A DNA stretch of 50,553 nt from Methanomassiliicoccales archaeon (GTDB taxonomy: Archaea; Thermoplasmatota; Thermoplasmata; Methanomassiliicoccales; JACIVX01), in assembly GCA_029907465.1 (NCBI GenBank), contig JARYLV010000012.1, positions 1-50,553 on the forward strand, given 5' to 3'. The notes beneath the pieces are model-generated. The model was given only the letters and a program-made list of their open reading frames with translations. It had not been told where the DNA came from and made no database searches. Each line of letters starts with the position of its first letter. Position 1 is the stretch's first letter. Shown in pieces: positions 1 to 50,553 of this stretch. The translations under genes were made by a program, and so were the position numbers.

Positions 1-63
1 CATCGAAATTGAAAATCAACGAGCAAACCAGATAAGAGAGGTCCAGATTGCGGAGGAATCAAA

Positions 64-393
64 ATGAAGGTTTTTAGATATCAGGATTCGAAGGAGTTTG
101 AGCCCGTTCCAGGCGTAAAGAGACGAATGCTCGCTTGTGGGGAGAGAGCGCAAATTGTTGAATATTTCTTGCCGAAGGGTACAGTTTTCCCCGTACATAC
201 GCATCCACACGAGCAAACGGGTTTCGTAGAACGCGGTGTCCTTCGGGTTTTTATAGCAGGTCAGGAATATATTTTGAGCGCTGGAGACGGTTACTATATC
301 CCGCCGAATGTAGAACACTCCACAACGGCGATTGAAGATTGTATCAACGTCGACGTTTTCTCTCCTCCACGGGATGAGTACAGGGACCGTTGA
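64..393 (+). CDS. Small single-domain cupin protein
   Basis: A 109-residue single-domain cupin. The metal-binding motif is visible around residues 42-56 (THPHEQTGFVERG), and the second half of the barrel contains GDGYYIPPNVEHS. The two His pairs and the Glu would hold a divalent metal. Cupins of this size are small-molecule sensors, isomerases or dioxygenases, and the substrate cannot be read from the sequence. The start is supported by a GGAGGAATC ribosome-binding site just upstream. The gene is followed by about 500 bases without a convincing gene, so it looks monocistronic or the last gene of an operon that begins outside the window. Confidence 0.85.
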   Translation: MKVFRYQDSKEFEPVPGVKRRMLACGERAQIVEYFLPKGTVFPVHTHPHEQTGFVERGVLRVFIAGQEYILSAGDGYYIPPNVEHSTTAIEDCINVDVFSPPRDEYRDR

Positions 394-899
394 CTTTTCA
401 GATCATCATCGTGCAGAACTGATTACCTAATCTATTTGCGGTGAGTAATGTTTTGGATAAAGGCAATATATGTTTTGAACGGAATTTAAATCCCGATTTT
501 GCGGAGTTGTTCAAGATATTTCTCGGGATGATGAATATGTAAATTCCCTTTGCGAAGTCACCATGCTATTGCCTAATTGACTCCATGGCCTCATGAAATT
601 TGGGCCTCGGATTCCCATAAACCATGATAAATTACAGTGCGATTCTCAAATGTTGAAAGGAAAGGAAAAGTGCCCTCGGAAATGTTGATTTGAAAGCAAC
701 AAGGGTCCGCGAGAGATCTGGATTCAGATTAAGGAAGTCCCGGGTGAGGATCCATTAACCCAATCATTCACATCTCTTTCTAAGCGACACAAAATCGAAT
801 ATTCCGCTCTTTTATCATAAAGTGAGGGGTAAAATTGACGCTTTATCGGGAAACGAGTATCAATAGATCATACCCTACATCAATTGGAGGAACACAGCG
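394..899. other. Intergenic stretch, no gene seen
   Basis: About 500 bases between the cupin and the first DUF835 gene. Short ORFs here overlap the DUF835 gene in another frame and lack sensible composition. I see a few weak inverted repeats, for example GGGT...ACCC near 740-760, but no tRNA or convincing RNA. A GGAGG at about 886-890 belongs to the DUF835 gene. Confidence 0.5.
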
Positions 900-1370
900 A
901 TGATTTCAAAAGGAAAGCTATATCTTTTTATCGAGAGAGTTCCCCTGAGAACCCATCAAATACTGAGAAAGGAGCTGGCAAATGGCAAGAAGGTTCTTTA
1001 TATTTCGAAAAATGCTCCAGAGTTGCTTCGTTCTCAATTAAACTTCGAGCCGAAGAAGTTGCACATAAAATGGTTAAATCCGCGACCAAGAAATGATTGC
1101 ATTCCCCCAATGAATCTGGCCTTGTTCGAGTACTACGTGGACAATTTCATCAAAGAAAACAAAAATTGTATCGTTGTTTTGAATGGCATCGAAGTCCTTC
1201 AGATGTGGAACGGATTCGTCCCTGTCTTGAAGATTCTAAAGAATGTAAAGAACAAAATCAACACAAACTGTATTAGTATGCTCATCAGCATTGATCCAAA
1301 GACGCAGTTTGAAAACCAACTGAATTTACTCCAGAGCATTTCTGATGAAGTAATCTCCAGTTATACGTGA
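900..1370 (+). CDS. DUF835 domain protein
   Basis: A 156-residue protein of the archaeal DUF835 family. These are small alpha/beta proteins that look like a degenerate RecA/KaiC-type fold without a nucleotide-binding P-loop. Landmarks are the strand KVLYISKNAP (residues ~30-40), the strand CIVVLNGIEVLQMWNGF (~97-113) and the C-terminal strand SMLISIDP. The same pattern (LxxxxP, then VVFLDGLEYL, then DP) occurs in the two genes at 9.7-10.8 kb. Function is unknown; DUF835 domains are often attached to sensor or signalling proteins in archaea. The ATG start has a GGAGG about 9 bases upstream. An unrelated gene follows after a short gap. Confidence 0.75.
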   Translation: MISKGKLYLFIERVPLRTHQILRKELANGKKVLYISKNAPELLRSQLNFEPKKLHIKWLNPRPRNDCIPPMNLALFEYYVDNFIKENKNCIVVLNGIEVLQMWNGFVPVLKILKNVKNKINTNCISMLISIDPKTQFENQLNLLQSISDEVISSYT

Positions 1371-1426
1371 ATCGCCGTATCTTTGTTCGAAAGTTTCATC
1401 ATGGAGCCATTTGATAGAGATTGTGG

Positions 1427-2485
1427 ATGACAGCAGGGGATTTTGTCCAACGAATCAGGAAGCAAACGGAGCAATTGAGAGAAATTGAAGGTGCGTGCGG
1501 GATCTGTCATGGTACGCTTGAAGCCATTACTAGCGAAGGTGGTTCCGTTTCTGCTTATGAGAGACCAAACGGTATTTTGGCAACTATCAAAGACGATTCA
1601 GGAAATGAGATTGGTAGGGGATTTGATATAGTTTGGTCGCCTGCTGTCTTGGCAGCTGAAATTGACGCTGACCTTGTCCCGAGAAATCTAAAAGAAAGTT
1701 TGAGAGAAGACGCACTTACTCACGACCATGAAATAGATGCTGTTGCAGATCTTTTCGGTTACGGTCGCGTTCTGACGCCCTCAGTAATCGCTCTCCAATA
1801 CATTAATGACATTGGTGGCCGCACGCTTATTAGGAGAGAGGGGCTCGGTGTTGTCGCGCGGATGTTTGACAAGAATGACCAGCTCATTGTGACCTCATCT
1901 GTTTCATACTGTCCCACCTGCGCAATTGCGAAGGCAGCAGCTAGAAGCGAAGTGATATCATCGTATGTCAAAGAGAGGCTGAGCGGAGCTAGGAACACTG
2001 GAAGATTGAAATTCGAACGAAATGTGGAGAATCGATACGAGGCAAAGGGCGGTGCTGTCAGGACGAGCATCTACGAGGGTGACCGCATATTGGCTGACAG
2101 AGTGCTCGGTTGCTGCATTGCATATAGTACGACAAAGGCGGAAATTGCCGCGGGATTCATTCCACCCGAAGGTGCCAAGCGCTTCAAAGCCTACTGTAAT
2201 TTGTGTCCAATGAAGCATTGTTGGATGGAGAAGTCAATGGGTGCGATGGGCAATATCGTTCTTCATAGGCTCAGTGAGATTGGTACAGAAATTGAAGTTT
2301 CTGCAAATGGACTCATAATAGCGAGGATTCCAGGCAAGGAGACGATTCAGGGACGTGGAACTCTCTGCTCCCTGAGCGCTCTCACGAACATGCTCATAAC
2401 AAGTGATGGAAGCAAAGTGCTTAAGCCTTCTCCTGCGAGAAGATTTCCTGGTGTCAGGGATGAGAAAGAAAATCAGAATAACTGA
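1427..2485 (+). CDS. Cysteine-rich protein of unknown function
   Basis: A 352-residue protein I do not recognise. It has four cysteine groups: CxxC at residues 24-27, CxxC at 162-165, a CC pair at 229-230 and CxxCxxxxC at 257-265 (CNLCPMKHC). This spacing suggests iron-sulfur or zinc binding. There is no signal peptide or membrane segment, so it is probably cytosolic. The coding frame is open upstream to a TTG at 1421; I prefer the ATG at 1427. The next gene, a radical SAM enzyme, begins about 60 bases downstream on the same strand, so the two may work together. Function is not assigned; a redox or cofactor-modifying role is only a guess. Confidence 0.75.
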   Translation: MTAGDFVQRIRKQTEQLREIEGACGICHGTLEAITSEGGSVSAYERPNGILATIKDDSGNEIGRGFDIVWSPAVLAAEIDADLVPRNLKESLREDALTHDHEIDAVADLFGYGRVLTPSVIALQYINDIGGRTLIRREGLGVVARMFDKNDQLIVTSSVSYCPTCAIAKAAARSEVISSYVKERLSGARNTGRLKFERNVENRYEAKGGAVRTSIYEGDRILADRVLGCCIAYSTTKAEIAAGFIPPEGAKRFKAYCNLCPMKHCWMEKSMGAMGNIVLHRLSEIGTEIEVSANGLIIARIPGKETIQGRGTLCSLSALTNMLITSDGSKVLKPSPARRFPGVRDEKENQNN

Positions 2486-2548
2486 CCGATTAAGGGATTG
2501 GTAAGGTAAAAGTAAATTAGTTATTGGTTGCAATCTGTATTCTATTTA

Positions 2549-3259
2549 ATGAGGCTGATAGGACTCAAAAGAACGGGCGACAATGCAATAATCCAGTTCT
2601 ACGGATGTCCTCTACGATGTCAATATTGTACGCATGTAAAACAACCAAAAAGAGAGTTTGAGATGGAAGAAGTCCTCGAATTTGTTTCCGACCCAAAGAT
2701 CTCAGAAATTTACGTGGGTGGTGCTGAGCCGACACTTCAAAGGAAACAATTAATCGAATTACTCCAACGACTGAAACGCATGAACAAGAGAGTAATCTTA
2801 AAGACAAGTGGTTATGACCCAGATTTTCTCGTTGAAACGAAAGGACTTGTTAAAAAATATGTTGTTGAAATCAAGTGTCCTCTCGATGATCTCCTTTGTA
2901 CGATCCAGCTCACAAATCTCCCTGAGGATCGTGCACAAAAATACCTAGAAGCTCTAAAACGATCACTGGAAGTTCTTAGAGGGGAGAATGTGAGGATTTG
3001 GATCAGGGTCGTTCCTGGATATGTGACAAAGGAAGCAGTCGAACGCATAGGGAAGCAAATTGCTGGAATTGCATCTGAAGTCTTACTTTACCAGTTCTTG
3101 AGCAACCCAGAAAACGATGCTCCATTTGCAGGAATTGAAGAGCCGAGCCCTTCCGAATCTGAGATAATAGAGATGGCACGTGTTATGCTTGAATATGTCC
3201 CAAAAGTCATCGTCCGTGGGAAAGGTTTTGCAAATGAGTTCATGGCAGAGCGAGATTAG
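2549..3259 (+). CDS. Radical SAM enzyme, activating-enzyme type
   Basis: A radical SAM protein of about 236 residues with the cluster motif Cx3Cx2C in GCPLRCQYC near the N terminus. The GGAEPTL stretch matches the GGEP-type SAM-binding loop. The N-terminal layout and length are those of pyruvate formate-lyase or anaerobic ribonucleotide reductase activating enzymes. The frame is open to a TTG at 2528, but the ATG at 2549 places the usual short lead before the cluster. The ribonucleotide reductase in this window is class II and needs no glycyl-radical activase, so the target is unknown. The upstream cysteine-rich protein is a candidate partner. Confidence 0.8.
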   Translation: MRLIGLKRTGDNAIIQFYGCPLRCQYCTHVKQPKREFEMEEVLEFVSDPKISEIYVGGAEPTLQRKQLIELLQRLKRMNKRVILKTSGYDPDFLVETKGLVKKYVVEIKCPLDDLLCTIQLTNLPEDRAQKYLEALKRSLEVLRGENVRIWIRVVPGYVTKEAVERIGKQIAGIASEVLLYQFLSNPENDAPFAGIEEPSPSESEIIEMARVMLEYVPKVIVRGKGFANEFMAERD

Positions 3260-3333
3260 AGAACGCTCCATCGAATGAGATTGATTGATAGCGCGTATTC
3301 CTAAAGATGATACCGCGATAGATCGTTATTAGG

Positions 3334-4527
3334 TCAGATAACTGGACCGGTAATATAGATGTTCATAGCCTCTTCATATCGCAGCTTTTCTGCTTTGACC
3401 GCCTTTCCAGATGCCACTGCAAAAAGCTCCTTGACAATAATATGAGCGGCATCATTCAAGTCTAATTCGCTCGAGAGAATTCCGCTGACGTCGATGTCTA
3501 TGTGATCCGCCAACATCTTTGCCGTTTTCGGGTTGCCAGTTATCTTTACTGTGGGGACAAAAGGAAACCCTTGAGGCGCACCCCTTCCAGTCGTGAAGGC
3601 AATTGTGGTTGCGCCAGCAGCCGCTAATGCGGTCAGGAGTTCTGGTTCTCTTCCTGGCGAGTCGACGAAGAATAAACCCTTTCCTGAGATTCTTTCACCG
3701 TACTGAAGCACCCCATCAATCTTCCTGCTTCCAGTTTTAATAGCAGCACCGAGGGACTTCTCTTCAATTGTTGAGAGTCCTCCTTTAATGTTCCCCTGAG
3801 TCGGTTGTCCTCCGCGCATATCAACGCCCGTGGCCTTAGCCCTCCCCTCAATATTGAGTATCGTTTTCAGGATCAGATCCTTCAACTCAGGTGTCCGTCC
3901 GCGAGCGGCAAGATGTTCTTCAGCCCCGATGAACTCTGTCGTTTCACCGAAGACGCACGTTGCACCCAGATCGATCAACTGATCGACAACAACTCCTAGC
4001 GCAGGATTTGCAGTGATACCCGAGGTTGTATCGGATCCACCGCACTTGAGACCGAGTACGAGGTTCGTGATGTCGGTATCCTTTCTTTTCATCATCGAAT
4101 ATTCATCATATAATCTCGACGAAATCTTTTTACCAAGTTCAACTGCGCGCTTTGCTCCACCCACTTCCTGTATCACGATTGTCTCGACAGGTTTATTAGA
4201 ATGTGATATTTCGTCGGCAATTTTCTGGATATCAACGCTCTCGCAACCTAACCCGACGAGAATAACTGCAGCCAGATTCGGGTTCTGCCCTAAGGAGGAG
4301 AGAGTTTTTTCGACTACTTTCAAATCGGTCGAGACCTGGGCGCATCCCTGTCCGTGAACGAAATATTTTATTCCTCTTTTCGCCGATGAGATCCGCTTTG
4401 AGACCTCATTCGCACATACAACCGTGGATATTACACCGATAAAGTTTCTCGTCCCAAATGTCCCATCTGGTCGTTCATATCCTTTAAATGTCTTCTTTTC
4501 AACTGTCAATATCTCACATCCATTCAA
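3334..4527 (-). CDS. UxaA-family hydrolase/lyase large subunit
   Basis: A protein of about 397 residues of the UxaA family (altronate dehydratase, galactarate dehydratase and sulfolactate sulfo-lyase large subunits). Typical features are the N-terminal GYERPDGTFGTRN, the LGLKCGGSDTTSGITANPALG segment with its conserved Cys, and a C-terminal part with TTGRGAPQGFPFVPTVKITGN. Family members eliminate water or sulfite from hydroxy acids using a metal. They usually have a small SAF-domain partner; none is seen next to it, and the adjacent 80-residue protein does not look like SAF. The start codon appears to be TTG and could be a few codons further in. The substrate is unknown; a sulfolactate-type substrate would be interesting because CoM synthesis uses sulfo-acids. 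Confidence 0.75.
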   Translation of the reverse strand: MNGCEILTVEKKTFKGYERPDGTFGTRNFIGVISTVVCANEVSKRISSAKRGIKYFVHGQGCAQVSTDLKVVEKTLSSLGQNPNLAAVILVGLGCESVDIQKIADEISHSNKPVETIVIQEVGGAKRAVELGKKISSRLYDEYSMMKRKDTDITNLVLGLKCGGSDTTSGITANPALGVVVDQLIDLGATCVFGETTEFIGAEEHLAARGRTPELKDLILKTILNIEGRAKATGVDMRGGQPTQGNIKGGLSTIEEKSLGAAIKTGSRKIDGVLQYGERISGKGLFFVDSPGREPELLTALAAAGATTIAFTTGRGAPQGFPFVPTVKITGNPKTAKMLADHIDIDVSGILSSELDLNDAAHIIVKELFAVASGKAVKAEKLRYEEAMNIYITGPVI

Positions 4528-4561
4528 TATGGATTCAAATTAAATTAATTCATTCTCTAAT

Positions 4562-4801
4562 TCATTCGGAGATCTGTTGTATGAATCGCTTCACGTGATA
4601 GTCCCATTCTTCTGAAATAATGTCAACATCTGTTCTGCCGTTCTTGCATGCACTGACTCTCACCCGACCTCCGCCACCCTGAAGCAAAACATAATTATCC
4701 CCACGTTCCACAATCGCGAGGCCTAGTTTCCCGAAGTAATCGATAGCCTTCTCAACGACTTGATCGGGAGATAATCCTGTGTGTGCTCCGAATCTCATCA
4801 T
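4562..4801 (-). CDS. Small conserved-looking hypothetical protein
   Basis: About 79 residues, soluble, with a central beta-rich part (NYVLLQGGGGRVRVSACKNG) followed by an acidic/aromatic tail. I chose the ATG at 4801, which has an AAGGGGA ribosome-binding site; a second ATG follows immediately. It ends about 35 bases before the UxaA-type gene on the same strand, so the two are likely cotranscribed. No family is recognised and no function is proposed. Confidence 0.6.
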   Translation of the reverse strand: MMRFGAHTGLSPDQVVEKAIDYFGKLGLAIVERGDNYVLLQGGGGRVRVSACKNGRTDVDIISEEWDYHVKRFIQQISE

Positions 4802-4967
4802 CAAATCCCCTTCTTAAGTCAGGATTGCCATGACTCTATAAATACCATCTTCCTCACTTGACTCAACACCATCAAATCAAAGTTTAATCAAACTAACAAT
4901 ATCTCGACCTCTAATCTCTCCAACAAAGAAAGATTAAATAAGTCGCTAATTGAATTGATTGGGTTAT

Positions 4968-6773
4968 ATGAATCCTCATGAATTTCCAGAACTTAGCACA
5001 AATGCGTTAAGAGTATTAGAAAAAAGATATCTAAGAAAAGATGAAACTGGCAAAGTTATTGAGACCCCCGATGAGATGTTCAGGAGGGTCGCGGAAAATA
5101 TCGCCTCAGTTAATAGACTATACCATGACGGAAGGGGCGTTGAGGCGGAGGCTGAAGAATTTTATCTGATGATGAGAAAGCTCGAATTTCTGCCTAATTC
5201 CCCAGCCCTTATGAACGCTGGAACTGAGATCCAACAACTCGCGGCTTGCTTCGTTATTCCCGTTGAAGACTCAATCGAGAGCATTTATGATGCTATCAAG
5301 TACGCTGCACTCATTCATCAGAGCGGGGGCGGTACGGGATTTTCCTTTTCAAAGTTAAGGCCTGAGGGGGACATCGTCAAATCGACTGGTGGAATTGCAT
5401 CTGGGCCTGTTTCTTTCATGAAAGTCTTCGATGCTGCCACTGAAGCAATCAAACAAGGTGGTCGACGGCGTGGGGCTTCCATGGGTGTCCTGAGGGTTGA
5501 CCATCCAGACATCAAGAAATTCATCCGCGCAAAGGAGGATCTCCATTCATTGTCGAATTTCAATATCTCAGTGAGTGTAACAAATGAGTTCATGAGAAAA
5601 GTGGAGCTAGGACAGGACTTTGACCTCATTAATCCACGCAACGGAAAAGTGATGGGGACGCTTAACGCATCAGAATTATTCAATGAGATCTGTTACTATG
5701 CTTGGAAAACAGGCGATCCTGGACTAATTTTTTATGATACGATTAATGAGGCAAATCCCACACCTGGCCTCGGACCCATTGAAGCGACGAATCCTTGCGG
5801 CGAAGTACCACTTCTACCGTTTGAGGCTTGTAACCTTGGATCAATAAACCTCTCGCGTCTCGTAAGAGAGAAAAGGGGGGATCGCGAATTCGATTGGGAG
5901 AGACTCGAGGAGCTCGTTGATGCGGGTATTCGATTTCTAGATAACGTGATTGACGCGAGCAGATATCCGCTTCCCCAAGTAACCGAAATCGCAAGGGGTA
6001 ACAGGAAGATTGGCCTGGGAGTAATGGGTTTTGCGGACGCTCTGCTAAAATTGGGGATTCCATACGGGTCAGACGAATCGATGAGATTTGCTGAAAAGGT
6101 GATCAGCTTCATTAGGAAGAAAGGGGAGGAGACGACCAGAAGAATCGGAGAAGAACGCGGGAGTTTTCCGAATATTGACAAGAGCATTTATAGACACCCG
6201 AGGCGCAATGCAACGATCCTAAGCATTGCGCCAACAGGAACGATAAGCATCATCGCAGATTGTTCAAGTGGTATCGAGCCACTGTATGCGATTTACTACG
6301 TAAGACACGTCCTCGAGGGTGAGCATCTGAGAGAAATACACCCAGAATTTGTCAAGATTGCAAAGGAAAGGGGATTTTATAGCGCTGAGCTTATTAATTC
6401 ACTATCTACAACGACATCAATTCAGCATCTCGACTCAATTCCAGAGGACGTGAGGAAGCTTTTCTTAACTTCACATGACGTGCCTCCAGAGCAGCAAGTT
6501 CGACTACAGTCTGTTTTTCAGAAATATGTTGATAATGCAGTTTCAAAAACAATCAATATGCGTTCGACTTGCACCGTGAGGGATGTAAGTGAAATTTTCA
6601 AGCTCGCATTTGCGCTAAAATGCAAAGGGATTACTGTCTACCGCGAGGGATCTAAGCCAGGACAGGTTTTCACGACCGCAAAAGGCGGTATTACTTGTCC
6701 CGATTGCGGGGGAGTCCTCAGAGTTGAAGAAGGAACATTTGTATGCAGTGTATGCGGGCTATCAAATCTGTGA
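4968..6773 (+). CDS. nrdJ: Class II (adenosylcobalamin-dependent) ribonucleotide reductase
   Basis: Reduces ribonucleotides to deoxyribonucleotides using adenosylcobalamin as radical source, so it works with or without oxygen. About 601 residues. The ten-stranded barrel is marked by SNFNISVSVTNEFM, the NPCGEVPLLPFEACNLGSINLS segment with its active-site cysteine and radical-transfer loop, and SIAPTGTISIIADCSSGIEP. The C terminus carries a zinc-ribbon-like CPDCGG...CSVCG that probably replaces the usual C-terminal redox cysteines or binds zinc. The start is taken at the ATG at 4968; the frame is open to a TTG at 4959. A TATA-like AAATAAG about 35 bases upstream suggests a very short leader. 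Use of B12 fits an organism with corrinoid methyl transfer. Confidence 0.93.
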   Translation: MNPHEFPELSTNALRVLEKRYLRKDETGKVIETPDEMFRRVAENIASVNRLYHDGRGVEAEAEEFYLMMRKLEFLPNSPALMNAGTEIQQLAACFVIPVEDSIESIYDAIKYAALIHQSGGGTGFSFSKLRPEGDIVKSTGGIASGPVSFMKVFDAATEAIKQGGRRRGASMGVLRVDHPDIKKFIRAKEDLHSLSNFNISVSVTNEFMRKVELGQDFDLINPRNGKVMGTLNASELFNEICYYAWKTGDPGLIFYDTINEANPTPGLGPIEATNPCGEVPLLPFEACNLGSINLSRLVREKRGDREFDWERLEELVDAGIRFLDNVIDASRYPLPQVTEIARGNRKIGLGVMGFADALLKLGIPYGSDESMRFAEKVISFIRKKGEETTRRIGEERGSFPNIDKSIYRHPRRNATILSIAPTGTISIIADCSSGIEPLYAIYYVRHVLEGEHLREIHPEFVKIAKERGFYSAELINSLSTTTSIQHLDSIPEDVRKLFLTSHDVPPEQQVRLQSVFQKYVDNAVSKTINMRSTCTVRDVSEIFKLAFALKCKGITVYREGSKPGQVFTTAKGGITCPDCGGVLRVEEGTFVCSVCGLSNL

Positions 6774-6914
6774 TTTCGAATATGAGGAACTTGGAATCGA
6801 ATGCCGTTAAAAAGTGCTGACTTCGCGCGAATTCGGAGAACCTGACGCGAACAGGTGTACACTTCTAATCCAGTACTTCGTTAGCAAATATCACGGCTAT
6901 CCTTTTCTAAAAGG

Positions 6915-6949
6915 CATCCTTTAGCGAAGGATGTTATCAAAAATGATAA
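6915..6949 (+). terminator. Two tandem hairpins downstream of nrdJ
   Basis: A perfect 7-bp hairpin (CATCCTT, loop TAGCG, AAGGATG; 6915-6933) is followed directly by a second small hairpin (TTATCA, AAAA, TGATAA; 6934-6949). They lie about 140 bases after the nrdJ stop. They could end the nrdJ transcript, or stabilise its 3' end. There is no strong T run, so the terminator call is uncertain. Confidence 0.35.
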
Positions 6950-7043
6950 AATTTACAACACGTTTATATTCGGCGATATCAAACAATTTAACAGAGATTA
7001 CGAGGAATCATCGCTCAACAGAACGGTTGACGATGACTCCCTG

Positions 7044-7131
7044 TGCCGACTTCACTATCTATGACCCCCAAAAAAAAGTTAGCCTTCTTAAGAAAGTTTC
7101 CTCCCCCCTTGGGATCGGAGTGAAGTCGGCA
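7044..7131. ncRNA. Candidate structured RNA closed by a 13-bp stem
   Basis: A perfect 13-bp inverted repeat (TGCCGACTTCACT at 7044-7056, AGTGAAGTCGGCA at 7119-7131) encloses a nested 5-bp stem (CCCAA 7067-7071 with TTGGG 7109-7113) and a TTCTTAAGAA palindrome. It stands alone in the 490-base gap between nrdJ and trpB2. The length of about 88 bases and closed ends suit a small RNA, a leader element or a tiny mobile or repeat element. The strand is undecided. It ends about 100 bases before the likely trpB2 TATA box, so it is probably not the trpB2 leader. Confidence 0.4.
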
Positions 7132-7266
7132 ATTATCCTTTTCGATTGTTGATGCATTATTCTCATTGCTGTCATTTTTATTTAAAGACGGGTCAAAATT
7201 ATAGTACGTATATGTACATCAATTCGCACAAATGTTAAATATTCCCGGGATATTATCAATCCCCCA

Positions 7267-8586
7267 ATGACTCAAGTGCTCAATGATTCAAGGATTATGC
7301 TTGGAATAGAGGACATACCGAAGAAATGGTACAATATCGTCGCGGATCTGCCGGAGCCGTTGCCACCTCCACTTCATCCAGCAACAATGGAACCTGTGAA
7401 ACTCGATGATTTGAAGGCGATCTTTCCGATCAGTCTAATTCAGCAGGAAGTCTCACAAGAAAGGTATATTGATATTCCTGATGAGGTTCGGGAAGCCTTC
7501 ATCCTTCTTGGGAGACCAACTCCCCTGCAGAGGGCTAGACGCCTGGAAAAATACCTGAAGACACCAGCAAAGATTTACTTCAAGCGGGAAGACGTGAGCC
7601 CTTGCGGCAGTCATAAGCCAAACACAGCTGTTGCTCAGGCATACTATAACATGAAGGACGGCACTGAAAATCTAACGACTGAGACTGGAGCGGGTCAGTG
7701 GGGCTCAGCATTGAGCCTCGCATGTTCAATCTTCAATCTCAATTGCACAGTGTTCATGGTTCGTGTTAGCTACGAACAAAAACCATACCGCAGGCACGTT
7801 ATGGAAACTTACGGTGCGCGCGTGTTTCCATCGCCAAGCATGGAAACAGAATATGGCAGAAAGCTCAACCAGACATCCCCAAATCATCCTGGTTCCCTCG
7901 GCATTGCAATATCCGAGGCGATCGAAGCAGCTGTAAAGGGTAAGAATACAAAGTACAGTCTCGGAAGTGTGCTGAATCATGTCATGCTCCATCAAACAGT
8001 CATCGGGCTCGAGGTGATGCAGCAGTTGAGAATGCTCGATGTTGTCCCAGACTATATGATAGGATGCGTCGGTGGTGGGAGTAATTTCGCTGGATTCGCA
8101 TTCCCCATGATTGGGGAGAAGCTCAAGGGAAGAATCCACACTGAGTTTATCGCCGTTGAACCAAAATCAGTTCCTTCACTAACTGGTGGAAAATACGAAT
8201 ACGATTTCGGCGACACAGCTGGGATGACACCACTTTTAAAGATGTACACCCTGGGACACGAGTTTGTGCCATCCCCAATTCATGCAGGTGGATTGAGATA
8301 CCACGGGATGGCTCCCACGGTCAGCCTCCTGGCGAAGATGGGTATAATTAAACCAGTGGCCTACGACCAGAAGGAAACGTTTGCTGCAGGCGTCACCTTC
8401 GCGCGTGCAGAAGGAATTATCCCAGCTCCAGAAACAAATCATGCTATCAAGGCCGCAATCGATCTTGCTCTGGAAGCAAAGGAGAAAAAAGAAGAGAAAG
8501 TCATCGTTTTCAATCTATCTGGTCATGGGCTCCTCGATCTAGGGGGATATGCGACATATCTCAGTGGAAAAATGAACAGCTCATAG
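7267..8586 (+). CDS. trpB2: Tryptophan synthase beta chain, TrpB2 type
   Basis: A PLP enzyme that condenses serine and indole to tryptophan. Its 439 residues and N-terminal extension ([18 protein letters not shown]) are typical of TrpB2, the stand-alone archaeal type that does not pair with TrpA in the usual way. The PLP lysine is in GSHKPNTA, the phosphate-binding glycines are in [11 protein letters not shown], and [10 protein letters not shown] is the substrate loop. A TATA-like GTTAAAT lies about 29 bases upstream of the ATG with no ribosome-binding site, so the mRNA is probably leaderless. A TCCCGGGA palindrome (7243-7250) between TATA and ATG could be an operator. No other trp genes are nearby, so a salvage role is possible. 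Confidence 0.93.
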
Positions 8587-8617
8587 CCCTAGGAAGTTGT
8601 TCACCTATGCTTGGGTG

Positions 8618-8638
8618 CCTTTGCATCGGATGCAAAGG
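8618..8638 (+). terminator. Hairpin terminator after trpB2
   Basis: A perfect 9-bp stem (CCTTTGCAT, loop CGG, ATGCAAAGG) 30 bases after the trpB2 stop is followed by a pyrimidine/T-rich tract (TCACTTTCTTTTCT). This is a good intrinsic-type terminator for trpB2. Confidence 0.6.
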
Positions 8639-9733
8639 TCACTTTCTTTTCTATCATATATCCAATTTGAAAATAGGTGGAGACGCAAGTATCATATTAA
8701 GCAGCTGATGCTCAGAAAGCTCATACAAATCTGGCAACAAAAAGAGTCTGGATATATGCAATTACCCTTTAATATTCAATGTCGCAGTTCGAGCATTGAC
8801 AGGATTATAGAGATGAAAGGGATACTGAATTCTGTTCGCAGTAACTTGTGTCTGTTGATCAAACATTTGTTCTCCTATTGCAACCAGGATAGGTGCCTCG
8901 GTCGAAAAGAAAATGATTAAGTTATCCAGGCCGACTTCGAATCATTATTCAAAATTGATCGATCGATTGAGATAATGACGACGAAATAATCCCCCCTCAA
9001 TTGCAGTTCAGATCTATCGAAGCATTGCGACGTAGCGCTTCCTTCCAGCGTTTAGCAATAAAAATCTTCGATTTTGAAGTGGTAATTAGAATTGAGTGAT
9101 CGTCAAAGACGATCGGCAGGACAATTTTCAATCAAATGAATAGGAAGCGAATCCTGCCAGGGGTGCAATTATTAGGAATGTCTAAAACGAGAGTTTAGGG
9201 CCGAGAAAAATAATAGAGCTACCGATACAAAAGGAATGAATTGAGCAGCTCTTGGTATCGGAAATATTGATTGGTCAGCAATTATCCTTTAGCCGGAGGA
9301 GTACATCAACAAAAGAACAATTATGAGGGCTATAGATACGCTTTGAGTGCGGTATACTATCTCGAAACGGCAGATCTGTGAAATACTGGCGATGTCATCG
9401 GCCGATGAAGACGACGTGTTGCCCTACGATTCATTCAAGTTCTGGATCTAATTTCATGAGAATCTTATCATTTTCGGGAAGACATACGATATTATCTACA
9501 TGACAATTTAAACATGCAAAATGTATCTAAGAAAGAAATAGCAGGACAAATAGATCGATTCTAGGCGGATAGGTTGCGATGGGGTTTGGTATCAAATGAG
9601 CATGCAAGGATGACGCTCACATAGACACCAGTAGTACCGTGTCTTTACAATGATACACACTTTCAATTAAACGACCATCAAATAAACGATTAAATAGGGG
9701 AAACTTGTTAATAGAAAAATAGACGACAAGAGG
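8639..9733. other. Gene-poor kilobase with scattered inverted repeats
   Basis: No convincing protein gene. The one longer frame (8597-8920) runs through the trpB2 terminator and has unnatural composition. Small inverted repeats are present: GATCGTC/GACGATC around an AAA loop (9098-9114), and CCGATAC...GTATCGG (9222-9261) enclosing GAGCAGCTC. These could be small RNAs or decayed sequence. No tRNA was found. The last 80 bases probably contain the promoter of the next DUF835 gene (AT-rich AACGATTAAATAGG near 9685). Confidence 0.5.
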
Positions 9734-10276
9734 TTGGTGCTAGCCCTGCAAAGTGCAGTATCCATGGAATCCAACCACGGAAGAATTGGATACCTTACCA
9801 TATCATTAAATGATAAGACAATCATGCTGGATAGTTGTAGAACTTATCTTGTTTTCGACGAGAAGCAAACAAAAATCCATAGGATAGCAGAATCTGTTTT
9901 AAATCTAAAGAAAAAAGTGATGTTCATCTCTCGTCTCCACCCTGATCTTATCAGGGAGAAAATTATCGGGGAGATCGCAGAAGCGATATGGTTGAGCGAG
10001 AGACCCGGCGAGAGAAGCGTTTCGCCACAGCAGCTAGGAAGACTGTTACAAAGGATCACCACATTTGTAAAGAAAGAGAGCTCAGCTGTCGTATTCCTCG
10101 ATGGTCTCGAGTACCTTTCATTGTTCAACGATTTTCAGAGACTCCAGATGTTCGTTGAACACCTTAACGACATTACTATGGAATCACGTGCAATTCTCGT
10201 GGTTGCAGTGGATCCCCGATTGTTTGATCAGCGCTCATTGGCAAAGCTTCGCAGATTTGCTGAGATTGTATCTTAG
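9734..10276 (+). CDS. DUF835 domain protein
   Basis: About 180 residues of the DUF835 family, clearly related to the next, convergent gene. It has VMFISRLHPDLI (residues ~60), LSERPGERSVSPQQLGRL, AVVFLDGLEYLSLFNDF and AILVVAVDPRLFD. The start is uncertain: a TTG at 9734, a GTG at 9737 and an ATG at 9764 are in frame, and none has an ideally placed ribosome-binding site. The DUF835 core begins near the ATG. The last 101 bases overlap, tail to tail, with the DUF835 gene on the other strand. Role unknown, possibly sensing or signalling. Confidence 0.7.
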   Translation: MVLALQSAVSMESNHGRIGYLTISLNDKTIMLDSCRTYLVFDEKQTKIHRIAESVLNLKKKVMFISRLHPDLIREKIIGEIAEAIWLSERPGERSVSPQQLGRLLQRITTFVKKESSAVVFLDGLEYLSLFNDFQRLQMFVEHLNDITMESRAILVVAVDPRLFDQRSLAKLRRFAEIVS

Positions 10277-10760
10277 AAAGACGATCGATTAGTTCTTCAG
10301 CGCTATTCATTTTCAATACCGACGAGATCTTTTCGAGATCTTTCTGTTCCAATGTCAGCGGGTCTATGCAGATCAACATGGTGGAATTCGAATACGAGAG
10401 TACTCTGTCTAACTCGTTTAATGCGCCAATAATCCTTCCCATGTCGTTCCAAATGAGGAGATATTCAAGGCCATCCAAGAAAACAACAGTATCTCTATTC
10501 TCCTTTAGCCACGTTTTGACTATCCTCGTCAATTGACCAAGAGATCTTGGCGAGATAACATGCTTTCCCTTACACCCGCTGAGCCAGTAACATTCTACAT
10601 TCTTCAGATCGAATTTGCTACACACATATTCGGGATGAAGACGGGTAATACATAATCCGCGCTCATATCCCTCCATCAATTTAGCTAATACATGAAAACC
10701 CTTTCGGGGGTAACCCTCAACAACAAGGGATATACGCAACCTCTCTCCAGAGACTGGCAT
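10176..10760 (-). CDS. DUF835 domain protein
   Basis: 194 residues of the DUF835 family. Landmarks are GLCITRLHPEYV (residue ~35-46), YWLSGCKGKHVISPRSLGQLTRIV, TVVFLDGLEYLLIWNDMGR (~90-110) and TMLICIDPLTLEQKDLE. The ATG has an excellent AAGGAGG 8 bases upstream. The final ~30 residues, after the DUF835 core, are encoded antisense to the C terminus of the convergent paralogue. It shares the LGxLxRI and DGLEYL motifs with that neighbour, so the pair probably arose by inverted duplication. No function is known. Confidence 0.78.
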   Translation of the reverse strand: MPVSGERLRISLVVEGYPRKGFHVLAKLMEGYERGLCITRLHPEYVCSKFDLKNVECYWLSGCKGKHVISPRSLGQLTRIVKTWLKENRDTVVFLDGLEYLLIWNDMGRIIGALNELDRVLSYSNSTMLICIDPLTLEQKDLEKISSVLKMNSAEELIDRLSKIQSQQICEALPMSADQTIGDPLQPRELHVIP

Positions 10761-10899
10761 TTAATGTCCTCCTTTCAGATTTCCTTATCTGCTCCCTTTT
10801 TTTAATCTTGAAGATATTTAAACCCAATTTGAGCATGCTATTTTTCATTTCCAACCGCCTATTACGAAACTTTTTTTCCATTAATGTTAATGATATCTT

Positions 10900-13644
10900 G
10901 TGAATCGCTCCGTGCGCCGCTGCAACAGAAAGTATCTCTTAAGCAGTGATGAGAGAGTCATACTCCACCTCCTTGCATACCACAAGTTCCACCAGGATGA
11001 TACAGCTCCGAGGGCGATCACGCAGGAGGGAATCGCGTCGGCCACAAATATCGGCAGAAATAATGTTTCGAAGATCGTCACCTCGCTTGCAAATCAGGGT
11101 GATGTGGAGATTCGAACAAAACACGTCAAAGGATTACCGAGTGTGAGACGCGTTTACGCTCTCACACCAAAGGGATTCAAAAGAGCGCTTGCCTTAAAGG
11201 AAGAAATCGAAAAAACAGAAGTCACTGTTGTTGACTTCAACGGTAATGAAACGAACGAATCTGTTGGAAATCTCAACATCTTTCTTCCAAAAAGTTACAC
11301 ACTTCTCGAACTGGCGATGGGCGTCATTAGGGGTAGATTTGACTGCACGGCGTTCCATAATATGAAAATTAAAGAAGAGAGACGATTCGTCGATTACACG
11401 GACAGAAAACCGACTATCAGAACCTTTGTTGGCAGGGAAAATGAACTGAAAAAGTTGAATGACTTCTTGGAATCCAGTCGGACCAAAGTCATCGTAGTGT
11501 ATGGAATTCCAGGTATCGGCAAAACAACGCTCCTGGCTAAATTCGCACAAGAAGTGAGGAATAAGATTAATGTCTTCTGGTATCGCTTGAACGACTGGGT
11601 CACCCAAAAGATCTTCTTAACACCGCTCGCCGAGTTTCTTTCTCAGATGGGAAAAAAGGGGTTGGAGAGATTCATCTCACAAACAGAAAATCCGTCAATC
11701 GGCGAGATATGCCACATACTCGAGACGGACCTCAAAGATGCCAATGCGCTCATACTTATCGACGACGTTCATAAAGCCGATGCGAGGATCATTGAGCTCC
11801 TGAGAGCATTCTTAGGGATTATCGATCATCTCCCTGGGATCAAGGTCGCGTGCACTAGCCGTGAAGTTCCTAACTTCTATACGCGGAAAGACGTCTTCAG
11901 CGGACTTGTTGAAGAGATTGCACTTGAGGGACTTGACAAAGAGAGTAGCATAAAAATACTCAAGAGCAGATCGATTCCAGATCGATATCTTGATGATCTC
12001 GTCAAAGCGACAAAAGGCCACCCGCTCTTTCTCGAGTTGGTCGATGAACCGAGCGGGATTCTTGACAAGAACATGAGGATGTTCATTGAACAAGAAGTCT
12101 ATTCAAAACTGGATCTTGCCGAGCGACGCATCCTAGAGATCGCTTCTGTATTTAGATATCCTGTACCAGTTGATGCGTTTTTCATTATGGAGGAAGAAAT
12201 TGCGAAGGAGTCTGGTATGAGTTCCACGCAGATGAGATACACTGATTATGTCGTCGATCACGACACACTTGACGAACTCCTTTCGAAATTCCTCTTGCAA
12301 GAATCCATCGGTCGAATGATCGGTATGCATGACCTCCTCAGGGAGTTCTTTTACTCCAGGCTAACGCCCAGACAGAAAGCGGTTTATCATAGAGCGGCCG
12401 CACGACTATATTTGAGGGACACTTCTCCGCCATCTTGTATCGAGGCACTTTATCACAGTTTGATGGCAGACGAGTGGAAGACAGCAGTTCAAATCATAGT
12501 TGGGTTTGGAAGAGAAATAGTCTCGAAAGGTTATGCCTCTAACCTCGCGCCACTCATCGATACACTCATTGCTCAACGCATTGACATGAATCTTCACGAT
12601 AAAGTCGAACTATTCTTGATATATGGGGAAATTAGAGAAATGCAAGGTGAGTGGGATGACGCTCTCATTTTCTACAATGAAATTCTTTCATTTAACGAGG
12701 AAGTTATTGGGAGGCACGCGATCGCGGAAACTTGCAGAAGAATCGGATCGATCTACCTCAAGAGAGCTCAATTTGATCAAGCTCAGCCATTCCTCGAGAA
12801 GGGCCTTTCGATAGCCTTACTTAACAACGATAAGCACGCACTATCGATCATTTATTACGACCTCGGCGGAATCGCAGAAAGAAAGGGCCTCTATCGTGAC
12901 GCAATCGAACTATTTTCGAAAGCCAAGAAAATCGCTGAAGAAATTGGGGAAGATATCAGCCTTGGTAAGGCGCTTTACGGCCTTGGCCGTGTTTATAGCC
13001 AGCTTCTTGATTATGATAATGCAATAAAATACAAAAAAAAGGCGCTTGAAGTTCTTGAAAAAACAGGAGATGCAAGAGAAATAGCAAAGGTCTGCACAAG
13101 TCTAGGCAATGATTACAGACTAACCGAACAATTTGATCGTTCCTTACAAATGAATGAAAAGGCAATAGATCTTGCAACATCTTCTGGAGACTTAAACACA
13201 ATTGGCTATTCCCTTTCAAATGCGGCAGCGTTATATATTGAGACCAAGGATTTTGTCAAGGCTGAAGAAACCTTGGATAGGGCAATTGCGATTTTCAGAA
13301 AGTTGGATGACAAGATCATGATTGCTACGATGAATCTATACAAGGGCTATCTATTCGCATATAGGAAAAATTGGGAATGGGCAAAAGACCATTTTGAAAA
13401 GGCCCTCGAGTCCCTGAGATCACTAAATGTGCCTCTAAAACTCAGTCATTGGCTTTTTGAAGTCGGCCACGTATTCATCGAGAATGGAGAATATTTGCAG
13501 GCGAGGGCACTCCTTAACGAGGCTTTCCAATTAGCTAATACCCACGGTTATGAAAACCTCAAGAAAGAAATTGAAGCAACAATGGATCTATTGCCAGAAA
13601 ATACTACTAATGATTTAAACTCTGAATCCAATCTGCCTGCTTAA
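10900..13644 (+). CDS. Winged-helix STAND ATPase with TPR repeats, transcriptional regulator
   Basis: A 914-residue multidomain regulator. Residues ~15-95 form a MarR-like winged helix (EGIASATNIGRNNVSKIV), followed by an FVGRE entry motif (~176) and a STAND/NB-ARC ATPase with Walker A GIPGIGKTT (202-210) and Walker B LILIDDV (284-290). The half from ~500 on is a string of about eight tetratricopeptide repeats, such as the segments starting AETCRRIGSIYLKR and KALYGLGRVYSQLLDYD. By analogy with MalT/AfsR-type proteins, the TPRs would sense a ligand or partner and ATP-driven switching would control DNA binding. The start is GTG at 10900. The exported repeat protein lies convergently just downstream. 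Target genes are unknown. Confidence 0.85.
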   Translation: MNRSVRRCNRKYLLSSDERVILHLLAYHKFHQDDTAPRAITQEGIASATNIGRNNVSKIVTSLANQGDVEIRTKHVKGLPSVRRVYALTPKGFKRALALKEEIEKTEVTVVDFNGNETNESVGNLNIFLPKSYTLLELAMGVIRGRFDCTAFHNMKIKEERRFVDYTDRKPTIRTFVGRENELKKLNDFLESSRTKVIVVYGIPGIGKTTLLAKFAQEVRNKINVFWYRLNDWVTQKIFLTPLAEFLSQMGKKGLERFISQTENPSIGEICHILETDLKDANALILIDDVHKADARIIELLRAFLGIIDHLPGIKVACTSREVPNFYTRKDVFSGLVEEIALEGLDKESSIKILKSRSIPDRYLDDLVKATKGHPLFLELVDEPSGILDKNMRMFIEQEVYSKLDLAERRILEIASVFRYPVPVDAFFIMEEEIAKESGMSSTQMRYTDYVVDHDTLDELLSKFLLQESIGRMIGMHDLLREFFYSRLTPRQKAVYHRAAARLYLRDTSPPSCIEALYHSLMADEWKTAVQIIVGFGREIVSKGYASNLAPLIDTLIAQRIDMNLHDKVELFLIYGEIREMQGEWDDALIFYNEILSFNEEVIGRHAIAETCRRIGSIYLKRAQFDQAQPFLEKGLSIALLNNDKHALSIIYYDLGGIAERKGLYRDAIELFSKAKKIAEEIGEDISLGKALYGLGRVYSQLLDYDNAIKYKKKALEVLEKTGDAREIAKVCTSLGNDYRLTEQFDRSLQMNEKAIDLATSSGDLNTIGYSLSNAAALYIETKDFVKAEETLDRAIAIFRKLDDKIMIATMNLYKGYLFAYRKNWEWAKDHFEKALESLRSLNVPLKLSHWLFEVGHVFIENGEYLQARALLNEAFQLANTHGYENLKKEIEATMDLLPENTTNDLNSESNLPA

Positions 13645-13692
13645 TCATTTTAATAAGAAAAAAAGGGAGGAAATTCAGGGAAGATGCGAGAA

Positions 13693-13989
13693 TCAATGTG
13701 GGTCATTGCCAGGAATTCCCAATATCTGGACACCCAGAAGGGGTTCCCAGCTGTGTGGGTCATTGCCAGGAATCCTATATGCGTATACACCTGAAATGGC
13801 TCCAGATCCATTCGAACCATTGACCCAACTGTGTGGGTCATTGCCAGGGATTCCTAGATTACTCCCCGACATGATCTTATGAGGGTCGTTCCCTGGGATG
13901 CCCAAAGGAATAAATGCCGAGAACACGACTCCAAATGCTGCCAAAAAGAGGGCGACGGTGGCGGCAATCGCAACAACTCTCTTTTTCAT
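13693..13989 (-). CDS. Small exported protein made of four LGIPGNDPH repeats
   Basis: 98 residues: a basic MKKR start, a hydrophobic signal/anchor at residues 5-26, then a short domain with four copies of (L)GIPGNDPH at 29-37, 45-53, 72-79 (RIPGNDPH) and 90-98. The last repeat is the extreme C terminus. Two copies are followed by SW; the spacers (7, 18 and 10 residues) are Gly/Ser/Asn-rich. The ATG is chosen by a GGAGGT 7 bases upstream; a TATA-like TTTTATATTTTT lies about 45 bases upstream. Each repeat ends in Asp-Pro-His, which could bind metal; Asn-Asp-Pro is also a chemically labile sequence. I know no matching family. It could be a secreted metal-binding peptide, a cell-surface peptide or a precursor processed at repeats. 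Confidence 0.75.
   Translation of the reverse strand: MKKRVVAIAATVALFLAAFGVVFSAFIPLGIPGNDPHKIMSGSNLGIPGNDPHSWVNGSNGSGAISGVYAYRIPGNDPHSWEPLLGVQILGIPGNDPH
13696..13908 (-). repeat. Four in-frame DNA repeats encoding GIPGNDPH
   Basis: Three near-identical copies of TGTGGGTCATTGCCAGG (starting about 13697, 13753 and 13832 on the plus strand) and a diverged fourth (TGAGGGTCGTTCCCTGG, about 13880) lie inside the minus-strand gene. Spacing is irregular and every copy is in frame, so this is a coding repeat grown by duplication and not a CRISPR array. Confidence 0.85.
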
Positions 13990-14177
13990 TCTTATTACCT
14001 CCAAAATTGTTATCTTATGGGTTCGACAAAAAAATATAAAAAGGGTGCTTGAGCATGCTACCGTTAATTTTAAATATCAAAAAATCAAAAAAAACGACCA
14101 ACCGTGTAAATTCCTCATTAATTCCTTCTCGGACATGGAAACTTATTTTATTCCGATAATGGTATCCGGTTCGCAAC

Positions 14178-15170
14178 ATGACTAGCCTAGTAACCGGAGC
14201 ATCGGGATTTCTCGGAAGTCACGTCGTTGAAAAACTTTGCCAACGAGGCGAACATGTGAAAATTCTTGCAAGGAAGACCAGCAACCTATCTGCAGTTAGA
14301 CACCTTCCCGTCGAGGTCGTCTATGGAGACCTCCATAATGTCGATAGCATTATGACAGCTGTCGCTGATGTCGACACAATTTTCCATTGTGCTGGTTCAG
14401 TCAAACATATCGCACCGTACGGCGAGTTATATGAAACGAACGTCATGGGAACCAAGAACATCACAATCGCCGCAGCGAAGAACGGTGTGAAGAGAATTGT
14501 GTACGCGAGCTCGCTTGGCGTTTATGGGACGCGCGGAGAAATCGGTAACGACGGGAGCAAAGAGTTGAATCCTTCAAAAATAAAGGACAATTACTGCCGC
14601 TCTAAGGCCGAAGCGGAAATAGTTTTTTTTAAGAAATGTGCAGAATTAAACATTGAGGGAGTTGCTCTAAGACCTGGAGTTATTTATGGACCGAGAGATT
14701 ATACTGCATCATACTACTGGTTTAAAGCCGTCGATGAGGGTGAAACGGCCATAGTTGGTGATGGTAATGCCAGATTTCCGCTGATTTATGTTGCAGACCT
14801 AGTTGAGGCATTTGTTAACGCATCAGAACGATCAGGAATTTCTGGAAATGCGTATGATCTAGATGGCCCGGATAGAGCGACACTTAAACGAATATATGAC
14901 CTAATCGCGAAAGAACTTGGAAAGATTCCAGACTACCGATACTACAGTTACACATTCTCAATGTTTTTTGCAAAACTCAACCAATTGAAAGTGAGATTAA
15001 CTGGGGACGATCGCAGCGTCGTCATTTCGCCTTTTGTCGTGAGATTATTTGGAACCGATCAACCCAAACCTGATTGCAGGAGAGCTCAGGAAGACCTAGG
15101 GTTTGCACCGAAAACAAGTCTCGAAGAAGGTATTAAGAAGACTGCAGAGTGGTATAAGGGAGTGAGGTGA
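14178..15170 (+). CDS. NAD-dependent epimerase/dehydratase, extended SDR
   Basis: 330 residues with the N-terminal Rossmann motif TGASGFLGSH (7-16), the catalytic YxxxK (YCRSK, about residue 135) and the RPGVIYGPRD segment of the atypical extended short-chain dehydrogenase family. Relatives are NAD(P)-dependent sugar-nucleotide epimerases, 3-beta-hydroxysteroid dehydrogenase-like proteins and dihydroflavonol reductases. The substrate is not readable from the sequence. The ATG lies close downstream of the repeat-protein promoter on the opposite strand, so the two genes are divergent. Confidence 0.85.
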   Translation: MTSLVTGASGFLGSHVVEKLCQRGEHVKILARKTSNLSAVRHLPVEVVYGDLHNVDSIMTAVADVDTIFHCAGSVKHIAPYGELYETNVMGTKNITIAAAKNGVKRIVYASSLGVYGTRGEIGNDGSKELNPSKIKDNYCRSKAEAEIVFFKKCAELNIEGVALRPGVIYGPRDYTASYYWFKAVDEGETAIVGDGNARFPLIYVADLVEAFVNASERSGISGNAYDLDGPDRATLKRIYDLIAKELGKIPDYRYYSYTFSMFFAKLNQLKVRLTGDDRSVVISPFVVRLFGTDQPKPDCRRAQEDLGFAPKTSLEEGIKKTAEWYKGVR

Positions 15171-15272
15171 TTTTTCGAGAACTGAATGATAATACAGGCT
15201 CTTCTTTGCATTTGATGGAAGATCGATATTGATAAGTAATGGCATGCCAATATACCGTTGCTGGTGTTTGCA

Positions 15273-15509
15273 ATGGCCATCGCATATGTTTTGATTATCA
15301 CAGCACCTCAGAAGGATCATCAAATATATTCCGAACTGAAAAGAATGAATGAAGTCGTTGAGGTATACCCGCTTTTCGGCGATTATGACCTCATTGCGAA
15401 GATAGAAGGTGAGAGCGTAGAAGCATTGGGAAGGGTCGTTCTGTATAAAATTGGAGCATTACCAGGTGTTGTACACACTGAGACTCTGACGGTCATTGAG
15501 GAGTTCTGA
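15273..15509 (+). CDS. Stand-alone Lrp/AsnC ligand-binding domain protein
   Basis: About 78 residues with only the RAM/AsnC effector domain (AYVLIITAPQKDHQIYSELKR..., VVEVYPLFGDYDLIAKIEG, LPGVVHTETLTVIEEF) and no DNA-binding helix-turn-helix. Such proteins form small-molecule-binding oligomers and may pair with full-length Lrp proteins. The start is taken at the ATG at 15273; an upstream ATG at 15258 adds five residues. It is followed by a HAD phosphatase gene on the same strand. The ligand is unknown, most likely an amino acid. Confidence 0.75.
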   Translation: MAIAYVLIITAPQKDHQIYSELKRMNEVVEVYPLFGDYDLIAKIEGESVEALGRVVLYKIGALPGVVHTETLTVIEEF

Positions 15510-15638
15510 GTCCTCGGGTCAACCTGACGTAAGTGCTACGATTTGATATAACCAATCTGGTGATGAATTTCAAGATGTGATCGCTGAGTTTAAGAAATTT
15601 ATGCGCATCACCAAATGTGGTGGCTAATTGGTGAATCG

Positions 15639-16355
15639 ATGAATTTGGAACGGGTGAAGGCCATTATTTTCGACTTCGATGGCACGCTGGTTAACAGTGC
15701 AATCGATTTCGATGCAATGAAGAAGGAATTTTTTTCCGCACTTGTCAACAGAGGAATAGAACCTAACGCAATATCGACTAGCGATACTATATATCAAAGC
15801 CTGGCCCGTGTGAAAGATGTATGCGAGAAGTGTGGTAAAACCCTCCTCCTGGAAGAATTGAACCGGGTCATTGATGAGGTGCTTTTGAAGGCGGAATTGA
15901 GAAATGTTGAGAACACAACGTTAATTGATGGTGTGAAGCCAGTAATCAAATTTCTGAGAGAAAATGGATACAAGGTAGGTATCCTAACAAGAGGTTCGAG
16001 AGTGTATGTGATGAAGGCGTTCAATGTCGTCGGTCTTTCCGCTGAAGAATTTGACGCAATCATCTGCAGGGATGATTTCCCTATCGACGAGGCTAAACCA
16101 AATGGTATCGCTCTAAAGAGAATAGCGACTAGACTCGGTGTTGACGCATCGGAATGTGTAATGATCGGAGATCATCCTCTAGATCTGGCGTGCGCTATTG
16201 ACGCGAAATCGAATTTCATCGGAATTTCATCAGGGAAATATGATGACGAAACGTGGAAATCAAAAGGGTGTAGCATTGTCATTAGAAGTGTTGCTGAACT
16301 TCCAAGAGTCCTTGGCTTCACAGACGATATCGCTGACGCAAAAATGATGCAATAG
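15639..16355 (+). CDS. HAD-superfamily phosphatase
   Basis: About 238 residues with HAD motif I IFDFDGTLVNS (DxDGT nucleophile), motif II in VGILTRGSR, and motif IV MIGDHPLDLACA with GD. A helical cap lies between motifs I and II, as in phosphoglycolate phosphatase or beta-phosphoglucomutase-type enzymes. The start is the ATG at 15639 with GGTGA upstream; the open frame goes 24 bases further. The substrate is undetermined. It precedes ridA by about 35 bases and could be cotranscribed with it. Confidence 0.82.
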   Translation: MNLERVKAIIFDFDGTLVNSAIDFDAMKKEFFSALVNRGIEPNAISTSDTIYQSLARVKDVCEKCGKTLLLEELNRVIDEVLLKAELRNVENTTLIDGVKPVIKFLRENGYKVGILTRGSRVYVMKAFNVVGLSAEEFDAIICRDDFPIDEAKPNGIALKRIATRLGVDASECVMIGDHPLDLACAIDAKSNFIGISSGKYDDETWKSKGCSIVIRSVAELPRVLGFTDDIADAKMMQ

Positions 16356-16391
16356 AAAAATCTCTTTAGCAGAAAAAAGCGATTATCACTC

Positions 16392-16772
16392 ATGAAAGAG
16401 ATAGTAAGCACCGATCGTGCTCCAAAGCCAATTGGACCTTACTCCCAGGCAGTTATTTCAGGCGGTTTTATTTTTTGCTCTGGTCAGGTCGGCATTGATC
16501 CTGAGACGAATCAGCTTGTTAGATCAAGTATTGCCGATGAAACGAGACAGGTTCTCAAGAACTTGAAAGCAGTTGTGGAAGCAGCGGGATCCTCACTCGA
16601 AAATGCCGTACGGGCGACAGTTTATTTGACAAGCCTCGAATATTTTAAGGAAATGAATGAAGTCTACAAAGAATTTTTCCCGAATGCTCCGCCATCAAGA
16701 GCCACAGTGGAAGTTTCAAATCTCGCTATGGGTGCGAGGGTAGAAATCGACCTGATCGTCGCAGTGAAATAG
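16392..16772 (+). CDS. ridA: RidA family enamine/imine deaminase
   Basis: 126 residues, the standard size for RidA (YjgF/YER057c/UK114). It hydrolyses reactive 2-aminoacrylate and related imines released by PLP enzymes. Visible signatures are the N-terminal DRAPKPIGPYSQAV, CSGQVGIDP, and the C-terminal SRATVEVSNLAMGARVEID containing the Arg that binds the substrate carboxylate and the catalytic-site Glu. The ATG follows closely after the HAD gene. Confidence 0.93.
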   Translation: MKEIVSTDRAPKPIGPYSQAVISGGFIFCSGQVGIDPETNQLVRSSIADETRQVLKNLKAVVEAAGSSLENAVRATVYLTSLEYFKEMNEVYKEFFPNAPPSRATVEVSNLAMGARVEIDLIVAVK

Positions 16773-17562
16773 TGAATTGCCAAACTTTAACGCTTCACCT
16801 TGAATTTAATCAATTTACTTGGAAAACCGCTGCGCGCAAGCGTTGTTACAGAAGCAATGCTATCTTCTGTCGCATTTGATCCGAATATATTCGCTCTGAA
16901 CACTCTTCTTGCATGTTTGACATTAGAAGACAATTCTAGGGTTTTGGCCGACAATCGCCATCTGGTTTTCATTTGCGATCTGAACAATATATGAAATTCC
17001 ACATTCAATAAGCCTAGGGAGCTCCCGACACAGTTGATAAAATCATTGACGAGATGAGGGTTGTCAAATTCATAGATCACATGGACATAGCTGTTGCCCA
17101 TTATGAAGAGCTCCCTTATATTCTCATCATTCGGGAATCACCACGAGATAGAGTCACACTCAGAGGGTTTTGCTTTGTGGACTACAACGGCTATGAGCTC
17201 GCTGAGCCTTCCGGCATCCAGAGTCGATCGGTATTTCCGGATCATTCTGAGATTCTCTATACCCATGATTTTATGACTGGATGTCGGAACACCTATCTTA
17301 CCTCACTTAGCTAATTGCCAAAAAACAGTCGACTATTTTCTTGAATGGCTCTAGACTTGCTGACACTAAGTTCTATTGTAATGTAAGGGAGTCTTCCTTC
17401 GCTATATTCTTTTTGAATTCAAAAGGTAGTTTAGAATAAATCACGCTCAAATGAAAGACATATTGGCTTTTCGATGAACATATACATAGAATAAACTACA
17501 AATCAGGAGGTTACCCGTTTTTTCGGAATAAAGTTAATATGGTTTCTGTTGTCCTTTTATGA
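16773..17562. other. Intergenic stretch with two doubtful small ORFs
   Basis: Nearly 800 bases between ridA and copA. Frames at 16787-17101 (minus, 104 codons) and 17054-17314 (plus, 86 codons) overlap each other, lack clear ribosome-binding sites and match no family I know, so I do not call them genes. The sequence could be a decayed gene. The last 60 bases are AT-rich and probably hold the copA promoter. Confidence 0.4.
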
Positions 17563-17574
17563 TTGTTAATCATT

Positions 17575-20079
17575 ATGAAAGACGACCACAGGCACGAGCA
17601 ACCCCCAGCTGCTGGAAAAGACGAACAAAAGAAAAAGGCCACATTACCCATTATCGGAATGACTTGCGCGACCTGTGCACAGACAATTGAACATACCCTA
17701 TCCGGATTACCTGGCGTTGAATCCGCTTCAGTCAATCTCGCAGCAGAAAAGGCGACCGTAGTCTACGACCCCAAGAAGGTTCAAATCGATGAGATGAAGA
17801 AGGCTGTTAAAGCAGCTGGCTACGATATCGTACTCAACGATGTGACCCTTTCGATATCTGGAATGACGTGTGCCACCTGCGCCGAGACAATCGAGACTGC
17901 GTTAAATCGCATCGAAGGGGTGAACAGCGCAGTTGTCAATCTGGCAAGTGAAAAGGCAAGAATACAATATGATCCTAATCTCGTAAAGCTCTCGGACATC
18001 AAAAGAGCGATCAGGGAGGCAGGCTATGATGTTCTTGAAGCGGAAACTATTGATGAGGAGAAGTTGGCTAGGCAGAAAGAGATGAGGAGACAGAAGAATC
18101 TGCTCATCTTCAGCCTTTCTCTGAGTATTCCTACATTTGTCCTCACAATGGTTCTTGATTTTTCTCTAATCAAAGTCACTGAGGAAATGATGAAAATCGG
18201 TAACATCGTCCTGTTCCTTCTGGCAACGCCAGTGCAGTTTGTTGCAGGCTATCAATTCTATATCGGAAGCTACAAGGCTCTGCGCAATAAGAGGGCAAAC
18301 ATGGATACTCTTATCGCCATTGGCACATCAGCCGCTTATTTTTACAGTACGGCTGTCGTCTTTTTCCCCTCAATCATATCGTTCGAACATGTGTATTTCG
18401 ACACATCAGCCCTCATTATTTCTCTAATACTTTTGGGAAAGTACTTGGAGGCGAGGGCGAAAGGGAAAACATCAGAAGCTATTAGAAAATTGATGAATCT
18501 CCAGGCCAAGACCGCCCGTGTTCTCCAAAACGGCCAAGAGGTCGAGATACCGATTGATGAACTCGAAATAGGCAATATTTTTGTTGTGAGGCCAGGGGAG
18601 ACGATCGCAACGGATGGGATTGTTATCGATGGGCACTCTTCTGTCGACGAATCGATGATTTCAGGTGAGAGCATTCCAGTTGAGAAGGAGGTGGGCTCCG
18701 AGGTTATCGGCGGTTCGATCAACAAAAATGGGTTGCTCAAGGTGCGCGCTACGCGAGTCGGAAAGGACACAGTACTTGCACAGATCGTCAGGCTCGTCGA
18801 GGAAGCACAGGGTTCCAAGGCACCAATCCAACGTATTGCTGATCGCGTTTCTGCCTATTTTGTCCCCGCGGTTATTGTCATTGCCCTTGTTAGTGCACTC
18901 CTATGGTATTTCATCGGATACGACGTATTCGAGATCGCCGAACCACGCTTCATCTTTTCCCTTTCAATTTTCATTACAATCCTCGTGATTGCTTGTCCCT
19001 GTGCACTCGGGCTTGCAACACCAACTGCCATTATGGTAGGAACAGGAAAAGGTGCTGAGTTTGGAATACTGATCAAGAATGGCGAAGCCCTAGAATTGGC
19101 TGGTAGGATCAATACAATTGTTTTCGATAAGACAGGTACTCTCACAAAGGGAGAACCAGAGGTAACCGACGTGATCTCTTTTTCACAGGGGGAGGAAGAG
19201 ATCATAAGGTACGCTGCAATTGCAGAGAAGGGATCAGAGCATCCCCTTGGAGAGGCGATTATCCGGCACGCAAAGGAAATGGGAATCGAAGTGCCCGACG
19301 CGGATGAATTCGAGACTTTACCTGGAAAAGGGGTTGTCGTGGGTTTTCGTGGATCAAAGATTCTCTTTGGGAACAGGAGCCTAATGAAAAGTGCGCAAAT
19401 CGATATATCGGGGATCGAGGACTCGATGCAAAGGATCGAGGATGAAGGAAAAACTGTGATGATCCTCGCACTCAACGGAACAGTCATCGGCTTGATCGCC
19501 GTAGCAGATGTTTTGAAAGAGACCTCGAAAGAAGCAGTCGCTGAGTTAAAGAAGATGAAGATCGAAGTTGCGATGATAACAGGTGACAACTGGAGAACTG
19601 CCAATGTAATTGCGAAAAAACTTGGAATAGATAGGGTACTGGCAGAAGTTCTTCCGGAAGACAAAGCTAAAGAGATTACAAAACTCCAAAAGGAGGGGAA
19701 GATCGTAGGAATGGTTGGTGACGGTATCAACGACGCGCCGGCTCTGGCACAAGCAGATATCGGCATCGCGATCGGCAGTGGCACGGATGTTGCAATCGAA
19801 ACGGGCGATATTGTTTTGATCAGAAACGATTTGCTGGACGTCGTCGCAGCGATTCAATTGAGCAAGAGAACGATGAGCAAGATCCGACAAAATCTGTTTT
19901 GGGCATTTGCGTACAATACGGCTGGGATACCGATCGCAGCTGGTATTCTCTTCCCCTTTTTCGGCATACTGCTCCAGCCAGTCATTGCGGCGGCGGCAAT
20001 GGCAATGAGTTCCGTTTCCGTTGTCTCAAATGCGCTATTATTGAAGAGATATGTCCCTGAAATAAGGAAGGCGAGGTGA
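17575..20079 (+). CDS. copA: Copper-exporting P1B-type ATPase with two metal-binding domains
   Basis: A P1B-1 transporter of about 834 residues that pumps monovalent copper (or silver) out of the cytosol. Two N-terminal heavy-metal domains carry GMTCATCAQT and GMTCATCAET (CxxC). They are followed by a membrane domain with the metal-binding CPC (ACPCALGLATP), the phosphorylation site DKTGTLTKGEP, the actuator ISGES, the nucleotide-binding HP motif (EHPLGEA) and the hinge GDGINDAPALAQAD. All catalytic residues are present. The start is taken at the ATG at 17575; there is no good ribosome-binding site, and the frame opens at a TTG at 17563. A YHS metal-binding protein follows 4 bases downstream, an arrangement common for copper export operons. 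Confidence 0.94.
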   Translation: MKDDHRHEQPPAAGKDEQKKKATLPIIGMTCATCAQTIEHTLSGLPGVESASVNLAAEKATVVYDPKKVQIDEMKKAVKAAGYDIVLNDVTLSISGMTCATCAETIETALNRIEGVNSAVVNLASEKARIQYDPNLVKLSDIKRAIREAGYDVLEAETIDEEKLARQKEMRRQKNLLIFSLSLSIPTFVLTMVLDFSLIKVTEEMMKIGNIVLFLLATPVQFVAGYQFYIGSYKALRNKRANMDTLIAIGTSAAYFYSTAVVFFPSIISFEHVYFDTSALIISLILLGKYLEARAKGKTSEAIRKLMNLQAKTARVLQNGQEVEIPIDELEIGNIFVVRPGETIATDGIVIDGHSSVDESMISGESIPVEKEVGSEVIGGSINKNGLLKVRATRVGKDTVLAQIVRLVEEAQGSKAPIQRIADRVSAYFVPAVIVIALVSALLWYFIGYDVFEIAEPRFIFSLSIFITILVIACPCALGLATPTAIMVGTGKGAEFGILIKNGEALELAGRINTIVFDKTGTLTKGEPEVTDVISFSQGEEEIIRYAAIAEKGSEHPLGEAIIRHAKEMGIEVPDADEFETLPGKGVVVGFRGSKILFGNRSLMKSAQIDISGIEDSMQRIEDEGKTVMILALNGTVIGLIAVADVLKETSKEAVAELKKMKIEVAMITGDNWRTANVIAKKLGIDRVLAEVLPEDKAKEITKLQKEGKIVGMVGDGINDAPALAQADIGIAIGSGTDVAIETGDIVLIRNDLLDVVAAIQLSKRTMSKIRQNLFWAFAYNTAGIPIAAGILFPFFGILLQPVIAAAAMAMSSVSVVSNALLLKRYVPEIRKAR

Positions 20080-20083
20080 TCGT

Positions 20084-20227
20084 GTGGCAAAGGACCCAAT
20101 ATGTGGAATGGAGGTCGATGAAAAGAGCGCGAAGTGGATTTCAGAATACAGAGGCAAGAAATACTATTTTTGCGCCCCAGGTTGTAAGAAAAAGTTCGAT
20201 GCAGACCCTTCAAAGTATGTGAAATAA
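20084..20227 (+). CDS. Small YHS-domain metal-binding protein
   Basis: 47 residues starting at GTG with GAGGTGA upstream, overlapping nothing but only 4 bases after the copA stop. The sequence shows CGMEV near the N terminus and YYFCAPGCKKKF, the YHS signature with three cysteines. Stand-alone YHS peptides next to CopA are thought to bind copper or other soft metals and act as chaperone or sensor. The gene is translationally close to copA and probably coupled. It ends inside a bidirectional terminator stem. Confidence 0.85.
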   Translation: MAKDPICGMEVDEKSAKWISEYRGKKYYFCAPGCKKKFDADPSKYVK

Positions 20228-20255
20228 AAAGGGCCTCTCAATGCGTAGGCCCTTT
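20228..20255. terminator. Bidirectional terminator between convergent genes
   Basis: A perfect 9-bp inverted repeat (AAAGGGCCT at 20228-20236, AGGCCCTTT at 20247-20255) with flanking A/T tracts (CTTTTCTTTTTCC on the plus side, A5 on the other). It sits between the YHS gene and the convergent FAD oxidase and overlaps the oxidase stop codon. Confidence 0.7.
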
Positions 20256-21812
20256 CTTTTCTTTTTCCGCTTTTTCTATCTTATATTCCTCCGCCTTTTT
20301 ATCGATATCTTGATCCTTCGGCAACATCTTTTTCGCAACTGCAAGAGCATCCATTCCGAGCTCAAAAAGTGTTGGAGCGACGTGGATTCCCTGTCGGGTC
20401 ACCGTCTCAATGAGCTTGCCCGGGTTCATAATTCCTTTCTGATCAATGGCATTCTTGATTGCTTTAATGTATTTCACTCCATTTCCCCGAATTGTCTTCA
20501 GATTAGATGCAAAGAAGATGCCGAAACCGAGAGGACGTCCACCGTGCTTGAATGCAAGGTCCGAATACTTTTTGTTGAATGAGAGAGAGGTAACGCTCTT
20601 TAGAAGACTCTCAGAGTCAAAAAGATAATATGGCATGAACATCGCAGTATTCCTGTCAGCCATAATGCCGATGACTGCGCCCTCCATCTTCATTTCCTCC
20701 ATAAGGTCGTAGGTATCATTCGCCATCGCTGAAAACTTCCCTAATGGCACGACGACCTCTCCTGGGATCGCACCCATACCAATCTCCCTTGAGCGGTATT
20801 CATAGCAGCGCTCCTCCCATTCATGCGTTGCTACATCATCTGGCATTTTCTTCGCACCATGATTCTCCATGATCTTGTCAATTACCTGCTCTTCGTGCTT
20901 GACTATTTCAGCATCGCCTTCGAGCATGAAACTGAGCATGCTTCCAACTTCGGGCGCATGCTTTCCGGCTTTTCTCAAGAGCTCATAATGTTTTCCGTCT
21001 CCAAAGGATATATGAAGTGGCTCCACCCTCGACCGGCATACCTCCATCAACGCTGGTCCCATTGATGCCAGATCGTTGAAGGCATAGGAGAGCGGCCGCA
21101 TCGTTTCTGGTGCGGGAACTAGCCTGAATGTCACCTTAGTGATGACACCGAGCGTCCCCTCTGCGCCAACCATCAGCCAATTGAGATTATAACCAGAGCT
21201 ATTATCGCAGACTTCGTCAAATCCAGTGTTAATAACATCGCCATCTGGCATCACAACTTCCAGATTTCTGATATTATTGCCCGCAGATCCATACTTATAA
21301 GTACCAATTCCAATACCGCCTGTAGAGATCCACCCAGCAAGCGTCGCGCTTGGAAAGCTGCTTGGGTACGAACCGAGGAGGAGACCTTTACTCAAGCAAG
21401 CCTCGTAAACCTGCTTCCACGTAGCCCCTGCCTCGGCGGTAACACAGAGATTTTCTTTATCGATCTTAAGAATCTTGTTCATCCCTCCGCTCATGTCGAT
21501 TAAGATCCCGCCAAAAGCTGGGATACTTCCGCCTAGACCCCAAGTCGAACTGCCACGAGGTGTGATTGGTACGTTTTCTTCAGCAGCAATTTTCACAATC
21601 TTTTGGACATCTTCTGTTGATCTGGGCCTTACAACAACATCTGGAATGTTCTTGAAAGCCAGTTGTGCTTCCTTAGGAAGTGGAGCGAGGTCATGACTAT
21701 AGAGAAGTCTTTCAAATTCACTTGTTTTGACATTCTCCTTTCCTAGCGCCTCCTCGAGCCTTTTAATATACGCAGGCAAGGTGCTCGTCTTTGCATCCTT
21801 CGCTGGATCCAT
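20238..21812 (-). CDS. FAD-linked oxidase, GlcD/D-lactate dehydrogenase type
   Basis: 524 residues with an N-terminal PCMH-type FAD-binding domain (VVRPRSTEDVQKIVKIAAEENVPITPRG, then GSSTWGLGGSIPAFGGILIDMS) and a C-terminal FAD-oxidase domain ending in the usual NPGKLIE. Family members oxidise 2-hydroxy acids such as glycolate or D-lactate. No cysteine-rich iron-sulfur partner (GlcF-like) is nearby, so the electron acceptor is unknown. A further ~30 charged residues follow NPGK. The ATG has GGAGATAAA just upstream. It is monocistronic in this window. Confidence 0.88.
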   Translation of the reverse strand: MDPAKDAKTSTLPAYIKRLEEALGKENVKTSEFERLLYSHDLAPLPKEAQLAFKNIPDVVVRPRSTEDVQKIVKIAAEENVPITPRGSSTWGLGGSIPAFGGILIDMSGGMNKILKIDKENLCVTAEAGATWKQVYEACLSKGLLLGSYPSSFPSATLAGWISTGGIGIGTYKYGSAGNNIRNLEVVMPDGDVINTGFDEVCDNSSGYNLNWLMVGAEGTLGVITKVTFRLVPAPETMRPLSYAFNDLASMGPALMEVCRSRVEPLHISFGDGKHYELLRKAGKHAPEVGSMLSFMLEGDAEIVKHEEQVIDKIMENHGAKKMPDDVATHEWEERCYEYRSREIGMGAIPGEVVVPLGKFSAMANDTYDLMEEMKMEGAVIGIMADRNTAMFMPYYLFDSESLLKSVTSLSFNKKYSDLAFKHGGRPLGFGIFFASNLKTIRGNGVKYIKAIKNAIDQKGIMNPGKLIETVTRQGIHVAPTLFELGMDALAVAKKMLPKDQDIDKKAEEYKIEKAEKEKKGPTH

Positions 21813-21993
21813 TTTATCTCCTCCAAGGCATGGACTACTGAGTTCTTCAGGCGATAATTCCTCGTGCTATTTTAAATCTATCACACGACAGTCGATCATT
21901 TCGAAGTCTATTAGAATCGAGGGAATCTGTACTGTCCAAATGACCACTCATAAATGATAGCAAATCCACCATGCGACAGTGCAAAAAATTCGA

Positions 21994-22283
21994 TGCCCAA
22001 AGATTACGGTGCACTGGGCGTCAACTCGTTTGCTGCATTCCATAACTGCTCCGCAAAGCAGTCATAGATGCTCACATTCGAGCGTCCATTCCTACCACGG
22101 TGTCCATCCTCTTTTGGAGGACAGAGGGCCGTTGGCGAATCCGCAGCTCATTCCAGTTTCCATGGCAACTGGTTATGACGCGCGGATCGCGGCTTAAGCC
22201 GCAAATGGATCCCGGACGTCTTTACACCGTCCAAAGACGATGTAATCGATCCGTTTTCCCCAGGTGCATTCCGCCTTTGGGCA
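21994..22283 (-). ncRNA. Candidate large structured RNA A (~290 nt)
   Basis: Read on the minus strand, the ends pair perfectly (UGCCCAAAG at 22283-22275 with CUUUGGGCA at 22002-21994). Inside are a 10-bp stem (UUACAUCGUC, loop UUUG, GACGGUGUAA), a nested hairpin around GCGGC-UUAA-GCCGC flanked by GGAUC/GAUCC and GACG/CGUC, plus CCAGUU/AACUGG, UGUCC/GGACA and ACUGCU/AGCAGU hairpins. The 10-bp stem has a G-U pair on the minus strand, which would be a C-A mismatch on the plus strand, favouring minus. A TATA box (CTTATAAATA, 22314-22305) sits 26 bases before the 5' end and a T6 tract follows the 3' end. Universal RNase P or SRP core motifs are not evident, so identity is open. Confidence 0.5.
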
Positions 22284-22304
22284 ATTTTTATACGCATGGC
22301 GGTG

Positions 22305-22314
22305 TATTTATAAG
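22305..22314 (-). promoter_or_regulatory. TATA box for RNA candidate A
   Basis: CTTATAAATA on the minus strand, centred 26 bases upstream of the first base of the closing stem of RNA A. This is the standard archaeal TATA-to-start distance. Confidence 0.5.
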
Positions 22315-22553
22315 TTGTCTCCGCAAATTTGTTGATTTACGTGTTTTATATTGTGGCATAATCAGCAAGTTATGTTTCCATTTAAAATCGATATAATCAC
22401 GTAAAAAAAAGAATTGTCCGTGAAGGGCGAAAAGAGTTCATTATAGACGCGATTTTTCACTCTAATAACTCGATCTACATGAATCGAATTGCGTGTTCAA
22501 TTAGAATACATGCAACGAGACTTATCAATAAAAGAAGACCTGTACAATATAAT

Positions 22554-22821
22554 GGGGTTTGCAGGAAGCCGAAACAGCCACCGGCGGCCCGGGGCCGGTC
22601 ATTCCACAAAATGACCTCATGACCTCGCGGGCGGCCGACAAATCGTCCACCTCGGGCCCTTAACCGCGTCTCGAGACGCTCAGCCAGGCTCGCGAGAAAG
22701 TTTGTATCGAACCTCTAAGAGGGATTGATTCAAACTGCGGCATTTCTCCGCGGACGAATCTGCGATCCATTCCCATCCAATGGGGAATGTCTAGGTGGTC
22801 TTACCGGCTTCTTTCTGCCCC
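22554..22821 (-). ncRNA. Candidate large structured RNA B (~270 nt)
   Basis: On the minus strand the 5' end (GGGGCAGAAAGAAGCC) pairs with the 3' end (GGCUUCCUGCAAACCCC) in a long helix with small internal loops, extended by CCACC/GGUGG. Internal hairpins include CAUUCCC/GGGAAUG, AGUUUG/CAAACU enclosing CCUC-UUA-GAGG, GCGUC-UCGA-GACGC, GGUCAUU/AAUGACC and GGCC/GGCC. It is strongly GC-rich compared with its flanks. A TATATATAG box (22848-22856) lies about 30 bases upstream on the minus strand. Transcription on the plus strand cannot be excluded. I could not match it to RNase P, SRP or a riboswitch. Confidence 0.48.
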
Positions 22822-22847
22822 AATTATTAAATATAGTTACCCAGTCC

Positions 22848-22856
22848 TATATATAG
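22848..22856 (-). promoter_or_regulatory. TATA box for RNA candidate B
   Basis: CTATATATA on the minus strand, about 27-31 bases upstream of the G-run that begins RNA B. Confidence 0.4.
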
Positions 22857-22990
22857 ATTATTGATTCATTTTTTTCAAATCAGATAAAAGAACACATCAT
22901 GGATCAAAAAATGAATCAACGCATGCGAGAAAGGATGAATTGAGCAGTAAATCATGGGAGGCCGTACGAAATATACATCATGTCCAATCA

Positions 22991-23710
22991 TTATTCCTCA
23001 ATATGTCTTGGAAAATCAACTGAGATCCTGATGGATTCGGGATCACTGACGTTCTTTAATGACTTGACCAGACCGCTTACCACGTTACTTACGAGTTCAG
23101 ATACGAATTTATTTATCGGGATTTCGTCCCCGTTTACAAAAACCTTCACCCTTGCATCGCCAATATTTTTGCATTTAGAGAGATCTTCAACTCCGTCAAT
23201 AATGGCATTTGCTAGATCTTCGCATCCATTAAAACCGCATTTCTTGCAGTTCAGCCCCGGGAGTTTTTCTAGGATGCGCTCCTTCCTTACTCCCTTTTCA
23301 ATCAAGCTTATACAATCCTGAATACATTCTTCCGGTTCCGCGCAGCGGAGGAGGACCGGTCCATTGACCTCCGCGTCACCGATGACAACTTTGGGAATGT
23401 TAGACTGCTTGAATCCCTCAACAATGATGACATCGGGTGAAGCAATTTTCTTCAAGAGGGACAACGCGTCGTCCAGGGAATACGGATCATTAAAATAAAT
23501 AACTGATTCATTTGATGAAATCCCAATGACAGGGTCACTCCCAGCGAGAAGATGACGTGTTGTGTCTTTCCCTGCTGGTATAAGCACATTGCCATCATGA
23601 ACGTGCTTGATCGAAGAGACCTTCAAAGAACGGGCAGTCAACTCTCTTAGAAGCGACTCGATTAAAGATGTTTTACCTGTGCCCGATTTGCCGACTATCC
23701 CGATGATCAG
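22991..23710 (-). CDS. mobB: MobB-like GTPase with C-terminal iron-sulfur domain; probable CTG start
   Basis: MobB binds GTP and assists MobA in adding a guanine nucleotide to molybdopterin, as needed for the Mo/W formylmethanofuran dehydrogenase of methanogens. The P-loop GIVGKSGTGKTS begins at residue ~4 and the DVIIVEGFK motif is present. After the MobB domain (~165 residues) comes a Cx2Cx4C-type cluster (NCKKCGFNGCEDLANAI) and a later Cys, suggesting a [4Fe-4S] site. A GTG at 23740 is in frame but lies inside moaA. GGAGG followed 7 bases later by CTG (23710-23708) gives the canonical MIIGIVGKSG start, so I call 239 residues from CTG. It directly follows moaA. Confidence 0.85.
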   Translation of the reverse strand: MIIGIVGKSGTGKTSLIESLLRELTARSLKVSSIKHVHDGNVLIPAGKDTTRHLLAGSDPVIGISSNESVIYFNDPYSLDDALSLLKKIASPDVIIVEGFKQSNIPKVVIGDAEVNGPVLLRCAEPEECIQDCISLIEKGVRKERILEKLPGLNCKKCGFNGCEDLANAIIDGVEDLSKCKNIGDARVKVFVNGDEIPINKFVSELVSNVVSGLVKSLKNVSDPESIRISVDFPRHIEE

Positions 23711-23714
23711 GGAA

Positions 23715-24635
23715 TCACCTCCAGTAAGGCTCTCTAGCACTCACTGCAACCTTGAATAAGTTGATCAATTCTGCTTCCGATGCATTTCTCCTGATCGCAG
23801 ATAGGATATCGACGCTTCCATTTTCGCTCAAAAGACACGGCTTTAGATGTCCACTAGACGTCACACGTAAGCGGTGGCAATTTGCGCAAAAACTGCTATT
23901 GTGCATCGGTCTGACTATTTCCACTTCTTCTGGGAGATAATATTTCTTTCGATTATGCAAGCTCCTTGAAACGATCTTTAATGCTCTGGATTCCAAATAA
24001 CTCTCGATCTTTGTCAGATCACAGTGGTGATCCGCATAAAAACCCTCGTTAATTCTTTCCTTTTGGGTTTCGAGTTCGATGAGCTGCAGAATTCCACCGA
24101 CTTTTTTTGAGAACTGAATCATGTCGTCAATTTCATTTTCATTAATCCCTTTCATAACTACCATATTGATCTTGAGAGGAGTGAGCCCTGCACTTATCGC
24201 TTTTTCAATGCCATCGATCACATCGTCTAATACATCGCTACCAGTGATCATTCTATATTTCTCGTGGTCGAGTGTATCAAGACTCACATTCACTCGCTTT
24301 AACCCAACAGCTTTTAGAGCCTCAGAATAATCCGCGAGGAGCGTTCCGTTTGTCGTCATTGAGATTTCTTCAAACTTATTGGCACATTTCGAGACGATCT
24401 CAACAAGATCGTCCCTAATAAGTGGTTCACCACCGGTGATCTTTAACTTATTCATTCCCAATAGCGAGGCGATCGTCGCTATCCGAGCAACTTCATTTGG
24501 AGACATCTCATCTCCACTTGATCTCTCGCCCTCTCTGTGGCAGTAAAGGCAATTGAGATTGCACCTTTGAGTCACGGAAATCCTCAAATTTGTCAGTTGA
24601 CGCCCATAAGAATCAATTAACATATCGATCGCCAC
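23715..24635 (-). CDS. moaA: GTP 3',8-cyclase MoaA
   Basis: A radical SAM enzyme performing the first step of molybdopterin synthesis, making 3',8-cyclo-GTP from GTP. The N-terminal cluster motif is CNLNCLYC, with GGEPLIR for SAM. The second [4Fe-4S] cluster, which binds GTP, is in CANCHRLRVTSSGHLKPCL. Length ~303 is typical. In-frame starts are a GTG at 24635 and an ATG at 24623; the ATG gives the usual MLIDSYGR N terminus. The stop codon TGA is part of the GGAGGTGA that serves as ribosome-binding site for mobB, so the two are coupled. The usual C-terminal GG tail is not present. Confidence 0.93.
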   Translation of the reverse strand: MAIDMLIDSYGRQLTNLRISVTQRCNLNCLYCHREGERSSGDEMSPNEVARIATIASLLGMNKLKITGGEPLIRDDLVEIVSKCANKFEEISMTTNGTLLADYSEALKAVGLKRVNVSLDTLDHEKYRMITGSDVLDDVIDGIEKAISAGLTPLKINMVVMKGINENEIDDMIQFSKKVGGILQLIELETQKERINEGFYADHHCDLTKIESYLESRALKIVSRSLHNRKKYYLPEEVEIVRPMHNSSFCANCHRLRVTSSGHLKPCLLSENGSVDILSAIRRNASEAELINLFKVAVSAREPYWR

Positions 24636-24749
24636 GAATAGCGATATGTCAATTCAGATATAACGATAAATAGTTTTTTCACACTTCGATCCGATTGAAT
24701 TCCCAAAGGAATGGATTAAAATAAGCTAGCTGAAATTGTCGCCGAATTA

Positions 24750-24977
24750 TCAAGACTCTCTCATCGATCTTATGAGCGACCTGATCTCTTTAATTTTCTC
24801 ATTTAGTTTTTCAATCTTCTGCTCATTCTTCTGTCTGATCCTCTCATAATCTTCTTTCCCAATTTTTCTGTCTTTAAATTTTCGAAAAGCCTCATCGATC
24901 TCTGCACGATACTCACTTTTGATTGCATTGATCTCTTTTATTTTCTTCTCGAGACGCTCGATCTTTGGCGTCAGCAT
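24750..24977 (-). CDS. Small coiled-coil protein
   Basis: 75 residues, almost wholly charged heptad-like helix (LEKKIKEINAIKSEYRAEID, later EKLNEKIKEIRSLIR), predicted to form a coiled coil or helical hairpin. There is an AAAGGAG ribosome-binding site 9 bases before the ATG, so it is likely a real gene. It is not recognised beyond that. Together with DUF123 and ArsR genes it lies on the minus strand, with gaps of 84 bases or more. Confidence 0.65.
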   Translation of the reverse strand: MLTPKIERLEKKIKEINAIKSEYRAEIDEAFRKFKDRKIGKEDYERIRQKNEQKIEKLNEKIKEIRSLIRSMRES

Positions 24978-25060
24978 TAAAATCGCTCCTTTCTGCTGGT
25001 CGATTATAGGGATAAATAGCTACTATGAGATATTAACAATACTACAAATGACACCGAATC

Positions 25061-25519
25061 TCACTGCCTAGGAACTTGCTCTGACTCTCTAACCCAAGTG
25101 TACGAAAGCCAATTATTCTCTCTGGCGATTTCTTTGATATGCATAAGCATTCTTCCAGTGATCTTATGCAAGTGGGAAAAACAATCACAATCGGATGAGC
25201 CAAACCCTTCCAAAAATGGTCTAGAATCAATAATTCTCTGTAGATAGGCGTTGATCTCACATTCTATTCTTACTGGTGAAGGGATAAGAATGGCCTCAAT
25301 GGGAGCGCCGTATTCTAGAAGGTAATCGATGTGCCAATGCTTCTTTTTTGTTTTTGAGAAATGACGCGTGACGCGGGGGTATAGACCGTTCATCGCGGAA
25401 CCAACGTAAGCGTAAAGCCCTTTTTTGAAATTGAACCTCCCGAGTCGACCTATGGAGATTTCGCTGGTTTTCGGGAGTTTGACGATCAGAATATATGCCC
25501 CGGTCTGGACATTCTCCAT
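25061..25519 (-). CDS. DUF123 / GIY-YIG-type nuclease-like protein
   Basis: 152 residues of the DUF123 family, common in archaea and related to GIY-YIG nucleases. The start GAYILIVKLPKTSEISIGRLGRFNFKKGLYAYVGSAMNGLYPRV has the GxYxYVGSA signature, and KKHWHIDYLLEYG follows. Two C-terminal motifs, CEINAYLQ and GFGSSDCDCFSHLH, hold conserved Cys/His residues. The biochemical role is not settled. The ATG overlaps or nearly abuts the end of the ArsR gene (3-base gap), so they form an operon. Confidence 0.85.
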   Translation of the reverse strand: MENVQTGAYILIVKLPKTSEISIGRLGRFNFKKGLYAYVGSAMNGLYPRVTRHFSKTKKKHWHIDYLLEYGAPIEAILIPSPVRIECEINAYLQRIIDSRPFLEGFGSSDCDCFSHLHKITGRMLMHIKEIARENNWLSYTWVRESEQVPRQ

Positions 25520-25522
25520 GAC

Positions 25523-25924
25523 TCACTCTCTTGATCGATTTAGATCGGCTTCTTCGTGAAAAATTGAAGGAAGTGCTGACAGTAATTTCTCCCCGAATTC
25601 AGTCACGCTGTAGATAATCCAGTTTGCCTCTTGTTTTCCGATGATAAGGCCAGCATCTTTCAGAATAGCTAAATGATATGAAAGCTTAGAATCTTGAACC
25701 GAAGTGAGCGCTTTGATCAAACAAACACAAAGAGGTTGTTTTCGGAGTATGAGAAGGATTTTTACGCGCAGAGGATCGGATATTGCGTGAAATGTTTTGC
25801 TCACTCGCAAGATTTCTTCATCAGAGGGGAGTGAAGATGAAATGCCCTCCAAACCGCCTATCTCCTCAAGAGATTGCCTTATGGGATCGGGAATCTCCAT
25901 CTTTTTTTCCTCTTCGGCTACCAT
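25523..25924 (-). CDS. ArsR-family winged-helix regulator
   Basis: About 133 residues with an ArsR winged helix: FHAISDPLRVKILLILRKQPLCVCLIKALTSVQDSKLSYHLAILKDAGLI. The CVC pair before the recognition region matches the alpha3 arsenic/metal site (ELCVCDL) of ArsR proteins, so it may sense As(III), another soft metal or redox change. The start is set at ATG 25924, which has a GGGGG upstream; the open frame continues 19 codons further. It precedes the DUF123 gene and follows the methanogenesis marker operon after 62 bases. Confidence 0.85.
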   Translation of the reverse strand: MVAEEEKKMEIPDPIRQSLEEIGGLEGISSSLPSDEEILRVSKTFHAISDPLRVKILLILRKQPLCVCLIKALTSVQDSKLSYHLAILKDAGLIIGKQEANWIIYSVTEFGEKLLSALPSIFHEEADLNRSRE

Positions 25925-25986
25925 TGTTAGCCCCCAAAAAACATGAATTAGATCATAATTGATATGAGCATAAGAGGCCACTGTAA

Positions 25987-26955
25987 TTATTCTTTCGCAG
26001 AAGCGGCTGATCGATCGCCCAACGAATTCACTGATCCGAGTTGATTCATCGATTCGACTTTTGATGCGCTATAGATTCTGATCAATGTGCTTCCGTCGAG
26101 TCTTGAATCCGAAAGCTCGGCGATCTCTCTAAGTTTGCGTCCGTAGACTTCAATCGACTCCAGCTGATCTTTCCATTCATAATAAGGTATTTTCACTCTT
26201 AATCCATCGAGATGTAGAACGATCGGCGCCGGCCTCAGACTCTTTTGTACGACTGGTAGCGTTTCGATACGCTGTCTCACCTCAGCTGGATGGACAAATA
26301 GCGGGTCTTCATCGATGATCCTCCTCCGTTCTTCAATCACCTTGCTAACTTTTTCAGCGACTTCCTCGAGCTTCGCGATGTCCTCGGCACGTCTCATTCG
26401 CTCAACTCTTCTACAGACACCAGATACAATGGCCTTGCAATTTGGGAGAGCATCAATCGACGGACCGCACGCAACGACAACTGGCACCTTAATGTCCTCG
26501 AAAAGGCGTACCTTCTCCGTCTTAATACAGTCCTCAAAGTTACCTAGGACAAAAACAGCCGCATCATACTCATTGATTAACGCCTTTTCTTCGGCGCTAA
26601 TCTGCGCTGATTTTCTACCTTTTCCGCGGGCAAGGCCCATGACGACGGTGATCGCTCCATATCTACGAAGGTGCTCGGCGATGTCGCAGACAGGATGAGG
26701 CATGTGATGCCGTCCGAGCGTCGGTGCCACGACGGCGATCTCCGTCCCACCCAGGGGAATTTCCGTCAATTTTGCTCCGAGCTCCTGAGACTTTCTTTCA
26801 ATGACATCTTTTTCTTCCTCCGGAATCGCGAGAGTGACCAATATCTGCACATGTGTCTGGGTCTTCTGGATGATGAAACCGCCAACATCCTCGACGAGCT
26901 CATAAAGCTCATTCACACGGTAGACGCCACCATCAAAGAGAAGCACTTTGTACAT
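25987..26955 (-). CDS. mmp7: Methanogenesis marker protein 7 (McrC homologue)
   Basis: 322 residues matching methanogenesis marker 7. Its middle part is related to McrC: APTLGRHHMPHPVCDIAEHLRRYGA here parallels [19 protein letters not shown] in the McrC of this window, and both have VVACGPS/VVCQAP strands. Marker 7, McrC, component A2 and markers 3 and 17 have been reported in the ATP-dependent complex that reductively activates the F430 nickel of MCR. The ATG at 26955 has GGAGG upstream. The start overlaps the 3' end of mmp17 by 23 bases, so it is the last gene of the marker operon. Confidence 0.92.
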   Translation of the reverse strand: MYKVLLFDGGVYRVNELYELVEDVGGFIIQKTQTHVQILVTLAIPEEEKDVIERKSQELGAKLTEIPLGGTEIAVVAPTLGRHHMPHPVCDIAEHLRRYGAITVVMGLARGKGRKSAQISAEEKALINEYDAAVFVLGNFEDCIKTEKVRLFEDIKVPVVVACGPSIDALPNCKAIVSGVCRRVERMRRAEDIAKLEEVAEKVSKVIEERRRIIDEDPLFVHPAEVRQRIETLPVVQKSLRPAPIVLHLDGLRVKIPYYEWKDQLESIEVYGRKLREIAELSDSRLDGSTLIRIYSASKVESMNQLGSVNSLGDRSAASAKE

Positions 26956-27511
26956 CAAGGGCCTCCATATCAGCGTGAGCCTTTTCAGCCAGCCGCTTCC
27001 ATTCCTCTTTCATTTCATATTCTGTTGCCAAAATCGTGATGACGTTTTCCGAAGAAAGATCATATCGGATCTTGAAACCTTCTGGCAATACCCTCCACAG
27101 GGCATCGAGGACCTTCTTCCTCAACTCCTCCCCGCGATCAATCGCGATTTCTGAAATCTCCTTTTCATCAATTCCTTTACAGAAAATTTCAAGTCTTGAA
27201 AGCTGCTCGATTCGTTCCCTTCCGTAGAGTTGCCAAAGCAACGACATTAGCGAAGGCGCATAGTTCTCATCGGTGATGTTAATGTAGGTTCCCTCCTTGC
27301 TTTGAGAGATCTCGGCAATCTCATTAATTCGAATTTTGCCGGCTGCTTTCCTCGTCTTCACCGAAATGAGGAAGAGGGGATCTGATGGTCTGATGACAAA
27401 TCTCACTGCCTCCACATGTCTCGTGATGCCTATATCGAGAAGGATGCTGTTAAACAACTCCACATAACTCTCATTTCCAAACTCTTCAGGTCCTTCCACT
27501 TTGACTATCAT
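26933..27511 (-). CDS. mmp17: Methanogenesis marker protein 17
   Basis: 192 residues matching methanogenesis marker 17 (MIVKVEGPEEFGNESYVELFNSILLDIG, then the VKTRKAAGKIRINEIAEISQSKEGTY segment). It is found only in organisms with MCR and is reported as part of the MCR activation complex. No cysteine motif or membrane segment is seen. It starts 3 bases after the mmp15 stop and overlaps mmp7, so translation is probably coupled. Confidence 0.92.
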   Translation of the reverse strand: MIVKVEGPEEFGNESYVELFNSILLDIGITRHVEAVRFVIRPSDPLFLISVKTRKAAGKIRINEIAEISQSKEGTYINITDENYAPSLMSLLWQLYGRERIEQLSRLEIFCKGIDEKEISEIAIDRGEELRKKVLDALWRVLPEGFKIRYDLSSENVITILATEYEMKEEWKRLAEKAHADMEALDVQSASL

Positions 27512-27514
27512 TGT

Positions 27515-28741
27515 TCAACCCTCGAGGAACCCTGATGCGAGCAACGCCGCACCGGCCGATCCGATATACTGGGAATTTTTAGGAACGATGGGTTCCTGGC
27601 CGAGTATATCCTTCATCGCCGTCACCATACCACTGATAAGTGATGTTCCCCCTACTTGAATAACTGGTTGTCTGATATCAATCTCCTGCAATTGTTGTTC
27701 ATAGATCTGTTCCGCAACACTGTGGCATGCGGCAGAGGCAACATCCTCGATCGAATTGCCCTCAGCCAGCGAAGTAACAAGGTCCTGTATTCCAAAAATC
27801 GAGCAGTATGAATTCATGTTGATTTTTTTGTAGTTACCTGCATCCGCGAGTTTTCCAAGCTCCGTAATATCTACTTTGAGTCTTTTCGCCACGATTTCGA
27901 GAAATCTTCCCGACGCACCTGCGCATATACCGCCCATAGTGAAGTTATCAGGAATTCCGTCGCGGACGGTGATAGCTTTGTTGTCCATTCCTCCAATATC
28001 GATTATCGTTGCCTCTCCCTTTTGCCTGTCTGCCAGCCAAACAGCACCCTTTGAATTGACTGTCAATTCTTCTTGAACGAGTTTCGCTTTCAATTTCTTT
28101 CCAATGATATATCGACCGTAACCAGTCACACCGATAGCCTCAACTTCGCTTAACTTCACACCTGCCTCCTCTAGGGCTTTTTCGAGCGCTTCCTCTGCCG
28201 AAGCGATGACCTCGCCTGTTGGGAGCCAGTATTTCCCGATAACCTCGTTATCTCTTATGACCATTGCCTTCGTGGTCGTTGAACCCGAATCGATACCAAC
28301 GGTCAATCCAACTTGCCTTTCCCTGGCGAGCAAGTCCTTTCGAGTAACGATAGTTACCAGTGCTTCCATGCGCGTCAACAGCTGGCCAGATTTCGTTCTT
28401 TCCGTGAAGGAATAAGTTACAACAGGTAGTCTCGTATGATTTTGTATGTACCGCCGTACCTCGTTTCTGACCAGTGCTCCCTCAGCGCATCGAAAGCAGC
28501 TTGCGATAAAAACGGCATCGGCGTCGTATCTCCGGTGAGCGAGCTGTACTGCTCTGGCGATCATCATCCTGAGTTGGGGGCTTGATGGTGAAAAACCGAA
28601 TTCCTCGACAGCAGAATCGATATCCTTAAGATCAACATCTGGAGCGACCATCTTTGCGCCGACGATACTCGCAGCCTTTTCGATTTCCGCTTGCACACCG
28701 CTATATTCTGTTCCGCACGAAAGCTGCGCGATCTTTATCAT
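27515..28741 (-). CDS. mmp15: Methanogenesis marker protein 15, BadF/HgdC-type ATPase
   Basis: 408 residues. The C-terminal ~270 residues are an ASKHA ATPase of the BadF/BadG/HgdC type: [32 protein letters not shown], and the two cysteines in [13 protein letters not shown] and YCSIFG that hold a [4Fe-4S] cluster between two subunits. Relatives push electrons to low potential with ATP. In methanogens this would deliver low-potential electrons, plausibly to MCR or cofactor chemistry. The N-terminal ~130 residues are specific to marker 15 and carry SCFRCAEGA. It overlaps mmp5 by 4 bases (ATGA-type coupling). Confidence 0.93.
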
Positions 28742-29172
28742 TTCAGCCCCTCCAGGAATTCTTTAATTTTGATGACCATGAGTTTCGCTTCTTCTTCATC
28801 AGTGGGATAAGGAATTTCAAGGATAGGGATCCCCTTTTTGCGCAATAAGTACTTCACCATTTCGTTTGTCCGGTGACACCCAACACAACCGAAGTAGTAT
28901 GGAGCATCCTCCATGATAATGGCGGCTTCGGCCTCGTCAATCAAAGGTCCCCACAATGCAAGACGACCTCTGATTCCCGAAGGAACCTCAATGCCCGCGT
29001 ACTTGAGACCTTTCTTCACGTCTTCAGATGTGACATTGACTGGGGGGGAATCAATCTCCAGATCTGTGACCTTTTCTGCAATTGCTTTCATAGCACTCAG
29101 TGGTTCGTGTCCAAAACGCTCGACGAGATCAAAAAGTATGAGGCTATTTGGAGGCATGATAAATACTTTCAT
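28738..29172 (-). CDS. mmp5: Methanogenesis marker protein 5
   Basis: 144 residues matching methanogenesis marker 5 ([28 protein letters not shown]..., then [19 protein letters not shown]). The GCVGCHRT motif may bind a cluster or metal. The protein resembles a fragment of 2-hydroxyacyl-CoA dehydratase-type partners, which suits the neighbouring HgdC-like marker 15. It starts 4 bases before the mmp6 stop and is part of the tight mmp3-6-5-15-17-7 operon. Confidence 0.9.
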
Positions 29173-29594
29173 CTAATCACCTCCTCAACGATCCGCTTGA
29201 AAGCGTCCACCGACAGTCTTCCTTTCTTTTTTCTTTCAGATACTCTCTCATTCCTCTCCGCTGCACACAGACCTTTCTCTATGAGTGACAACATTTCCCA
29301 TTCCTTCTCAAGCTGCGTAAACCCAGGCCTTGAGCCATGAAGTGCCCTGCACCGGCGCTGGTCGCCAACGGGAAATCCTCTCAACTTTGAATAGATGCGG
29401 TTGGGGTCAAGCTTCCTTACTTCACGAATCGCCAGTTGTACATCTTCTTTTTTCCCTTCGATCATTGCGCCATAACAAGTTTCCTTTACTGTGATATTCT
29501 TTCCAAGGCTGAGCAAAAATCGAACAATTTGATCTGGTGTTATCTCAGAACTGGGTGCGATGACAATCATCCTTGTTTCATTTTTTTCGCTCAC
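29169..29594 (-). CDS. mmp6: Methanogenesis marker protein 6
   Basis: 141 residues matching methanogenesis marker 6 ([32 protein letters not shown], then [26 protein letters not shown]). It lacks membrane segments. The biochemical role is unknown beyond its strict link with MCR. The frame starts at a GTG at 29594, with an ATG eight codons in; the downstream ATG (MIVIAPSSE) is equally possible. It follows mmp3 with no gap to speak of. Confidence 0.88.
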
Positions 29595-29595
29595 A

Positions 29596-31155
29596 CTAAT
29601 TCCCCTTTTTTCGTCGTCTAGTTATCTTCCTTTTCTCTCCCTTTCTCTCCCTGAAATAAACGATATCGCCATCTTTTATCCCGTGCATTAGTCTATCTAA
29701 GTCACTAACGAGCTTGCCGGCAAGATTTGTTCCGTAACGCTCTTCTCCCGTCGGGCCAAACTCATCACTTTCCTGGAGTCTAATACCAATGAGGCCGCGG
29801 TGCGGCCTTGACATATTGGTGACACCCAAATCACCTCTTGCTGAGACTGCATCAAAAGTCGCTTCTGGGACTAGATCAGCTGCTTCCCTTGGATTGCCCT
29901 CGAATGTGACCATAGGCAGTCCCTCATAAGTGAAGTGGACCTTCATTGTCCCGATCGGCTTGTGATCAAGACCCGTCATCTTCCGGATGTAGTAGGCCGT
30001 TTTCGGAGAGAGAGTGTCGTAAAGCTCGATTTCATGAAGTTTCTCAGGAGGAATCCCAAAGGTTTCAACTTCTTTTTCTGATATAACCTCCATTGTCAGC
30101 TCTGGCTCCTGTTCCACGATGATCGCATCGTCCGATGTGTCGCCAGTTCTGACCTGCTTAAATCCCCTCTTAGCTAAGAATTCCTCCCCAGCAGATTGTG
30201 TCAACCCAATGGTGAGGATTCTTTTTGGTTCTGTAGTGATTGTAATTTTCGATCCAGCTTTAACAGCCCGTATGAGATTTCTTCCTTTCTTAATCGTTCC
30301 GACAAGATTATGAGCAGGTAAGATCTGCCTCCTTATCTTGTAAAAATAAATGCGCCCCGTACCAGTTCCCTCATGGCGAACTGTAACAGTATCAGCATCC
30401 CTGATCGCTGAGTCCTCAGGTACTAGGGACACGTTCATTCTTGTTGAACACGCCGCATATGTGAACGTCGTCTCAGTGATCGGAAGGACGCCTCTTTCTG
30501 TGAGAACCAAGAAATGCTCGGCGCTCACAGGTGAATTCCGATTCAAAAGAACATGAACGTAACTTTCGACCATCATTCCATCTTCAAGTCTGAAATCAAG
30601 ATCGCTCGTAACGATGACATCATGTTCACTCTTCTCGACGAAGACAGGGTCGACGCTGAGGATCCTGTCGCCTTCCTCTAAGTGATCGAGCAAATGCCTA
30701 CCGCGGGTGATCCTACCTACGAGACCAGCCCTAGTTCCGTAAACCCCCTCGTGGTCCTCACGCGAGACCATCAAATAACTCGTCCTGTTATCAAAACCAC
30801 CTAGGGCAAAGAAACAGTCGAACTTTGAGTACCGGCAAGGTGATCTATCAACGGGCAGTGAGGTAGGAAATGAACCAATTGCAATCACCTTTGACGTCTT
30901 CCACCGGATATTTTTGCCAGCAATATGTCCGAAAATTTCCTGGAAAAGGGAGGCGCATTCCGAATCATTCAGATGAAGAACCATTTCTCCCTTCGTTGTT
31001 TTTATCGAGAAATCTCTTGTTTCTTCCCGCAAGATCTTAGAAGGCCGGATGATTGCAACGATCGATCCAGTTTCATAGATCTCTCTATTTAAGACCTGCC
31101 CTAGCGTAGATCCATCATTGATCTGGATTTCCTCACCATTGAGTACGATTTTCAT
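29596..31155 (-). CDS. mmp3: Methanogenesis marker protein 3
   Basis: 519 residues matching methanogenesis marker 3. The N-terminal ~60 residues are ubiquitin/ThiS-like (MKIVLNGEEIQINDGSTLGQVL), and a middle/C-terminal region resembles a cyclophilin-like prolyl isomerase fold (GFKQVRTGDTSDDAIIVEQEP, later IPPEKLHEIELYDTLSPKTAYYIRKMTGL). It is reported as a component of the MCR activation complex. It is the first gene of the operon; the unknown gene at 31309 runs divergently, so promoters share the 150-base gap. Confidence 0.93.
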   Translation of the reverse strand: MKIVLNGEEIQINDGSTLGQVLNREIYETGSIVAIIRPSKILREETRDFSIKTTKGEMVLHLNDSECASLFQEIFGHIAGKNIRWKTSKVIAIGSFPTSLPVDRSPCRYSKFDCFFALGGFDNRTSYLMVSREDHEGVYGTRAGLVGRITRGRHLLDHLEEGDRILSVDPVFVEKSEHDVIVTSDLDFRLEDGMMVESYVHVLLNRNSPVSAEHFLVLTERGVLPITETTFTYAACSTRMNVSLVPEDSAIRDADTVTVRHEGTGTGRIYFYKIRRQILPAHNLVGTIKKGRNLIRAVKAGSKITITTEPKRILTIGLTQSAGEEFLAKRGFKQVRTGDTSDDAIIVEQEPELTMEVISEKEVETFGIPPEKLHEIELYDTLSPKTAYYIRKMTGLDHKPIGTMKVHFTYEGLPMVTFEGNPREAADLVPEATFDAVSARGDLGVTNMSRPHRGLIGIRLQESDEFGPTGEERYGTNLAGKLVSDLDRLMHGIKDGDIVYFRERKGEKRKITRRRKKGN

Positions 31156-31308
31156 CTGGTCCTCGTTGTCATGACTAGCCGAAATAAATAATTTTTCACT
31201 TCATAAATCGGTTTGCAGCATTTCCAGCAGGAGATACTTGATTCGCGCGGGAAAAAGCGTGTAACAATTATAATGGTATGAGGGATTACAGATTTAAGGA
31301 CCGATCAA

Positions 31309-31890
31309 ATGAACGATAGAAATATAATCCTTGAGAGGGTAGAACGAAAAATCCGAGGAATACCTGGCGTTGTTGATATGGTCTTTCTCGACAATGAATT
31401 TAAGGAAAACATCATCGCCCTTGAAAAGAAAGCGGAGGAGAATGGTGCAGTCGGTGGTTTGATGCCCTTTGTTAATAAGGGGGTATGGGAAGCACTCAAT
31501 CGAGATGTATCTTTTATCATGATTATAAACAAGGTCAGCATTCCAGAGGTAGCATCGGACCATACAATCTACCTCGTCGATCAAAAAGGACAAATTTTAG
31601 GTGAATACGTGTCCAAAGATAGGCTGGCGAAACTTAAAGACAGAGAAGATGTATGCTTTCTCAGCGACGATTTTGTGCTGTACTCAGATATCGAAATCGT
31701 AGGCGAACCGTATTTCTTAATCCCGGAGATTGAGTTTCACGGTCTTGATGGGATCGAGGGAATAACGAGAGTGACCTCGGGCAGTATCTCCACCCTATCG
31801 GATTTCTTCGTAAGGTACGCGAAAGGTTATCTTGAATCAAAACATTGGACGCATCTCGTAGGATTTGACATCGTGGAGGATCAACCTTAA
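31309..31890 (+). CDS. Unknown protein, paralogue A of a pair in the MCR region
   Basis: 193 residues, soluble, with no family recognised. It shares clear sequence blocks with the gene at 36076: TIYLVDQKGQILG versus TIYLVADDGTILG, CFLSDDFVLYSD versus IFLSDDFVVFAD, YFLIPEIEF versus YFLMPPVRF, and a C-terminal LVGFDI versus LIGFDI. It lies alone on the plus strand between mmp3 (divergent) and mcrC (convergent, 5-base gap). The repeated placement beside MCR activation and mcr structural genes suggests a role in MCR assembly or its control. That role is inference only. Confidence 0.7.
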   Translation: MNDRNIILERVERKIRGIPGVVDMVFLDNEFKENIIALEKKAEENGAVGGLMPFVNKGVWEALNRDVSFIMIINKVSIPEVASDHTIYLVDQKGQILGEYVSKDRLAKLKDREDVCFLSDDFVLYSDIEIVGEPYFLIPEIEFHGLDGIEGITRVTSGSISTLSDFFVRYAKGYLESKHWTHLVGFDIVEDQP

Positions 31891-31895
31891 TAGAC

Positions 31896-32570
31896 TCATG
31901 TCTTTTCAAGACCCAGAGAGGCCCGTGTCCCAATTGAAAAGGGGGACGTCGGAGGCACCCTCCTCCCCTCAAGATTTCTTTTAACCTTTGAAACGATTTC
32001 ATCAAGTTTTGCCTGGGGACATGTGACACCCCGGATTACGCCAGTAACGATATCAACAATCTTCCCCTTCGTCGCAATGTTCTCCTTCGTTGGCATGACG
32101 AGGCGTGTCTTGACACCGATTCTCGCAAAATCCTCAAAGTCAACTGGGGCTTGACAGACAATGACCGCTGGAAGATTGACATTGCGGAGGATTAAGCGCG
32201 CTTTGTAAATGATATGGTTCCGCACATTTCCAAGATGTATGAGGACTAATTTGAATTGCTGGATTCGCTCGACCTCTATGGGATCCAATCCGAAGATCGA
32301 TCCTGTGCTCACGTCGGGGGCATCTGCCGGCACACCCGAACCAGCGTTGATCACAATGACACTTGTGTCTATGCCCTCTTCCCTCAGTGCATATGTTATC
32401 TCGCAAACTGGTTTTGTGATATGTCTCTTGCCTGGTCCCATGGCGACTGCTACGACATCCCTGCCACTTTCCGAAATCGTCGCCCTCTGTGCGAGACCGC
32501 CACCGACACCCAATCCTCTTGACTCCCTACACTCTACGAACTTAGTATGACGTCCGATCCTCTCTTTCAA
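31896..32570 (-). CDS. mcrC: McrC, methyl-coenzyme M reductase operon protein C
   Basis: 224 residues of the McrC family, with [24 protein letters not shown] near residue 43 and [28 protein letters not shown] further on. In many methanogens mcrC lies inside the mcr operon (BDCGA). Here it is cotranscribed with component A2 instead. McrC is reported to be a core subunit of the MCR activation complex with A2 and marker proteins. Translation starts at TTG overlapping the atwA stop (TTGA), so it is coupled. It is paralogous to marker 7 in this window. Confidence 0.93.
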
Positions 32571-34192
32571 GCCTCAACACCGCCATGAGCCAGCATCTCT
32601 TCCCCGAGATCACCAAATTCCGCAACTATGTCCTTGGGATCGCCAAGGGCGACGATCTTGCCATTCCTCATGAATGCCGCTCGGTCACAGCAATTGACAA
32701 CAAAGTCCATATCATGGCTGACGATAAGGAAAGTCTCGCCTAGTTCCTTCCTTGCGCTGAGAACTGATTTAGCGACGGAAATTTTCGTAATCGGATCCAT
32801 CGTCCCTGTAGGTTCATCAAGGATGACAATCCTCGGTTCTCTGATTAACACCTGAGCTAGTGCAATCCTTTGTTTCTCCCCAACGCTCAACGATTCTGGA
32901 TATGATTTAAGTAGCCGGTCAATCTCTTTCTGGTCAAAGCCTACGCCGGCCAGCACTTGAATGGCCTTCATCTTCGCGAGTTCCGCTGGCATCTTCATGC
33001 CGATGCATACCGTAAGATTCTGAAGTACCGTATGAAAAGGATAGAGGCTGTATTCCTGATGTAGCACGCCTATATAGGGAGTTGCGCGACCCTTTCCCAT
33101 TGGTCCAGATTCTACCATGTCAACCCAATCGTCGCCAATTCTGATCAAAACTTTTCCTTCTGTTGCTGGCGTGATACCGGCTATCATCCGAGACAATGTC
33201 GTCTTCCCAGCCCCACTTAAACCGACGAGGCCAAAGATTTCCTTTTCACCAACTTCAAAGGATACGCCATCAACAGCTTTGACAACCCCCCTTACTATGG
33301 AATAGAAATACTTTTTAGCGTTTTCGACACGAATAATCGGTTGGCCGATTGGAATAATCTCAGTTTCCTTCGGGCCGTAACCGATCATGAAATCCCGCGT
33401 GACTTCCTCTGGAGATCCGCGTTTTACCATTTCTCCTGATTCGAGCCAGATCGCTCTGTCAGAAAGGCGATTGATCGCTTTTGGCCAATGAGATGTTACA
33501 ACCATCGTCATGCCATTTGATCTAACAGCGTTAATCAACGTATTATGAACGATATCAGCCGTCTGAGGATCGAGTGTGCCCGTCGGCTCATCAGCAAGGA
33601 GCAATATTGGATCTTTCGCTAATTGTCTAGCTAATACGCACCTCTGTTTCTCTCCCCCGGAGAGATCCCTCGCAATATGAGTGACACGGTGTGAAAGATT
33701 GACCATCTTCAACAATTCGATTGCCCTTTCGACTTTTTCTTTTTCAGTATATCGATTTCCGAGGGCCTCAAAAATATTCTCTACCACGGTTAAATCACCA
33801 TAGAGGGCAAAAGTCCTCTGGAGCATGATCGCGATTCGTTCTCTGATTGCGATCCTCAGGGGATCTCTTTCAGGGAGGCTCCAAAAATCAACTTCGATGA
33901 TCTTCATGTCAGTCCCACAGGCTTTACATTTGATCTGTGGAATTGGACGATCGACCCAACCGCATTTTGGGCACCAACTAATTCTGTAAATGACTTTACC
34001 CGTGTCAGGCTTGTAATCAGGGTTTCCCCTCAACATGTTAATGAATACTGATTTACCAGAACCGCTCCTCCCTATCAAGCCTAGAACTTCCCCGACGTTG
34101 ATGACGGCACTTATATCTCTTAGAACCGTTGTGCCATTGAAAGTTTTTGAAATGTTGTCAACGATTATCAGGGGATTTGATTGTTCCGACAT
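32567..34192 (-). CDS. atwA: MCR activation component A2, twin ABC ATPase
   Basis: 541 residues with two ABC-type ATPase domains and no membrane part. Domain 1: Walker A GRSGSGKS (~37-44), signature [14 protein letters not shown]. Domain 2: GLSGAGKTT, signature [13 protein letters not shown]. Domain 1 carries a zinc-finger-like insert, CPKCGW...CKACG (~74-93). A2 is the ATP-binding component that drives reductive activation of the MCR nickel cofactor. A TATA element (CATTTATATG, 34225-34216) sits about 28 bases upstream of the ATG, so the message is probably leaderless. It is divergent from the DUF2111-type regulator gene. Confidence 0.95.
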
Positions 34193-34215
34193 ATCGGTAG
34201 GGTTACCAACATCAG

Positions 34216-34225
34216 CATATAAATG
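34216..34225 (-). promoter_or_regulatory. TATA box of atwA-mcrC
   Basis: CATTTATATG on the minus strand, centred 28 bases before the atwA ATG with no ribosome-binding site between, as for a leaderless archaeal gene. Confidence 0.55.
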
Positions 34226-34294
34226 CTTTGCCAGACATATTACGATTGTTATTTACGAATTGATTCTTTTTATCTGTTAATAAGAAAATTTAAT

Positions 34295-34317
34295 AGGATG
34301 GATGTATTATCCATCCT
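34295..34317. promoter_or_regulatory. Operator-like palindrome AGGATGGAT-N5-ATCCATCCT
   Basis: Perfect 9-bp arms (34295-34303 and 34309-34317) with spacer GTATT. It lies between the TATA-like AAAATTTAAT (34285-34294) and the ATG (34320) of the divergent regulator gene, so a bound protein would block that promoter. Nearly the same palindrome occurs upstream of the mcr TATA box (41398-41420). Confidence 0.65.
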
Positions 34318-34319
34318 GG

Positions 34320-35285
34320 ATGCCCACGACCCTTTATTCATATAGCACTGGAGGACCGACACCGAAGTTTTCACCATATCATGTCTGGAAGGCATATTGG
34401 TTGATAAGGAATAATGGACCGATCGGAAGAAAGGCGCTATCACGCGCATTAAGAATCGGGGAGGGCAGCACGAGAACCATCCTCGAGAAAATGGTAAGAG
34501 ATGGATGTGCGGAAAACACGAATAGAGGGGTAATACTTACCGAAAAGGGAAAGAAAAAATTTGACAATTGCGGGATTATTGCCAAACAGGTCGATATTAA
34601 AGGGATAGCAATTGGTAAGTACCATTGCGGGGTTCTTGCAAAGGCACGTGCGTACTTGATAAATCTGGGCTGTGAACAAAGGGATGAAGCGGTCAGAGCT
34701 GGAGCGATGGGCGCGACAACGCTTGTCTGTAAGAACGGAAGAATTGTTTTTCCCGGCGATGAAAAGTATCCATCAAAAGAAGTTGAAGATGCTTTACGAA
34801 GTCTCTTCTTCGTGGAAGATGGTGACGCAATTATCATTGGGACTGCTTCCTCTTATGAGGCTGCAGAGCGGGGTGCAGTGAGCGCAGCTCTCGCACTCGA
34901 TGACCAACGAAATCCATGCTGGCAGGACAGTGGGACGTTCATTTCTCAAGATTCCGAGGCCGAGGATCTTAAATGTATTGCGCTTGCTATCCATGAACTT
35001 GTGGGGCGGCTTCCGCTTACAATGAGAAGTAAGAATCACTATGGTGTGAGATGCGAGGACGGAGAGGTCATCGATACCAATTACACAGGGCCTGTACTCG
35101 AAGAAGCCCTCAGGAAGAATCAGATCGTCAGAAAGATCGCTCCAAGCGGCCCTTATCGAGGCGTTCCTATCGTTGCAGTTCCTATACTAAAGAAGAGAGA
35201 GGCCGTCGCGGTCATCGGTGTCGTTGACATCACGAAGGGAGCGGTTTTCGAGATCCTCAATAGGATGAGAAAGGAGCAACTTTGA
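34320..35285 (+). CDS. Winged-helix protein with DUF4443- and DUF2111-like domains, candidate regulator of mcr
   Basis: About 321 residues. An N-terminal winged helix (GRKALSRALRIGEGSTRTILEKMVRDG, then a wing ending TEKGKKKF) is followed by a DUF4443-like part (GVLAKARAYLINLGCEQRDEAVRAGAMGAT) and a C-terminal DUF2111-like domain (QDSEAEDLKCIALAIHELVGRLP... VAVIGVVDITKGAVFEIL), a family confined to methanogens. The frame opens at ATG 34302, but that start lies inside the palindrome. The ATG at 34320 is ~28 bases after a TATA-like element and is preferred. It is divergent from atwA. The palindromes at its own promoter and at mcr suggest it senses a methanogenesis signal and controls both. Confidence 0.8.
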   Translation: MPTTLYSYSTGGPTPKFSPYHVWKAYWLIRNNGPIGRKALSRALRIGEGSTRTILEKMVRDGCAENTNRGVILTEKGKKKFDNCGIIAKQVDIKGIAIGKYHCGVLAKARAYLINLGCEQRDEAVRAGAMGATTLVCKNGRIVFPGDEKYPSKEVEDALRSLFFVEDGDAIIIGTASSYEAAERGAVSAALALDDQRNPCWQDSGTFISQDSEAEDLKCIALAIHELVGRLPLTMRSKNHYGVRCEDGEVIDTNYTGPVLEEALRKNQIVRKIAPSGPYRGVPIVAVPILKKREAVAVIGVVDITKGAVFEILNRMRKEQL

Positions 35286-35375
35286 ACGAATGATTCGGCA
35301 AGCTGAAGATTAGGGGGAGCTGCATATCAACAGGCAACTCTAGATCGGGATACAAAGTCATTGAGATGATGCAAG

Positions 35376-35711
35376 ATGATATACAATCAAGATTGTGAAG
35401 AAGTAGTCGTCGATGTCGATCCTGGCGTTTGCAGGTTCAATACTGAAATACGCGCTCGCCTGCACGATGAAAGAATTGTCCTCGCCATCAAAAGCGATTG
35501 CCCAGCGGTAGAATCCTTAGGAAAATGCATTGGAGAGATCGATCCGATTGTAGCGCTCGCCATGCCGTTTTCAAGAAATCCAATTTACCTGAAAGCTGGT
35601 GAAATCCTGAAACACAGCACCTGTCCCGTCCCAATGGCGATTCTTAAATGCATTGAAGTAGCCGCGGGACTTGCACTGAGAAGAGATGTCATCGTTAAAT
35701 TCAGGACTTAG
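35376..35711 (+). CDS. Small conserved archaeal protein with cysteines (DUF6951-like)
   Basis: 111 residues with conserved-looking cysteines: VDPGVCRFNTEIRA, SDCPAVESLGKC, HSTCPVPMAILKCIEVAAGLALRRDV. The pattern (C...C...C-P-V...C-I-E-V-A-G-L-A-L) matches a small family I have seen in methanogens and anaerobes without known function. My family label is tentative. The cysteines could bind a cluster or metal. It lies 90 bases after the DUF2111-type gene on the same strand. Confidence 0.65.
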   Translation: MIYNQDCEEVVVDVDPGVCRFNTEIRARLHDERIVLAIKSDCPAVESLGKCIGEIDPIVALAMPFSRNPIYLKAGEILKHSTCPVPMAILKCIEVAAGLALRRDVIVKFRT

Positions 35712-35715
35712 GCGA

Positions 35716-36024
35716 CTAAGATGTCGTATTTGAGACTGCGAGGATCTCATCGATCTTTTTTGTCCAGATTACTGCACTCGGCCCGGTGAGATACATCGCC
35801 ACGATCATTGCCTCCTGCAACTCCTCTTTCGTCGCACCAGCGTTAAATGCCGCCTGAACATGAGTTTCAAGACAGGTCTCACACTTCAACATGCAAGAGA
35901 TTGCGACAGCGATTAGTTCTTTAACCTTTGTCGTCAGGGCGCCACTCCTAAACACCTCAGCTTTCATTTTGTAAAGAGCTTGGATAACCTCAGGTTTCTG
36001 TTTCGCAAGCAATTCCAGACTCAT
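35716..36024 (-). CDS. Carboxymuconolactone decarboxylase-family (AhpD-like) protein
   Basis: 102 residues of the CMD/AhpD family with the redox pair CETCxxxH (MLKCETCLETHVQAAFNAGATKEELQEAM). These all-helical proteins act as thiol-disulfide or peroxide-linked reductants. Its length is standard. It is convergent with the preceding small gene (4-base gap) and divergent from the unknown gene at 36076. A role in protecting MCR from oxidants is possible but not shown. Confidence 0.88.
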   Translation of the reverse strand: MSLELLAKQKPEVIQALYKMKAEVFRSGALTTKVKELIAVAISCMLKCETCLETHVQAAFNAGATKEELQEAMIVAMYLTGPSAVIWTKKIDEILAVSNTTS

Positions 36025-36075
36025 GAATAAGGATATGGCATCATCTATATTATATCCGATGCTATTCTGGAGGGT

Positions 36076-36642
36076 GTGCCGAAAGTTTCAACTTCAACAG
36101 TTGTAGAGAGACTGAGGCAATTAGATGGTGTTCTCTACGCGTTTGAGATCGCACCAAGCATTAGAGATCAACTGAGGGAGATTGAAAGGCAAATTAGAGC
36201 AACACTGGGGATCGAGGTTAAAAATACAGGTGTTGAAGAATGCCTAAAGAGGGATCAAATTATCTGCATCATCAAGGACAAACGATTTAGGCCTCCACCC
36301 GAACCGACGATCTACTTGGTCGCAGATGATGGGACGATTCTAGGACAGGAAGTTCTTGAAAGTGATAAACCAAAATTCCAATGCGCCGATCACGTCATCT
36401 TTCTTTCGGACGACTTTGTCGTTTTCGCTGATAGAAGACCTAAACCTGGTTGTAAGGAATATTTCCTTATGCCACCGGTTCGATTCCCAGAAGTAGAGGC
36501 AATCGATGGCGTGAGAAATGTTGTCTCGTGTAGTCCCTCCCCACTTGGCGATTTGCTGATCCGCAAGGCGCACAACATCACAGACGATCCGAGATTGGCG
36601 AGTGTGCTCATTGGCTTTGATATCGAGAACGATGATAAATAG
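36076..36642 (+). CDS. Unknown protein, paralogue B of a pair in the MCR region
   Basis: 188 residues, homologous to the gene at 31309 (shared blocks TIYLV-DG-ILG, FLSDDFV, YFLMP, IDGV, GFDI). The N-terminal 60 residues are helical and differ between the two. It has four cysteines not shared with paralogue A. The start is GTG, with a TATA-like ATCTATATTATATCC about 27 bases upstream, so a leaderless start is likely. A GGAGG is present but too close to act normally. It lies convergent with the DUF2098-mcr operon end. Function unknown. Confidence 0.7.
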   Translation: MPKVSTSTVVERLRQLDGVLYAFEIAPSIRDQLREIERQIRATLGIEVKNTGVEECLKRDQIICIIKDKRFRPPPEPTIYLVADDGTILGQEVLESDKPKFQCADHVIFLSDDFVVFADRRPKPGCKEYFLMPPVRFPEVEAIDGVRNVVSCSPSPLGDLLIRKAHNITDDPRLASVLIGFDIENDDK

Positions 36643-36792
36643 AAGCAGAATTTCACATAACTCAATTTTGAAGAGAGGACAATTTCGTTTGAACTTGTGG
36701 CTAGGTCAAAAATTACCCGACTTATCTTACAATCAAGAAAATTCTGAATTGTAAAAATTAATGAAATATCAGAAAGATCGATAAAACGAATT

Positions 36793-36807
36793 AAAAAAAG
36801 AAAAAAA
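36793..36807 (-). terminator. Oligo-T terminator of the mcr operon
   Basis: On the minus strand a T7-C-T7 tract follows the DUF2098 stop by 5 bases. Archaeal RNA polymerase stops at such tracts without a hairpin. This is where the mcrBDGA-DUF2098 transcript should end. Confidence 0.65.
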
Positions 36808-36811
36808 TAGT

Positions 36812-37087
36812 TTAAGTCCCTGAGGGCGTGATCCGGCTGATCGCCTTTTCCACTTCCTCAAGGGTTTGTTTCATCTTCTCAAGTTCCTCGAGCTGTTCCT
36901 CCAGTCCCTTCTCCTTATCGGCGACGACACGATACTCACCAGGCTCGGCTTCCTCCAGGGCAGTTATATCATAATAGAGGTTGTACGTGTCCAGTAGCGC
37001 CCATGTTACTTCGTCTTCCACCTTGATGTCCAAGATCTTCCCTACCGTGCCGGTGTTCTTGTATTTCGCATAGTCGCCGATTTTCAT
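36812..37087 (-). CDS. DUF2098 protein, last gene of the mcr operon
   Basis: 91 residues of DUF2098, a family largely limited to methanogens. An SH3-like beta domain (MKIGDYAKYKNTGTVGKILDIK, then VTWALLDTYNLYYDITALE) is followed by a coiled-coil helix rich in Glu/Lys (EKGLEEQLEELEKMKQTLEEVEKAI). It starts 4 bases after the mcrA stop and is surely cotranscribed. Its place in the operon suggests a helper in MCR production, but its biochemistry is unknown. Confidence 0.88.
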   Translation of the reverse strand: MKIGDYAKYKNTGTVGKILDIKVEDEVTWALLDTYNLYYDITALEEAEPGEYRVVADKEKGLEEQLEELEKMKQTLEEVEKAISRITPSGT

Positions 37088-37091
37088 GAGA

Positions 37092-38750
37092 TCACGCCGG
37101 AGGAATGATCAATGTCCTTTCACCAGCGGGTCTGAATTCCCTCAGCCCACCACGGCCGAACTCTCTCGTGACATTTGCGAAGTCAAATGGTAGGTGCTTG
37201 TCCGCAAAGGCAACTTTGATCAGCGGGTTGCACACGAACGCGTCGCCCCTAGCTACATGAGCAGCGTTGGCAATCCCAGCGTATCCACTCAGATGTCCGA
37301 CGTTCATCGCATAGTTCGGGTAGTTCGGTCCTCTCAGCTCAAAGGGCAAGCCCTCGTCGCTTCTATAGGAGAAGCTGTTCGCAGAACCGCACTGATCTTG
37401 CAGGTCATATCCGTAGAACCCGAGTCTGCCTAGGCGCTCCTTGTGCTGCAGCATCGAGAGATACCAGCCGTTAACACCTACATCTGCAATACCCGTTGCC
37501 ATTGCCGCCGCAATACCACTTGCAGCCGCAGCAACAGTTGCTCTCTGGGACCCGCCGAAGTGCGTTTCCATAACGGCTGGATATCGCTCATACATCTCCA
37601 GTGCGTAGGAGTTGACCTCAGTAACCAGCTCCTCGATCATATCCATAGAGGGCTTTGCCTTCGCAAGACCGCCGTATTTCTTCTTGATCAGATCTACAGC
37701 GTAGTACGTGTAGTCCTCCAGGATGTTGTCAGTGTATGCAGCGGTCGCATATTGGGTGAACCCTACACCACCGGACATGTACGATCCTAGGTATATCTGA
37801 TCATAGATGACAGCACCGAGTGCTACGGCCTCGAGCGCAGCCCTTGCTGGGTCATCAGGATATTTCCTGAATGATTGTGTCATATCCGCAAGATATCCGA
37901 ATGGAATACCTCCTGGCTCGTTAGGTCCTCGTGCCCTCCTCGCTGGCATCATTGTACCCATCTCGACGACAGCTGCGTGCTTCGCAGCGAACGCAAAGTC
38001 GGCGATCGCCGCTTCTCCGGCAGCGAGTTTGTACGATGTAATGAATGCCATGCTAATCTGCATCGCACTCCATCTCGACATCGTTGCACCGTCGCAGGTA
38101 CGACCAACGATCGTTGGGCATCTGACGACCTGCCATAGGGTATTCCCAATCGCTTCCTTGAGCTGCTTTGCCTGCTCTGGCGGGAACTCCTTGTTGATGT
38201 CAATGACAAAGCACTTGTCAATCTCATCAATCAATTCATCATTTCCGCTGAAGACCTTCACATAGCAGTCAGCCGTCAATGCCGGGCTGCACTCTGCCAT
38301 GTGCTCCTGGACGACAGCACCGCCAGGCATCGTGTGGTTAACAGCCTCCAAGTAAGTGTTGATCGTCTCAGGTGTAACCTCTTTCCCAAGCCTCTTTTCG
38401 ATGACCTGATGGGCCGTGTCCAGACCAACGATAACCGTTCTTCGTATATCGTCCCAAGCCTGCTGCATCGCGGCGTTGTTTATGAAATGCAGATCGTCGG
38501 CCTCCACAAATATGTCCGTGTGAGACAACTGATAGGGCATCAGTACTCTCTGACCGAGAGGAACACCGATGTCCTGGTTCATCGCAGGAATGCCTCTCTC
38601 CTTCGCGATCTTATTAGCCTGCTCGACCCATTCCCGCTTCCTCTTTGACTGCCTCCAGCCGCCAAAGGAATAGTATGTCGTGTGGACCTCAGTGGGGTCT
38701 TCCTTGAATTTTTTCTTTACAGCCTTTATAAAAAGCTTCTCATCGGCCAT
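37092..38750 (-). CDS. mcrA: Methyl-coenzyme M reductase alpha subunit
   Basis: 552 residues, full length. With McrB and McrG it forms the heterohexamer that reduces methyl-CoM with CoB to methane using nickel F430. Active-site residues are present: Gln148 (axial Ni ligand, GGAVVQEHM), Tyr334 region ([16 protein letters not shown]), and the modified sites His258 (N-methyl, [11 protein letters not shown]), Arg272 (methyl-Arg, [13 protein letters not shown]), Gln402 (methyl-Gln, GGSQRATV) and Gly447 (thioglycine, in [11 protein letters not shown]) with Asp452 and Cys454. Modification states cannot be read from DNA. The sequence is of the methanogen type, not of the alkyl-CoM type. It is the fourth gene of the operon. 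Confidence 0.98.
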
Positions 38751-38753
38751 TGA

Positions 38754-39527
38754 TTATACCCCCTTCAGTGCAAATGGCTGGAATCCAGCCAGCGTTCTCA
38801 ACCTGTGGATCCTCAGGTTGACCATCATAACCTCTTTGTCCTCTCTCATGTCGACGCCGTCGACCCTGAACATCGTCGTCCGCTTCTTCAACTCCTCTTC
38901 CGGCAGCGGCTTGCCAACCGAAATCGGCTTGTCCAGAGGAATGGCAACCTGGTCTTTTACGTATTCAACCTCGCCCTTCTTTGCATTCCAGCGGTACCTC
39001 TGCCATGCATCGAACATAAGGCCGTTCTCATCAAGACGGCACGCATGTCCGTGGACAGTCGCACCTCTGATACCCGTCCTAGCAGGATCGAACGTCTCGC
39101 TCTCAATGAGCTCCTTCGCTACCTTCTCGAGGTCACGCTCTCTCATCTCAATAATCTGTCTTCCAGAGAGTGTACCAGTGTCGACGCCCCTAAACCTGCT
39201 GACGTTCATCCATGCTCTGACGTAAGGCACAATCGGCGCAAAGTACACCGAGTCAGTGAATTGGACATATCGGATCCTGTCCCCAGCCTTTGCACCTGGC
39301 GTTGGTTCAACTAACTGCCTGATCGGGCAATCTGGCTCAGTTCCTTCCTCCAGTGGCGGGTGAACGCTCTTGTATTCTTCACCCGGCTGCCGGTGACCGA
39401 GTATTTTCACGACGTCTTCCATAGAAAGCTCGCGTAGCTTGTCGAGCTTGACGTTCGGGTCTATGTATCGGCGTCTGTTCTTCGCCGGAATTGTTGTCCC
39501 GGGATAGAACTGCCTCTTATACGCCAT
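38754..39527 (-). CDS. mcrG: Methyl-coenzyme M reductase gamma subunit
   Basis: 257 residues, full length ([25 protein letters not shown] start). The family features [19 protein letters not shown] and [21 protein letters not shown] are present; it contributes residues contacting F430 and the coenzymes. An ATTTAAATCACC-type gap separates it from mcrD, and it precedes mcrA by 3 bases. Confidence 0.97.
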
Positions 39528-39532
39528 TTAAA

Positions 39533-39961
39533 TCACCTCACTCCTTTTTTATAATCGGAAACAGTAGGCCTATATTTCGAATACCTTCCAACCTCCAAGT
39601 CGAAGCCAAACGGCAAGATCTCTTTACAGATTTCCTCAATGTCCTTCAAGGCCGCTTCAACATGATCGATATCGTCAATTTCAACGAAAATACGGCCAAC
39701 CTGGACCTTGAGTTCCGTCTTCTTTCCCGCTACTTCGATCACTCTCCTTTCACTGTGATCCACGTCGAGACCTGCTCCTGGACCCATAGTGATCTTCTCT
39801 GGGAGAGATTCGCCCTGAATATTGATCTGTCTCACGTGCTTGACTGTATACAACTTGTTCAACAATTTTTCTGTCGTCGCAGCCGACAAAAGCCTCGACG
39901 GGAAAATCATGATCTCCGGTAGCGGTACCGGCTCCGGCATGGATTCGGCAGGCATCTTCAC
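39533..39961 (-). CDS. mcrD: McrD, MCR operon protein D
   Basis: 142 residues of McrD ([45 protein letters not shown]). McrD is not part of active MCR. It binds the immature apo-enzyme and is thought to act as an assembly chaperone, perhaps for F430 insertion. It overlaps the end of mcrB by 4 bases (coupled). Confidence 0.95.
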
Positions 39962-41286
39962 ACCATTTCCTTCAGCTTCTTTGCCTCTTTTCCGACCATC
40001 TTTATAGGTGACTTAAACTCAGGTATGTCACCGAATACCTCTTTCACAAGCCCTGATGTTGCTTCAGCGGAGAACATCTGTGTGCCAGCATCTAATGCAC
40101 AACCAGCAGCAATCGCAGGAATCACAAAGCCCTTTGAGTGCCTCGTGACGATATGGTTCCCATGGAAGAGACCTGGCCCACCTCCACCGTAGATCGAGTG
40201 CGAGAAGAAGGACATCCCCACAGATGTACCCATCGCACGACCAAAGTCGACACCCGGCAATCCGGTCTCATGCTCGAGCAGATCATTGTAGTACAATATC
40301 GTTGACGGTACACCTTGCGCCGCTCTCGCTGCACCGCAGTTAACCATGATCGCACAAAGCATACCCGCAGCTGCGTACGCATTCCACAGTGCGAAATCAT
40401 TGGTTGTGTAGACCTTATATCCAGAGGGCAACTTCTCCTTTACCTTGATAACTTTGTCCTCAATCGCCCTCCCTACAATTGATTCAACTACGCTCCCTAC
40501 TGTGCCTGTTTTTCCGTTCTCCTTGACGATTTCATAGACCATATTGTTCGCGTTGAGACCCTGGTATGCGAGCCCTAGCAAGTGCATCCGCTCGAATGGT
40601 CCGATCGCATCGCCCATCTCGAACATCGCAGTTTGCTCAAATATTGACGCAAGAGCCGCTGCATTCATTGCATTCCTACCGGTCAATGCCACAATGTGGT
40701 TTGCCATAATGTTCCTCAATGCATACCCTGCGCCTTCGTTGTTCTGGGGAACCTCCAAAATCGACTTAACGTTGGCTCCCAGAAAGTTCAGAGTCTGGGG
40801 ATATCTCCCCCATACGGCAGCCTTAACCATGTTGGCTCGGAACATATCGATGTCGAAAAGCTCGATAATCGCTTGGGTCACCGCTGCGGCGGCTGCAGTA
40901 AATCCAGTTGTGTATTCAGCGCCAGCCTCCAGCCGCACCGAGGGTACTTTCACGATCATCCTCTTGCCGTCCGCCAATATGCTGACCTCCGTATCGTCGT
41001 TCTGAGCGACTTTTAGGATATCGCGGACAGCCCTCGCAATCTTTGCCGCATTCGCGACAAGCGGGACATCGATCTCCTTGCCCTTGATGTGTCCGCCGCC
41101 AACCTTCCCGGTTTTTAGAGACTTTTCAATCCCAGCAAGGTCGACAGCGACAACTCGCTTGGCCAAGGACACCGTTCTCTTGATGGCAGGGTTATACAGA
41201 GGACTGATGGCTTCCAGTGGCACATCCCTTTCAATTAGCTTGCCCCTGTCGTCATACAAGTCTACTTTGTCCTTGTATTTCGCCAT
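39958..41286 (-). CDS. mcrB: Methyl-coenzyme M reductase beta subunit
   Basis: 442 residues, full length, first gene of the operon. Features include [19 protein letters not shown] at the start, and [36 protein letters not shown] near residues 360-400 with the coenzyme-B and F430 contacts. A GGGAGGT ribosome-binding site is 7 bases before the ATG. The TATA box at 41384-41391 implies a leader of about 70 bases. Confidence 0.98.
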
Positions 41287-41383
41287 TCAATACCTCCCTT
41301 TTTCTAGATTTTCACCGACCTTGGAAAGCTTCCTCGGACGATGAAAATCAGTCCCCTTGCGTTATTTCATTAAAACGAGCTAG

Positions 41384-41391
41384 CTTATAAT
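41384..41391 (-). promoter_or_regulatory. TATA box of the mcr operon
   Basis: ATTATAAG on the minus strand, about 95-105 bases upstream of the mcrB ATG. It predicts a transcription start near 41360 and a leader of about 70-75 bases. Confidence 0.6.
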
Positions 41392-41397
41392 TTTGAT

Positions 41398-41420
41398 TAT
41401 GGATGGATACTCCATCCATA
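41398..41420. promoter_or_regulatory. Operator-like palindrome TATGGATGGA-TAC-TCCATCCATA
   Basis: Perfect 10-bp arms (41398-41407, 41411-41420) with a 3-base spacer. It ends 6 bases upstream of the mcr TATA box, i.e. it touches the BRE position, suiting an activator or a BRE-blocking repressor. It shares the core GGATGGA/TCCATCC with the site at 34295-34317. Confidence 0.7.
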
Positions 41421-41485
41421 CTAAACAATCGATTAAATCATAGATCGATCCAGTTAGACCGAATAGACGACTTAACGTGCATTTA

Positions 41486-42136
41486 TTATTTTTCTTGCTG
41501 AATTAAATTTTTTATGGTTGTGATAACCAATTCCGCGTCCGCCTTCTTGAGGTCCCTTGCGCAATTTAATAAGTATTCTCGGAGCCTGATAAATTCATTT
41601 CTTTTCAATTTCTCGCATGCAATTTCTAGGGCCTTTTCATAGGATCTTTCAGGAAAATAAACCGCCTTTAGCTCGTTGATAATGTCTTTGCTTTGCGATT
41701 CCGTAATGATGCCTCGATCGACAGCACGCTCAAGATTGTACCGAATATTAATAAGCGCCTCTGAAAGGGGCTCCAGCGTTTCAGGATTGAATATAATGGC
41801 GACCTCATCATCACCCTCAATCACACCCGATGAATACATATCAAATATCCTCCCAACACCGATCATTCCAAAGTCTTTCAGTTCCGAAGCCCGTAGGGCG
41901 CCCATACTGCCACCCCCTACAACGGTGATACCCCTTTCCAATAAGCCAATGATTTCACGATGACCTACAGCTGAGTCACTGAAAAATATTCCATCGATAA
42001 TGCCAACGACGACGTTCTTTTCACCATAAATCGAGACCAAATCCCCTCGTTTCACCGGAGGCCTATAATCTGCGTCCAGGATGTTCCTTGCTTCGGTGTG
42101 CGATAAGCTTGGACCAAGGAAGATGATGGCTTTCAG
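41486..42136 (-). CDS. tfuA: TfuA-like partner of YcaO, probable CTG start
   Basis: TfuA works with YcaO to replace the backbone oxygen of a glycine by sulfur, giving thioglycine in McrA; TfuA is thought to deliver sulfur. The open frame has no ATG/GTG/TTG before 42055, yet upstream codons in frame encode KAIIFLGPSLSHTEA, the family's conserved N terminus. A GGAGG followed after 7 bases by CTG (42136-42134), overlapping the ycaO stop as CTGA, gives a 216-residue protein of normal TfuA length. I therefore place the start at CTG. The GGGSMGALRASEL motif (typical of TfuA) lies near residue 80. It is cotranscribed with ycaO. Confidence 0.88.
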   Translation of the reverse strand: MKAIIFLGPSLSHTEARNILDADYRPPVKRGDLVSIYGEKNVVVGIIDGIFFSDSAVGHREIIGLLERGITVVGGGSMGALRASELKDFGMIGVGRIFDMYSSGVIEGDDEVAIIFNPETLEPLSEALINIRYNLERAVDRGIITESQSKDIINELKAVYFPERSYEKALEIACEKLKRNEFIRLREYLLNCARDLKKADAELVITTIKNLIQQEK

Positions 42137-43338
42137 GTCGTCGCCTCCATTAATCTACGGCCTACACGTTCCTCATCCATTGCAAAGACTTCCAGTCCTG
42201 GAACTATAATCCTAACAACTGGGACTCCCAACTCTTCTCGCGTAAGGTCGACCGCAATCACTTTTCTAAATCCTCTTTTTTTGAGTTGATCAAGAACGAA
42301 TAATATGTCGTCATAAATATCCATTGAATCAAGCCTATCGATCTCGGAGACCTTTTTTTCATTTCCCGAATTCGAAAACCACATCCTGTTGATCGATTTC
42401 GTTTTTTCATATCCGAGTTTCTGTCGGAACCTGGCATTGATTGTGTCCTCCCTCGCCCCGTGGATCTGCGTCACTCTGCTTTGTGCAGCTTCGGTCAGTG
42501 CACGGATCGCTGCAACATGAGGATTCAGATGCGTTCCGATGCCCATGACCAGCAGTGTCGGGTCTTTCGTTTGCCAGTCATCAGCCGCTACGCCAATCGT
42601 CGGGATTCCGATGTCGCTTGTCAACTCCTTCATATGGATGCGAATGCCTTGCGACTCAAACTTTTGCACCAAGTCATAAACGAGTCCATTCTCAGCATCA
42701 AAAGATAAATCCGACTTTACGCACCGCTTGACCTCACATATAGACCATGCATCTCTTTCAATCACCTCACAAAGCCCATGTAGAACGGCCTCTTCCAACG
42801 AGTTCCCTGAGGCAAGACCATTTGTGTTGGATCTAAAAAGCGTCATGTCCAGGCGCGAAGTATATGGGTGGAAAACAGCATTTGCTGGTACCCAGATACG
42901 CTCCATTTCGTTGAGTTCAACCCCCTCAACCCAGGCAATCGACTGGAAATCAACATGGAAAAGGGACGTCTTAGGTAAAATGAGATCGCTCGGATGAATT
43001 GCATATCTTGAAGACAGCATTTCATCAGGTTTTGCCCTGACGACCTCGCGATCTTTTTGTTCAGCGCTGTATCTCTCCAGTCCTTCCATTATCGCTGAAA
43101 CCTTTGCCTGTTCCTTTGTTGCCCCCTTTCCATTGTAAACGCTCACCGCACCTGATTCGGCAGATGGCCTGATGCTCGAATAGACAGGGATGCCCACTCT
43201 ATCGAGGCCCGTGATGTCAGCGATGCGGGTAATACCAGCAATCTTGCATAACGGTTCAACGCGCTGGAGCGTCGTCTTCGGATCGACGATACGATGTCCA
43301 TCAAACAGGTATTTTTTTGGAGAGGGGCCCAACCTCAT
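42133..43338 (-). CDS. ycaO: YcaO thioglycine synthase (methanogenesis marker 1)
   Basis: 401 residues of the YcaO family, methanogen type. It uses ATP to activate the backbone amide of McrA glycine (Gly447 here), so that it becomes thioglycine. ATP/Mg-binding glutamates lie in SAIMEGLERYSAEQ and in the GLCEVIERDAWS segment; a C-terminal VRIIVPGLEVFAMDEERVGRR is typical. It precedes tfuA (CTGA overlap), and both lie upstream of the mcr operon on the same strand but with a separate promoter region. Confidence 0.95.
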   Translation of the reverse strand: MRLGPSPKKYLFDGHRIVDPKTTLQRVEPLCKIAGITRIADITGLDRVGIPVYSSIRPSAESGAVSVYNGKGATKEQAKVSAIMEGLERYSAEQKDREVVRAKPDEMLSSRYAIHPSDLILPKTSLFHVDFQSIAWVEGVELNEMERIWVPANAVFHPYTSRLDMTLFRSNTNGLASGNSLEEAVLHGLCEVIERDAWSICEVKRCVKSDLSFDAENGLVYDLVQKFESQGIRIHMKELTSDIGIPTIGVAADDWQTKDPTLLVMGIGTHLNPHVAAIRALTEAAQSRVTQIHGAREDTINARFRQKLGYEKTKSINRMWFSNSGNEKKVSEIDRLDSMDIYDDILFVLDQLKKRGFRKVIAVDLTREELGVPVVRIIVPGLEVFAMDEERVGRRLMEATT

Positions 43339-43450
43339 GGATTCATGCCTCTCTCTTGAACATCTAGCGCACCCTTATTAAAGATTTGTTATTTCCAGTA
43401 TTCTTATATTGATCTTTAGATTGACCTATTTCGATGTCAATTTCTGGGGT

Positions 43451-43921
43451 CTATGCGCCCCCTGATTTCCCACATACCATGTCAAAATCAGCATCAGGAT
43501 TCAAAACGATCCTTTCAATGAGGATATCGACCTCAACGTTCTGAATCTGCGGTATCGTAAGTATTTTCCCCTGGATTAAGAGGTAGAGGCTGTCGACGCT
43601 CTTAGTGTAAACCTCGCATATCAGTGAGTGGTCCCCAAATACTTTGTGGATATACTCAATCTCCTCAAATTTCTTGAGTTCCTCGATGACTGAATTAATT
43701 GCAGAACCAACCACTTCTAGGAGAATGAGCGCCCTCATGACTCCCATTCTCGATAGGTTCATCACAGTCGTGTATCCTGATATATATCCCTCTTTCTCCA
43801 TCCGTGAGATTCTTCGGCTCACAGTCGCTTTTGAAACGCCGAGTTTTTCTGCGATATTTCCCAGACTTTCCCTCGAATTTAACCTCAAAATTCTCAATAT
43901 CTCAATATCCAATTTGTCCAC
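43451..43921 (-). CDS. Lrp/AsnC-family transcriptional regulator
   Basis: About 156 residues: N-terminal HTH (KLDIEILRILRLNSRESLGNIAEKLGVSKATVSRRISRMEKEGYI) and C-terminal RAM ligand domain (ALILLEVVGS..., IEYIHKVFGDHSLICEVYTK). The start GTG at 43921 has GGAGG 7 bases upstream. It is 113 bases upstream of ycaO on the same strand but has its own gap, so it may be separate. The ligand and targets are unknown. Confidence 0.88.
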   Translation of the reverse strand: MDKLDIEILRILRLNSRESLGNIAEKLGVSKATVSRRISRMEKEGYISGYTTVMNLSRMGVMRALILLEVVGSAINSVIEELKKFEEIEYIHKVFGDHSLICEVYTKSVDSLYLLIQGKILTIPQIQNVEVDILIERIVLNPDADFDMVCGKSGGA

Positions 43922-44282
43922 AAGAATTCCTCCGAGCAAACTCTTCTCGGAAAATTGATCTCTGTTTTTTACAATCCATTACAGCCACTGAGGTTTTCTG
44001 ATTTGAAACTTGCATCGACTAATAATTGATTATCATTATACTAAAGGATATCGAGAAAATGAAACGAAACCACTAAAATAAGACCTATCAGCGTAACAAC
44101 AATACAACTGAATAATAATTTTGTTTTATATTCTGATGAAGGAATAATTTCACATCGACCCATCAGCATTCTGAACCCTGTTGAAAAAAATAGATGAAAA
44201 TTGACCGCGAAAAACGTTTTGTAGTTTGGATATGGGAGCATCTCATTAAGGATGCGCCCAATCTTTTTGCAGCAGACAAGGA

Positions 44283-44984
44283 CTACTTCGCTCTTGATTT
44301 TGGAATCGGTCCCGATCCAAGTTTTTCCAAAATCCTCACGACTTCCTCTAATTTTGCAGCTGGGATACCAGCATACATTTCTTCGGGAGCTACGTCCGTG
44401 CTCCTCCTACACCCAAAGCATCCAAGCGAGATGTTAATATCACCAGTCAGATACGGGATAATCGTTGAATCAACGCACGTAGCTTGCATCGATGCAGTGT
44501 TGATCGTAACTCTCCCGCCCTTTTCGAAGGTCGCGGCCACGGGGAGTATCCAATATAACTGCTCTGGCGTCCCAACCACCACGACGACATCCGGCGGGAC
44601 TTTCGCCTTGCTCAGCGGACTCACGACCGTCCCAATTACGCTACCTAGAGGGAGTGTAGGACGCGCATCGATCATCCTTTTTGCTGCATCCGCACTACTA
44701 AACATCCCGAGATTATAATGAAATTCTCCAGAAGCGACCTTCTCTGGCGTTGCGACAATACCAAGGGCGGAAGCACCAACAGGGCATGCATGTTTGGCAG
44801 CGGGTATCCACATGACTTCCCCCTTTCTTGCCCTCATAATAGACTGGCAATGCCGCAGATTACTCTCGACTTCCTTGTATCCTTCCGGCGGTGACTGTCC
44901 GCTTTTGATCAACGTAACGGCTACTGGTTCATATTTGAGTCCAAGTATGTCGACCAACTTTCTTGAAATCTCAGAATAATCCAT
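44283..44984 (-). CDS. DUF169 family protein
   Basis: About 233 residues of DUF169. Typical blocks are EPVAVTLI near the N terminus, LRHCQSIMRARKG, HACPVGASALGI, and C-terminal ISLGCFGCRRSTDVAPEEMYAGIP. The four-plus conserved cysteines suggest metal or cofactor binding. Function is unknown; members are common in methanogens and anaerobes and sometimes lie near corrinoid methyltransferase genes. The start ATG 44984 is supported by GGTGA; the open frame extends 19 codons upstream. Confidence 0.85.
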   Translation of the reverse strand: MDYSEISRKLVDILGLKYEPVAVTLIKSGQSPPEGYKEVESNLRHCQSIMRARKGEVMWIPAAKHACPVGASALGIVATPEKVASGEFHYNLGMFSSADAAKRMIDARPTLPLGSVIGTVVSPLSKAKVPPDVVVVVGTPEQLYWILPVAATFEKGGRVTINTASMQATCVDSTIIPYLTGDINISLGCFGCRRSTDVAPEEMYAGIPAAKLEEVVRILEKLGSGPIPKSRAK

Positions 44985-45264
44985 ATATTCTTCACCATGT
45001 CGTGTTACCTTGAAGTCAATATTTATAGATGTCGAAATCAAATTCGTGAATCTGGATTATTACGACTTGTAATCATGCAATCCTATGCATGGTTTATTTA
45101 CAAAATGATTGTTTTGGATTACAGATTATAAAATAAGGGGGTATGGGGGGGGGAAGATTCTTCGTCATAAATAACCTTGAAAAAAAGGCGAGTATTATTA
45201 CACCTCAAATGACAAATAGTATTAGGACAAAATAATTTGGGATCACAGTTGGATTGTTGAGATC

Positions 45265-46035
45265 ATGGAGAATAAACTTAATTGGCCGCTCGTGTCTGGT
45301 GATTACGAACTAGGATCGAACGATTCTCCAGTTGCCATCGTGATCATCGGCAGGGGCATCGTGGATTTGCCTCCTGATCAATTCAATATCAAAGGCACAT
45401 TAAAGACTGAGAATATCGGAATAGAGAAAATCATAGCAAACGTCATAAGTAACCCTAGAATCCGTTTCCTCATTGTTTGTGGAAAAGATGAGTTCGGACA
45501 TTTCCCTGGTGATGCACTAGTCAGTTTGGGTAGAAATGGCGTTGACGAACGAATGAGGATCAAGGGGACAAAGTCTGCAATTCCGTATCTGTGCAATATA
45601 CCAAAGGAAGCCGTTGATCGGTTCATGAAACAGGTGGAAGTGATCGATCTCGTGCATCCTAAAGAAGTCGAAGAGATTATCGCATACGATCCTGCGTACC
45701 ATTTTGACGAGGAAAGAACAGAAGAACTTCTTGAGACGATTGAAGAATGCAACAACCGTGATCCAGGCCCCATGGACGTCGAACCATTTATAGTGGACAG
45801 CCCGGCGCTCATGATGGGGGGATCCTGGATCGGAAAATCACTCAACCTAGCATCAGATAAGTTCGCCTCCCATATGCTCCGACTTTCGAGTGAAAAACTA
45901 GCCACATCGGCATCGCTCGCCGTGGTGTCAGAAGAATTCGGTGTCATGCTCGATCCGATCGACCATGAGATATTTCTCGTTCCTTCAGTTTCTCTTGCCA
46001 TAAAAATCAGATCATATTTGACAGGTGGTGCATAA
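45265..46035 (+). CDS. mtrA: MtrA-like corrinoid protein lacking a membrane anchor
   Basis: 256 residues. The first ~160 match the corrinoid-binding domain of MtrA: WPLVSGDYELGSNDSPVAIVIIG, VCGKDEFGHFPGDALVSLGRNGVD with the cobalt-coordinating His79, and GTKSAIPYL. Canonical MtrA ends in a membrane helix that anchors it in the sodium-pumping Mtr complex. Here the C terminus (to IRSYLTGGA) is polar, so the protein is probably soluble. MtrH starts 2 bases after its stop. A TATA-like CAAAATAAT about 30 bases before the ATG suggests a short leader. It is likely the methyl carrier between MtrH and a CoM methyltransferase. Confidence 0.9.
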   Translation: MENKLNWPLVSGDYELGSNDSPVAIVIIGRGIVDLPPDQFNIKGTLKTENIGIEKIIANVISNPRIRFLIVCGKDEFGHFPGDALVSLGRNGVDERMRIKGTKSAIPYLCNIPKEAVDRFMKQVEVIDLVHPKEVEEIIAYDPAYHFDEERTEELLETIEECNNRDPGPMDVEPFIVDSPALMMGGSWIGKSLNLASDKFASHMLRLSSEKLATSASLAVVSEEFGVMLDPIDHEIFLVPSVSLAIKIRSYLTGGA

Positions 46036-46036
46036 A

Positions 46037-46927
46037 GTGTTCAGATTTCAAAATACACAGCATATTTTTGAGATCGGAGGCATTCCGTTTGGTGGCCAGC
46101 CCGGGATAAGGAGGACCGTAATGATCGGTTCCCTATTCTATCCAGGTCACAGCATCGTTGAAGATCGCGCGCACGGAAAAGTCGATGTTGATCGGTTAGA
46201 GGAAATAATCAATGGCCTCGAAGATACGATTGATGAGACAAAAACACCAGCAGCTCTCATGATCTACGGGGAAACGGCTGAATCGATCGTTTCGTATCTT
46301 AACATTATTTCAGATCGCTCCAGTTTGCCACTTTTCATCGACTCACCAAGCCCGGAAGTCAAATTGGCAGGTGCAAAGAGCGCTACTGAAATGGGTCTTG
46401 CTGAAAGACTAGTCTACAATACCCTAAGCGTTGGAACTTCGAAACAAGAATTTGAAATGGTGAGCCAGATAGGTATCAAAGCGGCAGTGCTTCTCGCGTT
46501 CAACCCGCGCAACTTCGGTGTCAAGGGTAAGATTTACCTATTGGAAAATGGCGATGGCATGTTGGAAGATGGATTAATAGAATTGGCACGTCGTCATGGC
46601 ATCGAAAAGCCGCTTATTGATGTCGCTGTCATGTCGATGGACCAGAGTGCGGGTTCTGCTCTAAGGGCACTGATCGTTTCAAAAGCGAAATGGGGGATCC
46701 CAACGGGCTGTGCGCTTCATAACGTTGTTGAGTCCTGGTCGATGCTTGTAAGATTGAAAGAAAAAGATGCACGGATATACAGGCACGTTGACATCGCATC
46801 CGCGGCAATCCCGATCATGGCCAGTGCGGACTTTGTGATGTACGGTCCGATCGAATATGCCCGAACGGTGTTTCCAATTGCTGCGCTGGCAGATGAACTC
46901 GTGAGGCAGGCGACTTCAGACATTTAG
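46037..46927 (+). CDS. mtrH: MtrH-like methyltransferase subunit
   Basis: 296 residues with the MtrH TIM-barrel: MFRFQNTQHIFEIGGIPFGGQPGIRRTVMIGSLFYPGHSIVED at the start, then DSPSPEVKLAGAKSATEMGLAERLVYNT and the C-terminal MASADFVMYGPIEYARTVFP. MtrH moves the methyl group from methyl-tetrahydromethanopterin (or, in related enzymes, other methyl donors) to the corrinoid of MtrA. The frame is open to a GTG at 46025, but the GTG at 46037 gives the usual N terminus, with AGGTGGTG upstream. It forms a two-gene operon with mtrA; no other Mtr subunit follows. Confidence 0.93.
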   Translation: MFRFQNTQHIFEIGGIPFGGQPGIRRTVMIGSLFYPGHSIVEDRAHGKVDVDRLEEIINGLEDTIDETKTPAALMIYGETAESIVSYLNIISDRSSLPLFIDSPSPEVKLAGAKSATEMGLAERLVYNTLSVGTSKQEFEMVSQIGIKAAVLLAFNPRNFGVKGKIYLLENGDGMLEDGLIELARRHGIEKPLIDVAVMSMDQSAGSALRALIVSKAKWGIPTGCALHNVVESWSMLVRLKEKDARIYRHVDIASAAIPIMASADFVMYGPIEYARTVFPIAALADELVRQATSDI

Positions 46928-47045
46928 TAGAGCTGTTATCGCTAATTGATTTTCGATCCACTCACAACATTGGTTCCCAGTTTCGATCAGATTAATCATT
47001 TAGCTAACTAAATAAAAAATGCTGTGCTTTCACCAGATTGCAATT

Positions 47046-47903
47046 CTAAACAACTATTTCACTTCCGACCGACATCAACTCGAAACCAGTGAATCTGTCC
47101 GAGATGAGTTTCATGGCCTCAAATCCAGTGCAGTGCATTGGGACCACCCTTTCGACTCCTAAGTTCTTCAAGTGGTCCATCGTCTTAAGTAACCTATCTG
47201 TATCACCACAATATAAGTGAAAACCGCCTGCGATCATAAATATCTTCGATCCAGTCGATTTCTTTGCCTGGTGCACGATGTTGACGATACCCGCGTGCCC
47301 GCAACCGACGACGATGATCAACCCTTTTCTTGAGCTGACGTAAAGAACCTGCTCGTCGTTGAAATTATCGCCAACGAGATTTTCGCCTTGCTTGATCACA
47401 TAATTCCCAGGTGCTTCGAAGGGGAATTGACGAGTGATCTCTCCAGACGCCCTTACCCCTTCAACGATCTCGGTCATCGTTGATACGAACTTGATGTTAC
47501 AGGTGGCGAGGCTCTCGGCTACCCTCTCAGGAATTGAGATATCAATCATTTTCTCATTATTGACTGCAAAACGGGGTCTCACTAGAGCTTTCGGATGCAT
47601 GAATATAGGAACGCCCACCTTTGCGAACGCAGCAAGACCCCCTGCATGGTCGTAATGCCCGTGTGTGATGAAAACAGCATCGATTTTGTCTACACTCAAT
47701 CCCAGGAGTGAAAGGTTATGAAGGAGTACTTCTTCTGAAGCACCCGTATCGACAAGCACGCGCTGTCCTTTGTCCGTTTCTATAAGCATCGAGAAGCCAT
47801 GTTCCGAAAGAAAATGTGTTGCTGGTGAGTCTAATCGCTTCACCAATCCCGAGGGCGAGTAGGGAGGTGCTGATGTATTGTCAACAACAGAGATTAGGCG
47901 CAC
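47046..47903 (-). CDS. Metallo-beta-lactamase-fold protein, dihydropterin synthase-like
   Basis: 285 residues. The zinc motif is HGHYDH (81-86), with VVGCGHAGIVNIV and a C-terminal VVPMHCTGFEA. The closest type I know is the archaeal MBL protein that joins the dihydropterin and ribofuranosylaminobenzene phosphate parts of methanopterin (MJ0301-like). This would link it to the C1 carrier used by MtrH. Other MBL hydrolases look similar, so the exact reaction is uncertain. Start is GTG at 47903, overlapping the end of ramA by 10 bases, so the genes are coupled. Confidence 0.85.
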   Translation of the reverse strand: MRLISVVDNTSAPPYSPSGLVKRLDSPATHFLSEHGFSMLIETDKGQRVLVDTGASEEVLLHNLSLLGLSVDKIDAVFITHGHYDHAGGLAAFAKVGVPIFMHPKALVRPRFAVNNEKMIDISIPERVAESLATCNIKFVSTMTEIVEGVRASGEITRQFPFEAPGNYVIKQGENLVGDNFNDEQVLYVSSRKGLIIVVGCGHAGIVNIVHQAKKSTGSKIFMIAGGFHLYCGDTDRLLKTMDHLKNLGVERVVPMHCTGFEAMKLISDRFTGFELMSVGSEIVV

Positions 47904-49555
47904 TTACTGTTCAACTCCTCCCTTTTCACAATCTTCAGTTCATTGAATTTCAAGACACTGTTTGGGCAGACCTGCTCGCAGTTCTTACACGCTGTCCCTA
48001 GGCAATACTCAGTTGCGATTCTAATCCTGTACTCTTTCCGGTCGATTTTCTCGACCTTGAGCGCTTGCTCGGGACATTCCATCTCGCACCTCTTACAACC
48101 TGCACAACCCTCGAATGAACCGATGAGGAAGACACCGACATGCTCAAGAGTCTTCAATCCCTTCGATCCAACTTCTGGAATATCTCTATCAACAATTCTA
48201 AGCGTCTCCTTCGGTCTCACGATATCAGGCAGAGGAGATAAACCTGAGAGTCTCAGCATTTTGTTGTAATATTCCATCGGCATACCCTCGAGCCAATAGG
48301 CGACCTCGTTGATGTAAATGTCCTCGAAGATCTTTGATGTCGCAAACATAATGTGTTTGGAAGCTATCGAATCAGCCACAGACTGCATCATATCCATTAC
48401 CGATGGATCGACCAATAGGTCATAAGCCATCATTAATGAAGTGTTCCCGACCTGCACTGTTTTTTCGACAACACGGGGAACCAGACCACATGTCTGTGCC
48501 TTGTATGGGTCGACGTAAGTACCAGATGCGCCAGCCAAATACATGGTCTTAACATCCGCATCCCTGATCCCTACCTCCTCAATCAAAGTCTTATGTCCTG
48601 CTCGAATCGCTCCCATCGCTTTTCCAGCCTCATGAAGGTCCTTCTCGTTGAATGTTATCCCATCCTGGAAATGAAGAATCCTATCCTTCGTTGCAATTCC
48701 AGGCAATTTGATCAAACCAGTTTCGAGACCAAGAGCCACAGCTGCGACGACGCCTGTTCCCGTAATTCCTCTTGCTTTTATATTGTCGAGTTTCTTAAAA
48801 TCTCCAGTTGAAGGGTTAATCAATGACGCTCTTCGTGGGCCCAGACGCTCGTCGAGAACAAAATTAGCCCAGTACCCATCACTCTCTACACTGAGATCAG
48901 ATATAGCATATGGCGCTGCAAGCATTCCATGTGAGATATGCTGCCCCTCCATAGCGGGACCTGCGGCGGCACTCCCGCTGTATAATTCACCATCATGGTA
49001 TAGCCCCATCTCAGCGTTCGTACCATAGTCTGTGACCATACATGTCTCTTTCTTTTCCAGCATCTTTGACTTAATGATCATTGCAAGGGCATCCGCGCCA
49101 ACCTCGTGCCTGATCGCTGGCGGGATAGCGACCTCCGTCTCAGGCCCTACAGCCGTCAGTCCAATCGCCCCAGCTGTTGTCGTATGTCCCCTTCTATTGG
49201 GTCTTGTTATATTGAAACGCCTGAGAATCGATTCACCAGCGTATGCGAGGTCCCGAATCTCAATGCCTTCAAACATTGAGAGCTGGGCTGGATTTCCGCA
49301 AACAGCAATCCTTACAATCTCTTTGCAATCAACGCCATGAAGTGCTATGAGTTTATCGACAGTCTCGAGAATAATCTTATGGCCCACCTCAGCACCATTT
49401 TCGATCCAAAAATGAAGGTGATCCATTATATTGGCACCTGGCAATGGATGTCTCATCGTAATGGCCGTCGATATGATCTTTCCTTTATTCGATAAATCCA
49501 CTAGATGCGTTCTGTAACCACTAGTTCCCAGATCAAGAGCTATTCCGTAAGCCAT
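47894..49555 (-). CDS. ramA: RamA-type corrinoid activase with C-terminal ferredoxin domain
   Basis: About 553 residues. The N-terminal part has ASKHA ATPase strands (GIALDLGTSGYRTHLVD), a large DUF4445-like middle (TTTAGAIGLTAVGPETE, YGTNAEMGLYHDG, TGTGVVAAVALGLETGLI), and two [4Fe-4S] motifs at the C terminus (CAGCKRCEMECP and CKNCEQVCP). RamA uses ATP and low-potential electrons to re-reduce cobalt(II) of methyltransferase corrinoids to the active cobalt(I). The start ATG at 49555 is preferred over a GTG at 49567. Being next to mtrA-mtrH and an MtaA-like gene, it most likely activates the soluble MtrA. Confidence 0.9.
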   Translation of the reverse strand: MAYGIALDLGTSGYRTHLVDLSNKGKIISTAITMRHPLPGANIMDHLHFWIENGAEVGHKIILETVDKLIALHGVDCKEIVRIAVCGNPAQLSMFEGIEIRDLAYAGESILRRFNITRPNRRGHTTTAGAIGLTAVGPETEVAIPPAIRHEVGADALAMIIKSKMLEKKETCMVTDYGTNAEMGLYHDGELYSGSAAAGPAMEGQHISHGMLAAPYAISDLSVESDGYWANFVLDERLGPRRASLINPSTGDFKKLDNIKARGITGTGVVAAVALGLETGLIKLPGIATKDRILHFQDGITFNEKDLHEAGKAMGAIRAGHKTLIEEVGIRDADVKTMYLAGASGTYVDPYKAQTCGLVPRVVEKTVQVGNTSLMMAYDLLVDPSVMDMMQSVADSIASKHIMFATSKIFEDIYINEVAYWLEGMPMEYYNKMLRLSGLSPLPDIVRPKETLRIVDRDIPEVGSKGLKTLEHVGVFLIGSFEGCAGCKRCEMECPEQALKVEKIDRKEYRIRIATEYCLGTACKNCEQVCPNSVLKFNELKIVKREELNSKCA

Positions 49556-49806
49556 AGGAAGTACCACCGGTAATTATGATTTCCCTATTTAAAAGTGCAC
49601 ATCCTGAGATTCTGGCCGAACGAAATAAACAAAAAATCTGGCATATTTAAGCATTCGCAGGAGAATTATAATAAGATTTTACCGGGCATAGGGAAAAAAT
49701 ATCCACATCGTTTCATCAGCGGACCATGTCGTTTCAATAAATCTCCACATCATCCTTCTTATTGCGCAGTCATCGATCTGCATTATAGATCGACCAGATA
49801 GAATAA

Positions 49807-49838
49807 TAAAAAAATTTAGAAGGGAATCCCGGATTCCC
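49807..49838 (-). terminator. Terminator after the MtaA-like gene
   Basis: On the minus strand a perfect 8-bp stem (GGGAATCC, loop G, GGATTCCC; 49838-49822) is followed by TTCTAAATTTTTTTATT. It lies 12 bases beyond the stop codon of the partial gene. Confidence 0.65.
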
Positions 49839-49849
49839 ATCTTCCAGCT

Positions 49850-50553
49850 CTAACCTTTTACCGCATTTACTAGGGCTTGAATATTGTTTTTCGGTACCCG
49901 CGCGGCAAGGCCGCAACCTGGAGCAACAAGGTGGAATCCTGCCTGCGCAACTCTCTTGGCGTCCCTTGTCACGTCATCAGGTGTTCCTTGGAGCAACGGT
50001 TTCACGACGCCGACATTCCCAATGAGTGCTGCCTTGTTATTCACAATTTCGACTGCCTTCTCTGGAACAACCTTCTCTTCAATGCTCAAGCCGTCAACGC
50101 CTGTCGCCATCATGTGTTCCAAGAGTATCGTTGTATCTCCACAGATGTGGAGAACCCTCTTTGCCTCAACCCCTGAAAACGCTTGCTTGATGTAAGGTGC
50201 AGCAAACTCATCGAACATCTCGCCTGAGAGCATATCGGTTGACGCTGATGGATCGCTCATCACGATGACATCGGCACCTGCGGCAGCAATGGCCTTGACA
50301 TATTGGTGTTCGATTTCGGCCGCGATTTTCAGGAACTTGTGAACTGAGTCAGGATCTGTGATGATCCACAACAGGATGTTCTCAGTCCCGACAAGATGTC
50401 CGGCGATCGTAAATGGCCCTGTCGTCCCAACAACGACTGGTAATTTACCCTCGGCCTTCTTTTTCAAAATCTTTGTCGCTTCGATAACCACTTTCGCACG
50501 ACCACGGCTCGCAAAATCCTTTGGAATTTCCACCTCGCTGGAAGCTTCATACG
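49850..50553 (-). CDS. MtaA/MtbA-like methylcobamide:CoM methyltransferase, 5' end outside window
   Basis: C-terminal ~234 residues of a uroporphyrinogen decarboxylase-fold methyltransferase. The zinc ligands that activate the CoM thiol are visible as HxC in LHICGDTT and Cys in VAPGCGLA. GTTGPFTIAGHLVGTENILLWIITDP and VIVMSDPSASTDMLSGEMFDEFAAPYI are typical of MtaA/MtbA. The open frame continues to the window edge, so the annotated end is not the start. It would transfer the methyl group from a methylated corrinoid, plausibly MtrA here, to CoM. The same fold occurs in HemE, but the C-terminal HxC...C zinc set favours the CoM methyltransferase. Confidence 0.88.
   Translation of the reverse strand, partial: YEASSEVEIPKDFASRGRAKVVIEATKILKKKAEGKLPVVVGTTGPFTIAGHLVGTENILLWIITDPDSVHKFLKIAAEIEHQYVKAIAAAGADVIVMSDPSASTDMLSGEMFDEFAAPYIKQAFSGVEAKRVLHICGDTTILLEHMMATGVDGLSIEEKVVPEKAVEIVNNKAALIGNVGVVKPLLQGTPDDVTRDAKRVAQAGFHLVAPGCGLAARVPKNNIQALVNAVKG

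Follow-up and report, generated by a model that had tools for sequence, protein, structure and literature searches.

The window analysed here, a stretch of 50,553 nucleotides which represents one complete contig, encodes a soluble MtrA–MtrH pair in a genome with no match to MtrE. On balance, the pair is likely to exchange methyl groups between methyl-THF and CoM by a soluble route uncoupled from sodium; in this lineage, which lacks the methyltransferases MtaB and MttB, the probable direction is towards methyl-CoM. The idea of a soluble mtrAH is not new, since such genes were described in Methanomassiliicoccales in 2018 and proposed to encode an N5-methyl-THF:CoM methyltransferase (Speth and Orphan, PMC6147122). 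New here are the co-occurrence of MtrA and MtrH (32/32 genomes) and the pattern relating the lack of MtaB and MttB to the presence of mtrAH.

Gene arrangement and the soluble MtrA

The following genes were assigned in the analysed part of the window:

44283..45041, − strand, DUF169 protein, divergent neighbour (PF02596, 3.8e-64)
45265..46035, + strand, mtrA-like, soluble corrinoid protein of 256 aa (PF04208, E=4.9e-48, 163.5 bits)
46037..46927 (alternative start 46025), + strand, mtrH-like pterin:corrinoid methyltransferase (PF02007, E=5.1e-84, 282.4 bits)
47046..47903, − strand, metallo-beta-lactamase-fold (MBL) protein (PF00753, 1.3e-16)
47894..49567, − strand, RamA-type corrinoid reductive activase (TIGR04270, 720 bits, cut-off 500)
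49850..50551, − strand, MtaA-like methylcorrinoid:CoM methyltransferase, partial (PF01208, 4.2e-55; best NCBIfam matches PRK06252 and MtaA)

The mtrA and mtrH genes are separated by 1 bp, or overlap if the start at 46025 is used, and the MBL and ramA genes overlap by 10 bp. Since mtrA and mtrH on the + strand converge with MBL–ramA–mtaA on the − strand, the two sets do not form a single operon.

The initial annotation described MtrA as retaining the corrinoid-binding histidine and devoid of a C-terminal membrane helix, and both features were confirmed. The corrinoid-ligand histidine of the solved MtrA structures aligned with the histidine of the motif CGKDEFGHFPGDAL of the window protein, G78-H79 was invariant among the aligned homologs, and the PF04208 profile match was found together with the catalytic His79. 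The highest hydropathy over 19 residues was 1.22, as compared with 2.0–3.1 in three MtrA proteins from mtr operons, and neither a membrane helix nor an anchor was found in MtrA. The protein is composed of an N-terminal MtrA domain (residues 5–140) and a C-terminal domain (about 170–256). In the AlphaFold model (pLDDT 87.9) the N-terminal part matched 5laa/5l8x, and an alpha-beta domain was located in the C-terminal part, where MtrA of the complex has its anchor. This C-terminal domain showed no match in Pfam and no fold match in the PDB; modelled in isolation, it gave a pLDDT of only 74.6.

The genome (96% complete) contained exactly one MtrA and one MtrH. MtrE gave no match in the whole genome, although the MtrE of both M. 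jannaschii and M. acetivorans was recovered as a control, and next to the pair no gene for MtrB, C, D, F or G was seen. In agreement with the earlier description of a pair lacking the sodium-pumping membrane part, neither a second MtrA nor an MtrE, which would speak against a soluble route, was present elsewhere in the genome. The putative CoM site in the solved Mtr complex is located within MtrCDE (PMC10998594); with no sodium-pumping membrane part, any CoM step therefore needs another protein.

The assignment of ramA and an mtaA-like gene beside the pair was upheld. RamA was the sole match over the TIGR04270 cut-off among the matches listed for the genome and contained Fer4 domains, with a 4Fe-4S domain at the C-terminus. 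The MtaA-like protein showed the Zn ligands H-x-C...C; only its C-terminal part, about two thirds, is encoded in the window because the gene runs past the contig end, and a full-length MtaA ortholog from the same genus reached 380.8 bits (cut-off 400). The argument from adjacency to a shared route proved weak, because the same mcr-tfuA-ycaO-ramA-mtaA-corrinoid island occurs without mtrAH in four genomes (G010, G013, G016 and G019). With mtrAH-less genomes serving as the control, these neighbours need not serve MtrA, and RamA and MtaA were not accepted as MtrA-specific partners on the strength of gene adjacency. In one genome (G025) a URO-D gene overlaps mtrA, the gene order being URO-D-mtrA-mtrH. 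The DUF169 gene is a recurrent member of the island, and two genomes (G059 and G033) have it there in the absence of mtrAH; its product is not needed for the proposed mechanism. No support was obtained for the suggested role of the MBL protein in the methanopterin pathway, as its matches were only generic MBL-fold proteins, the nearest solved relatives being TM1679 and 2p4z.

MtrH and the C1 carrier

The window MtrH scored 276.6 against TIGR01114 (cut-off 271.4) and 186 bits against the MtgA equivalog NF047990 (cut-off 550). The grouping expected initially, either with subunits of the Mtr complex or with MtgB-like donors, was not observed: in the tree MtrH formed a separate clade with support of 100/99, and its identification either as an MtgA-like donor or as an MtrH of the complex was rejected.

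Residues of MtrH were evaluated according to PMC12774963 (pterin head, basic patch 239/242/243 and residue 5; M. mazei numbering), where the basic patch was proposed to bind the H4MPT tail. The four pterin-head residues were kept, DNDN being found in 30/35 proteins of the clade, including the window MtrH. The full basic triad was present in 30/30 MtrH of the complex versus 0/35 MtrH of the window clade. The window protein has V/K/E at positions 239/242/243 and Gln at position 5, and Asp5, which forms a salt bridge with MtrB, is replaced in the clade. Some positive charge is left in the patch of the window MtrH (V-R-L-K-E-K), which counts against the explanation preferred here. Pyrrolysine insertion or other recoding in MtrH was discarded, as the in-frame TAG or TGA codons of several relatives (one each) are the normal C-terminal stop where read in frame.

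Mch was absent from 61/61 Methanomassiliicoccales genomes, and both ftr and mch have been reported absent (PMC10804542). The THF branch of the genome is of bacterial type, with Fhs, FolD, MetF and an AcsE-like protein, together with CooS-AcsB. One contig (C17) carries the genes for Fhs, FolD, a FocA-like transporter, MetF with MetV-like, MvhD-like and HdrA-like genes, and the AcsE-like methyl-THF:corrinoid protein methyltransferase, and another (C5) those for a CooS-AcsB fusion, AcsC, AcsD and an AcsV-like activase. The MetF linked to HdrA/MvhD could conserve energy at the step that forms methyl-THF. Three further corrinoid proteins were found in the genome, one of which adjoins two URO-D genes on contig C6.

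Distribution in Methanomassiliicoccales and the proposed methyl route

The sample consisted of 61 Methanomassiliicoccales genomes, 32 with and 29 without mtrAH. MtrA and MtrH occurred together in every genome having either, and are adjacent in nearly all loci. The search for substrate methyltransferases covered MtaB and MttB. Routes from mono- and dimethylamine or from methyl sulfides (Mts) may exist in addition; methyl-sulfide use has been reported in fen members of the order (PMC10805028). All genomes without both MtaB and MttB (19/19) carry MtrAH, and none of the MtrAH-less genomes (0/29) lacks both (Fisher test, 1.2e-7, a value which ignores relatedness, the genomes not being independent). 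MtaB was kept in 13 MtrAH genomes; neither MtaB nor MttB was found in the source genome or in any of the six genomes sampled from its family. MetF was found in 28/32 MtrAH genomes versus 10/29 of the others, and CODH/ACS in 31/32 versus 13/29.

The prevailing view is that all Methanomassiliicoccales are methylotrophs with an obligate dependence on H2. Should mtrAH channel methyl groups from methyl-THF into methyl-CoM, those members that have no methyltransferases for methanol and trimethylamine could form methane from formate/CO2. In that case an acetogen's folate pathway would support methanogenesis without the sodium-pumping Mtr, giving an example of a methanogen swapping its C1 carrier and changing the possible diet of these common archaea in wetland and hot-spring habitats. 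Both the 19/19 pattern and the comparison of MtrH residues offer ways of checking this idea.

In the pathway for which we infer the substrate, the partner enzyme and the direction, MtrH, a TIM barrel, would catalyse methyl exchange between N5-methyl-THF and the Co(I) corrinoid carried by MtrA. The exchange between MtrA and CoM would be mediated by a zinc methyltransferase of the URO-D type, for which the neighbouring MtaA is the most likely candidate, and RamA would re-reduce the corrinoid which has slipped to Co(II). Methyl-THF would be supplied from formate via Fhs-FolD-MetF, and in a lineage without MtaB and MttB the net flow would probably lead to methyl-CoM and Mcr. A more far-reaching proposal, which we regard as rather doubtful, is that methyl groups enter methanogenesis in these organisms mainly or solely through soluble MtrAH: formate/CO2 would be converted to methyl-THF by the acetogen-type folate route, and methane formed from it by way of MtrH, MtrA, an MtaA-type enzyme and Mcr, without H4MPT and without the sodium-pumping Mtr.

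The same enzymes might operate with a reverse net flow, in which methyl groups donated by methyl-CoM or a different methylcorrinoid reach THF by way of MtrA and MtrH, for acetyl-CoA synthesis (AcsE) and C1 biosynthesis or for oxidation to formate. AcsE-like protein, MetF and bacterial-type ACS are available to consume methyl-THF, such a flow makes sense in the 13 genomes retaining MtaB beside MtrAH, and methanol disproportionation to formate by this route has been proposed (PMC6147122). It seems a possible but rather unlikely main direction, since all genomes lacking MtaB and MttB keep MtrAH, which fits better with supply of methyl-CoM than with its use, and methyl-THF is obtainable from formate by Fhs, FolD and MetF without MtrAH. 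The initial annotation had taken tetrahydromethanopterin (H4MPT) as the methyl partner of a soluble Mtr, in keeping with the homology to MtrA and MtrH and the score of the latter above the TIGR01114 cut-off; the absence of Mch and ftr, the bacterial-type THF branch and the incomplete basic patch make this partner probably wrong, and the reading as a whole very unlikely.

Two other functions were considered for the pair. By analogy with MtgA and its partner MtgC, MtrH might exchange methyl groups with a corrinoid protein other than MtrA, the latter being one partner only. A candidate is CorrC1 (contig C32), which resembles MtgC (189 bits against the MtgC_2 family, cut-off 370) and whose ortholog in another genome (G002) shares a gene run with RamA and MtaA. 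However, CorrC1 is found also without MtrH, MtrH falls far below the MtgA cut-off, and the adjacency and strict co-occurrence of MtrA and MtrH render this highly improbable. MtrA as mainly a methyl donor to methionine synthesis rather than to CoM is also disfavoured and is to be considered very unlikely: in other methanogens MtrA has been predicted to supply the methyl group to the methionine synthase MesA, but Methanomassiliicoccales are reported to have only MesB, a predicted user of the CFeSP corrinoid (PMC7857596), and MtrAH is missing in 29/61 genomes of the order.

Relation to known Mtr-type systems

Like MALP ('Lake Pavin', PMC6147122), the source organism has only mtrA and mtrH without membrane subunits, a C-terminal extension of MtrA and a divergent MtrH, as well as a THF branch with no role for H4MPT; the methyl-THF:CoM methyltransferase activity is a proposed one in both. 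MALP differs in having mtaABC for methanol, as compared with the MtaB- and MttB-less source genome and its six sampled family members. UBA472 (L110), named as closely related to MALP (PMC6147122), falls in the same MtrH clade as the window protein.

With the MtrABCDEFGH complex the pair shares the corrinoid domain of MtrA, the MtrH fold and the pterin-head residues, but it lacks MtrE, the MtrA membrane helix, the MtrB-contacting Asp5 of MtrH and the full basic tail patch. In the MtxX-MtxA-MtxH system of Methanosarcinales (group II mtrA, PMC4632066) a soluble MtrA homolog likewise adjoins an MtrH homolog; in contrast, no mtxX-like gene was present among the neighbours scanned (41.5–50.5 kb), and the window MtrA has an additional C-terminal domain. 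MtgA, the methylcorrinoid:THF methyltransferase of Desulfitobacterium (6SJ8), is also a THF-linked member of the MtrH family without the full basic patch, whereas it pairs with an MtgC-type corrinoid protein and occupies a different branch of the tree. MtrAH without the complex has been described in other archaea (PMC9635834). The soluble pairs of Thermoplasmata, Altiarchaeales and Undinarchaeales (loci L131-L148) resemble the window pair in that the genes are adjacent and no membrane part was seen beside them, but their MtrA is mostly shorter, without the C-terminal domain, and their MtrH forms a separate clade.

The soluble MtrA-MtrH pair

The mtrA and mtrH genes lie at the right end of the window, which is one entire contig (C12) of a 1.72-Mb, 96% complete genome (G000), and the three genes that follow converge on them:

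45265-46035, + strand, mtrA
46037-46927, + strand, mtrH, 1 base from mtrA or overlapping it
47046-47903, converging on mtrAH, MBL gene
47894-49567, converging on mtrAH, ramA
49850-50551, converging on mtrAH, mtaA-like gene interrupted by the contig end

To the left of mtrAH were found genes for DUF169 and an Lrp-like regulator, ycaO and tfuA (McrA thioamidation), and mcrBDGA, in which mcrB, mcrD and mcrG were assigned by position and sequence. The closest named relatives were Methanomassiliicoccales MAGs (MtrA of locus L097, 86% identical).

The PF04208 match spans residues 5-140 of MtrA, and the ligand His is kept. No hydrophobic anchor was present in this MtrA, its maximum hydropathy being 1.22 as compared with 2.0-3.1 in three mtr-operon MtrAs. 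The genome encodes one MtrA and one MtrH, and a search of its 96% complete sequence gave no MtrE. The soluble pair proposed in the initial annotation was thus confirmed, neither a second MtrA elsewhere in the genome nor a C-terminal membrane anchor being found.

A soluble mtrAH is on record for this order from the work of Speth and Orphan (PMC6147122), whose 'Lake Pavin' Methanomassiliicoccales genome has mtrAH but no mtrB-G; they remarked on the C-terminal extension of MtrA and the divergent MtrH, and proposed a role as N5-methyl-tetrahydrofolate (THF):CoM methyltransferase. Most environmental clades carry mtrA and mtrH, and H2/CO2 methanogenesis was speculated for them (PMC10804542); MtrAH without the complex outside this order is treated in PMC9635834.

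The N-terminal part of the MtrA AlphaFold model (pLDDT 87.9) matches the solved MtrA structures 5l8x and 5laa. The C-terminal domain, modelled as a helix, three strands and a helix, had no Pfam or PDB match, and its isolated model was of moderate confidence only. Among named homologs it was seen in Methanomassiliicoccales and one Methanomethylicota-labelled MAG (L124). At loci L119, L120 and L122, MtrA has this domain and a shorter GREDGH motif, and MtrH was undetected within 6 kb.

The pterin used by MtrH

The tetrahydromethanopterin (H4MPT) link suggested initially was not borne out; absence of Mch, the C1 gene set and, at the level of alignment, the MtrH residues with their incomplete basic patch point to THF. 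Mch was found in 0/61 genomes of the order by a search that detects it in the controls M. jannaschii and M. acetivorans. Contig C17 of G000 encodes formate-THF ligase, FolD, a FocA-type transporter, an AcsE-like methyl-THF:corrinoid methyltransferase and MetF accompanied by MetV-like, MvhD-like and two HdrA-like genes (L202, 8431-13429). The latter group resembles the Moorella MetFV-Hdr arrangement, and energy might be conserved at the methylene-THF step. Contig C5 encodes AcsD, AcsC, an AcsV-like activase and a CooS-AcsB fusion (L201, 4391-8467), in which a CooS-type CO dehydrogenase catalytic subunit and acetyl-CoA synthase share a single 1358-residue open frame. The fusion and the AcsE-like and AcsV-like proteins form a bacterial-type Wood-Ljungdahl set inside a methanogen.

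The pterin-head residues of M. mazei MtrH are D103, N129, D196 and N230; the H4MPT tail was proposed to be held by a patch of the basic residues R239, K242 and K243 (PMC12774963). In our alignment the full basic triad was present in 30/30 MtrH of the membrane-bound complex versus 0/35 of the Methanomassiliicoccales clade (at most one residue), and the pterin-head residues were kept in 30 of these 35. The corresponding stretch in the window is V-R-L-K-E-K, so some charge is left. At the MtrB-contacting residue 5, 29/30 complex MtrH have D or E, a position taken by Q, L, H or K in the Methanomassiliicoccales clade, which the IQ-TREE tree separated (support 100/99) from both complex MtrH and MtgA, the THF-linked enzyme of Desulfitobacterium.

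One genus of family f6 has very divergent MtrH homologs (~74 bits) close to MtrA (L118, 6759-7562; L093, 6645-7445); their pterin residues are altered (DGND, DGDH), and their function may have changed. A contig labelled Candidatus Nitrosotalea (L175) carries MtrA and an MtrH grouping with Methanophagales, and is probably misbinned.

The probable methyl route and its possible directions

Judging from sequence, MtrAH probably works in the order methyl-THF, MtrH, MtrA, CoM. Formate would be converted to methyl-THF through Fhs, FolD and MetF, MtrH would transfer the methyl group onto Co(I) of MtrA, and a zinc methyltransferase of the URO-D family would hand it to CoM, with oxidised corrinoid rescued by RamA. 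Methyl-THF is lower in energy than methyl-H4MPT; therefore, the MtrAH step should be near equilibrium, leaving little for a sodium pump. A similar energetic remark on methyl-THF was made in PMC6147122.

Of the 61 genomes, which are MAGs of varied completeness, the 32 with MtrA are also the 32 with MtrH; CODH/ACS was found in 31/32 and MetF in 28/32. Neither MtaB nor MttB was detected in G000 or in any of the six genomes of its family. Both are missing in 19/61 genomes, all 19 with MtrAH, and in 0/29 MtrAH-less genomes, the count covering MtaB and MttB and the Fisher values being descriptive, with relatedness ignored. The pattern covers several families and includes G044, whose family otherwise lacks MtrAH. 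Loss of MtaB and MttB is consistent with forward flow from methyl-THF to CoM, and the members keeping MtaB are consistent with reverse flow. Three further corrinoid proteins are encoded in G000, so a methyl source other than methyl-THF is possible there; methyl-sulfide genes have been reported in fen members of the order. One of the three, on contig C6 (L200, 1280-15245), lies between two URO-D genes with an AcsV-like activase, an aldehyde ferredoxin oxidoreductase and genes resembling CoA transferase and acyl-CoA synthetase, possibly a further methyl-substrate route.

CoM transfer and the ramA-mtaA island

The putative CoM site of the Mtr complex is in MtrCDE (PMC10998594), subunits missing in G000 as far as tested (MtrE searched). 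A URO-D enzyme would be the natural substitute: the window MtaA keeps the zinc ligands H-x-C and C, and G025 has the gene order URO-D-mtrA-mtrH, with the first two genes overlapping. The adjacency of ramA and mtaA, initially read as a sign of partnership with MtrA, proved unspecific, since the island mcr-tfuA-ycaO-ramA-mtaA-corrinoid is complete without mtrAH in G010, G013, G016 and G019, and similar in G059 and G033, also without mtrAH.

This island (window 37092-50551), mcrA-tfuA-ycaO-ramA-mtaA-(hyuA)-corrinoid protein, is conserved across Methanomassiliicoccales, mtrAH present or not, and no recognised substrate methyltransferase adjoins its corrinoid protein. The gene between mtaA and the corrinoid protein repeatedly encodes an ASKHA protein of the hydantoinase/oxoprolinase type (L198, 387-2369; L207, 5539-7533), which could be a second corrinoid activase.
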